Under the pieces are notes generated by a model, which made no database searches, was not told the DNA's origin, and saw only the letters and a program-made list of their open reading frames with translations. A program made the translations under genes and the position numbers. From Thelephora terrestris (taxonomy: Eukaryota > Basidiomycota > Agaricomycetes > Thelephorales > Thelephoraceae): a stretch of DNA of 64,000 nucleotides. The stretch lies in assembly GCA_015956445.1 (NCBI GenBank), contig WIUZ02000005.1, forward strand, positions 1 through 64,000. The letters run 5' to 3'. Positions 1-64,000 of this stretch are shown in pieces; position 1 is the first letter of the stretch; every line of letters begins with the position of its first letter.

Positions 1-917
1 GAAGTGTTTTCTCAGACGTCGACAACCCCTGTTCTGATGCAATCGTCCATGACCGCCCAGATTTTGAGGAGCTAAAGGGAAGATCGATCAGGCGGCAGAT
101 CCGGTGACCGCCACAATCCGTCACCTTGCCGTTAATCTCGTCATCGGTGTACCCGAATGAAAGTTCGTTATCGTATGCGATTCGGGCGATCGTCATCTAG
201 GAACAGTGGGTTACGTCCATACAATACGCGCGGATAGACCGACGTCATGCCTGCGAGACAAAGCCAAAACGTTTCTCCGTTCTTGAATGGGTAGGGCGGA
301 TGTGATGGACCAGCGTCTTTCTCTCCGTCAGTCGCGTCTGTCCCGCCGCTCGATTGAGAGAGACGGGCCGAGTGCACAGCTCGTATGTCGACACTTTGTA
401 AAACAGGTTTTCGACTGCAGTCTTGGTCTTCTCATTAACGACAAATCCTCCCCCGACACTAGTCGTAACATTGATACGTCTCAGTAACCTCCAAATTCTG
501 CCCGTTTCATAACGTACCTAAAACGTTCATTCGTAGCCAGCGTATTACCCCCTTCATCGAACGCTGAGAATTTCATGCCGTTAGGGTGCGCGGGTAACAT
601 TTGGTCGTACCTCCAGATCATTTGCCGGTTGCGGTCGTGATGGATCGTGCGATGTCCGCCAGGCATGATAGACTTCGTGTCGAGCATGGCTTGACATCTA
701 GCAAGAATCGTACCTGCGTCTATCGCTTCAGGATCAGAACCTGGGTTATATCGTTCTACGAATGGTCGTGGCGGAGGTTCGAGGGGCTGAGCCTACCTTC
801 CGGACCAAGAAGAATTGCTTGTAGGGTATGATACCTACAATTTTGGGACTCAGCGAACCGCAAGCAGAAGATTTAGCTGGGACTCACCCCTTTCCGGTTG
901 CGGCCGACGAGCCGTAC
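1..917 (-). CDS. L-serine dehydratase (Fe-S type), N-terminally incomplete, runs off the left edge
   Basis: Reading leftward, exons lie at about 888-917, 797-834, 518-755, then from 458 down, 125-196 and up to 71. They carry, in order, YGSSAATGKG, HTLQAILLGPEG, the IHHDRNRQMIWRYDQ block, LPAHPNGMKFSAFD, SVGGGFVVNEKTK, PPYPFKNGET, MTIARIAYDNEL and IWAVMDDCIRTG. This matches the beta domain of iron-sulfur L-serine ammonia-lyases, which deaminate serine to pyruvate. The alpha domain with the Fe-S cysteines should follow below position 1. The usual GPSSSHT segment before YGS is not found above 917, where only non-coding or repeat sequence lies. The exon between about 200 and 430 is hard to splice cleanly. 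The gene may be 5'-truncated, or an upstream exon may have been separated from it. The family call is firm; activity is doubtful. Confidence 0.75.
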
Positions 918-1189
918 CTAGGTCGGATGATCATATTGGTGACATGACAGCTAGGATTTGCTAGACCCATGACCGAGGGGGGCATGGGTTCTCAGGGGTG
1001 AGGTTGGTGTTGCTGGGAGATACAGGTGTGGTTGGGTCTGCATCGTGGTGCAGTCGGGTCCACATTGCATAACCGCCATGTGATCGTGATCGAGGGGCCG
1101 GCGTTGTTGTGATCGAGTCGGCATCTTATCTTGTAAGCACGGTGCGGTCGAGACAGTGTCGTGTAGCAGGGCGCGGTATAGTCCGCGTG
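918..1189. other. No gene seen; GTNGAGTC-type low-complexity repeat
   Basis: This is the space between the serine dehydratase remnant and repeat R1. From about 1076 it holds degenerate units of the type GTCGAGTCGGCGTCGTGTAAG that also occur near 8.6, 20.2, 26.5 and 43.2 kb. I did not find the missing dehydratase N-terminus here. Confidence 0.4.
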
Positions 1190-2386
1190 GTTGAAGCACG
1201 GTTACGGTCGAGTCCGCGTGGTTGAAGCGCGGTGTACTCGAGTCACTGTTGTGGAAGCACGTTGTGGTCGAGTCTGCGTCGTGTAAGTGATGGTGGAGAA
1301 ACTGTTAGTTTAAACGTTGGAGGTAAAGAGCACCTCTTCAGCCGAAATGAAACCTTTGGGGTGGTTTGGCTTTACTTCGTGTGTAGTCTTGATAACATGG
1401 AAATGCTTTTTTAATAACGCGTTAGAAAAGGAGCGCAACGTAGCGGCAACATACCGACATCATCAATGCGGCAACCGCAACGTTTTTTCGTCAACCAACA
1501 AGTGCGAGAACACGTCCGTACACTTTGTTCCAATGGTTTGGACGTGCGACAAACCCCGCATTACAAATCTACGAGGTCAAGGTTGAGCGTTTTGGGGTTC
1601 AAACTGAGACAGCAAGATAACCTGCGACGGCCTGGTTCAGGAGGGAATTCCGTTTCTCGTCGAGATCGACTCAACAGAGGAGACGCGGGAGTGAGAACCG
1701 AGGGGACGATTAGGAGCGACCATGCCAGGTTTGAGGAATGGATCAGGATCGTGCTTCTTGTCGCGAGCGATTTGTCGGTTGGCACGATCCAGGAGGCGTC
1801 CGTAACCTTGTGGAGGTGTACCAGGGCTTTCGTTGAGGGTGCTACCGCCCCGTTGAGCGAAACAACATGTCCGAAGCGACAGAAGCACGATCCGGGTTTC
1901 GCGTGTGTGGTGCCTGTAGGAAGGGGTCGGTGCCAATGTCGGGAGTCGTGATGGGAGAGTCAGGGAAGAAGCGACTCAAATGTAGACAACGTCAAGGGTG
2001 AGGCGCAGTCAGCCACACAAAGACCGGGACTAGGTTGAGGACGTCACCATTGATCGAATGGGGGGAGTTGGCAGCCTAGAGAATCCGGTCAGGGCGGGGA
2101 ATCCCAAGTGCTCAGAGTGAGGATGAGGGGACGTACCTGCTATCTGCTGACAGTTTTGGCGACCTCCGCACCAATGATGAGTTTCATCGCCGCCGAACCA
2201 GAGCCTTCGATAAGAGTCTACGATACGCAGGCCGGGACCATCTGCAGCGACCTCGAGGACCAGGTAGGAGTTGACCTTGAGTCGAATTCATTGAATGGAC
2301 TTGAGAGTGGGCTCAAGAGCATTTTCTTGGTGGTGGGGTCGGTGTTGGGAAAGGATCCTTGGAGCGATGGGCGGATTGGAAGGTAG
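1190..2386 (+). repeat. Dispersed repeat R1, copy 1 (about 1.2 kb)
   Basis: Near-identical over about 1 kb to 20228-21283. It begins with degenerate GTCGAGTC...GTTGAAGCACGG units and ends at GGCGGATTGGAAGGTAGGTG. Copy 1 has an extra segment at about 1310-1395 and about 30 bases near 1676-1706 that copy 2 lacks. Open frames exist on both strands, but none shows a domain I recognise and they differ between copies. It looks like a non-autonomous or decayed mobile sequence. No terminal inverted repeats or target duplication were seen. Confidence 0.7.
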
Positions 2387-2397
2387 GTGCCCCGATA

Positions 2398-4760
2398 TCA
2401 AACGGGTCGAACGGCTTGCCACCGGCGAAGAATCAGATCTTCCAAAGTCACCCAGCCAGTTTTGGGTACGTGTTCCTTCGCAAACTGCCTTTGCGACCGC
2501 TTTTTTCTGCAAGAACAAACAATGAGTCAAGTTCACCATGCTCTTCTTACACCTCGAAAGCATCACGTTCGTCCGCCTCATGTTCTTCGTGAACCCCAGA
2601 GATGACGTTCGGACGACCGAGACTACGATGTGGTCTTTCTCGTTTCCCTGGAAATAGTCGACGTTGAACACGGCGTTTTCCCAGGTGAGGCCTGCCGTCT
2701 TGAGCGCGTTCTCGATCGCGTTTCGTTGGGCACCGTAAGGGGTGATGATCTTGAAGTTTTTGCCCTCCTGGATGTGTTGCTTGGCTATACGGACTGCGGC
2801 TTGAATTTCGCCCTTGCTCTAAACAGGGCGCGGATTTTCAGCCTCAGCGATGGATTCGTGTTTGGAGAGAGCCTTGCATACCCAACTAACACCCTTCTTG
2901 GTCTCCCCTCCGTTGCTCACGCCAACGAAGCGACAGCAGGTTCGAGTCGAATATTGCGTTCGGTGTGGAGTTTCGAAGAGTAGACGTGGCGAGATATAAA
3001 GCTTCTGATGATTGTTGGCATTCGATCTGATAAGAAAGAGAAAACGTGATGATCAGCTTGGGAGAGGAAGAAAACATACGTTGGGTATTGAGGAAGACTT
3101 CATTGTCCCTGAGGTACGACCACTCAAACACGCTCCTTAGCTCCGGGATGTCCTCTTGTCCGTAAGGAGCCGCTATAGCGTCGTGAACCCACAGTCCATG
3201 ACCCTGTTCCCCGACAGCATACTTGTCGTGCAAAGGATGACCCGACTTCCCATCAAGAGACCTTCATTGTCGACTATTGACTTTTGGAACTCCCCAGAGT
3301 CGATCATGTTGTCGAGGATGGCTTCGTACAGATGTTCATGCCTTGAGTGCCATTCGGCCTCGGTCAATCAAAGAGAACGAGGTAGCATATTCAGAAAAGC
3401 ATTACCAGTCGAAATGGGAATCCTGCGAGACGAGGAGCTTGAAATACAAGAAACTAGAGTCGACAAATTTCTCCGCGACGTTTATTGACTGCGACGTTTG
3501 ACTGCGCAATGACCCAGACTGTATTTGACCCGCGCTCTGCGACTTTTCTCTGTACAGCGGCCGCGATTACGGTGGTCTTGCCGGTCCCTGGCGGCCCCTG
3601 TTACCCGCTGTGAGCCGAACCAAGGCAACAAGGATGCGTGAGCTTACAACAACGACAACGCGGCGGTCTTCCTCCTCATTACTAAGGCACTTCTCCCCTG
3701 CCTTCCTCTGAGGTGCGTTCAAGGGCCGGTAGGTAAAGTTGATCTTGGGCTGAGTCTTGGGCATCTTGGGCCGCTTCAACGTGTGAAGTGGAAATCCGGG
3801 AAGAAAATCTTTCGTACAAACGGGCTAGAAAGGAGTGCACCTGCACCCTCGAAAGCGCCTAAGACCAGACTCGCGCGGGAGGTTCCAGCGATGGTGAGGC
3901 CCTCCTTGCCAACCGTGACGACGTATTCGATTTTGGCAGTTTCACTGAATTTGGTCTTCGGGGCGACCTCGACAGATTTGCCTGAAACTCCCTTCACGCG
4001 ACCTTTGAATTTGCCTTGGTCAGTTTTGAAACGGAGGTGCTATGCGGGACCATCCGACAGATCAATCAGGTGTGATGCTGGAGGGCGTAAAAAAAATAGG
4101 CCCTCACCTGGTCCTCAGACTTCCGGATGCGATTTTTGAAGCGTGTGCCTTAAGATCTAGGCCGCGCTTGGTGACACCGATCTCAGGGCTGATGTCGTTT
4201 TTGGTGTAGTGGGGTTTCAAAGAATCCAAACGATTGGTATCTCGGACGCATTTGCACATCCGTTCCAGGTCCTAACGCGGAGAGCAGTCAGATAGAAACC
4301 AGACATGGCTGAAAATTGGAATGTGCCTCCTTGACCTTGATTGATGTGCCAACCGCACCCAGCTTGTTGAGAGGAGTCCCTGCACTTTGATGTAGCAAGC
4401 CCAAGCGCGTAAAGCAAACAGGTCTGGGTTTGATCGGTCGAACCGCTGTTCAGCGAAAGTTTTTCTCAGGGCGCGTAAGTCAAGGGAATACTAGGTTTGC
4501 GCTCGCCCAAGAACGGACTTATAAGCGGCCACGGAGCCCTGCGTGTCTTTATCTGAGGTGATATCAAACGCGGTGCGGATGAAGAGTCCCAGATCCAAGT
4601 AAAGCGCAGCGGTGATGCGCTCCATGAAAAACCCATGCTTTTCCAACGAAGTCTTGCAAGAAATCTCGTTCCCCAATATTCACTTCTGGCGGTTCACTCT
4701 CCCTTCTTACCGGCAGCGAAGACGGCGTCGCGGACGTAGGGTATGAGGGGGGCCAGGATC
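2398..4760 (-). pseudogene. UPF1-like SF1 RNA/DNA helicase, decayed
   Basis: Recognisable helicase blocks lie in the right order on the minus strand: EEEDRRVVVV then GPPGTGKTTVIAAAV (Walker A, 3572-3597), AQSNVAV, LYFKLLVSQD, HEHLYEAI, GSRVILCTTSML, YGQEDIP, the QHRMP box after an intron near 3050, FNVDYFQGNEKDHIVVSVVR, and MRRTNVMLSRCKKSM. The C-terminal VTLEDLILRRW ends near 2398. The gene is broken. There is one extra base in the NVAV segment near 3490. The stretch that should hold the Walker B DEASQ is missing between GFTTL and YGQ. A +1 shift precedes CRFVGVSNGG, an in-frame stop follows ENPRPV, and a further shift lies in an A-run near 2500. The part above 3800 is poorly resolved. It sits tail-to-head with the dioxygenase gene, on the same strand. 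Confidence 0.75.
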
Positions 4761-5002
4761 AAGTTGTTGTTTTGGAAGAAGACGTTGGCGCTGTGCTTAC
4801 CCCGGTAGTTGCCGAGATGTTGGGAATCGGTCACATGGCTTAAGATTAGGCAGTAACTTATACGGCAAACATATATATTTGTTGTCTAATCAAGCCCAGC
4901 GGGAAGTTGCTCGCCGTCACCCCAACCGACGGCATCCAGATGTTTGTCATCAAACTTTGGCTAACAGCACCCCGATACCTCGTTGTTAGACGGTGCTAAG
5001 AA

Positions 5003-6731
5003 CTAATCGAGAACGTTAAACATATGGGAAGGATCGTCCCACCAAGCATTCCCGCTTTTATCTTTGTTCCCTTTTGGACCGCCATACGCCAACCACCGAA
5101 ACAGGCCCGAAGAGTTGTACTGAACAATAGACAGCCTCTTCTCTCCTTCTTGGATGGCGATGTTGAAGTGCGTGAGAATCGCAGAGGGTAGCATGATGGT
5201 GGAGTATGGTGGAAATTCCACCGCAATGCCGAGTTCCCAGAGGACAAGATGTCCTCCCAGTCTAGGATCGTAGGTTCCTAGGCTAGTGACAGCACACCAA
5301 CCCCAGGCAAGGTTCTTATAGTCCCTGTGGGGGAAATTGCAGACCTTCCCACCCAGGTTGAACGTCACTGCGGAGTACGGGCCTTCGTAGATTGTCTTGA
5401 AGCGTTTGTTTTCGTTCTTGAGCTTTTCCAGACTTTCGGTGACGAAGTTGCACAAGGAGGGTGCATACGTTGAGGTGGTAGCTGAAAAGTCGCCTCAGCC
5501 GTAGACGCAGCATTGGGAAAGCTCATGCTCACCTCTAGTAAATCCAACTAGTCGACGCATTCCTAAATGTTCAACAAAAGACTTGGCGGTCTGAAAGGTG
5601 CTTCTTGACGCTATCTTGAGTTGGCCTGGGTGCTGGAAAGACAGTAAGGATCGTGAAACCTGCCAGATAACAAACGAACCTTAGACCCTCCGCCATAAGA
5701 TAGCCCCATGGAAACTGCAACGTGATGTCCACGGCCGTCCCTTTTCCTTTTGGCCCACTTCTCAGGGGTGCATTTGTTTGCTGCGTCCATTTTACCTTCT
5801 AGATCTCGAAGGGAATCTACGAAACTAGCGTCGTTTGGCCTTCCTGCAAGGAGAGCCACTAGCTCCTTTGACCGGGTGAGAATAGGCTTTGTGGTGCTGA
5901 AATTACAGTGAGAAACTGGAGTGAAACAGGAAACGTAACGTTGCTCACATTCCGTCCCAGCTCACCACCTTTAGTCCCATCAACTCAACCTCCTCCAACG
6001 TGTACAACTTGTTGGATAGATTTTCCATACGCGAGCCCCGAAGCTCGGCCCAGCTCACAGCTGCGTGGACTGCTTCGCCAGCAGCCTTCTTTTCCCTCCC
6101 ATTTTGCATGTGTTCCCTTCGGGACAAGTTTCGGACAGGTGGGTTCCGTTTGTACCTCTTGGACTGGTGACTCTGTTCGCCTTCCTTCTGGGCACGTCGC
6201 CGTCGTTTTTTGGAGGGTCGTTGGGTTTCGGCAACGGAAACGGCAAACGGTACGGCATCGGTGGACGGTTGGGCCTGGACGGTGATGGTGGGCGGCGTGG
6301 CGCTGGCGGATGGGCGGGCCTGAACGGTATCGGCGAGCAGAATTTTGCAAACGAACGGGGTATCATCCACGGCGGTGGGGTTGTTGGCAGGTGAACCATC
6401 TGCAGAGGCACAACACGGGCAATCGCTGTCAATCGACGACAGCGAGGAGAGCGATGAAAGGCTCCACGACCGCGGTCGGCAAAAGAGACGGTCCTGGATT
6501 GCCATAGATTTCTCAACGGCATCGTTGATGTGAATATCGACGTCTAGAAATATGGACTTTTCTCTATCAGAACGAGAATGCCGGGATAAATAACACATAC
6601 TAACCTCCGTACAAGAGCTTTTCTCCGCATCGGCTTTAGCCCTTTGCACAGCTGGGGAATTCTGACGAAGCCGCAAATTTCTGCGACGGTTAGCGGACGT
6701 AATTTTGGACAACAAAGCACCCTCACTTCAT
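5003..6731 (-). CDS. TET/JBP-like Fe(II)/2-oxoglutarate dioxygenase
   Basis: Exons 6727-6731, 5949-6680, 5680-5896, 5533-5632 and 5003-5481 join in one frame to 510 residues. The N-terminal half is Ser/Pro-rich and very basic (a KKRRRR run and an RYKR patch, probably nuclear). At about 264 comes GRPND, then SYGGGSK near 313-318, the module usually found ahead of fungal TET/JBP domains. The catalytic domain shows PHRD with H403 and D405, GWCAVTSLGTYDP, GGHLVLWEL, LPSAILTH with H456 as third iron ligand, and R467 as probable 2-oxoglutarate contact; it closes with GLFRW. TET/JBP enzymes oxidise methyl groups on DNA or RNA pyrimidines. In Agaricomycetes they are expanded and often linked to DNA transposons. 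All key residues are present. The substrate is inferred from family only. The 5-nt first exon is the weakest part of the model. Confidence 0.85.
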
Positions 6732-6739
6732 ATTGACGG

Positions 6740-7790
6740 ATTGGCGTATTTGTTGCTGGCGGGGATTACGATAAACGGTGGAATCTGACTATTGATGGGG
6801 CAGCGAGGTTGAAGTTGAGGCCGTGAAAGATAGCCAGAACCAAGCAGGTTCCCAACGAACTGGAGGCGGGGTACAGAAACCGTGCGAAGCTTGACCCTCG
6901 CAGAAGAAACGGACGCGGTCCAACCAGAAGGAACGTGTAAAGCAACTGCAAGCAGAAAAGCTCAAGGAGCTTCTGGTAGCAGTAAACCCAGCAAGGGGGC
7001 GGAACGAATGTAAACGGTGGAATGCACACGGGCGTTGGGTGCTCCGGAGTCCGCTGGCTGTTGATCCGCAGGGCGCTAAGAACCTCGCGGCAACGATCGA
7101 TCGAACTTTTGGTCAGCTCTGCAGCCTCGTGGAAGGAGTTTGAAAATCGCGAACCAAGTACAATATTCCCTTGCTCCTCACTATAAGCGCCATCCAAACA
7201 GAACGCTGCAGCGGTACTCCGAGTTTTACAACCTCGCCAATTCACATCCATCTCGCGCGCCGTAATATTCCAAAATGAATCAAGTGGCACCCCCCCTGAC
7301 CTTTGAAACTGGTCAGCGTTTGTCGCAGTGCTCTGTAAGGCGGTGCAGGCAATCGCAATTCATTTTTCATAGCGTAATCGATAATCAACACGGAAAAGTG
7401 CGGAGATGGCAAAAAAAAACCATGAACGAGGAAATGCAACAGAAGGGAGCATCGATGAATCAGCGCGAGGATGATGGTAACGAGGAGAAGCACGCTCCGC
7501 GGAAAACAAGGGGAGAGATATACATGCTAACCACATTTCCTCCTCGGGGCTTTCCCGGCTCTCCTTCGCTCAGAATAGGGCGTAGGGCGTCGCCAGGCAT
7601 CGTCTTCGATGATGGTGGGTGATTTGTGTCTAAGTTCGGGCGGTGGATATGGGTATTGCGAATGATGTCCCGCCACCTGATATTGGCCCACGCGGTGGTT
7701 ATTCGTCGGGCCGGCGAAAACAGGGAGGGGGTTAATCGGAATCGTTTGCGAACGATGAAGTTTGTGCGGTTGTGGTAAGAGCATGCGCCC
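6740..7790. other. No confident gene; open frames of unknown status
   Basis: On the minus strand an open stretch at 6766-7290 (about 174 codons, ending hydrophobic) and another at 7242-7493 (hydrophobic N-terminus) could be exons of a small membrane protein. I see no domain, no convincing splice chain and no repeat partner. Confidence 0.25.
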
Positions 7791-7794
7791 TCCG

Positions 7795-8300
7795 TCACTC
7801 AGTAGGCGACTGGTGCTGAGATGGAGGGGAGATGGTCCACGATGAAGAAGGTGAGGGTTGTTGCAATGGCGGCTGATGTTGTTGCTGTGGATGCGGGCGT
7901 GGGATAACGGAAAGCTGCGGAGGCTCAGCTCGAGCCTTACCCTTTTCCTGCTTTATGGAACTGCCCCAAGCGTAGGGTCCATCAATATCGATTGGGACTC
8001 GGAATCGGAAAAAACGAGTTTTCTCAAGAGAAGAAGGCCCGTTCTTGAGAGCGAAAGTAAGTCGAACTGCGGAGATCGGGCGTCTGAGGGGCGAGCGAGG
8101 GCGGGCCACATCTCCATAAGCTCGCGGCCGGTGAACGGAGTCGGGAAGCCAAACTGTCGCTCGCCGTTGAGGTTTAGCTCACGGATGAGATGGAGACCTA
8201 CGTCTTGACTGGACGGGCGTTGCGGTGGTGCGACTCTGCTGTGCTGGACACCAGCCTGAGATTTCGTGGCACACCATGTTGAAATATTCTGCCTTTGTTC
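7795..8300 (-). pseudogene. Remnant of an unnamed coding gene
   Basis: Minus-strand peptides ELNLNGERQFGFPTPF and GRELMEMWP lie in one frame (about 8100-8230), SQERAFFS in a second and FFRFRVPIDIDGPYAWG in a third, followed by a Gln/Pro/Ser-rich tail ending at 7795. The blocks look like one protein broken by frameshifts. I have a weak memory of similar blocks in other Agaricomycetes but cannot name the family. Confidence 0.35.
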
Positions 8301-8310
8301 TGTCGTTCCC

Positions 8311-8576
8311 TAAGTTCGCCTTTGAAACCATCAGTGGTAGGCTGGAATCCAGCCTCGAATTCAGAGGCGAGGAGGACGCGATTCGGAATGGGACGATACC
8401 TATAGTCAGCGGAGCGGTCTCAGTTTTTGAACCGGGAGAGACGGACTTGGGTGGGAGCGAGCGGGATGGACGAAAAAGAGATTAAAAAAAAGAAAACTCG
8501 TGCCCGAACAGTTGCTCCGTGCGGAAAAGCGGAGGGAGCATTTTTCGACGCTCAGGAGCAACTGACGAACCCGAAA
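8311..8576 (+). repeat. Dispersed repeat R2, copy 1
   Basis: Nearly identical to 42946-43129, same orientation, including GACGGACTTGGGTGGGAGCG and the A-rich AAAAAGAGATTAAAAAA stretch. The closest match covers 8411-8576; upstream only TTCGCCTTTGA and its surroundings still match. No coding content recognised. Confidence 0.75.
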
Positions 8577-9060
8577 AGGACGTGTGATCGTGATCGAGGA
8601 GCCGGCGTTGTCGTGATTCGAGTCAGCAGGCCGTCGAAAAAAGCAGTTCAATCTCACGAGGCCGTCACCGGATATGATAAGAAAAAAAAACCAATAATAT
8701 TCAACACAACTAGTACAGTACAAGTCCCAGGCGCAACGTAAAGGCAAGGAAAGAAGTGTACCGATTCGCTGAGCTCACGCTTCGCTGCCTTGTTGTTGGC
8801 GCACGAGCTCAGCGATGGAACCGGGTCGCGAATGGTCTGGCGAGGTCATACGAGGACATCCGAGGAGGCGCGATAGGACTCGGCTATTAGACGAGGTGGG
8901 CAATCTTGGGATAATCAGACAAAGCATCAGCAAAACGAGTGAAATCCGATCTGGCCTGAGAGACCGCGGGAGCATTTCCGGCCAGAGATACTCCCAGCCC
9001 CCCTGATTTGGCACGGTGCTGTGAGTTGACGATCGACGCACTGGCAGCGGAGGAGAGGGA
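8577..9060. other. No gene seen; short GTGATCGAG repeat fragment
   Basis: It begins with a GATCGTGATCGAG...GCCGGCGTTGT unit also found at 1076 and 43170. The remainder shows no feature I can support. Confidence 0.3.
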
Positions 9061-9182
9061 AGGCTCGTTAGTTAGACCACCCCCTCTTGTCCCTTAACCT
9101 CGTCCTCCATCTCTTCAGTGCATCGTCTTCTCAGCCATTTCGCCCATTCTCCACGTCGTTCCCACGGGCAGCCTCCTCTCCT

Positions 9183-9480
9183 GCGTTCGGTCACGCGCGA
9201 TCCCCAGGAGGCAACAGGTCTGCGGTTGATGATTATGGCAAGGCAGAAGAGTTTGGCACTTGGCATACAAGCCATGATCAGCGCACCGACTGCCGGTTGG
9301 GTCCCCAAATCGGCCAGGTACTGCGGCAGCGGCCTCACGCCAACTGCCAACGACGAAAGCCAGGTCTTTGTCCCTCCTAGCCCTTGTCTCCGTATTCGTG
9401 AGGGCGTCGACTCCTTCCTCGACAAGGCCGAGAATAGAGTCGAGAAATGGGTCCAGGACGGACCCAACTTCATAAACCAC
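9183..9480 (+). repeat. Dispersed repeat R3, copy 1
   Basis: Shares GCGATCCCCAGG...GCAAGGC(A/G)GAAGAGTTTGGC and following sequence with 42378-42690 (same orientation) and, inverted, with 57430-57620. All copies can encode a hydrophobic ALGIQAxIS...GW(V/I)PK stretch and, in two copies, REGVDSF, but frames are interrupted. This suggests decayed copies of one coding element. Confidence 0.6.
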
Positions 9481-9564
9481 AAAGATTCAACCTGTCAGAG
9501 CCTCAGTGGGGGTGCTCTTGTCAATCGTCAACTCACTCTCAGGAAGTTGTGATAAGGCACGATC

Positions 9565-9669
9565 CAATTGAGGTGGATGTTGGTAAGGTGTTCACGCCCG
9601 ATTGAGGTGGATGTCGGGAACTTGGCGTTTACGCTCGATTGAGGCGGATGTTGTTAAGGCTTCTACGCC
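9565..9669. repeat. Short tandem repeat, three units of about 35 bp
   Basis: Three degenerate units beginning ATTGAGGTGGATGT and ending near ACGC(C/T)C lie head-to-tail. Confidence 0.7.
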
Positions 9670-12440
9670 ATGGATGCAGCTGAGGGGTCCAGATCAGCAT
9701 GTAACACACAGGTCCGATTTAGGTCTCTCACCTCCAGTCCCAACGACGAGGTCGTCGTGCAGTGCAGGGAGGGAGGGGGTTGAGTCCAGCGCAAGTCCAA
9801 GTGGAGAACCCTCAGGAGCGCGTGGAGGCAAGCCGCAGGGTGCGAAGAGGCCAGATGAGACAAGGCCAACGACCCCCGTGTTGGTCCCCAGTGAAAAACC
9901 GGTCGAAGTCGAACCCGGGCGAACCCGTTCGAAATTGATCGGATAGTTGACCGGATTGGATAACTCGCGCAAACGGCACATTCCTTAGATTCGGTCCATT
10001 AGTTTCTAATTGTAGCGGTGTTTAACTTACGATGGTCTCATTTGTACGGTTAAATTTGAATAGATTATATAGTAGATCCAAACAGATCTTGCATTCACAC
10101 CGGGATCGAGCGAGAGCAAACAATTTCTATTCGGAGCTAAAGACGGTGACGTTCGACGCGGTCTACCGATGTCTAACATCCTCCCGTCCCCATACCACAC
10201 CCTTCCGCCACGCCCTACCCACACCCTCTCGCGACAGACACCACGACCCATCTAAGTTTCTTTCTCGGCCTCTTCCTTTTTGGCCTCTTCTCTCTCGGCC
10301 TCTTCTTTTTTGTACTGCTCCCGGTCGGTGTTTTGTGTTTTGTTGAAAGGTGTCGTTAGATAGACATCGCAAATAGTTAGAAATATAATTGTGACATACA
10401 AGTTCACTCGCGCCTCCTCGACCTTTGGACACCGAGAGTTGGAGTGCTCGGGGGAGTAGTTGTGTGGGCAATAACCTCACCGCGCTTTCGGGGTCGAGAC
10501 TTGTGGCAGCGCCCGGCGGCAGATCCAGCCATGGTCTCCTCACTGTGGGACCGACGAAGAGGTGTGGACAATGGCGAAGTCGAGTCTAAGTAATATATTA
10601 ACGATTGAACGAGACAGTCGCAATAGGAAATCTCTACCTCGTCAATTTGCATGCCATTGCGGCGGAGGCGTCCTGCGCGTTGTATCCTCATCCTTTGTCG
10701 CATGTCTGAAGGCGGCAAAATTCCAAGGCGAGTAGAAAATCACGGGGGCGAGATATACAGATCGCGGACAGACGCTCTAGCTCAGAAGTGGGCGGATTGA
10801 CCCTGTAAGTTCGATTCAGTCTAGACCGGTGAGCCTCATCGCGGGCCATGGAGGATGGATGGACGGGTTCTGGCCGTGGTCTGCCACGCACGGATCCGAA
10901 AGCAAAAGATTGATATCGTACCTGGCATAGGCTTCGATCAGCCTTTCCGTGAACTCGAGGTGGAGTTGGTTGACCCTTCTGGATGCGTGGGTTCGATGCG
11001 AGGAGCAAGAATGGCACGGCAAGATGGGAGAAGAGACGAAAGGAGCCCAGCCATCGCGAAAAACCCGCAAGCTAGATTGTTGGGTTACTGCCGCGATCGC
11101 ATTGATCAGGAGAGCTATGAGATCCGACAACTTCGTCCGCCTGCAAGGAAAATGGAGATGATCAGCCACAGATCGTTGAAGCGCCTCCTCGGGCTGTTTG
11201 GCTCACCATCCTCTGTGGCGCGTTTGCTCTAACGTGGCCAGATCCACCCTTGCGTGGGCGAGACAGGACAACGTCGGTTTGACCTGTGGTCTCCACCAAA
11301 CACCTGACGATTTTTTTATCAATCGTTGTGGTACCTCCCTACAGGGATGATATATGGTTTGCCCGACGCACAAGCATAACTCTCGGACACCTGACCTGCG
11401 CGGTGTTCGTGTCGAGGGAGGGCGAACCAGAAGTGGGGAGAGCGATAGGTTGTGTTTGAGCACCGTCTCATGGGAGATCTCGTCGTCAGTTTCACCGATG
11501 GACGAGTAATCAAGCATTGTTCTCGGACCGAAGAAGAAGCTTGGTGACATGCGTTGCATGGTCGAGAAGCGTGCATTTTTCCTGATGGGATTGACGAGTC
11601 GTTGAGGAATGGTCGACGAAAACCTTTTGTCAGAAGAAGGGTTCTGAGAGCGCTGCTCACCGCTAGGCTTTAGACCGGGAGCTACACACCAAGAATCACC
11701 GGACATGCTTACCCTGGTGTCGATACCAAGGACGCCTCGCATCATACTTCACGTCCATTCTGGGGAGAAGGGTCTTCGAAACCTAGACCTATTTATCACA
11801 AGGTGCAGAAGTCAGGACGTACAGTTGCAGTATGCTGTGACATAGGTTGGAGTCTCCGGGCTGAGATGCCCTGAGGGCCGTGACAAGATGTCGGTTGACT
11901 TCGAATCCGAGTCATCATGTCCGGGACAGGTAAGGTGAGGCGGCAAACGCCCAGAGTGGTTTTGAGACATGTCTGGGACTTGCTGTTAACACGCCTCGGC
12001 GGTCTCCGGGATGTTGAGATTTAGTCGTAATACCTCGAGGCAAGACGCTCGAGTCACTAAAAGATGGCATCTGACAATCCTGAACACGTTGTCAACACAA
12101 GGCTCAGGTTGCCAAGTTGCGCTGCTTGAAAATGGCCCACCTGTGCCGCTACGCATACCTGATTGAAGTCAGTCTCGTCGCCAACATAGAGGAGCAACCT
12201 GGCTGTTCACCATGGCTAAGAAACAAGTCTTCCGACCGAATTCCCTGCCTCCCCGCAGTGGTGAGGGATTGATCCTCGGGTGGTTCACAACACCACGCGA
12301 CTGCCACCCTGGAAGGGTCAGATGCAGTGATCTTGATTTACATAATCAAGATCCAATACGATGTCGATGAACGACATGATAACGATCACACCCGATCGTA
12401 CCTAGCCTTTCAAATTCTCAACGTTTGAAGCACGGTGAGG
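9670..12440. other. Gene-poor stretch
   Basis: Open frames on the minus strand at 10816-11169 and 11203-11745 are the longest, without recognisable domains, consistent splice sites or repeat partners in the window. A short GGCCTCTTC-rich run lies at about 10262-10310. I see no supported gene here. Confidence 0.35.
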
Positions 12441-12501
12441 CGTCGTTTTCTTTATAAGGCCCCGCTGAATTGCATCTGACTGGCAGATTTTCTACCCCGC
12501 C

Positions 12502-13219
12502 ATGGTCTCAGGTCAGCGTCCCGACGCTCATGTCAAACGTTGTAAGCATTCTCTCGCTGTGCACCATCGTACCGCATCCCTCCTCACAAATCTCGACAGA
12601 TATCCTTGAGGCAGCGGGACGTGACCCGCGATACCTCCCCCTCCTCCCAGGACTCTTCCTCTTTGCAGTGCCTAACGGCAACCCACACACAGATATAGCG
12701 GACAACTTTGACGCCCTCAACGATGCTGAAGCTAAGTACCCAGACAATCTACAACACTGTCCGTTCATCAACCCATCCCATCTGCCCGGATTCGCCACTA
12801 ATCAGTTCGTAGTCTTTAACCCATGCCTCCAGTTGGATCCGAGGGGGATCACCCCATTTCTTCCATACATCATTCGCGGTGATCTCGTCAGCCTCCTTGA
12901 TAACGACATCAAAGTCATATCATCCCTATGGGAGTCGACCTTGGCCTCCAACAGAAGTGATCGTTCCCCAACCCCGGCCCGCGATCGTTCCCCAACTCCG
13001 GCCCGCGATCGCTCCCCAACCCCGGTCCGTGATCGTTCCCCAACCCCGGCTCACGATGATGAAGATTTCAGGCCTCGCTGGGATTTCAAGACAATCCATG
13101 GTGCTATGGCCGCTTCTTTCCGTATTGTGGTGTGCCTCATCTTCATTTGGCCCATTGTACACCATACTTTGTTGCTGTTGAACGGCAAAGAATCTGCTAT
13201 CTTTTCTTTTCCAGATTAG
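12502..13219 (+). CDS. Tail-anchored hypothetical protein with SPTPARDR repeats, paralogue 1
   Basis: Exon 12502-12541, intron 12542-12599 and exon 12600-13219 give 219 residues. It starts MVSGQRPDAHVKR and then YILEAAGRDPRYLPLLP. A conserved VVFNPCLQLDPRGITPFLPY block follows. Four tandem RDRSPTPA-like units lie at about residues 153-184, and one membrane helix (FRIVVCLIFIWPIVHHTLLL) at 187-207 leaves a 12-residue tail. The layout suggests a membrane protein anchored by its C-terminus. The paralogue at 24059-24810 shares start, first intron position and anchor but lacks the RDRSPTPA repeats. There it uses an intron ending at the TAG before TCTTTAACCC; here the same stretch can be read through or spliced with a weaker GTCCGT donor, both in frame. 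Function unknown. Confidence 0.65.
12959..13054 (+). repeat. 24-bp tandem repeat inside the coding region, four units
   Basis: Four copies of a unit beginning GATCGTTCCCCAACCCCG keep the reading frame and encode RDRSPTPA variants. Confidence 0.85.
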
Positions 13220-13843
13220 CGTGTTAGCCAGGAGTGGGACGTTGGTTCTACAGGTTCTTAAATTTACTGTACAGTTGTCTATCAAATTTTCTTGAAACTC
13301 GTGAACCCGTACCACGGGGGTGAGAGGCACCCGTAACGAATAATTCAGAACCCCGGCCACTGAAATTTCCGCGAAATTATCGAAAAATTGTTTTAAATAT
13401 GATTTAAACTTTGTGATCAATATCTTTTGAATAAGTTCGCGAGCCGTAGCTTGAGAGATATTTTTTCGATAGATTTCAACATATCGTAACGGCGCAGGGC
13501 GCCGGTCCCTGAGTCCATCGGACGCCTTTTCGTTTAGGGTTTTATGTACTTCTTGCACGCAGCCGGATTAGTAAACCAAACAAGCTTATTTGTTTTGCAC
13601 GAAATACAGAAACCGCCCAACGATCATAACGAACACTTTTGAGAATATAAGTACAGAAGGGACATTGGACAGTGGGACTAATCAAGCATCATCAATCATT
13701 TCGTCGACAACAGCCGGGCGGCACTTGGAAGTGCGGGAGGCGGAGTTGGGACGTGCAGGAGACGAATTTGGGACGCGCGCGGGACTATGTTGGGGCGTGC
13801 GTAAGACGAAGGGGACCATCGATGGTGGGATCACGATATTCTA
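13220..13843. other. Intergenic; fragments of other repeats
   Basis: About 13440-13495 matches 32105-32155 in inverted orientation. About 13495-13535 carries GGCGCAGGGCGCCGGTCC, also in repeat R4 at 36550. At 13733-13815 lies a short GGCGGAGTTGGGACGTGC array related to the larger one at 41.9 kb. Confidence 0.5.
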
Positions 13844-15544
13844 CTATATGTCGGAGCAAGGCTGAGTGGGGATCAGTCCTTCGTCGTGAAAATCCGCACT
13901 GATGACCACAAAGCGGGGGTCATCTGTGTCTCCTATAACTGACGGGTGAGAAACCCCTGGGATACCAACAAGACGTTCTTGGAACTCACGCTTGACGATA
14001 CACCCCAGCCGGCCAAACTCTACGTTGCATACAGACGCGTCCACGAGGCGAACTGAGAAAAGAGCGTCCCCAATAGCGCGCGACTGGAGGCAAGAAACGA
14101 GCGTCCTTCTACCCTCCGTGTGGGACGCCAAGGCCCTGTCAGTGATGGTCAGCACTCTGAGACGTGGCAGGAGATGGTGGGCGCCGGTGTGCAAGGTTAG
14201 CGTCTCCAACACGTCTACTGCAAAATCGCCTTTGATCGTCAGCTGGTCAATTTCAGTGAACAGGAAGAGCGGTTGGTAAACAGGGTTGCCCAATGGGATC
14301 GAATCTTCCTGGAGCAGCTCCACTTGAGCTTGAGGTGCGAGGGTCATTGTTCCAGCTAGTCCCAGTACCGAGCGTTTGACATAACCGTCAAACGATGGAA
14401 TCGAATCGAGGACCCAGTAGAGCAAAACTCGCAAGACGAATCCCCCGTCTGCAGTTAGTTCAAGACGAAAGCTTGCGTCGGTCCTCCCGTTTCCGGTGGT
14501 CCCGAGACGCACGGTCTTGATTGGTTGATTGAATATTGGAAACAACGGGAATCCTGCAAAGAGATGTGGGGCTTCGAATGTTGGATTCTGTTTTGCACCT
14601 GATACTGCGTGGCTTTCCCCAACATAAATGACTTTTCGGACAACGGGTGTTCGCAATTTTTTGATGAGGGTGTGGAATTCGTTGTGGTAGAGGATGAGAC
14701 TCTGTAAACAGGGTAGGAGAACGTCCTCGAGATCTTCAGCAGGGTCCATAGCAGGCGTGAAAGACTGGACGGATAGGCTCTCCAAACGCGGCGTCCCTCG
14801 TAATAGATCAAGGAACGAGCCCAGAGGGACATGGAGGTCTGAACCCAAGAACCCCAAGTTGAGGGTTGTGAGATCCGAGAGCGTTGAGGTTGCCCAAATG
14901 ATTTGAGGAGCTTGTGAGAGCGTCGTCAAGGCCCGAAGCCTCGGCATTTGGCCACAAAAGAGAGGCGGGCCGTTCCCCGGGTATGTGTCAAAGTTGTCCG
15001 AGAAGAAAAGAAGGTTTGGGGTCGGGTGGTTGAGATAGGAACGGTAACTGGCTATGTCTCCGTCATATTCAAAGTGAATGATATATGATAGGTGGGGGCG
15101 TAGTCGATTGAACAACGCTGTAATCATTGGGTCGGGGTTGAGGGATTGCCCGACCCGTGCGTAAACATTGATTGGAACCGCTGTTCCTCTGAGGACGTTG
15201 AGAAAAACACCCGCGGTCACGATACTTTCTTCAGACGAGATGTCAAAGGCGATGTTGCGGAATAGGCTCTTGCAGCTGATTACGTGGTAGCGCCAAGATC
15301 TACACACGTTCAAAAGCGCAAGGATGGTCTGGTTCACTTCGTGTTTCAGCATAGTGACATCCTTGGCACTGGAGGACTCCAGTTGTTCACAGACACATGT
15401 CAGGGCATCAACCGGGAGGGTTGCAACGGGATTGATCCTGTGTTACAGGTCAGTGCTGGGGTCGTTTTGAGTCGTATGCATGTCTCACGCGTTTGAGTCG
15501 AGAGGATGGTAATTGAAAGGAGTTGGCGGGGTGGATTGCTCCAT
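13844..15544 (-). CDS. F-box-like protein
   Basis: Exon 15489-15544 and exon 13844-15437, separated by a 51-nt intron, give 549 residues in one frame starting MEQSTPPTPFNYHPLDSNA. Residues about 20-85 read INPVATLPVDAL...LNVCRSWRYHVISCKSLFR, a typical fungal F-box with the conserved CRxWR. The rest has leucine-rich segments (LSDLTTLNLGFLGSDLHVPL, LPCLQSLILYHNEF, LPRLRVLTITDRALASH) as in Agaricomycete F-box/LRR-like proteins. Such proteins recruit targets to SCF ubiquitin ligases; the target is unknown. The start is the first ATG giving an in-frame first exon. No break seen. Confidence 0.8.
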
Positions 15545-16435
15545 ATCCAGCAGGCGGGAAGAAAAGTATTTGCTCTGAGTGCCAGGAAGCTTGCCCGGAC
15601 GATTGAGGTATACGGTGTGCAGGACTAGGGCGGGGTGAGTGGCAATCCGGTGTGGCGTGGGGTGATGGGAAGAGATGTGCGAAATGCAAAGCGGAGATGG
15701 CACGTGGGATGCCTACACTGGTCAGAAGGCATTGTGAGTCGCCTTGGTGCTGTGGTCGGGATGGCGCGTCGAGGTTGTTGGTTGCCAGTGGGAATGACGA
15801 CGCTAGAACATAAGAAATAGGTTGTCGTTTCAAAGACTCGCCGGGTTCGACGCATACTGCGAGCTGATCTCAAGCTGTTTGGATATTGGATGGGCTGCGA
15901 GAGATATTGAGCGATTTTGGTGTGAGAAGGAATTGCGAGGGCTGTAGTTTCTTGGGCTCACCAATCTTCCCTTCCTCGATCTTTCCGACAGCAGTTGCAG
16001 TCAACGTGAACCGGCGCAAAGTGGGGAGCTTCGACGTTTGACCCCTAACATTCTAAAGTACAGCCTGCAAACACAAAATCAATTTTAGAACCCATGGAGG
16101 GAAGTTTCAAAGGTGTACAGAACATACAACCCGTTTGCTGTCTCATGCGGTTTGAATTCTCCCACAGATCGGCCCTCTCAAAATTCGCCGTGCCCGTCAA
16201 CTTGGAGAGACAGACTCGGTAACACATGCAGATGTTGTTTGGGTGAGACTTGGGTGAGACGAGGTTGGACGTAGGGGAGCCCTTGTTTGGACGGCGCGAG
16301 GCTTAGATGTACGTGGGTGTGACAAATGACCTACCCTGGCCCACCGGAGGGAGGTTGAAGATTCGGGAGTCTGCCGGCCAGCCATACGCTGTCCAGAACG
16401 TTCGTGCGGACTAGGACAGATCCACATTCATAACA
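15545..16435. other. No confident gene
   Basis: Short minus-strand open frames (15450-15833, 16045-16227, 16197-16427) have no recognised motif and do not splice together clearly. Confidence 0.3.
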
Positions 16436-18798
16436 GCGAAGGGCTGGAGTTTGAGCCAAGGCGGAGGTTGGGAACGGTGGTATGAGCTTGCCTTGAACTC
16501 ATGTTGTCGGGCCGTCCACGGTCGACCTCACCTTGCCGTTCGTGGAGTCCACCGTGGACCGAGATCCCCCGCAGAGCTTCGCGAATCCGATCTTGTCCAA
16601 CGACGTTCCAGTCCTGTGGGTCTTGGCCAATTAGCTTCCCGTCCCTTTGATATTCATGCGTAAACCACTTACCCCGTCTGTCTCCGGATGAGGGAACGTG
16701 GGAGAGGGCGGCGCGGTGACTTCGATTGTGGGCTGAGCAGTCTGTGAAGAAGAGGTATTGCTGCCCTAGGTCGCGGCGTATTTTTTTGCGGGGTGGGAGG
16801 TAGAGCTTTGTTCTTGGGGATGTCGCTAGCGGCGGAAGTCGATGGAGATGAGGCAGTGTGGGAAGCAGGCTTCTTCGGCGTTGCGTCGTTCCTCGATTCG
16901 GAAACCCTCCTTGTCCCGTTTGTCCTCGACTCCGATGCTTTGACCGTGTAGATCGGTTGACGTCTCGTACAACGGTACTTGCTGTGGCTGGTGAGACCCA
17001 CTGTAGTCCCGGTGTGATGTGCTGCACGTGGTAGAAGATGGAAGGACTCCAACCGAGCTGACGAACCCATCCGATTGAGAGGATTGGCTCCTCGTCATCC
17101 GTGGTGGGAGGTAGAGCTCTGGCTTTGGGAATGCGGCTAGTGGCGGAGGTCGATGGAGATGAGGGAGATGAGGTAGTGTACACTGGGGGCAAGGGGCCAA
17201 ATACCCGGTGGGTACATGCTGAACACATTGTGATCACAGTCAACAAGTGATCACAATGTGCCCAGTGGGGGAAATTTGAATACATTCAAAATGTGCCTGG
17301 CCATGTGAGTCCAATGTGCCCAGTAGGCACATTTTGATTGTGATCACAATGTACCCATTCAATGTGATCTCAATGTGCCCACTGGGGACATTTTGATTGC
17401 GATCACAATGTACACATCAATGTGAACTCAATGTGCCTGCTGTGCACATTTTAATTTCTTTCACAATGTTCCCATCAATGTGTTCCCAATGTACCCAGCT
17501 CATTACATAGTAGTTTCTTTCACAATGTTGTCCACAATGTGTCCAGCATGTGGCTGAGCCACTCATTCAAAATTCTTTCAAAGATTATCCAGTGATGTGT
17601 CCATAATGTCCCCAGGGGGTTCTTTTTGAAGTGATCACAATGAAATCTCAATATTGTTTGATTTCACCATGAACTTTCAAAGAAATCACTATGTGTATGG
17701 CTGTACACATTCTAGACACATTACTGGATACTTTGTGAAAGAAGTTTGAATGAGTGGCTCAGCCACATGCTGGACACATTGTGGACAACATTGTGAAAGA
17801 AACTACTATGTGATGAGCTGGGTACATTGGGAACACATTGATGGGAACATTGTGAAAGAAATTAAAATGTGCACAGCAGGCACATTGAGTTCACATTGAT
17901 GTGTACATTGTGATCGCAATCAAAATGTCCCCAGTGGGCACATTGAGATCACATTGAATGGGTACATTGTGATCACAATCAAAATGTGCCTACTGGGCAC
18001 ATTGGACTCACATGGCCAGGCACAATTTGAATGTATTCAAATTTCCCCCACTGGGCACATTGTGATCACTTGTTAACTGTGATCACAATGTGTTCAGCAT
18101 GTACCCACCAGGTATTTGACCCCTTGCCCCCAGTGGTAGGAAGCGGGCTTCTGCGGTGTCATCGTTCCTCGACTGGGACCCCTCCCTGTCCCGTTCGTCC
18201 TCGACTCCGATGCCTTGACCGGATAAATCGGTCATGTGCTTTACTGGAAAGGCTGGCGATGGGACGACTGTGATCCATTTGGTCATTTTGAGCCTCGCGT
18301 TCCATGTTCTGGAATAAGACGAACCCCCGGTGAGGTTCTTTAGGACCGTGGGCTGGCTGAGCGAAGGGTTCGGAGTGGGATCGGGGGCGGGGTAGTGGTT
18401 GTTGGTGGTTGTATTTTGCTTCGTTCGAGTACAGACTCCTAGACGTCGAATAACCTTGAGATGCCCAGTCACGGCTGGGCAGAGCTTGAGAACGAGATCT
18501 TGAAGTCAAAATCAGGAACCTCACACTCACGAATCTCGGTTGACTTGCTGCTTTTCCCTCACAACCAAACTTCCATCCTCTCGGAAACTGTAGCGGCAAA
18601 ATGGGAACCTCTTGCGGGTGATGAGCTTGATAGAGTCGGGTCAGCAGCGGATCGGGTCTCTTGCGAGTCAACGCTTGCCTTTGAGTACACAAAATACATG
18701 AACGGACTATTGATGGTCCATCGGCCGCGGCTGAAGATGTCGTACTTGAAGCCAGAAGGTGAGCAGTGAAGCCTGAGGACACGGGATGGGACGAACAG
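16436..18798 (-). pseudogene. Proline/serine-rich gene-like unit, copy A, split by a transposon
   Basis: Copy A matches copy B (25364-26450) almost base for base outside two changes: the 955-bp element at 17181-18135 with its 3-bp duplication, and an internal tandem duplication of about 318 bp near 16.85-17.18 kb. Minus-strand coding-like peptides include YDIFSRGRW, NSPFMYFVYS, KASVDSQETRS, TWNARLKMTKWITVVPS and ASDIPKNKALPPTPQK. The pieces occupy different frames, joined by plausible but unproved introns. No family recognised. The insertion would interrupt any product. Confidence 0.5.
17181..18135. mobile_element. 955-bp palindromic (foldback) DNA transposon with CACTG ends and GTA target duplication
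   Basis: The element starts CACTGGGGGCAAGG and ends CCTTGCCCCCAGTG. Its two arms (about 17181-17610 and 17710-18135) are long near-perfect inverted copies around a spacer of about 100 bp. The arms are full of CACATTGTG/CACAATGTG words and TGATCACA palindromes, candidate subterminal transposase-binding sites. GTA flanks both sides (17178-17180 and 18136-18138). The related sequence in copy B (around 25780) and the internal duplicate in copy A near 16860 have no insert, showing the empty site. A 3-bp duplication with CACT-type ends fits the CACTA/CMC superfamily. It has no coding capacity, so it is non-autonomous. Confidence 0.85.
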
Positions 18799-20227
18799 GT
18801 GGCTCACATTTTCATCTCTTCCGCGCACAGCCGCTAGGAATGGTCCAGATCCCCATCAAGGACAAACGGAGCCGGTTGTAGCCTTATCGGACAGCGTCGG
18901 ACCTCCTACCAACGCAAGAGTCGTCGCGGACTGGCGAATGCGTAACGAAGGGAATGGAGGAGGTTTGGGTACCAGGAGGATGCGGTAGACCCTGGGGGCG
19001 CGGGTTAGGTGGGGGTTATGGGATCCGATCATGGGATCCGATCCGATTCAAAATTTGAGTGAAATTTGCCGCTTGAGCTTGTGGCCTACAATCGTCAAAA
19101 GAGTGAGCGCGACAAACGTACGCCCAGGATGATAGCTGATCCTTACCAGCAGCTGTTCAACGTTCAGGGACCTGTTGCGACGGAGTTGACGAGCAATCGA
19201 GAAACGATCGGGGGCCATCTCTGGCGGGGGAGGGAAGAACTTGATATAGGCCAGCACTCCGGATGGTCAGATGGAAGTCGTAGAAAATCGTGTGGAAGGA
19301 ACGGGTGTGGTGGAAGAGGAAGGGGAGCGTCCCTAGTGAGGTTACGAATCAGTTGAGCCCAGCGCCACGCAGAAACTTGTCTCGGAGACTTCCGAGATGT
19401 TGGCAAGTTGCCTTGTCGGAGTCCTTGAGGTGGGGAATCTACATCAGTCTCTGATATCTGGTGTCATGCATACTGGGTATTATAACGATACGAAAGAATG
19501 ACTCACGAGAAAAGCTGTCTGCGCCCAGCGCGCCAAAAGTAAAATCGGAAACCTGTTCAGATACCATACAGCTGGCAGCCAAGATAGTCGGAGGGCGTCC
19601 CCGTCCGAAGAGGGATCTTGAAAGAATGCTGGGGCGCGCAAATGTTGGTGTTGGAAATTTAAAACACGTTGACTAGCGACTCTTGAAGCTTGAAGCTTGA
19701 AGTACTTACGTCCCGGGAATTTCCTCATAAGTATAACCAGGCTTTGGTCGATTATCTGAATATTTTTCTACAGTGAGTCGAAATGCTTCGACGCAGGGAA
19801 CTCGAGGCCGATTCGATTCTGGGGTAGGTCACAACCGCCGTGACCCAACCGCCAACAGCACGATTGAAGCCCTTCAATTGGAGTCGCACAATCGTGTATC
19901 AGTTCGCTATATGCCCCTCTCGAGTTTCCATCGCGGTTGTCCGGTTGAATACATCCAATGCTGTTGTCGATCTGCATGTCTTCAAGAATTGATGTATGTA
20001 TCGTTGTACCAGCAGAGAAGAGTCAACCAGATCAAATGGCAACGTCTACCAGCGGCCTCCGACGGGTGGCCGAAGTGCGCGCGGTTATGGCAGCGGAACA
20101 ATTCAGGAAGTCTTTTCCTGTAGCATAAAAGGTGCTTGACGAAAGCGTATGATACATGTCAATGATGATGCGTGATGTGCGTCATCAAAGTTGATCGTAA
20201 AGTTGTGGTCGAGATGGCGTCGTGTAA
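18799..20227. other. No confident gene
   Basis: Minus-strand peptides around 19048-19406 (IKFFPPPPEMAPDRF and a Trp/Pro-rich frame) may be a coding relic but show no domain. From about 20200 the GTCGAGTC-type units leading into R1 copy 2 begin. Confidence 0.3.
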
Positions 20228-21283
20228 GCAGGGTGTTGAAGCACGGTTACGGTCGAGTCCGCGTGGTTGAAGCACGGTGTACTTGAGTCGCTGTTGTGGA
20301 AGCACGGTGCGGTCGAGTCGGCGTCGTGTAAGTGCTGCTTTAATAACGCGTTAGAAAAGGAGCGCGACGTAGCGGCAACATACCGACATCATCAATGCGG
20401 CAACCGCAACGTTTTTTCGTCATCCAACAAGTGCGAGAACACGTCCGTACACTTTGTTCCGATGGTTCGGAGGTACGGCAAACCCCGCGTTGCAAATCTA
20501 CGAGGTCAAGGTTGAGCGTTTTTGGGTTCAAACTGAGACAGCAAGATAACCTGCGATGGCCTGGTTCAGGAGGGAATTCTGTTTCTCGTCGAGATCGACT
20601 CAACTATTAGGAGTGGCCGTGCCAGGTTTGAGGAATGGATCAGGATCGTGCTTCTTGTCGCGAGCGATTTGTCGGTTGGCACGATCCAGGAGGCGTCCGT
20701 AACCTTGTGGAGGTGTACCAGGGCTTTCGTTGAGGGTGCTACCGCGTCGTTGAGCGAAATGACATGTCCGAAGCGACAGAAGCACGATCCGGGTTTCGCG
20801 TGTGTGGTGCCTGTAGGAAGGGGTCGGTGCCGGTGTCGGGAGTCGTGATGGGAGAGTCAGGGAAGAAGTGATTCAAATGTAGACAACGTCAAGGGTGAGG
20901 CGCAGTCAGCCACACGAAGACCGGGACTAGGTTGAAGACATCACCATTGATCGAATGGGGGGAGTTGGCAGCCTAGAGAATCCGGTCAGGGCGGGGAATC
21001 CCAAGTGCTCAGAGTGAGGATGGGGGGACGTACCTGCTATCTGCTGACAGTTTCGGCGACCTCCGCACTAATGGTGAGTTTCATCGCCGCCTAACCAGAG
21101 CCTTCGATAAGTGCCTACGATACGCAGGCCGGGACCATCTGCAGCGACCTCGAGGACCAGGTAGGAGTTGACCTTGAGTCGAATTCATTGAATGGACTTG
21201 AGAGTGGGCTCAAGAGCATTTTCTTGGTGGTGGGGTCGGTGTTGGGAAAGGATCCTCGGAGCGATGGGCGAATTGGAAGGTAG
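20228..21283 (+). repeat. Dispersed repeat R1, copy 2
   Basis: Same family and orientation as 1190-2386, very similar throughout. It lacks the segments noted in copy 1 and ends at the matching GAATTGGAAGGTAGGTG. Confidence 0.75.
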
Positions 21284-22132
21284 GTGGTGGTCAAGGTAAA
21301 TTGAGACGCTGACCCCGGTAGTTGCCGAGATGTTGAAAATCGGTCGCATGGGCGAGTCGATCTTGAGTCGGTCCCAAGTTATAAAGATGTTCGGGCGGTT
21401 CTATGCTTCCAGGATCTGGGTATTATTGACGTAGTCCACAAGACACACATATAGTGGCTGCCAGATCAAAAAAGTACGACCGTTTGCCTGCCCGACTTCC
21501 CATTCCATGATATTTGAATTGTATTGTTTCAAAACACTTCCAACGATGACGCTTCCTACCTGAGGCCTGAGGCCTGAGCCTCCAAATTCCGGTTCATGGC
21601 GATACATCATGTGTTGAAGATTCTTGCCTGGGCCACCAGGTAAAGCTGATCGGAGTTAGTCTCGTCAACGGAGGGGGGGACGGTTTGCGCACCAGGATAG
21701 ACAGACGAGTGTGAGTAGGATGAAATGGATATGAACCTGACGAATGATTGTATTATGAATTGAACCAGGAGACATAGCATTACTCCATACCCAGGAGAGG
21801 AAACTTCGAATGCCATCGGGGTGGTCCATTTTCCATATCCTCACCGCCGTCCGTTCTTGCTGCTCAGACGTCCCCGTTGCTATGAGGCATTTGCCCCAAC
21901 AAAGCGTACAAAATGCCTAGGTACAGGCATCAGCGATTACATGTATAATGGCAAGAACTTTACCAGGGCCTGGACAAGATCGCATACCCCCAACGGTCTA
22001 GCATTGACGGACTGGGTGAGTCATGCATATAGTGAACTGAGAGGAAGAATTTATCTTGAATAAAATTCTTGAACATCTTGACGTCTTGAAAAGATGTGGG
22101 GATGGGAGCCTTCTACCTGTACTGTTCCGTAA
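21284..22132. other. Gene fragments of unknown origin
   Basis: At 21310-21350 CCCCGGTAGTTGCCGAGATG also occurs at 4800-4825, in the upstream part of the decayed helicase. Minus-strand frames at 21401-21610 and 21607-21816 look coding-like but are not recognised. Confidence 0.3.
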
Positions 22133-22440
22133 CGGGCGGTATCACTCCAAAGATCTGAGTCAGCGCCTTTGCTGACCGTATGTCATCGCACCTATGTCTG
22201 TGGGTTGTGATGCGGGGAAGGGGAATGTGCTGGATTGTTGTACATGTGTTGGTTGGGGATTGTAGAGTACCACAGTTGGCTCGCCGGATGTAGCTGTGGA
22301 GTTTGCTGTTGGGGCATCATGGACTCGAGCGACCATTGGGACGGCGTGGGGGTATATGGCGGTTGTGACGAAGGTGGTGCCATGCCCGCTGAACTTTTTG
22401 AAAACCTGAACGGCGTGGACGACGAGGTAGATCATCATTA
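22133..22440 (-). pseudogene. Composite pseudogene fragment: MAPKKK piece joined to BRCT-gene piece
   Basis: Positions 22133-22172 repeat 34964-35000, minus-strand reading SKALTQIFGVIPP, part of the MAPKKK relic. Directly next to it, 22168-22350 matches 31453-31620, the Pro/Gln-rich N-terminal exon of the BRCT gene (MPQQQTPQL, HPASQ, TYGQQ). Both homologous pieces keep the minus-strand sense. They are about 3.5 kb apart at their other locations, so this is a rearranged, fused copy. Confidence 0.6.
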
Positions 22441-23640
22441 GATGGGATTATCCATGGATGATCCGATTACTCAGGGCTTCTGGTGGCCGTCCAGAAGTTC
22501 CAGAAAAAGTATCTGTAATTTGCGCTCTACACAAAAGCGACGCGTAACGAGGGAATCTTAAAGCCAAACAGATGCAAGATCGTAAAGAATTGGGAGAACT
22601 AAAGTAAGGAGCAAACCGGCTACGTTGATGGATAGGATGAATGGGAGCTCGCCGCAAATGCGTATAACACCATCGGCAACCGATGGTTAAAAAACCACGG
22701 CCAAAAGGATTTGAGTGCAAGCCGAAGTATGCTACCTGGCAGTAACGTCTTCTTGGACAACATCGTGACCAGCGCGTTGCGAGTCTGTTTATAAATGTCG
22801 CATCAACCTAGGAACAGAGAGGGGAGCTGAATCCGCACCAGAGGAAGTACTTCCTATCGTATTCCGTTCTTGGCGGCCTCTAGATGACTGGGGATTAACC
22901 CTGGCTCGTGGCGGGGTCGAGGGTCGGCTCTTGGCCTGCAGCTGCAGTAGACGGGGGGCAATGCTCGAGGAACCCTGTGATGTAAAATCAGCTAGGAAAG
23001 TGTGAAGTGTGTAAACTCCGGTTACGTGTTCAAGCTGGAGAAGAAACAGTTCTTCTCTGATTCTCTGTGAGAGTTGTACCTTGGTTTGCCTGAGGCGTAT
23101 AGTTCTGCGCATGGATAAGAAGGTGATGAGGCGACAATTTGGTAAGAGTCGCTGTGACCTTTATAGTCAAGTCTTTCACGATTGCCACCCCCGATTGTTT
23201 GAGAGAAGAGGGCCGAAAAAGAATTCCAGAGCGGACTTGAGCTGCATTCACGATAAAGAAAGGGTTCCTTCGGGAAATGACCAAAGGCGGATGGGGGAAA
23301 GGTGTGGCGCGGGGTTTCGAGGGACCAGAGGTGGTTAGGCCGGGTGGCGTGGGCAACACGAACTCAGCGTTTAAACACATTGATCGGAGAGGAATAAAAA
23401 CTTACTTCGAACAGGGTTATTTTTAGACATCGATCGACATCGGTGTTCCAAAGATATCGTAGACGCCCGACGGCCAAGGCTTCCACGTGGTTCACTATGC
23501 CGCCATGATCCTGTGGGCCCACAAATCACGAAGGGAAAATGCGATGCAGTGAACAGGTAGTCTCCTCAAGCAGACCACATATTACGGCTGACACGATCGG
23601 GGACAACGGACGTAGCGCTATAGTTAAACAAGAGGGGGCG
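22441..23640. other. No confident gene
   Basis: A minus-strand open frame with an ATG at 23112 (MRRTIRLRQ..., about 107 codons to 22789) contains a plausible intron but no known motif. The rest is unassigned. Confidence 0.25.
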
Positions 23641-23660
23641 CTCCGTAATGATTCGCTTTT

Positions 23661-23958
23661 CAGATCTTAGCGATTTGACTGCAATCGATGGGGCACGATG
23701 ACCGTCGCGCCAGCGGACCAATGGGCGCAAAGTGTATGAAAGAAACTGGCCCTCAAGGCCTCGGCCTCAGCGTTCGTCCTTTCAAAAGTTTTCAGATCTT
23801 GTGATTCGGTTTTCAGATCTCTAAATTAATAGCGATTTGATTGCGATCGATGGAGTACGATAACCATCGTGCCACGCAAAGCTTATGAAAGAAACTGGCC
23901 CTCAAGGCCTTGGCTCAGCGTCACTTCGTCCTTTCGAAGGTTTGAAGATCTTGACGTT
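23661..23958 (+). repeat. Two-unit direct repeat upstream of the tail-anchored paralogue 2
   Basis: Units of about 140-150 bp, at 23661-23800 and 23810-23958, share TCAGATCT...AGCGATTTGA, ATCGATGG, and the 19-base GAAAGAAACTGGCCCTCAA. They end about 100 bp before the start codon, so they may be promoter sequence. Confidence 0.65.
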
Positions 23959-24058
23959 TGTAGTTTGGGGGTCCGGTGAGCCACCGTTTTCTGTATTAAA
24001 GCCCCACGGGATTCAACGACCTACGCCGACCAACAAATCCTTCTACCCTAAGACTTCC

Positions 24059-24810
24059 ATGGACTCAGTTCAGCGCCCCGATGCATACCTTAGACGTTGT
24101 GAGTGTTCGCGCCGATACGCTTCCCATACCACATCTCGACTTACAAGCTCAGCAGATATCCTTGAGGCAGCGGGTCGTGACCCGCGATACCTTCCGCTCC
24201 TCCCAGAGTTCTTCACAGTGCCCGACAATAACCCGTACGCGAGTATAGCGGGTAATTTTTACGCCCTTTACGATGCTGAAGCCAAGTACCCAAGCGATCT
24301 ACGGTACCGTCAGTCAAACAACTCCGTGCGGCAGACCCCCCACTAATTACCTTGTAGTCTTTAACCCATGCCTCCAGTTGAACCCGAGGGAAATCACCCC
24401 ATTCCTTCCGTACGTGATTCGTGGGGATCTTGTCAGCCTTCTTGATAAGGACAACACCTCTTCCACACTGGAAGGCGTCGTAAGATTTCTAAACTACTTC
24501 ACCGATTAGCTCCAGGCTAATCTTCTTACAGGCGGGGGAATTGGATCCTCTGGGCAATGTTGGCCACAGCGCTGTGACTGACCCGGCCCCGGCCTCCAAC
24601 GGAGGTGACTATTCACCCACTTCGGCTCCTGCGATGGACCCACAGAGTGGTAGCTTATCCTGCTATGACGTCACTTTTGACATGAATTGGGATTTCAAGA
24701 CGATGACCGCCCGTGACGCCGTAGTCGCTTCTATTCGTATCATGGTCTGCTTCATCTTTATTATTGGTTGTTTTGCACCATTCTTTCCATCATTCTATGA
24801 GATCGATTAG
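24059..24810 (+). CDS. Tail-anchored hypothetical protein, paralogue 2
   Basis: Exons 24059-24098, 24156-24308, 24358-24479 and 24532-24810 give 197 residues without a break; introns are 57, 49 and 52 nt with good GT..AG and CTAAT branch sites. The protein begins MDSVQRPDAYLRRYILEAAG, then RDPRYLPLLPEFF and FNPCLQLNPREITPFLPY. It ends with a membrane segment, IRIMVCFIFIIGCFAPFF, and the tail PSFYEID. Read without the second intron the frame would be broken, so that intron decides whether this is a gene or a pseudogene. It lacks the SPTPARDR repeats of paralogue 1 (12502-13219). Function unknown. Confidence 0.6.
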
Positions 24811-25363
24811 CACAGAACCTGCCGTTTTTTCTACCCCAAATTAGCGTGCTAGCTAGAAAGAGGTTCTGCAGGGTTTCAAATTTGAATCTATTGCGCCGTT
24901 GTCTATTTGGTCGCTTAGAGCTGGAGCGCTCGTGCTACAGGGGTGGAGCCATCTGCGAATGATAGATTGGAGCCCCACGACCTACCAAAAGATATATATC
25001 TGCGACATATGAGAAGACTGGACCTTTGACTCCGGCAATTACACGCGGCGCCGGAAAAACGTGCCTCAAACCCCTCGTGCTATTCTACCCAGCGGTAACG
25101 ACGGCGCTCAAAATTGTTTTCGGGCGAATGTGAGCATGGGCATTGCCCTGGAGGGATCCTAAACCCAAAACGGCACCCGTGCGAGCAAAAATCGAAGCGG
25201 TCAGAAATTTCCCCTTCTGCGTCTAAACGGAAAGTACTTGCACGGTTATAGTTATGATACCTACCACCAATTTTTACCGTTAAGATTTCTCGCAGCTTCT
25301 CAAAGCGTTACCACAAAAACCAGGATCGAGAGTACGGGTGTCGCAACCATGATTCTGCACCCC
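24811..25363. other. No gene seen
   Basis: This spacer after paralogue 2 holds no open frame, repeat partner or motif that I can support. Confidence 0.35.
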
Positions 25364-26450
25364 AGAAACAGAAGGGTTGGAGTTTGAGCCAAGGTTGGGA
25401 ACGGTGGTATGAGCTTGCCTTGAACTCATCGTTGTCGGGCCGTTCACGGTCAACCTCACCTTGCCGTTCGTGGAGTCCACCGTGGACCGAGATCCCCCGC
25501 AGAGCTTCGCGAATCCGATCTTGTCCAACGACGTTACAGTCCTGTGGGTCTTGGCCAATTAGCTTCCCGTCCCTTTGATATTCATGCGTAAACCACTTAC
25601 CCCGTCTGTCTCCGAATGAGGGGACATGGGAGAGGGCGGCGCGGTGACTTCGATTGTGGGCTGAGCAGTCTGTGAAGAAGAGGTATTGCTGCCCTAGGTC
25701 GCGGCGTGTTTTTTGCGGGGTGGGAGGTAGAGCTTTGGTCTTGGGGATGTCGCTAGCGGCGGAAGTCGATGGAGATGAGGCAGTGTGGGAAGCAGGCTTC
25801 TTCGGCGTTGTGTCGTTCCTCGATTGGGAAACCCTCCTTGTCCCGTTCGTCCTCGACTCCGATGCCTTGACCGGATAAATCGGTCATGTGCTTTACTGGA
25901 AAGGCTGGCGATGGGACGACTGTGATCCATTTGGTCATTTTGAGCCTCGCGTTCCATGTTCTGGAATAAGACGAACCCCCGGTGAGGTTCTTTAGGACCG
26001 TGGGCTGGCTGAGCGAAGGGTTCGGAGTGGGATCGGGGGCGGGGTAGTGGTTGTTGGTGGTTGTATTTTGCTTCGTTCGAGTACAGACTCCTAGACGTCG
26101 AATAACCTTGAGATGCCCAGTCACGGCTGGGCAGAGCTTGAGAACGAGATCTTGAAGTCAAAATCAGGAACCTCACACTCACGAATCTCGGTTGACTTGC
26201 TGCTTTTCCCTCACAACCAAACTTCCATCCTCTCGGAAACTGTAGCGGCAAAATGGGAACCTCTTGCGGGTGATGAGCTTGATAGAGTCGGGTCAGCAGC
26301 GGATCGGGTCTCTTGCGAGTCAACGCTTGCCTTTGAGTACACAAAATACATGAACGGACTATTGATGGACCATCGGCCGCGGCTGAAGATGTCGTACTTG
26401 AAGCCAGAAGGTGAGCAGTGAAGCCTGAGGACACGGGATGGGACGAACAG
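25364..26450 (-). CDS. Proline/serine-rich gene-like unit, copy B (unoccupied site)
   Basis: This copy has neither the palindromic element nor the internal 318-bp duplication of copy A; from 25876 to 26450 I saw only about one base difference from 18224-18798. A 246-codon minus-strand frame spans 25694-26434, but peptides that look more like coding sequence (TWNARLKMTKWITVVPS, ASDIPKTKALPPTPQK, YDIFSRGRWSINSPF) lie in other frames separated by likely introns. The match to copy A stops exactly where repeat R1 sequence begins at 26451, so the unit may be truncated. No family recognised; gene status uncertain. Confidence 0.4.
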
Positions 26451-26599
26451 CACGGTGTACTTGAGTCGCTGTTGTGGAAGCACGGTGCAGTCGAGTCGGC
26501 GTCGTGTAATTGCTGCTTTAATAGCGCGTTAGAAAAGGAGCGCGTTAACGTAGCGGCAACATACCGACATCATCAATGCGGCAACCGCAACGTTTTTTC
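26451..26599 (+). repeat. Dispersed repeat R1, truncated copy 3
   Basis: Begins CACGGTGTACTTGAGTCGCT and ends CGCAACGTTTTTTC, corresponding to the first part of R1 copy 2 (about 20271-20420). It is joined to copy B on the left and R4 on the right. Confidence 0.75.
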
Positions 26600-26600
26600 C

Positions 26601-27320
26601 CTCGATCGCAAGCCATACCAACACCTGCACAGCGGCCAGATCTTCCAAAGCGTCAGTCTTGCGATCGCCGGAGCCAGATGCACTCACTTCATCCTTCGCA
26701 AAAGGAATCACTACCGATGCCCCCCCTCTGGTTTGCGGGCCCGCGTGCTGTGACGAAGGATTCGTCCGGATGATTTAGCCTCCCACGAGTTCGTGTGGAT
26801 ATGGCTCTCATCCCACTCTCCACTCGTTCGGTTTCTCTCGAGTCTTCAGCTTCAGGGACGTACGCCGCGATCCTCACAAGAAACGGAGGAGGGGTGACGA
26901 AGGCACGATGCGGGCGGACTGGGCTAACGTGAGCTGATCTGATCGTGACGGGGGCACCGGTCCCCGAGTCCACCGGAAGTTTTTTCCTAGAAAGTTGTTT
27001 CCCACGGCGGTGAAGGGATCTTTCCGGAAACACCGTTCTTTTTTTGAGAGGTGGCAGGGCTTTCAACGACGTCGTCGGCCATGGGTTTCTTCGGACCGCA
27101 AAACGCGCGGCGTAAACTCCAGGTGGTTGTGGGTTTGCGAGATGACTCACAAGCGGCGGAAACAGAGGGAACTCCATCCAGCGGAAATAGATGGTAGGGT
27201 CAAGCGTGCCCTGTTAGAGCTGCGAAACCGCAGAAAATGACGTTGAATGCGCGGCTGAATCTCATCCGGCATTTGAAACAGCGTCATGTGATCAGCCGCA
27301 TCACCACGTTACTAATACTA
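26601..27320. repeat. Dispersed repeat R4, copy A
   Basis: Matches 36227-36895 from CGCAAGCCATACCAACACCT through CAGCGTCATGTGATCAGCCG. Copy A carries an extra GCTTTCAACGACGTCGTCGG stretch. A minus-strand frame (26689-27177) with YVPEAEDSRET and related peptides suggests a former coding element. No termini recognised. Confidence 0.7.
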
Positions 27321-27648
27321 AGGTTAGTAGTTGCCCACGCCTGAACCAGCCACACCAACCTTTATGGTCTCTCAAGACTACAGATCGCAGAACTCCCCTC
27401 GCCCGTCGAGGGTTCGTGCTACTCCTATGAACGGCGCCAGCCACAAGGTAAGCCGACTCCCAAACCCGGGATTGGACTTGCGGCGTCGATCCTGACCTCA
27501 CGATCTACAGGGCCACCCGGACGAAGGAGGATGGGAGGACGTAGGGGTCCGCCGCTCACTTTCTCCCACTGTGAGCAACTCTTCTCGTTTGAGAGCCAGG
27601 CGTGCGAAGACGAAGACAGAGTTCGTCGCGGCCCAACCTGGTTCTACA

Positions 27649-29043
27649 ATGAAACGGCAGCGGCAGCCTCCCCAGCCCTCGAGAAGGAGATACTACGTCA
27701 ACCACGCTGGTAGTGGCTCTGAAGTTGAAGAAATCGCAAATCCACTTGCACCTCCCCCAATATTCGAACCGGTTCCCCAGCAGAAACTGACAGCACCAGT
27801 CGTTCAGCAGGGGCCGGCGGGACCGATCATCCAGCAGCAGCTTACAGAAAACGCTATTGCGATCTCCGAATACATCATCGAGGTTGTGGTTGACGCCTTC
27901 CGCATCTGTCGTCGGGTCTTCTCCTACGCGCTTGGGATCTTCATCTTATGGCTCCTGCTCTCGATGATGACCTCGCAACTCGTATTCTTCACCCGTCCGG
28001 TCTGCTCCATTCCCATCATTTCACCCATGATCCCGTTCTGCCGTTGGGACGTCTTCAAGGATCCCCCGGTTCATACAAGCAGTGGGAAGCCGATGTGGGC
28101 GGATTATCCACACCTCGTTGATCTCCAAACGAGGTCCTTCGACCAGCTGCTCGACGAGAACGTTGGAAACAAAGGCCTCGCGTTGGAAGTCAAGAAGGCC
28201 GAGATGGCCAGCAATGACCTCATCACCTTGGTGAGGGTGAGCGATCTGAGGAGCAAGGATCAGATTGCGGAAAGGCTGAGTAGGTTTGTGGAAGATGCGA
28301 AAGGGACGGGACGAAGCCTGCACTCCCTCGGAGCAAAAATTCACGGAGCGGTCGACTCGTAAGTATTGTGCTTTTTTCTTGCTTACACGAAAATTTTTGA
28401 AAAACAAAACCGCTGCGCTAGCATCGCGAGCTTGAACGACTACGCGATGCAAACCATCGAAGATTCTAAGAACCCTCCTCCGCTCGCGGCTCGCGTGTTC
28501 CCATTTGCCGTCTCGACCACCAACCCAACCAAGGAAGCGGTACTCGAGACGTTCCTCATGTCCATGGATAACATCGGCAGTCAGGTGGTTCGCCTTCGCG
28601 AAGAGGCTGAAATCTCGATGGATCACCTCCTACGTCTCGAAGAGCACTTGCAGGTCCTCCACGAGATTACCCATCGGGATGACAAGGATTTGACGGCGGC
28701 AAGAGAGGATGTGCTCGCAGAGCTGTGGACTCGGCTCGGAGGAAACAAGAGCAAAATCAGGAAAGCGGATCTCAACCTCAATTTGCTCAAGAACATAGAC
28801 AAGTACAGGAAGAAGGCGTTGGCGCATGTTGTCGCGACCTTGCAGACCCTCCACACGCTAGATGCGGATATGGAGGAATTGAGGACTAGAGTGGTCGCGC
28901 CGGACATCGTTGGCGATAAGATCCCGATCGAAGTCCATATCAAGAGCATAAAGGCTGGTGTAGAAAGGTTGAAAGAAGGGCAGCTGAGGGCCAGCTTGAA
29001 GCAGGGAGAAACTATCGCCAAGATTCTGGAAATCGATTCATAA
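27649..29043 (+). CDS. Single-pass membrane protein with coiled-coil C-terminal domain
   Basis: Exons 27649-28358 and 28422-29043 (63-nt intron) give 443 residues. The first 60 residues are basic then Pro/Gln-rich. One membrane helix, FSYALGIFILWLLLSMM, lies at about 91-111. The long hydrophilic remainder is rich in Leu/Glu/Lys heptad-like stretches (EEAEISMDHLLRLEEHLQVL, LLKNIDKYRKKALAHVVATL) and is probably helical. I recognise this layout from unnamed Agaricomycete membrane proteins but know no function. ATG 27649 is the first ATG in the frame; an upstream exon starting at ATG 27531 cannot be excluded. Confidence 0.75.
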
Positions 29044-29235
29044 TCAATTGTACATTGGCGTTGTGCTATTTATTTTGGCGTTTGTATAGCCCAACTATCA
29101 TCGAGGTTATTGTGTAACAGTCAGGGTACACGATTTCAAGAGAGGGAGAAAGAGAGAGAAGCCGAGAGAAGGACAGACAAGTGGATTTCTCGGTATAAAC
29201 CAGGCCCGGTTCTATCCATGGTTCGGATGCAAAAG

Positions 29236-29320
29236 TACCCACAGGATTTGCGGCGCAACCGTGGGAACAACTTTCCCAACCCGTTCACCAACACGTGACG
29301 ACCGTCAGCCTCACCAGCTG
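29236..29320 (+). repeat. Short dispersed repeat, also at 39320-39400
   Basis: Shares GCGCAACCGTGGGAACA, TTCACCAACACG and CGACCGTCAGCC with the second copy. Minus-strand reading could be coding. No further extent seen. Confidence 0.55.
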
Positions 29321-29600
29321 TCAGTGTCAACGGCCAAACGTTCCCGCGCTTATGTAGCAGGCAGACGGCACCGTGCTTTCCGACGGTGGAGAAAATGATG
29401 AGTTTAAGGAGCTACATGGAGTTCATGTACGTTGTCTAGTCATGTATTTGTAGCCCAGTTCATTAGATAAATACAAGTTCACTCTTCTGGATGTTGGACG
29501 AGCGGGTCAGCTGCTAAAAAAGTTCTCAAACCAGGACCAATGCGTGTTGCAGAATGCCTCCCACGACGAGGCAGCGGTGCAGGGCCGCTGGGGATGTACA

Positions 29601-31646
29601 TCAATCGACTCCAATGCCTGAGGAAAACAAAGTCGCCGAACTTACAGTGGTTTCCATCCTGATCCAAAACGCCTCTTCGCTCTCCTCATTTGGGTTCCAG
29701 CTGGACAAGATGTCGGCTGCGAAGGCAAGGTCCAATTGGACCTCGTCCAAAGGTTCCACCTTGATGAGGGCCGGCACCATCTCCGCAAAGGCCGGTTCCG
29801 TTTTCACGGGGGCCAGTTCCACGTTCGCGAGGGACAACTCCCCCTTCACCAGCGACGTTTCCGTCTTCACCAGTAGCATTTCCGTCTTCGCTGGGGGCGG
29901 TTCTGTCTTGACCAGTGACGTTTCCATTTTGACCAGTGGTGTTTCCATCTTCGCTGGGGACGGTTCCGATTTGGCGACCACGCTTTCTGGGGAAACGGAC
30001 AAGGCTGTTCCGGCCGCTTCAGTTCTGGTGTCGTCGGCCATGACCGTATCCTCGGTTTCGTTGGTCACGACTGTATCCTCGGATTCGTCGGTCGCGATCG
30101 TCTCCTTGGTTTTGTCGGCGGTGGCCATGTCCTCGGTCTCGTTGGTCGTAGCCACATTCTCGGTTTCGTTGGTGGCATCCGTGTCCTCAGTCTCGTCGGC
30201 ATCCTCGATTTTGTTGGTCGTGGCCATGTCCTCAGTTTCGCTATCGCGAAGATCCTCTATCGCATCCTTGAAGTGAAGACAGTACTTCCTCCAAGCGCTG
30301 ATCGTGTGGTTCGACATCTAAAGAAAAGGGAGGCGAAACCCCTGAGTTGGCAATGCAAAGTTTACAACTCAGGGCGACACACCTTGATGTGCAGACGGGC
30401 GGCGAGAACATCGTGCGTGAGCTCTGGGTTTTTTTTGAACAAGGCTCCGATGTGTTGGAACGACCGTACGCGCTCCGTCTCCTTAAAAAACTGCAACCAC
30501 TTTGGCGCTTCCTCTGCAGCTCCTCTCCCTCTCCCTCTCCTCTTCCTACCACCCGTCGCAGGCCGCCGCTTGGATACTTTCGGCCCGCCTTTTCTCCGCT
30601 TCATCGGTTCGCTTGTCGGATAATCGTTGGGGTTCATAAGCGACCCGTTCTTGTACGAGTCGATCACGAATGCGGGAGTGACGATAGGCTTCTTGCTATC
30701 TCGAGCGCTATACCACACGTCGTCGAAGTAGTGTTCTTCCCACTGGCCGAGGACGACGTAATCCGCGTCCTCGACATCATCCACGAACTTGCCTCCCGTA
30801 GCCTACAAAATGTAATTCTTCTTAAGTCCGTGAAGCGGTTGTTGAAGGTTAGAAATTCACCCTGAATATCTCCGCGATCTTTGCCCGGTTTCTGAGGATG
30901 ATTGGGACGCAAAATGTGATCGGTTTCTCGACATCGTGTTCGAACAGCTTGGGATGTATACGCGGTGGGGTGGACGCAGTAAGTTTCCCTGCGGTATTAT
31001 ATTCGACATCGTACTCGAACAAGCTGGGATGTATACGCGGTGGGGTGGACGCAGTAAGTTGCCCTGCGGTATTATCAGGTGGCACATAGGGTGTGGGATC
31101 TGAGTGGACAAGGGAATGAGTTAGCAGGGCCTTAGACGGTGGTCCTCCCGAGAAATTACCCAGGTCGTCGGAGGACGTCGAATCTTGGCACGACACAGTC
31201 ACAGCAGCTGCAGCCCCTGGCACCCCGGAAGCCTCTGGCTGGGTATTGAGGGTGTTCGGCGGATTTTGGGTTCGCGGAGGTGGAGGGGGGTGGAAAGTGG
31301 GGTTTGGCTGAGTAGGCGCGGGCGGTAGTGGGAATTGTTGATGAAACCACATCATCATCGTCATAGTAATTTCATACGCGCGTCGGACCTCTTCCATCGT
31401 CGGCGGTTGAACCATACCGTACGGCCCTGGATGTAAAGGAGACCAAGCTGGTTGCTGACCGTATGTCGTCGCACATATTTCTGCGGGTTGCGACGTGGGG
31501 AAGGGGAACGTGCTGGTCGGTTGTGTTGGTTGGAAATTGTGCAGTACCACTTGGCTCGCCGGAGGTAGCTGTGGAGTTTGCTGTTGTGGCATCTCGAGCG
31601 ACTGTTGGGACGGTGTGGGATCTGGATCTGCAGCGCTGATTGGCAT
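29601..31646 (-). CDS. BRCT-domain protein with Rap1-like features
   Basis: Exons 30861-31646, 30383-30802 and 29601-30317 (introns 58 and 65 nt) give 640 residues. Residues 1-200 are Pro/Gln/Ser-rich. A BRCT domain lies at about 240-320, with KPITFCVPIILRNRAKIAEI, ATGGKFVDDVEDADYVVLG and KKPIVTPAFVIDSYKNG. A basic KRRKGG...RKRRGRGRG stretch follows, then a helical segment around 365-425 ending NHTISAWRKYCLHF, resembling the last helix of a Rap1 Myb domain. The C-terminus has acidic ETED..TN repeats and VKTE(T/P) repeats. BRCT plus a Myb-like helix recalls the telomere protein Rap1, but the Myb part is weak and no RCT domain was recognised. Any nuclear BRCT scaffold remains possible. ATG 31646 is a plausible start; a tandem duplication just upstream complicates the 5' end. 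Confidence 0.7.
30930..31079 (-). repeat. 75-bp tandem duplication inside the BRCT gene
   Basis: Two adjacent units (30930-31004, 31005-31079) are nearly identical and keep frame, duplicating TAG(K/Q)LTASTPPRIHP(S/K)LFE just before the BRCT domain. Confidence 0.85.
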
Positions 31647-31705
31647 CTCCGATCTCGAGCGACTGTTGGGACGGTGTGGGATCTGCAGCGCCGATTCCCG
31701 GGACT
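31594..31705 (-). repeat. Tandem duplication at the 5' end of the BRCT gene
   Basis: CTCGAGCGACTGTTGGGACG and GTGTGGGATCTGCAGCGC each occur twice about 55 bp apart. The unit is not a clean multiple of three, which makes the true start uncertain. Confidence 0.65.
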
Positions 31706-31719
31706 CGGGTCTTGTTTCA

Positions 31720-32530
31720 TTTACCTCCGTCCCGCAAAAAACAAGAAAAGGCGAGCAGTCACGTGAGCGCTCTCACGGCCTAGTGATTGCGTCACCGTGA
31801 TCGTGGCGACTCGGCCCTGAGCTCGACGATTAACAATCGCCTCGTACCGCTGGAGAGGCCGCAAAAAAACCAGAACATGGAGGTATGATCCTGAATCCTC
31901 AAAATTGAGTTGCCGCGGTATGCGAGAGAGGTTCCGCCATGGACTTACAAGGGAGGTGTAGGGACCCCGACCGCTTCATTGGGTCAGGAACCCCGCAACT
32001 AGCACCCTTGTACGACAGATATTATAATATCTAGTGCTACGGATACTAATAGTCACCACTACTGAGGGAAGTATTTGAAATGAGGTATTTGATAACTCTG
32101 GGTGGATATGTTGAAATCTACCGAAAACATATCTCTCAAGCTACAACTCGCGAACGTATCTGGGTCGTCATGAGGCCGGTGTAAGGTTGATTGTGGGCGG
32201 GAACCTCTGATTTAGCTCCGTTCCATTGGGCATCTGGTTCCGACACGGAAAGGAAAGAAATCAGACACTCAGATCTTACATTACTATCAGGCGATTATGC
32301 GAGCACTCACCTCTTCTTCGCCATCGGCGAAAACTAACTCAAAGTCGTTTTGTGAGACAGGGGTACGCGGTTACAGGAGTGAGGCGACGGGAGCGAACGG
32401 CAGTGTCGAAGCAACGGGGCACCGTGGACATACAACGAAGATCCTGATCCTCGCCCCTCTGATCATCTCCCGAGCCCTGAGAACCTGGTCTGGGCACCTG
32501 GTTCTTGGCATTCATGTACGTGGACGATCG
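31720..32530. other. Intergenic with repeat R5 copy 1
   Basis: Positions 31951-32060 match 62049-62165 in the same orientation (GGGACCCCGACCGCT, GGGTCAGGAACCCCGC, ACGAC(A/G)GATAT). Positions 32105-32155 match 13440-13495 inverted. No gene seen. Confidence 0.45.
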
Positions 32531-32532
32531 AC

Positions 32533-33200
32533 GGATGGAAAGAAATGAGGGTTTGTGAGCAAGAGACTTTTCCTCGGAGGAATTGCGGTACTCCGCGGCA
32601 TGTCTGGAGAGATCGGAATCCGTGTTGCTGGGAACATACTTATTGGGTTTTGTGGCAACCGGGGCGAAGGAATTGAAGGCGGTAAAGATGTTGTCAGTGA
32701 GGAAACGCTCTCTGAGGCAAGAGATTATGTTGTCGCGTCCGAGACTTCTGGAAGGGCCGTGAGGTTGGTGACATTCTCGAGCTGCTGATAGTAGGCAAAC
32801 GACTGCATGATGCTGTGAGTAGATGGGATGGTAACGAGTCCAAAGACTGTTTGAACGCGAGATAAGAGAGAACATGTTAGTAAACGGCTCAAAATGCGAG
32901 AAACTGGAGGAGGAAGTCGTGTACTTCTTGAAGCTTGAAGCCCAAGAGGTGGTCTGGGTTCCATTCCTTGAGAAAACCATCTTCGTGAGTGGAGTTGTTC
33001 CAGGTCTCTACGTTTGTATTGAGAGAGAAGAGTTCTGCTGTGAGCGCGCGAGAGCGGGGAGTGAGACCTGTTGTTGAGCGGTTGTTGACTCGTCCAAGGG
33101 CGGAGGAAGCCTGACGCCGAGTGCCGCCCGCCTGTGGGTCCGGATTGGAAGAGAGAGTGACGGACCGGGGCAAACAAATCAGGGATACAACCCGATCATG
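32533..33200 (-). pseudogene. Coding-like relic, also present at 42113-42215
   Basis: The minus-strand peptide SFAYYQQLENVTNLTALPEV (about 32740-32810) reappears as LFAYRQQLKNAANLKALPEV at 42113-42215. Amino-acid similarity is kept while both frames are interrupted soon after, which suggests two remnants of one protein-coding family. A second open frame (32339-32980) overlaps. Family unknown. Confidence 0.4.
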
Positions 33201-33229
33201 GCCTTCAGGCTTCAGCTTCAACTTCCGCT

Positions 33230-34800
33230 TGAGTCCAGGTATCCGATTCGCTAGCTAATCGTCCGATCGTCAATCGGATCGAGCCGGTCGGGAAAGTGTC
33301 GGGAAGCCTGAAGGTGCTGTAGGTTGAAAGACAGACAAGTCCGATAGCAGGAGGGTAGAGGCCACAACGGGATTACGACGCTAGCTGGTCTGATCCCCTG
33401 TAAATTCAACTCATATCCCCTATCGATCGGAAATCATACAACCATCATCGTTCTGTTGCAATACCACCCCACGCTATTGCCGCAATTGTATCCAGAAATG
33501 CGTCGAAAAATTCCATGTGTTTGAGGCCAACGCCGGATTTTTGAAAAGTGTTGTCTAGTGTTGTGACTCATGAGGCCTTGAGGCCTGGGAGAGCGTTAGC
33601 GGGAAGACACCATTCCATAATCGGGTGCACACTCGACACTGCGAGACGAGGCAGAGGATCCGTACATAGACGAACGAGACTCTCGCGTTTCTGTGGCTGA
33701 CGCAGTGTACTCTCTCACTTGATTAGAGGTTGTGACCCGGCTGGAATTCATTCCAATCAGGTCCACGTTCAGGACGGAGTTGGCGAGAAGCCAACCTTGT
33801 CAGTTTGAATGGTTTTGGTTGTTTTACCAACGCCGGGGTTATATACTGTTGACCCCGAACGTCCTAATTTTTTCGAGGTGGAAGCCCCGGGAATTTGCGA
33901 GCGCAGCACTGGTGTATGATGTGAACCGAAGTACTGAGGACGTGTCGACCGTAACGACGAGACTTTTGCATGGATGAGATGGAAACACGGAACAAGTACT
34001 GAATCGATCATAATGGCCCAATGTCGGGTTTTTACAGCGATAAGCGGATGGGCAGGCATAACTCGGAAGATGTGCGGAGCGGTCAAATGAGACTCTGTGG
34101 GTACACTACTAGGCGAACGTTGCGTTCGAAGATACACCTCTGTGTATTCGTGAGTTCAAGGTCCACAGATTTTCGATCTTTCCTTCTTCAAAGCGTTCTT
34201 CACAGCATTTCATTTCGTGATCGACCCCATGCGGGGCCGTCACGGTTATGAAGACGTTTCGCCGTGGATCGATTCGCCTTTGCAAATTGTTGGAAACCAA
34301 CCAACGTCCTTGGCTTCGGTGAGGGTAACTACGGATACCCGTTCACTTCTTTCCTTGGCTCAGCCTCAGCGTCGACAAAGTCATCTTGAGCCTTGGCATC
34401 ATGCGTGGAGAGGACGTCGCATCTGAAAACTGGTGTCAACCTCACCGTTACCGGCGAGAGGCACCATCAAGCATGTGAATCGACCACACGCGACGCGCAT
34501 TCCCCATATTAACAATCTCTGGCAGGGTTCCACAAGGCTTCGGGAGCGGTGTAGGATCGAGTAGATGATAGGATGGGTGGTTTGGGTGGAAGCCTGGTGT
34601 AGGCACGAGGGTGGATTTGAATCGGCTCGTACTGACACGAGGAAGGGTTTGGGGTTGTGCGCAGGGGCACGAGGGTGGGTTCCAGCGTTTCGGCGATGGC
34701 TTTTGACGTGTTTCTCGGCAGGTGGAAATAAACAGTCAAGTGTTGTCGAGATCGACGCCAAGACCGCTTAGAACACTGATGGTGCTCACACGTTTTGGCT
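33230..34800. other. No confident gene
   Basis: Several short open frames on both strands, none with a recognisable domain. I looked for a kinase domain downstream of the MAPKKK relic and did not find one. Confidence 0.35.
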
Positions 34801-34805
34801 GGCAT

Positions 34806-35990
34806 CAACAAATGTTCTCCAGGTCGGCTTGATCTGCGGTGAACTGGGCGAAGGTGGAAGGTCCTCGTCTCCAGGATATGCTATTAGAGAAGGTAAGCGA
34901 GCGCTTGTTTCGGAGGATGAGAAATTTAGACTCACAGAGACCAGGAATTGCGGTTATGGGCGGTATCACTCCAAAGATCTGAGCCAGCGCCTTTGACCGT
35001 TTCCCGAGTGTTCCAATGCGTCAAAATGTTGATCGGTGATCCCCAACAAGGGCGGTTGTTGGCGGGTGGCAAATGGCCAGGAGCTGAGCTTCAGTCAGAG
35101 GTCTGCCTTCTGTCGAATTGGTTAGTGAATTCCGACGCCGTTCCAGCTACGAAACGCAGACGCACGCCCCGAGTCGCTAATCCAATCTGCGAACACGCCC
35201 CAGCCTTCTATGCTCAGTCCACCGACACCCATCATCTCTCCGCTGAAGATGAATCCGGGGATGCGTTGAGTGGATGGGTTTCTTGATCGCCTTTTCGAGG
35301 ATCTTTATATCACCCGCACATCGCCTGTATCAATGACGACATATTGACCAGCCTCAGGCAGTTGGAACTTGACGAGTCGCTTGTCTGAGGTTGCTGTTGA
35401 TGGGGTGGTCTGTCTTTGGAAAGGACCAGAGCCAACACGAGATCTGCTTGGCAGAGAAGGGGTCGAGAACCCGGAATTATCGCGTGGAGATTATTTTCTG
35501 ATTATTACGGCCGTGATTGTTAGGGGAAAAGGCGAACGAGCGGCAACTCCTCCGGAGAACGGTGATCCGCCTTTGCTGGGCTTCCATCCTACAGACGGTT
35601 GCGGATCTGATGGAAGTCCCCATTGGCCATTGGTCGGTGTGAGCAGTCCTGTCTGTGAGCGGTTGGATGAGAAACTGGGGTCACTGGGGGGTTTTCGTGG
35701 GAGGTTTCCGCTGCTGGAGCCGGAACGTAGCAGACTGGATGATGAGGCGGTGGGTGGCAAGGGGGGCTGCCCTCTCGGCGGTGGTGGGAGTGGCGGAAGG
35801 TTGTATCGGACGGAAGGTGTGGGTGTGGGGGTATTCGTGGGCGGAGTGCCGTTTTACCTGTTGGGGAATGGAAGTGGGGGGACAGAGTCTCCGGACTGTC
35901 GCCCAGGCTCTTGTCTTGACTTATCTGTACGGGCCGACTCAGATCCATCGCGAACGAGCCGAGGTAGACCTTCCTTCCGGAGTCTGAAAC
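34806..35990 (-). pseudogene. MAPKKK (Bck1/Ste11-type) N-terminal region, no kinase domain
   Basis: In order on the minus strand: a Ser/Pro-rich stretch (NRSQTGLLTPTNGQWG, KPSKGGSPFS), then KRLVKFQLPEAGQYVVIDTG (about 35330-35400), ILEKAIKK, GLSIEGWGVFADW (about 35210-35250), LTEAQLLAICH (about 35075-35110), and RRIGTLGKRSKALAQIFG (about 34965-35020). From memory these are consecutive parts of the regulatory region of basidiomycete MAP kinase kinase kinases. They occupy different frames with a stop after RVI, so the piece is broken. No kinase domain follows within several kb. This is most likely a duplicated, truncated relic. Confidence 0.6.
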
Positions 35991-36226
35991 AGCTGTAGCG
36001 GGGCTGGCCTGGCGGAATCCAGTCGACGACCAGTCATTGCAACCCTTGTTATTGGCAAATTCTCTATTGGCCTGTGTAGATCGTCGGGGGCGGGGAAAGT
36101 GGGGAGCTCGACATCAAGATATGTTCGTGGTGGACCCGATCTATCGAGGCAGATGAGCGTCCCTGCCACGACTGGTGGCGATGTATGCGGACACTGGGAG
36201 AACTTGCTTGATACTCGACTAGCCTC

Positions 36227-36895
36227 GTTCGCAAGCCATACCAACACCTGCGCAGCGGCCAGATGTTCCAAAGCGTCAGTCTTGCGATCGCCGGAGCCAC
36301 GGGGAGGACTCACTTCATCCTTCGCAAAAGGAATCACCACCGATGCCTCCCCTCTGGTTTGCGTGCTGTGACAAAGGATTCGTCCGGATGATTATAGCTT
36401 CCCACGAGTTCGTGGGGATATGGCTCTCATCCCACTTTCACACCTCCTCGGCGTCTCCCAAGTCTTCAGCTTCAGGGACGTACGCCGCGCTCCTCACCAG
36501 AAACGGAGGGCGCGGATTGGGCTGACGTCGTGAGCTGATCTGATCGTGACGGCGCAGGGCGCCGGTCCCCGAGTCCACCAGAAGTTTTTCCTTGAGTTAT
36601 TTCCCACGGCGGTGAAGGGATCTTTCCGGAAACACCGTTCTCTTTTTGAGAGGTGGGTGCAAAACGCGCGGCGTAAACTCCAGGTGGTTGTGGGTTTGCG
36701 AGATGACTCACAAGCGGCGGAAACAGAGGGAACTCCATTCCAGCGGAAATAGATGGTAGGGTCAAGCGTGCTGTGTCACTGTTAGAGCTGTGAAACCGCA
36801 GAAAATGACGTTGAAATTGAATTCAGTGAACCTCATCCGGCAAACAGCGTCATGTGATCAGCCGCATCACTACGGTAAGTCAGTATTAGTAATAG
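36227..36895. repeat. Dispersed repeat R4, copy B
   Basis: Counterpart of 26601-27320. It directly follows the upstream end of the MAPKKK relic. Minus-strand frames (36472-36765 and 35939-36340) are remnants only. Confidence 0.7.
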
Positions 36896-37069
36896 TATTA
36901 CGCATATGTCAGATGCTAAAACCTTCATTCTCAGGAGATTGGGGCTGATCAGGAAATTAAATAAGGCCAATTGGACCGTAATTATTTTAGACGTGATGGA
37001 AAGCCATCCCGTGGAGAGGGAAAGAGGAAGTCGCGGAGGTTTTTCCTGGCTGATGCGCTAATCGTGGAG

Positions 37070-38880
37070 TCAAAACGCTGGAAGGTCCCCCCAACAGCAG
37101 TCCCCCCCCCTCAAATCCTCCTCCGAATTCGCTCTGAAATCCGAGGCTGGATTCCAGCCTAGTTCTGACTCCAGGAAGCGGGGATACGCCGACAATTCCA
37201 TCCATCCCTGCTGTCTGCTTTCCTCGTTCCAGCACGAATGACTAGATCCGTAGACATCGTTGCACTGCATCGCCAACTGCGATCCGCCGAATTGGATGGC
37301 CTGAGACGCAGGGTGCTGTGAACTTGGTTTGTGAGAGAGTACATGACTATAGCTCTGGAACTCGTGATAGCCGGGCGACATTGAAAAGAAAGAATCCGGA
37401 GCAGACTGCAAAGCTAGAGCCGTATGCTGGAAATCATCGAAAGCGGGGGTCGGGATCGGTAAAGACGCTTGTAAGGAACTTAGGTTTCTTGACCCCTGAG
37501 ATGATAAAGATGTTGCAGCGCCGAGATAATATGGTGATGAAGGTGAGGAACTGTGGGAGGGGGAAGTGGCTGAGGGGTATGATGACCCACGTTCATCCAA
37601 TGAAATTGCGGGCGGGAAAGCGTCGAGATAGGATGGGGATATTCCTGATTTTGAGACCTGCGATGCGTCTTGGCTCCTGGAGGGCGAATGACTACAGGGG
37701 TCTAGAGGTGCCAGCTGGGTCGTCGAAGAGGCTGCTCGAGTATGAAGGTTCCTCTGGTACGGTTGACCAGGCCTATCCGCGGATGGCTGGTCTCTCCGAG
37801 TCCTCGAGCGCCTTTTTCTCTCCATACCGTTCATCTTCTGGAGTCGATAGACCAAACTAGGGTTTTCAATGGAAGTTGTCGGTTGCGATCCCGAATTGGG
37901 AACGCGTGACCTGTCCACAAACGACGCCTTCCCCTTGCCTGTGAGTTTTGGTACCAAATATGTCAGCGGGAGGCATGATGGAGACGGGACAAATTAGAAA
38001 AACCTGATGGATCGTGGAAATAGTGTAGGTAAAACGCGAATTTGTTGTCATCGGTGAAGGGCCGGTCGGCTTGACCGTTGCCAATCTAAGGTCACGGTCA
38101 ATTGAAATTGTCCAAGAAATTGACATCACCAAACTTACCAGGTCCCAATACAAAGGGGTCAGACCATCCATCTCGGACTGGGATCGAACGATCAGGTGCA
38201 CCCGGATCTCTTCCTAGATAAAGCGAGCGATGAGAAAAGCTCAGAGTCGTTTCAACTCCACACACTCGATGCGACCGTTCTACCACGGTGGACCACACGT
38301 GATTTTTGGGCGTACCTAGTACGTCTGCGGAGGGGTTCACGGCCGCTACAATGACAAGATGGCGCGTCGCAGGTCCACGGCCAAAAGTTGCCGACAATGC
38401 CTGAACATGTGAGTCGATCAGAGCATAGGCGGTGGAAACCAGCTCAACTTTACCTCAATCGCGGAGGCAACGTTTACAGGAGAGATTGTGGTTTCACTGT
38501 GAGGGCTGAAAACAACGTGTGGGATATCGTTCGGTGGCCGACAATAAGCGTTATCGGAAGAGGGGTTGAATGGAGCTTTTTGGGACGTGGTCATCCACAA
38601 CGTCTCGACCTGGGGTCACGGTCAGCGGGTGAGAGGGAGTAAGAATAGACTGACTCACAGGGACGGTAGGGTTCGCAGCTTGGATGGCATTGAGAAGAGA
38701 CGGGAGGTAAGCATCCGTTACATGCTGCCAAAGGGAAGCCAAGCTGCTCGAATCCTCGATCAAGAATAGAATTGCAGCGGCGTCTCTGGGACGGTTGAAG
38801 ATAGCGTCGATAGCAGCAGAAGGCGAAGACATTCGGACCAAATGCAGGGGAGGATGGTAGTGGTCTAGAGGGGGGTTCAT
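37070..38880 (-). CDS. MED25: Mediator subunit 25 vWA-domain protein
   Basis: Exons 38659-38880, 38454-38609, 38266-38400, 38139-38213, 38004-38085 and 37070-37938 give 512 residues in one frame. Residues about 33-225 form the Med25 von Willebrand A fold: AAAILFLIEDSSSLASLWQ, YLPSLLNAIQAANPTVPVET, LWMTTSQ, ISPVNVASAIEALS, ATRHLVIVAAVNPSA, VHLIVRSQSEMDGLTPLYWD and NKFAFYLHYFHDPSG. The classical MIDAS DxSxS appears as EDSSS. The C-terminal 290 residues are Ser/Pro/Tyr-rich and disordered, as expected for an activator-binding tail. Mediator links transcription factors to RNA polymerase II; the vWA domain docks Med25 onto it. The start could instead be the ATG 16 codons in (MSSPS). Regular splicing in all five introns argues for a live gene. 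Confidence 0.8.
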
Positions 38881-40070
38881 AAGAGAAGAAACAAGACCGT
38901 GAACATTCCGAGAGGGCGAGAGAGGTTCCGTCGTGACTAGTGATGCGGGACCCCGAGACGGACAATCTGCGAGGTTTGCGAGCCGATGGCGCGACGTGGA
39001 ATCCTGGATGGCTGGGGTGTTCTAGGGTGTTCTGCTTTATTTATTTATTTAATTTTATTACAGAGTGAAGTTATGTTCTCCGGATCAGAATCCTCATTCC
39101 ATTGCAGCCCATACCTGTGCGTGCACGCGTTGATATAGATAAGCGCCTTTCGTGATTGTCGAGGATGATGACCCCTCTTCCCGTGTCGGATGCTTTAGCG
39201 TGCCGCGAGTATGTCGTGTGCCCCTTAACCCCAGACCCCGTGCTTCGTTATCTAAGTTCAGGTCCATCCAAGGTCCATCTGGGGACATATCCTTACCTCA
39301 CCGTCCGACGAATCTGGAAGCACAAGAATTGCAACGCAACCGTGGGAACAGCGTTCCAAATTCGCTCACGAACACGCGACGACCGTCAGCCGCTGTCTTG
39401 CTCAGTTGCATCCCGGTCGCATCTAATCAGGATGTTCAACCTTCATGGAGGGGTTTTAACATCATCTTCAATTAGTACCCAAAATTCAGAATATAAAACA
39501 TTGAAGTAAACGCGTAGTGTCGTTAAGAATCGTAGAAAATATCTATTTTCACCCTACCTATCGCCAGTCGCCGACCGTTCGAATCAATGCAGCGGTTCGA
39601 GCTTCGCGTTCTTGTTCATGGGGACGCAGCGCCTAAATCAGTACAGAAGAAATTTGGTGGGCCGGTACTTGGCGTGTGTGCGAGCGGGAACAGCGGCTGA
39701 AGAGAAGTTGAGCGCGTAGCAGCACAGGCGACGGAATGTAGAAGGAAAATCTGACATCCAAGAGGAGCCAAGCCGTCTGAGGGAAAGTGAACAGGAGAAG
39801 GAATTGTTGCCCAAAAGTACCAACGGGTTGGACAGCAGGCCAAGCAAAGCTGATTCAATCCGTCAGTCGCATAGCGATGTGAAAGGTCTGTTCGAACATA
39901 CGTGAAGTTTACAAGACCGAATCCGAAAGAAGCCAACAGAGCCTGGAAAGGCGTGGACCCAGCGTCAACAACGCCGTGGACGCTAGTCATCCGCGTTGAC
40001 GTACGTCAGGAACGGCTTAGACGACGCCGTGCGGAAGCTGGATTCTGTAACGAATCTGGAAGGAAGGTAG
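38881..40070. other. Intergenic, with an orphan exon copy and a short repeat
   Basis: Holds the short repeat at 39320-39400 (partner 29236-29320) and the orphan exon at 39983-40055, listed separately. An AT-rich TTTATTTATTTA run lies near 39040. No complete gene seen. Confidence 0.45.
39983..40055 (-). pseudogene. Orphan copy of the last exon of the 48.8-kb gene
   Basis: Reads RFVTESSFRTASSKPFLTYV plus NADD and a stop; the intact gene's last exon reads RFVTEFTFCTALSKPCPTHV plus DMDD and a stop. Both are 73 nt from acceptor site to stop. No other part of that gene is present here. Confidence 0.65.
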
Positions 40071-41509
40071 TCAATTACAACGGTTAAACTTGCTGTAGAA
40101 GGGCCCCCACCGAACGACTGGAGGCCTCTCGAGGATCTCTGGTGCGCCGCTAAACAATCCGTAGTTTCCAACAGGGCTTTCCCGACTTCCAATGCCGTCG
40201 CTTCTCTCGTGTCCTACCACGCCATGTTCTGTATACTGAGGCTGCTGAGAGGTGGGGAATCCGTTGGAGAGACCGCCATCGAAGGGGCTGCGAACGGGGC
40301 TTGTTCCGCCGCTGCTGTTAGGAGAAGTGAACCGACCGGTCGGGTTGCTGTACCACCCTGGAGTAGCCTTTTGATCCGCCTCAGCGGCAAGTTGTGCCAA
40401 AATGTGCGATGGCAATTGTCCGCTACTGTAGGGCTGGGGGACGTTGTAACCAAACCGAGATGGGCAGCCGTCGTATATCATCGCCGGGTTCTCATAAGAG
40501 GCTGGGGACTGTTGGGTCGCAATAATTGGGCGCCCGGGGGGGAAATGCTGGGGCGATACCGCGCGTGGGTGCTGACGCCCAGGAGCTAGTTGGCTGCGAG
40601 CGTGGTAAAGCTGGGAACCGCCCGCGGCTTGCTGGGGAAGAGGTTGTACGGCGCAGTTTTGTTGAACGGGAAGAGGTGGCGCATTGTGAACAAATTGGTG
40701 ACTCGGGGAAGGAGGGGCTGGCAAGGGGGACATGCTACGTTTGATCATGTTGACAACAGCAGCACGGGCGACGTCCTCCAAGTCTTCAAAAGAGTGGGCG
40801 TGTAAATCATCCTCGTTGTCTTCCATGTTCTGATCGTCTTCCTGTTGACCGGTGGGGAGAACGACCACAACTTCACCGTCAAGCACCGAGCGGAAGCCAT
40901 CGCCGCGGGCGGGCTCCTCCAGGCGGGGAATACCAGATTGATCACGCCATTCGTTCAGTTCCCGACGAAGGGCGTCGGTTTCCGCCTTGAAGATGCGAAG
41001 TTCACGAGCAGCAATCAGCCTGTGATGGCGAGATGCGTGGATGTGCGCAATCGACAAGTTGACAATAGATGACTTGGAAGGGCGAGGAATTCGGGAGAGG
41101 TTTGGCAAAAGAGCAGCGAGGTCCTAAAGCGATAGTTGAGCGATTTTGTAGACGCAATTGGGCGGCACGTGCTTACCAAGAAACGACTGTTGAGGGTCTT
41201 GCGACGCCGCCTCTCCGCTGCGCTGTGGGTCGCCCTTCGCTCGGCGGTATTTTCGCGCCCGTTGGGCTTCCTCTTTCCGGCAGGAGCAGGGGGGATCGTA
41301 GCAGAGTTGAAACCGGGGTGAATAACTTCAGAAAGAGGTTGAGAGATCAAAGAGGGCGTCGATGAGGAAGACTGAGCAGAAGGTGAAGCAGGAGCACTGT
41401 CTGAGGGGCTGGAGGGAACCCGGACATATGCAGCCATTGCGAGAAGCAGCGATGAAGGGTAAGGGAAGGGGTGGGTGACCGGTGGGGTGGGTGTCGGCGC
41501 TAAAAGCAT
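40071..41509 (-). CDS. bHLH transcription factor
   Basis: Exons 41177-41509 and 40071-41123 (53-nt intron) give 461 residues. The basic region ERRATHSAAERRRRKTLNSR (about 90-110) with the HxxxERxRR pattern leads into helix 1, an intron in the loop region, and DLAALLPNLSRIPRPSKSSI then VNLSIAHIHASRHHRL for helix 2. A heptad-like ARELRIFKAETDALRRELNE extension follows. His-Glu-Arg positions predict E-box binding as a dimer. The remaining C-terminal 290 residues are Pro/Gln/Ser-rich. I remember close relatives in many Agaricomycetes but no assigned role. ATG 41509 is used; ATG 41437 (MAAYVRV) is an alternative. Confidence 0.85.
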
Positions 41510-41924
41510 GCGAGCGTGAACTCAAGTGGAAACTTAATAGCAAAATCGAGAGAGTTGACGGGAGATGGATAATGCGGGAGAGGCAAAATGCCAGTCGCGA
41601 GTATAACTAAAGCGTACGGCTATCGCTTGCTTACTTTGGGGCGGGAACGGCGGGGAAGGAGTGGGCAAAGGGTCGCGAGATCATTGAAGAGGTACGTCAG
41701 TCTATCAAAACGTTGGGATTCCCACAAACTCACACCAGGCGGGGTTCTTTATTACGACAAGGAGAGTCGGGGGGAGGAGAAGCAAGGGGAACGCGGGGAG
41801 TAAGCGTATTTGCTGCTCTCGGAAGGGTGCGGACGCGTGGGGACGAAGTTGAACGCGCGGGAGATGAAGCCGGGGTAGATGCTGGTAAAAGGAAAGGCAA
41901 CGTCAGGGTGTAGAAAGGCAAAGT
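41510..41924. other. Intergenic, upstream of the bHLH gene
   Basis: Contains the likely bHLH promoter. No coding or repeat signal I can support. Confidence 0.35.
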
Positions 41925-42090
41925 CAGGACGTGCAGGGGGCGGAGTCGGGACTTGCGAAAGGCGGAGTTGGGGCGTGCAGGAGGCGGAGTTGGGACGTGC
42001 GAAGGCGGAGTTGGGACACGTGCGAAGGTGGAGTTAGGACGTGCAAGGGACAAATTTTGGACGCGCGCGAGACTACGTTGGGGCATGCGC
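41925..42090 (+). repeat. Minisatellite of GGCGGAGTTGGGACGTGC-type units
   Basis: About six to seven degenerate units of 22-24 bp, e.g. GGCGGAGTTGGGGCGTGC and GGTGGAGTTAGGACGTGC. The array ends with GACGCGCGCG(A/G)GACTA(C/T)GTTGGGGC, which is shared with the small array at 13733-13815. Confidence 0.75.
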
Positions 42091-42112
42091 GAGACAGAGG
42101 GTGACAGTGAGG

Positions 42113-42215
42113 AAATGATCTCCAAGGCAAGAGATTGCGTTGTTGTCCAGGACTTCTGGAAGGGCCTTGAGGTTGGCGGCGTTCTTGAGCTGCTGACGGT
42201 AGGCAAACAGTCAGT
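42113..42215 (-). pseudogene. Second copy of the 32.7-kb coding relic
   Basis: Minus-strand LFAYRQQLKNAANLKALPEV corresponds to SFAYYQQLENVTNLTALPEV at 32740-32810. Short and isolated. Confidence 0.45.
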
Positions 42216-42229
42216 CCCGAGCGGATCAA

Positions 42230-42690
42230 ACAATTCTCTAAGGGCGGAACAAAGGCTAGGTGGGACGCCTGCGTTAGCAACAGCGCGGTTACCGCCGCAG
42301 TCGTACGGACTCAGGATTGGACACACCGTTTCGGACCAACGGGCTAAGGTTGGCTCTTGTGGCCAGGGATTGGGTTGTGCGCGATCCCCAGGGGGCAACG
42401 GGTCCGCAGCTGGCGATTGCGGCAAGGCGGAAGAGTTTGGCGCTTGGCATACAGGCCGTGATCAGCGTGTTGGCTATCGGTTGGATCCCCAAATTGGCCG
42501 GGCTCTGCAACAGCGGCCTCGCTTTAGCCGCAGCCAACTGCTAGCGACAAACGTTGCGTTTTTATCCCTCGCGGCCCTTGTCTCCTTTACACTCGTAGTC
42601 CCACAACACAACTATCTGTCGGTCTTCGGCGCCTTCAAGGAAGATGTTCAGGGTGTTCGTGAGGGCGTCGACTCCTTCCTCAACAAGGCC
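42230..42690 (+). repeat. Dispersed repeat R3, copy 2
   Basis: Parts from 42378 match 9183-9480. The span 42230-42540, including GATTGGACACACCGTTTCGG, returns inverted at 57430-57730. It can encode LALGIQAVISVLAIGWIPKL and VREGVDSFLNKAEH, with interruptions. Confidence 0.65.
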
Positions 42691-42945
42691 GAGCATAGAG
42701 CAACTTTACCAACCGCGACGATTCAACTTGTTGGAGCCTCAGTGGGGAGGTAGAGAGGATTGGAAAGGCGGCGCTGGTCGCCCTTGTGGCTAGCAGGGAG
42801 AAAAAACCGGCAGCGGGGGTGGAGAGCCGCCGACGCTACCAGAGCCAAAGGTTGTGAGCGCGTCGGGGTGGAGGGACGGGGAAGATCTCACCTGTGGTAG
42901 ATATTGGGAGCCAAATACGACAAACTGGGGGAGTTATGAAGGTCT

Positions 42946-43129
42946 AAGTTCGCCTTTGAGACCGTCAGCGGAGCGGTTTCAGTTTTTGAACCGGGAGAGA
43001 CGGACTTGGGTGGGAGCGAGCGGGATGGACGAAAAAGAGATTAAAAAAAGAAAACTCGTGCCCGAACAGTTGCTCCGTGCGGAAAAGCGGAGGGAGCATT
43101 TTTCGACGCTCAGGAGCAACTGACGAACC
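42946..43129 (+). repeat. Dispersed repeat R2, copy 2
   Basis: Counterpart of 8311-8576. It is followed at 43165-43240 by another GTGATCGAGGGGCCGGCG unit of the type seen near 1.1 and 8.6 kb, as in copy 1, so the two neighbours may move together. Confidence 0.7.
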
Positions 43130-43240
43130 CAAGCAAAGAAACTTATGTAAATAGAAAAGAAATGCGGTCGTGATCAAGTCGTGATCGAGGGGCCGGCGTT
43201 GTTGTGATTGAGTTGGCAGTTTGCCTTGTAAGCGCGGTTA

Positions 43241-43704
43241 AAGTTATGACCCGCGCACAGGGCTGGAGAGACCTCTCGTAATGCAGAGATAAGCCAGCGG
43301 AAGGGCTCGATGAGAATCATGATGCCATGAATCCCGTGGATAAACAAAAAGTCTCACAACAACCGACAACTTGGTACAAAGTCTAAACGCACTAAACGCA
43401 ACAACGCAACACCCGAGCGCGTTTGCCGATAAGCCTCCCCACTCAAACCACTCTTGGAGACCTTGATCTGCGCTTCACTGCTCAGCGCTTAGCGATTACG
43501 GCCCTTGTGTTCAGCTGAGCCAGTCCGCATTGTTGTGTTCAGGGCAAGCAGCGACCGCCTTGAGGAAAGTAACCACGAACCTTCCATATCCTCGACGGAC
43601 CGCTCCATCACACCTAAAAAATAAAGCAAGTTCTTGGGGGATAGAGAGTTTTCGGACGGGGGTGGTCCTGTTAGAACCAAAGTCCAAGTTCAGCCCTGAG
43701 ATTT
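43241..43704. other. No gene seen
   Basis: Likely 3' flank of the JmjC gene. Confidence 0.35.
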
Positions 43705-46700
43705 CTACGAAAAGAATGGCGATATCGCACCGGTCTCCCCGCGACGGTGGTCCTTGAGGGGCCTAGTGGAGCCCGCTCTTTGAGCGGGACGTGGCGGTAG
43801 GTGGGGGGGCGACGGCACTTTCTCGAACGCAAACGGATCGTCGGTTTCCAGGTTGAACGGCGACGGGAAACGGTTGCTGGAGGCTCCTGATAAAATGGCG
43901 TCACTGGCGGAGCCATGTTAAGAGCAAAATATACCTTGGGGATGCCTAAGCGGCTGCCGCGGTGGACGATTGGCCATCACATGTAGCGTAGGAGAGCTCG
44001 AAGCGAGTTCTCCCGACTTTGTATGTACTGCGGTGGAATCCCGATCGCGATGCAAGAATGAAAATCCAGACCCCTGCTGCGCCTTGGACTGCCGGGAGGC
44101 AATTTGTTGGTTCTGACCGTGTGTAATCCTGTCATGGTCCGCGGGAAGTCCATATCTGTGTGAGGACTTGGGTGCTGGGGTGCGAAACAAGGTGGCCGAT
44201 CCGTGATCAAACTGCCGGCTCTCGATTGGGGGCATTTCAGAGAATAGCCGCTGTTGTGGACGATTTTCTTCATCATTCCTCCTGTCCGTCTGGGGAATCG
44301 GAACGTTGAAAGTGAAACTACCAGGGAAGCGTGTGTTGTTGATACCACCATTGTTCGAGGACGCTCTGTCGTCGCTTTCGAGAAAACGGGCGGGATTGGA
44401 CGGTCCTCCAAGTGACCGCCTAGGTGCTAGCGTCGTAGGTCTTTCCAAAAACTTCAAGTCGTTTGGTGCCTTAGCTGCCTCTCCAAGATATTGAGGAATA
44501 AGCTCCCTTAGATTCTCTTTGACAATCTCGCGAATGGTGTTTGAATTGACGGCATCAGAGTGCCTCGTGGGCGAAATCAAATTGCTCCATGTCGATTGGT
44601 ATGGGCGAGGTACCTCTGATGAGGGGCCCTACCCAAGACGTCAGAGTGGAAAGGGACCCAAGCAGACCTCCACTCACAGCCTTGACTTCCATATCCACTT
44701 CGGGATCAAACGATTTCAAGGGCTTCGCAGGAGAGTACTGAACTTATGGCGTGAGGCCGAGTACGCTATGTTGATTTAAAATGGCTGCTAACCTCTTTGG
44801 TCAATTGTGCCGTTTGTACCGTTGGGACGTCGGACTCGGAGGCCAGATATGCGTTCTCATTGACAGCATACGCTTGCTCCTCAGGATTGCTTGAGGTTAC
44901 GATAATCTATGACACTCGTTGAGCTACCCGACGCCGAAAGTTGACATGGTTTGTACCTTTCGCAAGTTTGTCCTTGGCCTCTTAAAAAGGCGAGGTTCTT
45001 CTTGTGCGGAGGACTCCTGGGCGCTCTGGTCAGGGCTGCGAGCACGTTTTTTTGTTGTTGACGGCTGGGGTGGGTTAAAGGACGATGCGGAAGAAGTTCG
45101 AGAACGCAGGGCCCTCCCCTTGCCCTTTGACAAACTTGGCCTGTTAATTTTTTGGGCAGTCGAGGCGCTAGAATCCGATAATCTGTTGCTCCTCTTGCTC
45201 TGGGGCCTTGCCGAAGTGGATGGCTGGTGCCGGTAGTGAGAATCAACACGAATCTCAAGTGACTCAGCCCAGACAAACCTTGACAGGGTCCTGCTCTGTG
45301 ATATCGTAGAACCCAGGGGCCACACTTTGGCTGGCGGACTGGGGCGGTCTGAAGTTCAATGCGAAGTATACCAGTCGGTGGTGGAGATTGTGGGGGTTCG
45401 AAGCGCCCATACTGGACATGAGGTCGGGGTAACTGTCTGCGTAGTCGTTCTTGTTGTCGAGGTGATACCTGTGCCAGGTGGATTGATTGCCGCTCATTGC
45501 ATGAATCAGAAGAGCAGTCGAAGAGTGGATTTGAGCGGAGGTCAAAATATGGCGAAAACATTTCGCAGAGTGGCATCCAGAACACTTTAGCAACGAATAT
45601 GAGGCGACGTGATGGGATGGTGACCCCTGCCCCGGGCGGAAAGTGCATGTTTTGCCGGACTCCTGTGAAACCAACTCAGCCCGTGTCCGATATGTAGATG
45701 ATCCAACCAACCTGCGTTTGAAACCTCCTCCTGTGCAAAATGGAGGCAGCCATGAATATCGAGTGCACGTTGGCAAGGCTCAACTCATCCTCGGAGAGGC
45801 AAAACTTCTCGCTGAGACCCCGGATGTATTCATGCACAACGTCCCTTGTTTCGATGAGCGGACCCAGTTCCCGAAAACGCAGGGGTTGCATGTCTCCGCA
45901 GCTGCAAGCCCGACCGTCCGTGAAACATAGAGGGCAGATGATTGCTTTGTTTCCGTTCCATGCTCCAGTTACGCTGTCCCTTGAACAGGCAGTCTCGCAG
46001 CTGAAAGCGGTTTGAAAAATCTCCCCTCCACAATATGAACAGACGAGATCGACAACGGGTTGCTCATCGAAGGAGGGCAGCTGGTCTTGGAAAGAGGGGG
46101 GTGGGTCATCTTCCGAGTACGCTTCGACTTCGATGACTTCATGCACGAGTTCCAGTAGCCTCTTCATCTCAAGTGCACTCGAGAGCGTCACAATCTCTCC
46201 AGTGCCTCTCAGCTGCTCGAAACGTGAACACATAGCTTGGCAGGCCAGGGATTTGACCGGAAACTTTGCAGGGATACACATTCTACACCACGAGTCAGAT
46301 AGGTAATCAATGGTGCAATGAGGCTCACCGTTGCCGGCGGTAGAAATCATAGAACACCGCAAACTCCAAACCCCGAAGGGTCATTCGAGACCAAAACATA
46401 CTTGCACCAACGCCAGCCCCTTGAAACCGTTGCTGGCGGTAACTATTATGCGGGTGAGCAATCTGAATTATCAAGGCCAGCATCGCAGATACCTTCTTGG
46501 AGGTAGGACGACCAGATCCCCTTTTTTCTGAACACAGACATAAACCTTGAAAGGTGCTTCAGCAAGCTCCCTGAGACTGAGCGTGCGTGGCGTCGGAGAG
46601 CCATCAGATGCACTGAGATGGTCGGAGACGTTCTTAGCGTCATCGGAAGAGGTCATGAACCAAATGATTGAAGTTCCTTTGTCACAGACGCAGAGCAAAT

Positions 46701-47315
46701 GATGATCGGTTGTTCCTTGGTCGCCCTCTCCGAAAAATGTCTCTGGACAAGTGTGAGAAGTGTGAACATTTAATATACAGTTGGCCTGTGACGAACCGCA
46801 ACCACTTGTCCCCAAAACGCAAGAAGCTGTGTCAATTGATTTCGGAAACTCATCTGACCCTCTGTGGGGAAGCAGACAACTTGGCACTTTGAGCGATGTT
46901 TCCAACCACCCTGACCACTCGATAGGGCATGGTAGAACCGATACTGATGCAGGCGTCAGTAGGATCAAGACCAGGTAACGCAGTGAATACCTGGCATAAT
47001 TCCCGGGCCAATGGGATCTGCCCCATCTGGTAGTTCCGCAAAGACATCGTGGATTTAAGATCGCCCAAATCGAGAGGGAGGAGACTGACCGTCGGTACCG
47101 TGCAACGTTCTCAACCAGTTGGTGGAGCCACCGAACGGTGTCTCTGAACCCGTATCCAGGGACACACCCTCAACGACGAACGGGACGCCTTCACGCTCCC
47201 ATTGGAGGCAACTTGTGACAACCTTGTGGATCGGCAAGGTAAACGCAACCGAGTTTGCGCGGATGAATGAGTTTTCTTGCCCGATAAGCGTCTCGATGTT
47301 GAAATCAGTGGGCAT
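43705..47315 (-). CDS. JmjC-domain protein with trailing Cys/His-rich region
   Basis: A multi-exon gene. The N-terminus starts at ATG 47315 with FIRANSVAFTLPIHKVVTSC and GVPFVVEGV. The cupin-like part shows SIIWFMTSSDDAKNVSDHL, LRELAEAPFKVYVCVQKKGD and LVVLPPR (about 46490-46700), then FWSRMTLRGLEFAVF and, across a 46-nt intron, RRQRMCIPAKFPVKSL. A zinc-binding run follows: VCSYCGGEIF, CETAC, ICPLCFTDGRACSCG, then LLKCSGCHSAKCF and STWHRYHLDNKND. The tail is basic, Ser-rich and disordered to PFAFEKVPS and a stop at 43705 (last exon 43705-43886, next 43935 upward). JmjC proteins are mostly Fe/2-oxoglutarate protein demethylases. The iron-binding HxD region around 46740 could not be aligned (I see SHTCPE and DHHLLC), so catalysis is uncertain. 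Exon borders in 46.7-47.1 and 44.5-44.9 kb are provisional. Confidence 0.7.
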
Positions 47316-47672
47316 CTTGAGGCTTGAAGCTTGAAGCATCGGGGTGTAGGCGGGCCGCGATGTAGTCGTTAGCGGCAAGCGATCGCCCGGAAAACGCTTT
47401 AACAACACCGGGCCGCGGTCCAGAAAAACTTCCAAAAAAACACGCGATCTACTATTGTGACCTACTTAATGTTTCAACAACCCACTCTGAGTGACAATTA
47501 CTGCTGCTGGACGACGCAAGTACAAATTCAGTGCCCCCTGTTTGCCAACTCCTCCACCTTCGATTTCGCGCGGACGCAGAACTCATCAATCAAACTTGTC
47601 ATTTCAGCTGCAAACTGCTCGAGATCAACAGCTTGCATGTCCTAAGTTGTTGATTCAGTCTAAAAAATCGAG

Positions 47673-48469
47673 CTATGAGGCAGGGAAAGGGCTGACAGAT
47701 CCATGATCAGGATCCTCCGATGGGCGGCTGGTCCAAGTTGCCGAGGATGGGCCAATGCTCAGGCTTGACGGCACGGCTCCATGGCCATAACGCGGTGCTT
47801 CACGAGAACCTTTGTCTTGGGCCAGCGCCGACGAGCTTGGCCCCGCCATCTGCTGGTTGACAGGGCGTCGCTCCATGCTCATAGGCAATGCCTTTGGATT
47901 TTTGCGTTGATCATACACAGTCTGCTGTAAAAAAAATTAGCCCTAGGCGGTGAAAGCTAAGACAACAACGCACATCGTGAGCCAGCTTTCTGGAAGCCGC
48001 CAAAAGGGCGTTGTCTTCATTGCTATCGGAGCTCAGTTCAAGCACATCGTTGTCGGGGAAGCCTTCCCTCTCGAGTTGGAAGTCTGATTCCTGCAACAGA
48101 GATGGTGAGACCTGCACGATAGCGTCACGTAGGCATGCATCAAAGTGGAGCTCACCACGGGTTCCTTTTTGACCCTGAACGGCGACGACTTGCTGGCTCG
48201 TGACTGAAGCGATGAAGGTGGGTTCATAAGTTGCGATCCTGAGCTCACAAAACGCCAACCTTATCCACCTGGCGACTGGGCTGAGCACCACGCAACGGGC
48301 TTGAGTTACTACTGACTGAAAGAAGTTGCCTCAACGCGAATGGCTGATTGAACGGGAATTTTTACTCACTGTACCTAGCCAGATCTTTCTGCATTGGATC
48401 TGGGAGCGTGATGCGCTCATATGGTGAATGTCGGTTGTTTCGTTTCTCGGGGCGGTCTCCACGATTCAT
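47673..48469 (-). CDS. Hypothetical disordered protein
   Basis: Exons start at ATG 48469 (MNRGDRPEKRNNRHSPYERI, ITLPDPMQKDLARY), with E1 48370-48469 and E2 from 48315. Later exons carry SSPFRVKKEPV, then VSPSLLQESDFQLEREGFP and ELSSDSNEDNALLAASRKL, and a last exon QTVYDQRKNPKALPMSMERR to the stop at 47673. All junctions I propose keep frame. It is charged, Ser-rich, without domains; a KKEP motif and an acidic SSDSNED patch hint at a nuclear protein with a possible SUMO site. The JmjC gene lies downstream on the same strand. No family recognised. Confidence 0.55.
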
Positions 48470-48790
48470 GAGAGCTCGTTCCAACCAGTTGACTCTCGGA
48501 TGCTATTAAGTTGACCCTTTTTTCCTCGTGTTGACCGCCTCGTGTGATCATCCGGACCATAGACATCCCTCGAGGCATGATGCATGATGATGATGAACTC
48601 TCAGGGCGTGATCAACGCCACTCACGAGTCGCTGTTGCGGAAAATGTCTTCCGAGACACAAGTCGAAGAGAACGGAAAGGCGCAAAATTCAGGGGGGTAT
48701 TTTGGGCATTTGATTACAAGTTCACGAAACAGTAATAGAATAGAACGAAACTACCTGGAAAAGAAACTGGGCGCGCATCCTGTTCGTGTG

Positions 48791-49368
48791 CTAGTCGTCC
48801 ATGTCAACATGAGTTGGGCATGGCTTGGACAGCGCTGTGCAAAAAGTGAACTCCGTCACAAATCTAGAAAGCACAGAAAGGTCAGGTACAGCACCCAGCT
48901 CCATGTCGGATAAACTCACCGGGCAATCGCCTTGTTGACGGAAGAGGGATTCTTGGGACGTTTGTAAAAAGGCGTGAATTTCCCGACCTGGACGACTGCT
49001 ATTTCCCCTTTCCAACGCAAACCCTTGCCTACGCTCTCAACGGCCATATTTCTTTGACCGTCTTCCTTCCAATAGGCAGTGATGAGAAAGACGTTCTTAT
49101 CGACTATGACCTTGCAATCGTGGATTTCGTTCCCAGCGATCGGCTGAGAAAACTCATCCTCGACGCGAATGTACCGTGGGTTTTCGAACGTCTCGGCGAG
49201 TGGGACGATGGTTTTGAAGTGAATGGGGAGGCGGCGATGCCTCTGTGAGCGGAAGATGTATCCCTCAGTCGTTCCATCCTCCTTTGGCGCGGTCAGCAAG
49301 GTGCATTTCATTGAGTAGATACAATGGCTCACAATCTCCCCTGTCGGGTGAACTCGAAGAACGGGCAT
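48791..49368 (-). CDS. Conserved hypothetical protein of a divergent pair
   Basis: Exons 48920-49368 and 48791-48863 (56-nt intron) give 173 residues: MPVLRVHPTGEIVSHCIYSM, KEDGTTEGYIFRSQRHRRLP, FENPRYIRVEDEF, VFLITAYWKEDGQRNMAVES, VGKFTPFYKRPKNPSSVNKA and a 24-residue last exon. No known domain; the alternating pattern suggests a small beta-rich fold. It is transcribed away from 49967-50831 across about 600 bp. Its start and promoter are repeated inverted at 63918-64000, and a copy of its last exon lies alone at 39983-40055. So the gene has paralogues, at least one of them cut by the window edge. Confidence 0.65.
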
Positions 49369-50442
49369 TTTGCTGCGATAGAAACGTAGGACCAGAAACA
49401 GAAGAAAACGGGCAGAGACGAGGAGCGAGGAGGGTGACGGCGTGGTGGGCTAGAGGTCGGGCGGTGATTGGTTTATATCACCCGCCTCTCTTCGCCTCTC
49501 TTTTACCTTGCCTGGGCATCGTGCTTGCTCAGAGATGAGATGAGGAAAGAAAAGAAAAGATGATGATAGCGATGGTAAAGACTGAGGAAAGGAAAGAAAC
49601 GAAGACGATAGTGATGGTAAGGACTCAAAGGATCGAAACAACGCGCGATCCTACGATCACCGCCTCTATGACCCGTTCCACAAGAGGCTCAAAGGAAGAA
49701 AGAAAGACTCCTTACCAACCATGTGCGACCCAACATTTACTTATAAACGGCGTTGGCTGGTGGGTTCGATTCACCTTACCACCATGAACAACACCTCCCC
49801 TCGAACGATCTTCTTGCCGTCGTCTGGTGGATATTCCACCTCGCGAATTGTACCAGAGGTTTGTCTCCTGTCCTTCTGCCGTTAGAGGCAACGACGTCCT
49901 GAACTTTTTGTTATTAGTCTATCGACCGACGTCGCTTTCCATTCCGCCGATACAGCATCGACGAGGATGGAGGCCTTGTCTGTAGATCTCGGAACGTCAG
50001 CAGAGAAGCGTGCGTCCGCTCTTTTTCATCCTACTCCGGCTCAGACGTTTGACGTCGTACCCTGTTCGAACAGACGTTCACGACCGTACGGTGCCGGTGT
50101 CGTTCCCACCCGTGACCTGCCACCCCGCTCTCGAACACCCGTCCCCAGCCAATCCCACGCACACCCTTCCGAGTCTGCTGCTGCTGCGCGGACGCTGAAT
50201 AGTATAATCCCAGCGATTGTGCAAAATCCGGAGGCTTTTCGGGAGTCTATCCCTACCATTTGTGCCGAGCACAACATCAATCCAACAATCTTGGAATCCC
50301 TCGTGCAGAATCTGGAGTCTGCGCAACTAGTGGGCAACCCTCCCAAGGATACAGATATGTGAGTCTTTGATTGTAATCTCATGACGTGCAGCTGACTCTT
50401 TGTGTTGTTTCAGCCCTCAAGCTCCCGACCAGCCTCCTGTTA
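49286..50442. repeat. Inverted duplication, left arm
   Basis: Position x here equals 113286 minus x on the other strand at 62844-64000. All stretches I compared, including every open frame on both strands, were identical. Identity stops abruptly at about 50442, inside exon 2 of the + strand gene. The outer end is not seen, because the partner arm leaves the window. Confidence 0.9.
49369..49966. promoter_or_regulatory. Shared divergent intergenic region (bidirectional promoter candidate)
   Basis: About 600 bp separates two head-to-head genes. It contains an imperfect purine-rich direct repeat at about 49560-49640 (ATAGCGATGGTAAAGACT and ATAGTGATGGTAAGGACT) and is fully duplicated in the right arm. 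Promoter elements were not identified individually. Confidence 0.5.
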
Positions 50443-50831
50443 CCTCGCTCAAAGTTCCAGTTCTCGACCCACTGTTCTCACCTGTCATCGTTCCTTACAA
50501 GCAGGAACGACCCTTTGCTTCAGGTTCTCCTGGTACCACAGCCTGGTACACATCCAGTTCCTATGATGACATCCGCACCCCTTCTCCAGGCCTTGATCCC
50601 AAGGTTGGAGATCTGTACGTGCACACCAACAGAGCCGCAGATCGGCACGAGATTTGGCTATTTGACATGAGTAGGAGTTGGAAGCGCGTTACGGATGTGG
50701 CGAAGGTTTACCACCCTGTCATCGCTGACAGAGTTCTTAGCATCCGAGTGAATGGCACTCCAAGCTGGATCACTGCGGCGAGTTACATGACAATCAGGGG
50801 CCGCAAGGAGAAGGCAAAGGCGGCGGAGTAA
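49967..50831 (+). CDS. Conserved hypothetical protein, paralogue 1 (shares its first half with 62.5-63.3 kb)
   Basis: Exons 49967-50358 and 50414-50831 (55-nt intron) give 269 residues. Exon 1 encodes a disordered Ser/Pro/Ala-rich part and a helical segment with ILESLVQNLESAQLVGNPP. Exon 2 carries PQAPDQPPVTSL and then a globular-looking block: GTTAWYTSSSYDDIRTPSPG, VGDLYVHTNR, IWLFDMSRSWKRVTD, HPVIADRVLSIRVNGTPSWI. Compared with the paralogue at 62467-63319, everything up to PPVTSL is identical at DNA level; beyond it only about half the residues match. I believe the second block occurs in other Agaricomycete proteins but know no function. Confidence 0.7.
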
Positions 50832-50849
50832 ATACGACCTTCAAAGTTC

Positions 50850-51355
50850 CAGTTCCCTTACGGAGTTCTAGATAGGTGTTCCTGTTGACATTCTGTTGAC
50901 ACAATGTACTGTGCCTTTGAACCCTACGTTTTAGCAACACCTTCATCAGACCCCTTGCCCAGACCGGGCTCGGGCTCAGCCTCAGCCTTTGCAAGGCTTC
51001 TCTCCCTCGTAAGTTGATTGGGATACACTGCTTACATGTCTCAGCCGCTTCGTTGCCGAAACCCTTAAGCTTCCAAAACCTTTCCACGTCCAAGAAAGAA
51101 AATGCCGGCTCCGTGTCGGCAAAGACCTTGATTGCCGACCGGTATTCTCCGGTATTGATCAAAACTGATTGCTGTCAGCACAACGTTAACGAGCGATATT
51201 TTTCAAATGGCTTCCGGACATGAGTCTGTACACCTACGGTATACCTGTTTGTTCAATGATACGGACTTCAGCTCGCTATGATATCGGGGGAGGGAAAACC
51301 TTGGTGACGGATCGTTCCGGCACAAATATCCCCGGGCGCCAGGATCTGATATACA
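50850..51355. other. No confident gene
   Basis: A minus-strand frame with EYRSAIKVFADTEPAF and DVERFWKLKGFGNEA (about 51040-51160) looks coding-like but is short and unassigned. Confidence 0.3.
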
Positions 51356-52525
51356 TTGTTCACATCGATGGTCGTTTGCACGATCCATCTCCCTTTTACC
51401 CTCAACCGTCTCTGGGGCAGCCTCGCTGATCGACGATTCGACCTCCGCTGCAATTCCATGGGCCTGACATCGCCAATCCAACTCGCAACCCAACGGTCGA
51501 TCACGCTCCAAATGGCCGAGGATCACGAACAATTAATCACACGTTATCTGACTGAGATGAAGACGCTCTTCAAGGAAAACAAGATTCAGCCCATCCACCA
51601 TGCTGCGCTTCATACCGGGGACTTCTTGCGGTTATTCGGTCCAACACACGCTGCTCAAGCATTCGGCGGTGAACGGTTCCTCGAGGTTCTGGGAATGCAA
51701 AATGTTAGCAACAAGTCTGGTACGAGCATCCGTAGTATGTCTAGGATGGTGCAGTCCTCACTTAGACGCAGGGGACCTCGAAGCTACTTTCACCATGAGC
51801 GTTTGCCGTAGTTCAAACCTTCAAGGGATCCTAACTAACGCCAATTTCCCTCAAATCAAACCATCGCTTGATGCATTCCACAAGGTTGCCGATGAGGACC
51901 TTAGGGGAACTCGGTTGGCAGATGAAACTCATTACCCCACCACCAAACCCCCCAAGCCTGTTGAACTCGCTGACGATACCCGCGCAGCAGTTGCTCGTTT
52001 TCTGAACAGAAAGCACTCTGCAGACAGGTACATATACGAGTTATTCAAGTTCCTGGTCTGCCCCACGCACCGCGCTTAGGTTGGACAAGATTTCCATCCG
52101 AGGAGTAATCTTTGCCAGTGAAAAGGCTCTTCGTCGCGATAGTAATGTCATTTTCCGGAGGCTCAGGGCCGGCGGTTCCTCGCATCGGGCTGGAAGGATC
52201 GAGGCAATTTTTTCCCTGTCATATGAGTCCCACTCCCACCCTTGACGTAGGTGACCCAGGCCCCAAGAGCAACATCCTCTTGGTGGTCCAGGAGTGGGCA
52301 GTAGTTGAAGACGAGGATGCTCGATGGAGATATCGACAGTTCGGGTTTGCTGGTGGATTTCTATGTTGGAACCAGGCCATTGCCATTCATGTGGTGGGAG
52401 TTGATAAAATCATTTCACACTTTGCGAGGACGTTCTTCGACCAACGGGAGAGCGAACATTTCCAGGTACTTCCCCTCAACAAGGCATGTAGTTTCGTCCC
52501 CCTTCGATGTCTTGGACTGTGCTGA
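51356..52525 (+). pseudogene. CACTA/EnSpm-type transposase, C-terminal remnant
   Basis: Peptides in order: IHLPFTLNRLWGSLADR, a SLVxAxRxAT-equivalent ending QRSITL, LITRYLTEMKTLF, IQPIHHAALHTGDFLRLFGP, then in another frame GDLEATFTMSVCRSSNLQGI, and after a gap QFGFAGGFLCWNQAIAI with DKIISHFARTFF. This is the conserved C-terminal third (NHHxALHxxxFLRLFGPxHSW...GELE.TM) of basidiomycete CACTA/CMC-type transposases. The catalytic DDE part is absent upstream and the frame shifts near 51740, so it is a dead, truncated copy. Termini and target duplication were not found. Confidence 0.7.
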
Positions 52526-53880
52526 GTTTCTGTAGCACATGGACACATACGAACTTCCGACAAGAACCCAACGATAGTGACAATTGCCCGCGCGATTTGG
52601 TTTCCTTTTATCGCTGCACTGAGATGTCGTAATTACTTAATGATCCCAACGCGGATCCAGCAGAATGAAGTTCCCTGTCGCCTCGAGGTAGTCTAGAATC
52701 AAGCCGGTGGGGGGACGCGACACGCAGGGATAATCCCGAGCGGAGAGAGAAATTTGTGATTTTTAGATCTGGTTCAAGATCTGAACTCGATCAGAGCTCG
52801 TGCCTTGGAGAGAGGTCGGAGTACTCACCCTGAGCGCAGCGCGTGAGAGTTTTTCAAAAAAAAATTGAAACCCGAACCGTCTGGATCGAGACTAGCCTCG
52901 AGGTATCAATTGATCATGTATCTGCATCAATCTGCCGCTGATACCCCAAAACGGGACGGCGATCTTACGTCGATTCATCTCGGGACTTTTGGGCGGTGTC
53001 TCCAAAAATGGGGCTGTTGCACCCAACCGCAAACAAAAAACCTAGTTTTGATGTCCCTGGCGCACATGTCGGTTGCCCAAAATGTAAGTTGTTTCATCAC
53101 CTCGCACCGCAATGCGATTATCCCAAGATTAAAAGCAGTATCCGCGTCAACTCACCGCGGCACGAGGACCTCTCATCTCGCCTTTAGGCTCTTGCCTTCA
53201 ATATGTTTCCAAACGGCTCTCCCGTCCAAAGTGTCTGCGATACCGCGACGGCGGCTGATTCCACCACCTCCCCCATTCTTGTGGATCTCGACAGCCCCCA
53301 ACTCCACCGGTACCACTTCAGCCTGTCGGTCCTCCTTCCGCTTGATTTCGTAGAAGGTTTCCACTTACCAATGGAGCTAGCACGACACTACTGCGGTTGG
53401 TCCTGTCGCTCCTCATCAGGAAAATGAGGTGAGTCTGCAGTCGTTAGGTCTGCTACGTTCTCACTACTATGCACAGAACAATGCTGTCACGGTCGTTGAT
53501 GGCTCAGGCGGACCAGATGTCAAACTACTCAAAGTGCGCGCATGCAGTACTTACGCCTTCTTTCACTAACGGTGCGATAGGGTATTTCTAAGAACAAAAG
53601 ACCAGCCCTTATGGTTCGTCTATCTTCTCGTTCGTCCGGCTCAGCTCGATCCCATCACATACACCCACCCCACCCTGACAGTCCCGTCTGCTTGATCGCG
53701 TGCCTCTCGCCGATTTGGTGCGTCTTGGTCTTTGTTCTTAGCTCTTCTCGACTCAGAGAGACGTATACTCTTGTAGCATTACCTCTCTCGCGGCGATCTT
53801 GAGCAGGTCGAGAGTTATATTCTCGGTCTGGGCCAGGGGGTATGTGCTGTTTTTATCAACTCGTTTAGCTGAAACCAGAC
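52526..53880. other. No confident gene; possible minus-strand relic
   Basis: On the minus strand, 53173-53420 encodes FYEIKRKEDRQAEVVPVELG and ISRRRGIADTLDGRAVWKHI, followed by stops and another coding-like run (WATDMCARDIKTRFFVCGWV). It may be a transposon or gene relic. Not recognised. Confidence 0.3.
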
Positions 53881-53884
53881 TTTC

Positions 53885-54800
53885 ACCAGGCTGGCCTTCC
53901 AGTCGACGAGATCGATCGGGCAGCCCATCGCCTTCTTACTGCATCGAGAAATCTGGTTTGTCCTCTCTCCCCTTCTCACCAACTCAGACAGATACGAGGA
54001 CTCTCTCAGGTTCACAAGGATATTGCAACAGTCATGAGAACCGCCAGAGATGCTGTGGACAATGCCGTCATTGATTACATCCTCCGACATGCAGCTGACG
54101 AAGGAACACAAATCTATGAGCTGGAACCCCTCTTCGGACTTCCAAGACACCACAAGGTCTCATCGGAGCAACAAAGGATCCTGTTGGCCTTCATAGAGAA
54201 GAGGGTGAGTATGCATAGGCTCCAGCCGGTGTCTTTTCTGATGCGTGGCCGCAGTGGATTTACAGCTTTGGTGAGAATCCTCCATCGTGGCACGCCCGCG
54301 AACCAACAGCTTCTCGTCATGTAAGTCGTCAGGCCGGACGTGGTTTTGAACGGCTTTCATGATTTCTTCCAGGGTACCCAAAATGCTCAACCCCATAACT
54401 CAACCAAGGTGCAAGAATCTGCACACTGGGGTCTTTCACTTCCTCACAATCATGCTAGCTCGACACCAGAAGCAGAACTCATTACCGGGTGGAGTTCCTC
54501 ATTTCACTCGCGTCCATACGTTACATGGCGTACGGCGTTATCACTGGCGCGATGATAGCCATCGTCAAGGAACTTCCCCAACCCACATCTACTATCCAGA
54601 CCTACATTGTAACCGCCATCCTCAGACGACACGTTGACTTTGGGTTGGCACATCTCTCCGTCCAGCTGAGATTTCTGGAATCCAATCATGGGGTGTCGGC
54701 AACTGTAGACGTAGTCAGTACGCTTGCGCTTGTCTTCCTAGTGTATATGATCTCCAGGAAGGCGCGTATGGCAGCGCGCATGGGAGGCGGGCGAGCTTGA
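53885..54800 (+). CDS. Hypothetical protein with C-terminal membrane segment
   Basis: Exons appear to run from about 53885 (GLPVDEIDRAAHRLLTASRN) through an acceptor before IRGLSQVHKDIATVMRTARD, to about 54206 (ADEGTQIYELEPLFGLPRHH, QQRILLAFIEKR). A small exon WIYSFGENPPSWHA follows, then GTQNAQPHNSTK. A final exon from about 54470 carries VEFLISLASIRYMAYGVITG and IQTYIVTAILRRHVDFGLAH, then the hydrophobic VDVVSTLALVFLVYMI before a basic tail. Junctions proposed keep frame, but the 5' end and the middle intron are uncertain. No domain recognised. The closing hydrophobic segment resembles the anchors of other genes in this window in position only. Confidence 0.45.
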
Positions 54801-54936
54801 GTAGACGAGTAGGCTGTAGAGTAATCATGTTGAAGTCACCTGATGTTGGTCACGCAAAATCTTTTTCTTTTATCTATACTCGCTTTGGCGTGTCCTCAAT
54901 CCACCGAACACCAGTCGAGTTAAGATCTGATCACTG

Positions 54937-55770
54937 ATGCAACCTCACTACAGATACAAGACAAGCTTGGAGGGACACGATAGTTCGATCATGACCATGG
55001 CATTTTCCCCCGATGGCAATTACCTCGCCGCCGGGAGCACACTCATAGTCTATGCGAAGATGGTCCGGGGTTGGGTCCCTCTCTCGAGATTCGTCGATCT
55101 TTCCCCTTTGACCTCGATTGCCTGGCGCCCGCTTAATAAGAGGATTCTGTACTGTGGTTTTGGGAGCGGAGATGTGCATACCCTGCTGTTACCTCCGACC
55201 AAGGTCAGTGAAACTCTGCAATGAGGGCGTAAGTTGCACCTTGGTACCCCCAGTGGAAGCAATACAGTCTGTGATGACGAGTTGTAGGGTTCGGGTGACA
55301 AAATTGCAGGCACTTATAATCAATTATGATTGCAAAACAGGATCATTATGATCCGCTACGCGTGCCACCCCAGGATGTTGACAACGGTTAGATGTACATA
55401 CATACTTGGTACGAGCACGACGATCACCGAGACAAAGAGTGGTGGGGCTGTGTCCAGGGATCCGGATTGAGCGTGTGAAAAGAGGCGGAGGATTTGTCGA
55501 GATATCGATCGGGTTGTTTAGGTTTAGAAAGTTTCGCGACCGTCTGACAACCTGATATTGATAACACTCACGGTTTATGGATCACCTTGGCGTCACCGCA
55601 TTTCCTTACCTTGGTTCCGGAGGTTGGCCTTCCTTCGATTCAAGGGTGGCATCTCCTTTGCGAAGAAAACCGCGCGGCTGAGAGCCCTCGAATTTACCCG
55701 TTACGTGAGTGATGTCGCAGGCGATGTACGTGCATCGAACGTCGGAGGCTTCAACTCACTCAGTTCCTGA
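54937..55770 (+). pseudogene. WD40-repeat protein, partial
   Basis: Starts MQPHYRYKTSLEGHDSSIMT, MAFSPDGNYLAAGS, then VPLSRFVDLSPLTSIAWRPL and KRILYCGFGSGDVHTLLL, two WD40-like blades. After a possible intron near 55205 only fragments remain (GSGDKIAG; ISFAKKTARLRALEF), with stops between. The order resembles the beginning of the WD40 gene at 58422, so it is probably a truncated relative. Confidence 0.5.
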
Positions 55771-56611
55771 CAGTTCGAGTGCTCGTGAAAATAAGTGGAA
55801 GGCTGAAACTTACCCTGAGCCCTACGAGTGCTGCCGGTGCTTGCAGGAATCCTCGACACTGATGAACTCCGTGTGGATCCCTCTGCCCATCTCTGGAACA
55901 CGACCGATGATCTGTTGGTGTTCGTGGGGAGGGAGGGAGAGGTGTAACGGCGCCCGCGGTTAGGGCGCAGTATCCGTCAGCAGCGTCATCCCGTTGGCCG
56001 CGACGGTTCATGTTTAGGTTTGCTGGCGACCCTCCACCAGTCCGCTTCCGATTGCCATATTCCACAAAAACACTGATTTTCAAGGTGTACAGACTTTTCC
56101 GATTACGGCGGGGGTCCTCGCGTATTCATCCCAGGACTACCTCCTCAGTCCCTCATCCACCGGCCTCACGTAGATCATGTGGTCTCAGGAGTAACACCGG
56201 TGCATCGTCCCATACCCTTGCACAACCCGCGGTTCCACCGCGAGTCACTACCGACACCCTCCACAATCATCTACTTAGTCACGTTTGCGCCCTGATCGTG
56301 AGATCGTGAATGTGCCTAGTTACGCGTAGGTGTTTCTACTACCATCTCATCTTAGCCTCAATTTAACTGCCTTCGGACAGTTGCGTTTGAGTGCTTCGTG
56401 TGGACGACGGTAACTAGTACGTTTAGCAACGACCACTGTGTACCCCAGGCTGAGGGATTTGTAGTGGCATTCCCAACATTCACAACGCGATGGCCAAGCC
56501 CCCCGATGGCCAATCCCCCAACGAAACGGACCAAACCGACAACCGAATACCTCAAAGAGTCCGGCGACCCGAACAAAAGTCGACCGATCGCTCTAGATCA
56601 ACAAGAAGACA
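55771..56611. other. No confident gene
   Basis: A plus-strand open frame at 56010-56309 has no recognised motif; WD40 remnants may extend here but are not readable. Confidence 0.3.
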
Positions 56612-56614
56612 ATG

Positions 56615-57024
56615 ACAGCTGGTTGCATTTCGATAGACCTATTTCCACAAATTTAGGCCCCAAATTTTTGTTTATGTTTTGATGTTACTGGGGCCCGGCA
56701 CCCCGGCATCGTGGCACCGGCCAGTTTGCACATCGGTCCGCAGCGGGTCGTAAATTAATCTACTCCACTCGATTTTCGGTCCTTGGGGTGGTCAGCAACT
56801 AGTGGTCAATGCCAGGCAAGTGCTGGAACTTCCTTGGGACGGATACGAAACCGGGAGCGAGTGATGATGCCATGAGGCCTGAGCTAACATCGTGTGATTG
56901 GCCCGGCATCGCGCGTCTACCCCCGGCATCTGCCAGGATGCCGAGCACCAATACCATCAAAACATAAATAAGAATTTTGGGCCTAAATTTGTGGAAATAG
57001 GCCTATCGAAACGCAACCAGCTGT
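56615..57024. mobile_element. 410-bp MITE with about 70-bp terminal inverted repeats, possible ATG target duplication
   Basis: Left end ACAGCTGGTTGCATTTCGAT and right end (reverse complement) ACAGCTGGTTGCGTTTCGAT continue as near-identical inverted copies through CCTATTTCCACAAATTTAGG and TTTATGTTTTGATG. ATG precedes (56612-56614) and follows (57025-57027). The interior has no coding capacity. The 3-bp duplication might again suggest CMC-like transposition, but the ends do not start CACT, so the superfamily is open. Confidence 0.7.
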
Positions 57025-57429
57025 ATGTATCGATCACACCCAACTCCCATCTTCTTGCGTCCGCCCAGAAAAGTAAGAACGTCCGATCAGTGAAACGGAA
57101 ATATTCTGACAAGGCAAGCTTCGCATACAGAAGTCGATCCAGCGGAACAACCTGCTCTGCGACGCGTGCCAGCCATCACTGCCGAAGTCACAAGGTGAAG
57201 CTCCTTCCACTCTAGTCTCCTGCATTCTCGCGCCATTTCCCGATTCGCTCACCGACAGAGCAGCCTTCGCAGATGCTTTCCCGCACTTCGACAGCAAGCT
57301 ATTGTCACACTCCAGGACTACCTGATGTCTTGGAAGCGTTCGTCTCTTACATCGCTTCCGTTCCCGCATCAAACCAACCCCTTGATAGACGCTGCGGACT
57401 CTGGGCGGCCTCACTTCAATGGATTCGTG
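57025..57429. other. No gene seen
   Basis: Short open frames only, between the MITE and the inverted R3 copy. Confidence 0.3.
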
Positions 57430-57730
57430 GAAACCTGCGTCCAGAACCCGGCCAATTTGGGGACTTAACCGGCAGTCGGTGCTGATCGTGGCCTGTATGC
57501 CAAGCGCCGAACTCTTTCGCCTCAACGCAATCATCAACCGCAAACCTGTCGCCTCCTAGGGATCGCGCACAACCGAACCCCGGCCACAAGAGCCAACGGT
57601 CGTCCAGATCGATCCGAAACGGTATGTCTGATCCTGAGTCCGCCCGACTGCAGTGGTAACCGCGCCGTTGCTAACATGGGCATCCCACCCAGCCTCCGTT
57701 CCGCCCCTAGAGGATCATTTGATCCGCTCA
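57430..57730 (-). repeat. Dispersed repeat R3, copy 3 (inverted)
   Basis: Reverse complement of about 42230-42540: AATTTGGGGACTTAACCGGC, GCATACAGGCC-equivalent, CGATCGCGCACAACC and TCCTGAGTCCG all have inverted partners there. Confidence 0.6.
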
Positions 57731-57805
57731 GGACCGAAAACTCGCGGACTGACTTCTTTGCTATCTAACAGAGCGAATTTAAGGAGTTTGACGGAGATTG
57801 CACGC

Positions 57806-57818
57806 GGGGGGGGGGGGG
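57806..57818 (+). repeat. 13-base G run
   Basis: Uninterrupted G homopolymer following CACGC. Length is prone to sequencing error. Confidence 0.8.
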
Positions 57819-58421
57819 TACGACAAGGACTTCAACGCGTCCCTCAGCTTCGTAGGTCGCCGGTTTCCGTTCCCGCGATGGACGCTGAACCTATTAGAGC
57901 AGCCAGGCCAGTCTGTTATTTGCAATCAGCCAGGTATCTGTCGTCGATGTCGATCGAAACTCCAATCCGATCTGAACGAGGTGATCGCCGCCTACATACG
58001 GATCGTTTGCGGCCGAATTTGTTCGAGGTCAGGTTCCGGTCCTAGAAGTTTTTGGGGGTCCCAGAAAGGGTCGAGGATACTGGCGAAGAGGCTCGAAGCG
58101 GCGTCGCGGTGGATTGCGCCTTGCGAGGTGGAATTTCCCTGGTCGAGGTACTCTGCCTGAAAGTGATGGGAATTTGTCTGGAAGCATATCAACCGCATTT
58201 TCTCACTAGTAAATGAGAACGTCACGTACACAAGAGCGAGTCGTTGAAGACGACGGGGGTAACGATTGTCACCGTAGAACTCAAGATTGGCGAGCTGTTT
58301 GACTACTCGCCAACGCTGGTCTGCAACGTTGATGCGTTGGCACCCATCAACACGCTCCCCGCACACGCCCTCGCCGAACACACGTGGCTGCGCTCAAAAA
58401 CCTTTCCTCCAGACCTCCACG
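57819..58421. other. No confident gene; upstream region of the WD40 gene
   Basis: Open frames on both strands (57992-58381 minus; 58244 plus) without motifs. Confidence 0.3.
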
Positions 58422-59992
58422 ATGATCTTATCCTACGACTTAGAAACGTCTCTGTTGGGACACATCGATTCAATCAACGCTCTTCAATTCTCGTCCAGCG
58501 GCAGGTACCTTGCCACCGGTGGTCAAGATGGCCAACTGCTCATCTTTTCCACCAAAACTTGGAAAATGGTCAAGAAGTTTGTGGACTCGTCCCCGCTAAA
58601 CTCCCTTGTCTGGCACCCCACCTTTCCAAAGACGGTGATTTGCGGTTTTGCGAACGGGGATCTCATCACGATCTGCTTTGACAGCAGCCAAGTAAATGCC
58701 CCCATCCTTCATCTCCCCGGTCTCACATTTCTTAGGACTCGAGCGACGAAAAAACGTGGATCGACAACATGTCGGATCCCATCGAGTGCGTTGCCCTTGA
58801 CCCTCTGGGTACCACAATTGCGATTGGACATGGGGAAAAAGTGTCAGTCATAGAGCAGACGACGATATGTGCGTACGTTCTCAAACTGTGCTGAATATGC
58901 TTACAACGTCATTGCAGCTGTGTGGAGGAACATCAGAGTTCTCCCAGATCCGCCTTCCTTCGATAATCTCAAGGAAAAGCTTGCCGCGCCCACCGCCCGT
59001 TCTTTGCACTTTCTGCAAGAGAAGGACTCGCTGCTGGTCGCATACTTCGAGCACGGCATCGTGTAAGCCGCTTGTTCCTAAGCCGTCGAACTCTAACGGA
59101 GATTTCCGCAGCTGCTGGGATATCCGATCCATGATGATCAAGTGGAAAATTGTTCCACGCACAAGATACGTGTGAGTTTCGTCAGCCGCCCTATGTAGCG
59201 ACTTTCCGCTGAACGCTCGAGTAGCGGTCGGTCCTCGGTGTCTCCTGATGAGCAATTCGTAGTTGTATCAAACCTCTTCGACGGGTTCGATTGGTACTCG
59301 CTCTCGGACAGAACAATTCGACACACCGTCCCAATCCACATCAATCCACAAATGAACCTACCGGTCCCTGTGACCTTCGCAAAGGACGGTGATGCACTTG
59401 TGGTGGGCGGCACAAGTAGAGGCGCACGCGTGCTGGATTCCCGGACATCGGAGACAACCCAGTTGCTCCCTCACGACGGTGGGTTTGGTCGCATTCCTGC
59501 GCAGCTTGACAATCTCAAGCACTTGTACATATAGGTGATATTGTCCAGGCCGTTGTTGGTATCTTCCTACGATTTTGCATCATCTCTCTTGACGACCGTC
59601 CTGTGCTAGGGAGTTTTTGACTACAAGGATGGAAGTAGAACCATCGTAACTGGCGTGTCTGAAATCGGACAGAAAACCACCATCAAGGTGTGGCGGGGTC
59701 GTGCTGTGGGGGTCCAAGACGAAAGCGGTGATGATGAAGTCGATGTTTCAAAGGTGTGTGCAATAGCATTGGTTGATCACCCTCCTGACGCTGGATGCAG
59801 GTCACGAGCGTACGTCAGGTACCTTGGAAACAGCACCTTTTAGGCGCTTTATCTCTCGCCTATCTCCTGGCATCGGTGTACCTGCTATCTCACATAGGCA
59901 ACCCAGTCCAGTCCATAAACTCAGCCGTCGATCGTTTCCTAGGCCATTTACTTGGGACTGATGGCAACCTCGCCCCCCAGGAGGTAAAGTGA
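58422..59992 (+). CDS. WD40-repeat protein with C-terminal membrane anchor
   Basis: Exons 58422-58691, 58736-58868, 58918-59062, 59112-59171, 59225-59478, 59535-59554, 59610-59753 and 59801-59992 join in one frame to 405 residues. The start MILSYDLETSLLGHIDSINA continues LQFSSSGRYLATGGQDGQLL; later blades show PIECVALDPLGTTIAIGHGE, VSPDEQFVVVSNLFDGFDWY, TFAKDGDALVVGGTSRGARV and KDGSRTIVTGVSEIGQKTTI then KVW. This matches a WD40 family expanded in Agaricomycetes. The last exon adds a membrane helix, LLGALSLAYLLASVYLL (about 354-374), and a short tail. It would place the propeller on the cytosolic face of a membrane. Partner unknown. The 59172-59224 intron choice avoids a frameshift; the 20-nt exon is the weakest call. 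Confidence 0.75.
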
Positions 59993-60183
59993 CGCTCTGG
60001 CGCGTAGCTTACTGCCCCGATACGTTGTTTGGTCAATCTTGTTGTAATCACGTTGTAATTGTGTTGAAATCACGATAAACGTGAGAAATTGCCCTTTATG
60101 TTCGTCGACATCGCCGTGTGCCTCAAGCGTGTACCGAGCGGCGACTTACTTTCCTGGTCTCTCTTTCTCCTTACATTAACACG

Positions 60184-61436
60184 ATGCCTAAGGATAAAGA
60201 CTCTGGAGGAAGCCTATCGCAACGGTTTCATGAAATAATGCTGGCGACGACTGCCAGTGCTTCACCTCATCCCCCTTCTACCCCGCAAGGCACATCTTCG
60301 CCATACTACGCTCCCTCCATCTCACAACGCACATATTCCCCACGAGAATCCCCACTCAAAGCCAATACTAAAGCCAATAGTCAAGCAGCGGCAAGGCCTT
60401 TCCGATCTACTGCCGGATCCTCCGAGGAAGGCGCTTATACTGAACTCCAAGAGGTTTGATCCTACTTTTGCTCCGCATCTCCTGAATAACACCCTGGAAG
60501 AAATACAAATTACTCCAGCGTGGGTTCCTAACCCTTGAGCTCAAGTATAATCGCCGCAAAGAAGAGCTCACGCAGCTTCGGAAAGAGTTGCAAGTTCAAG
60601 CTGAAGGTCACACCCTGCGCACCAACGAGCTGACAGGAGAGATTGGAGCCAAGGAAGGGAAGCTAGAGGAACTCCGTAGCGAGTTTAAAAACGTTGCCCA
60701 CGCTACACGCGCTGTAAAGGGCATCGTAGGTCAGGTGCGGGGCACAGGATTATCTGACTTCCATACGTTCTAACATCGCCCATCCCTCCCGGTCAGGTTG
60801 TTAGCGAACTGGCGATTCAACTCAAGTGCCCCGTCTGTTTAGGACTATTGCAAGTGCCACACAGGTGAGGCTCGTCTCTATCCATTGCTATAGTGATTCT
60901 CACCGTGGTTATTAAGCCTAAGTTGTTTTCATGTTGCGTGCTGCGCCTGTGTCATCGACACCTTCCAACGCATTGGGGCGAAGTGCTCGATTTGTTGGCA
61001 ATCTTGCACACAACTCCCGAGACAGGATGCTGTGATCGCTGGTATCTTATCAGTCGTGTACAAGCTCCAGGATGTGGAAGAACCTACGCTCGCCTCATTA
61101 GGACTCGATCCAGGTGTTTTCACGAAGTTCTTCCAAACAAGCGCCGAGCAACTGCCAGACAACCTGCAAGTAAAAATCCAACATCAACCCGAGACGGTGC
61201 AAGAAGTTGCCCCAGCTCAGCAGCAGGGCCATTTCGACCTGGATGATGGCGGCGGAGCTGCCCCAGGTCATGTTCATCAACATGCCCACCATGGTGAGGG
61301 CGCTGTCGGGGGAGCAGCGGAGGCGCTGGTGACTGCGAGCGATGTAGGGACTAGTGGGCCATCTCAAGTAGTTGGGTTCCTTGGCTTCTCCTTTGATACT
61401 CAGGACGTGGCCATGGGAGAGGAAACCGGTAACTGA
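60184..61436 (+). CDS. Coiled-coil RING-finger protein (probable E3 ubiquitin ligase)
   Basis: Exons 60184-60453, 60501-60734, 60797-60864 and 60923-61436 give 361 residues. Residues 1-90 are Ser/Pro-rich; 91-165 form a coiled coil (RRKEELTQLRKELQVQAEG, EGKLEELRSEFKNV). A complete C3HC4 RING follows: C179-x2-C182, C192-x-H194, C197-x2-C200, C212-x2-C215 (CPVCLGLLQVPHSCFHVACC, CVIDTF, CSIC). The intron at 60865 splits the RING between C182 and C192, and correct splicing is what completes it. The C-terminal part is Gln/Gly/Ala-rich. RING-HC proteins usually bind E2 enzymes. Target unknown. Phe replaces the usual Gly between C192 and H194. Confidence 0.8.
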
Positions 61437-62466
61437 CAACGATGATGCTTCATGTGACTTATTACGACAATACCAACGAGATACCGTGCAAGTTGCTCCC
61501 GGGGCAGTGTGCCCTGGTTCTTGAAGGTGGTACCCAGACTTCTGACGCGGAAGTGGCAGTTATACCTCCGAAAAATCGCGCAAAAGGCCGCACTGGGCCA
61601 ATCAACTATGCTCAAAGAAAACACGGCGGGGTGCTACTACCTACGACTTTCCCGGCGGCGGTAGTTCCGAACGTATAGATTAGCCATTCCATGTACACAA
61701 TGCACCGCATCTCCCACCATCATTAGCCGAGTTTGTGGGGCTCTAGGTTGCTGAGGGGTCAAAAAAGCCTGCTTAAGCCAAGCCAACTGGCGAACCGTCT
61801 GTTTCTGACGAACCCGGACGATGACCTACGACAATGTGCCAAGCTCGGGTCGTGACTAGACCTGTCGACACGGGGCGACGCCATCTTCATAATATTTCAT
61901 GTGAATTAGGCCGTATTTGAGTAATTTCTGTACGGAAATAGAACTACGCGTTTTTTCGAAGCCCCTCACTCTGTCCAGATGCATGCACACTGGGTGACTG
62001 ACTATCCACACGACTCTACATGGTTCTAGACATATTTTTCGAGCCTTTTAAGGGAGATGATGGGACCCCGACCGCTCGGTAGGGTCAGGAACCCCGCGAA
62101 ACTCTGCAACTGGCACCCTGCTACGACGGATATAATTATGTCCAGAATTGTGGATAGTCACCCACTCTTGATTTTGTAATGCGACAACTCGATGTCCGTG
62201 CTGTATGTTCCTAACACATGACAAGCACGACATATGTCAGGTTCTCGTAAGTTGCAACAAATATTTAGCAAAACAAAATTCTAGAGTACACGCTTGGTAT
62301 GACGTTGGACTCTTGGAGAAATTTTCGGAATAAGCGAGTTTGGCCTGCCGTGAGGGCTACCCTCGTAGATAACATTTTACGCTGGTCGCACGAAGCCATC
62401 GAACTCAACGCTCAACGTTGCCCCAGACTCCGCCGCTTGTCAACCCTAGGCCTTGCGTAATACGCA
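61437..62466. other. Intergenic with repeat R5 copy 2
   Basis: Positions 62049-62165 match 31951-32060 (same orientation). No gene recognised in the rest. Confidence 0.4.
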
Positions 62467-63319
62467 TCATTTCCTAAACCTCCGTCCATGACTGTGGGCA
62501 GCTGGCGTAGAAATTACCCAGCTTGGAGTTCCATCGGAGCGGACGGTGAGGATCCTGTCACGACAAGAGGGGTGGGATGTGTGAGTTATGTCGTTAACAA
62601 CTTTCCAACCAGCATCCGCTTCGAATAGCCAAATCTGGCGGAACTTCTTTGAGGTGTTGAAATGAATATACAGTGTACCGGCGACGACTTGAAGGCCAGA
62701 TGGAGGAATGAGCAAGTCATGCGACGACTCGGTCGTATACCATATCGTCGCTCCACGAGCACCAGTTGGGAAGGGACGTTCGTGTTTGAATGGCACGGGG
62801 GAGGAAGAAGGCGGGAACGGTGGGGTGAGAACTGTGAGCGAGGTGACGGGAGGCTGGTCGGGAGCTTGAGGGCTGAAACAACACAAAGAGTCAGCTGCAC
62901 GTCATGAGATTACAATCAAAGACTCACATATCTGTATCCTTGGGAGGGTTGCCCACTAGTTGCGCAGACTCCAGATTCTGCACGAGGGATTCCAAGATTG
63001 TTGGATTGATGTTGTGCTCGGCACAAATGGTAGGGATAGACTCCCGAAAAGCCTCCGGATTTTGCACAATCGCTGGGATTATACTATTCAGCGTCCGCGC
63101 AGCAGCAGCAGACTCGGAAGGGTGTGCGTGGGATTGGCTGGGGACGGGTGTTCGAGAGCGGGGTGGCAGGTCACGGGTGGGAACGACACCGGCACCGTAC
63201 GGTCGTGAACGTCTGTTCGAACAGGGTACGACGTCAAACGTCTGAGCCGGAGTAGGATGAAAAAGAGCGGACGCACGCTTCTCTGCTGACGTTCCGAGAT
63301 CTACAGACAAGGCCTCCAT
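62467..63319 (-). CDS. Conserved hypothetical protein, paralogue 2
   Basis: Exons 62928-63319 and 62467-62872 give 265 residues. Exon 1, intron and the first part of exon 2 are identical to the 49967 gene. After PDQPPVTSL the protein is a diverged version: GATIWYTTESSHDLLIPPSG, VAGTLYIHFNTSKKFRQIWL, DAGWKVVNDI, SCRDRILTVRSDGTPSWVIS. The aligned positions YxH..., IWLF, HP/HTSHP, DRxLxxRxxGTPSW are kept, so the domain is under constraint in both copies. Transcribed divergently from the partial gene at 63918. Confidence 0.7.
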
Positions 63320-64000
63320 CCTCGTCGATGCTGTATCGGCGGAATGGAAAGCGACGTCGGTCGATAGACTAATAACAAAAAGTTCAGGACGTCGTTGCCT
63401 CTAACGGCAGAAGGACAGGAGACAAACCTCTGGTACAATTCGCGAGGTGGAATATCCACCAGACGACGGCAAGAAGATCGTTCGAGGGGAGGTGTTGTTC
63501 ATGGTGGTAAGGTGAATCGAACCCACCAGCCAACGCCGTTTATAAGTAAATGTTGGGTCGCACATGGTTGGTAAGGAGTCTTTCTTTCTTCCTTTGAGCC
63601 TCTTGTGGAACGGGTCATAGAGGCGGTGATCGTAGGATCGCGCGTTGTTTCGATCCTTTGAGTCCTTACCATCACTATCGTCTTCGTTTCTTTCCTTTCC
63701 TCAGTCTTTACCATCGCTATCATCATCTTTTCTTTTCTTTCCTCATCTCATCTCTGAGCAAGCACGATGCCCAGGCAAGGTAAAAGAGAGGCGAAGAGAG
63801 GCGGGTGATATAAACCAATCACCGCCCGACCTCTAGCCCACCACGCCGTCACCCTCCTCGCTCCTCGTCTCTGCCCGTTTTCTTCTGTTTCTGGTCCTAC
63901 GTTTCTATCGCAGCAAAATGCCCGTTCTTCGAGTTCACCCGACAGGGGAGATTGTGAGCCATTGTATCTACTCAATGAAATGCACCTTGCTGACCGCGCC
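62844..64000. repeat. Inverted duplication, right arm (continues beyond the window)
   Basis: Reverse complement of 49286-50442, apparently without differences. It begins inside exon 2 of the 62467 gene and runs through both divergent starts to the window edge. Confidence 0.9.
63918..64000 (+). CDS. Partial second copy of the 48.8-kb hypothetical gene
   Basis: ATG at 63918 begins MPVLRVHPTGEIVSHCIYSM, identical to the gene at 48791-49368, and is cut by the window end after 27 codons. Whether its 3' part is identical or diverged cannot be seen here. Confidence 0.7.
   Translation, partial: MPVLRVHPTGEIVSHCIYSMKCTLLTA

Follow-up and report, generated by a model that had tools for sequence, protein, structure and literature searches.

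Palindromic CACTG-ended elements in Thelephora terrestris: a MITE family with coupled arm evolution in some lineages

The window analysed here, a 64,000-nt stretch forming the start of contig C45 of the Thelephora terrestris assembly (40.6 Mb, 60 contigs), carries a 955-bp palindromic element that belongs to a family with several hundred relatives. In subfamilies A, B and D of this family, private substitutions occurred at mirror positions of the two arms far more often than expected by chance, a new finding that did not extend to subfamily C. These elements are most probably non-autonomous, cut-and-paste palindromic MITEs of the CACTA/EnSpm type, with arms that may at times be copied onto each other. 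Beyond the transposon itself, reported in the initial annotation of the window, the analysis brought out the division into subfamilies, the concerted change of the two arms in some of them and the inverted duplications described below.

Structure and empty sites of the window element

The element spans positions 17181–18135 and is bordered by GTA on both sides (17178–17180 and 18136–18138, forward strand), a duplication without counterpart at the empty sites. Its left arm (17181–17609, forward strand) starts with CACTGGGGGCAAGGGG and its right arm (17707–18135, reverse strand) ends with CCCCTTGCCCCCAGTG. The arms, 429 nt each, are 97% complementary and account for 90% of the element. Between them, inverted-repeat search and folding placed a non-palindromic centre, a 97-nt loop (17610–17706, forward strand). 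When folded as single-stranded DNA, the element reached −539 kcal/mol, compared to −138 kcal/mol (sd 6) for shuffled sequences (n = 20). The near-complete inverted repeat between two GTA copies, as initially annotated, was thus borne out.

The short words in both orientations, whose density the initial annotation called unusual, were confirmed. Counting both strands, CACATTGTG occurred six times in the element (simulated mean 0.20, maximum 3 in 1000 runs) and was absent from the remaining 63,045 bases of the window, whilst TGATCACA occurred 11 times (simulated mean 0.35, maximum 4) and four times elsewhere in the window. Both words sit within tandem 58–59-bp units. In the left arm (17247–17497, forward strand), these subterminal units have a period of 58 bp and 4.3 copies and contain ACATTGTG and TGATCACA words; in the right arm (17774–18013, forward strand), tandem-repeat search returned three overlapping rows of 58–59-bp units. 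The high word density in the arms most likely reflects arrays of subterminal repeats. Subterminal repeats bound by the transposase or a helper protein are a feature of CACTA/EnSpm (CMC) elements, and the 58-bp units and enriched words of the window element occupy subterminal positions, where they may represent binding sites. Elsewhere in the window, one 30-bp tandem unit was found at both 1180–1279 and 20235–20324, 19 kb apart and in differing phases.

Copies lacking the element had been claimed near 25780 and 16860, and both sites matched. The right flank of the element aligned from 25785 (96.7% over 368 positions) and from 16858 (83% over 100 positions), and the two flanks joined via one GTA aligned across both homologous sites with the element absent. 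At both empty sites, located at 25785–25787 in the homologous copy and at 16858–16860 in the nearer and more diverged copy (both forward strand), GTG stands where the target duplication would be and no duplication is present. The first of these sites stems from a local duplication, in which window positions 16701–16957 and 18136–18500 correspond to 25629–26152 with 96–97% identity.

Family members, class assignment and candidate partners

We further investigated the occurrence of the element ends across the genome. With up to one mismatch, the 16-base end CACTGGGGGCAAGGGG was found 444 times in forward and 433 times in reverse orientation, compared to one and two matches for a reversed control pattern; this equates to several hundred relatives and answers the initial proposal to look for further copies with the same ends. 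At least seven subfamilies (A–G, labels of this analysis) were distinguished among the ends examined. Their first 15 bases are nearly common to all, and beyond these the subfamilies share little except ACATTG-like repeats. Individual copies were drawn non-randomly from the top DNA matches, the first places on contigs C1–C3 and incidental copies in transposase loci. Recurring sizes were near 501, 725, 838–840, 871–876, 953–955 and 1366 bp. End-to-end alignment to the element's own reverse complement was obtained for 39/46 short elements and was only partial in 7/46 (repeats, L064 and sizes outside 400–1300 bp were dropped). In short length, high copy number, terminal inverted repeats (TIRs), recurring sizes and lack of a transposase gene, these elements correspond to MITEs.

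Of the short copies with both flanks readable (n = 48), 40 carried an exact 3-bp duplication. Duplications longer than 3 bp, which the initial annotation had named as evidence against its reading, flanked none of the 48. The underlying table holds 49 short rows, including L064, which lies at position 3 without a left flank, and one site held twice (L034/L035). The eight copies without an exact duplication had a one-base difference (L065, L071_1301), inverted flanks (L018, L028) or unrelated flanks (L004, L008, L016, L025). The last four are complete elements with unrelated 3-bp flanks and are possible products of recombination between copies. Six long elements (2.4–10.9 kb) likewise carry a 3-bp duplication. 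The target conforms to W-N-W: across 43 duplicated sites, A or T makes up 90% of the outer positions (strands pooled, giving one number for both positions). For two G-type elements, L030 and L042, the end of the element marks the exact point from which the adjoining sequence resembles related transposon copies (one side read), as an insertion would give.

CACTA elements are reported to start with CACTA or CACTG, to end with TAGTG or CAGTG and to generate 3-bp duplications (PMC10741241), whilst the wider CMCT group is given CA..TG ends and 2–5-bp duplications (PMC12730594). Both traits, CACTG ends and 3-bp duplications, are combined in CNIRT6, an active CACTA element of Cryptococcus neoformans (PMC12810828). 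The CACTG..CAGTG ends and 3-bp duplication of the present family agree with the terminus and duplication of CACTA/EnSpm (CMC) elements. Given that the same combination occurs in CACTA elements and CNIRT6, a CACTA-type transposase probably acts in trans. Since no autonomous partner was found, the assignment to the CACTA/EnSpm superfamily is provisional and follows from the ends and the duplication. The initial reading as a transposon with CACTG ends and a 3-bp duplication is therefore well supported; for its CACTA/CMC attribution, termini and duplication agree and there is fungal precedent, but no transposase gene was found within such ends.

The genome contained 73 profile matches to PF02992 (Transposase_21; all 74 candidates scored) and at least 132 to PF18759 (Plavaka; 123 of 261 candidates scored). 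Transposase matches on the small contigs C48 and C36 mirror those on C12 near 0.99–1.00 Mb and on C3 near 1.27 Mb, respectively, which suggests leftover second haplotypes. By-eye comparison placed no PF02992 match in the six long elements, and no PF18759 match among those listed. None of 27 transposase loci (24 read 1.5 kb each side; L034 and L035 near-identical) showed a CACTG-type pair more than 1.8 kb apart with a 3-bp duplication. Also by eye, none of the listed transposase places was enclosed by the first 100 exact termini listed (C1, C2 and C3 to 1.07 Mb); in the rest of the genome some subfamilies were covered, one pattern completely and another by the first 100 of 174. Among the places examined (by eye, plus the 27 loci), no transposase match was found within matching ends.

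Several long elements were considered as partners and rejected. L013 (9.2 kb) contains a LINE-type retrotransposon with matches to RVT_1, RNase_H and Exo_endo_phos. This retrotransposon (L013 1083–8242) lies inside a C-type element with a 3-bp duplication and has frames of 521 and 1735 aa, the second of which matches endonuclease, reverse transcriptase and RNase H. L011, L012 (4.7 kb) and L014/L061 (10.9 kb) have a common core, and because a 1.4-kb piece of this core also exists as a high-copy repeat in its own right (521 first-look candidates, of which 40 were scored and all 40 matched), these long elements were read as nested insertions. The repeat, to which no class was assigned, occurs at L012:3900–5300 and 39 further scored places and is nested in several long elements. 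In L010 and L011, two stop-to-stop frames each were scanned and gave no Pfam family above the cut-off; one frame of L010 is similar to one found in the repeats that surround L018. The Transposase_21 families of L073/L074 (start CCCAGTGAG) and of the L055 arm (start CCCGGTAAG) were set aside as partners because of these starts; in animals, Transposase_21 (TRC) elements are reported to start with CCC (PMC1636069).

Two other sources of mobility were weighed against a CACTA-type transposase. A PIF/Harbinger-type MITE would likewise make 3-bp duplications, and the A/T at the outer target positions would suit it. The usual Harbinger target is a 3-bp T-W-A or T-N-A, however, and the T-N-A form accounted for just 10 of the 43 duplications; together with the CA..TG ends of the elements, this makes a Harbinger origin very improbable. 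Mobilisation by a Plavaka-type transposase would draw on a source abundant in this genome (the matches include gene pieces) and placed in the same wider CMCT group (PMC12730594). Plavaka ends, however, are published as TGT..ACA with 2-bp or CATCA..TGATG with 2–3-bp duplications, not as the CACTG..CAGTG found here (PMC12730594), and at 12 Plavaka loci, read 1.5 kb each side, no gene was enclosed by a CACTG-type pair with a 3-bp duplication. We consider this route quite unlikely. Under the preferred CACTA-type reading, a CACTG-recognising transposase supplied in trans would bind both the terminus and the 58-bp tandem units of the subterminal regions, and would then excise the element and insert it elsewhere.

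The family resembles several known systems. CNIRT6 shares a TIR starting with CACTG, 3-bp duplications of variable sequence and a fungal host, but is about 7.5 kb long with a transposase and 24-bp TIRs, in contrast to the 429-nt arms of the window element, in which no transposase was seen (PMC12810828). pvCACTA1 of common bean is likewise a CACTA family of small elements in very high abundance, and it too has long TIRs and 3-bp duplications rich in A/T. Its duplications are described as WWW and its TIRs as able to exceed 150 bp, whereas the Thelephora family has W-N-W targets and the arms of the window element make up 90% of its length and consist largely of 58-bp tandem units (PMC4938662). 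EnSpm families of rust fungi also have CAC..GTG ends and 3-bp duplications, but carry a TET/JBP gene as well as a transposase gene and, in the available text of that source, are not described as palindromic MITEs (PMC12730594). In the open-licence PMC literature, no title among those listed matched palindromic or CACTA-type fungal MITEs, and the two papers containing the terminal 11-mer were unrelated by title. The Thelephora family is set apart from its known relatives in being nearly all arm, largely of tandem units, and in the concerted evolution of its arms in some lineages.

Arm-to-arm coupling and inverted duplications

To quantify coupling, states present in exactly two arms were scored across 15 A, 6 B, 8 C-size and 3 D elements, and the fraction falling on both arms of one element was compared to a chance model in which arm pairs were drawn at random and relatedness was ignored. 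In A, 26/38 two-arm states were shared by one element's own arms (expected 1.3), and in B, 20/22 (expected 2.0). All 143 such states in D lay within one element (expected 28.6), in a group of just three very different elements. Subfamily C displayed no clear coupling (3/13, expected 0.9, P = 0.05). A loop-oriented recount of mirrored states gave 26, 21 and 3 for A, B and C, versus 26, 20 and 3.

Coupling was episodic and confined to certain lineages, as few A and C arms were nearest to their own partner (A 6/30, C 0/16; B 10/12, D 6/6) and two elements, L021_301 and L023, supplied 18/26 mirrored A states. Arm-specific differences were retained in 86/120 cells in A, 171/208 in C and 25/54 in B, and the arms of C differed more within elements (0.089) than between them (0.079).

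Changes in length followed a related pattern. The lengths of A elements include 836–837, 953–955 and 1068–1069 bp, roughly two 58-bp units apart. With the window element as reference (a ninth row, L068_2056, was left out as belonging to another subfamily), equal changes in both arms were observed in 4/8 A-type variants (L017 +58/+58, L019 −59/−59, L070 −58/−58, L021_2998 −24/−24), and one-sided or unmatched changes in the other four (L007, L016, L021_1855, L066). All four equal changes were offset from the exact mirror position, by 4 to 35 nt. Within the tandem units, mirroring is therefore approximate, and the units themselves may explain the offset.

The central loop was homologous among the tested copies of A (15) and B (6), which places the mirrored changes later than the founding palindrome. 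One arm may at times be copied onto the other, through inter-arm gene conversion or through repair on a fold-back (hairpin) template. Such copying would keep the element palindromic while the number of 58-bp units changed on both sides.

Two elements lacked a target duplication and lay exactly between mirror-image flanks: L018 (C1:201797–202667), an 871-bp D-type element, and L028 (C1:3989367–3990091), a 725-bp B-type element. A 300-bp flank of L018 was found solely in its two mirror copies, whilst that of L028 was found in its own two copies and two diverged matches (83% and 72%). Within C1:192235–212230 (L053, L054), the flanking arms of L018 are 100% identical over about 1.49 kb, beyond which they enter inverted repeats with a 64–94% match per 100 columns and further copies within the same 20 kb. 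L028 forms the centre of a 12.9-kb near-perfect palindrome (C1:3983272–3996186; L055, L056) with outer ends CCCGGTAAG and no matching duplication. Its flanks match across 6.1 kb with two differences, both outside the element, and the outer flanks differ. The flank start, CCCGGTAAG, resembles the start CCCAGTGAG of the Transposase_21 transposon in L073, and each arm contains a 948-aa Transposase_21 frame scoring about at the family cut-off. Both duplications have the pattern that hairpin-templated fold-back repair would be expected to leave. In yeast, hairpins give rise to fold-back inversions, most of which are resolved by homology (PMC7467729). The likeness lies in a hairpin-forming sequence central to an inverted duplication, with resolution mostly at homologous repeats. 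The yeast inversions are rearrangements in a test system and involve no transposon family (PMC7467729), whereas the Thelephora cases were deduced from assembled sequence.

Two alternatives bear on how these palindromes arose. Palindromes may have been founded anew many times, with different parent elements each giving a MITE by inverted duplication of one end and no later exchange between arms. Repeated founding would account for subfamilies that share about the first 15 bases and little more and yet are end-to-end palindromes in 39/46 cases, and for three D-type elements that differ strongly from one another. The loop, homologous across the A (15) and B (6) copies tested, however, points to one palindromic ancestor per group with mirrored private changes arising later, and we regard repeated founding as improbable. 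For the two inverted duplications, assembly error is a serious possibility, if somewhat short of an even chance. Palindromes can mislead assembly, a self-complementary repeat here joining two haplotypes head to head; contigs C48 and C36 look like duplicates of segments of C12 and C3, and the missing target duplication at L018 and L028 would be expected under this explanation as well. The passage of the L018 arms into inverted repeats at 64–94% match, and the two differences between the L028 arms with their unlike outer flanks, speak against it, although a joining error would be compatible with both.

We tentatively propose, as a doubtful extension of arm copying, that fold-back copying recurs and actively renews palindromy, and that its overrun past the element end produces large flanking inverted duplications. 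If true, the MITE would be both the product and the seed of hairpin-templated repair. To our knowledge, the origin and upkeep of near-perfect palindromic MITEs is not settled. With several hundred members, separately changed lineages and equal changes in repeat number, the Thelephora family offers a natural series for counting arm-to-arm copying, together with two candidate cases in which one hairpin may have duplicated neighbouring DNA.
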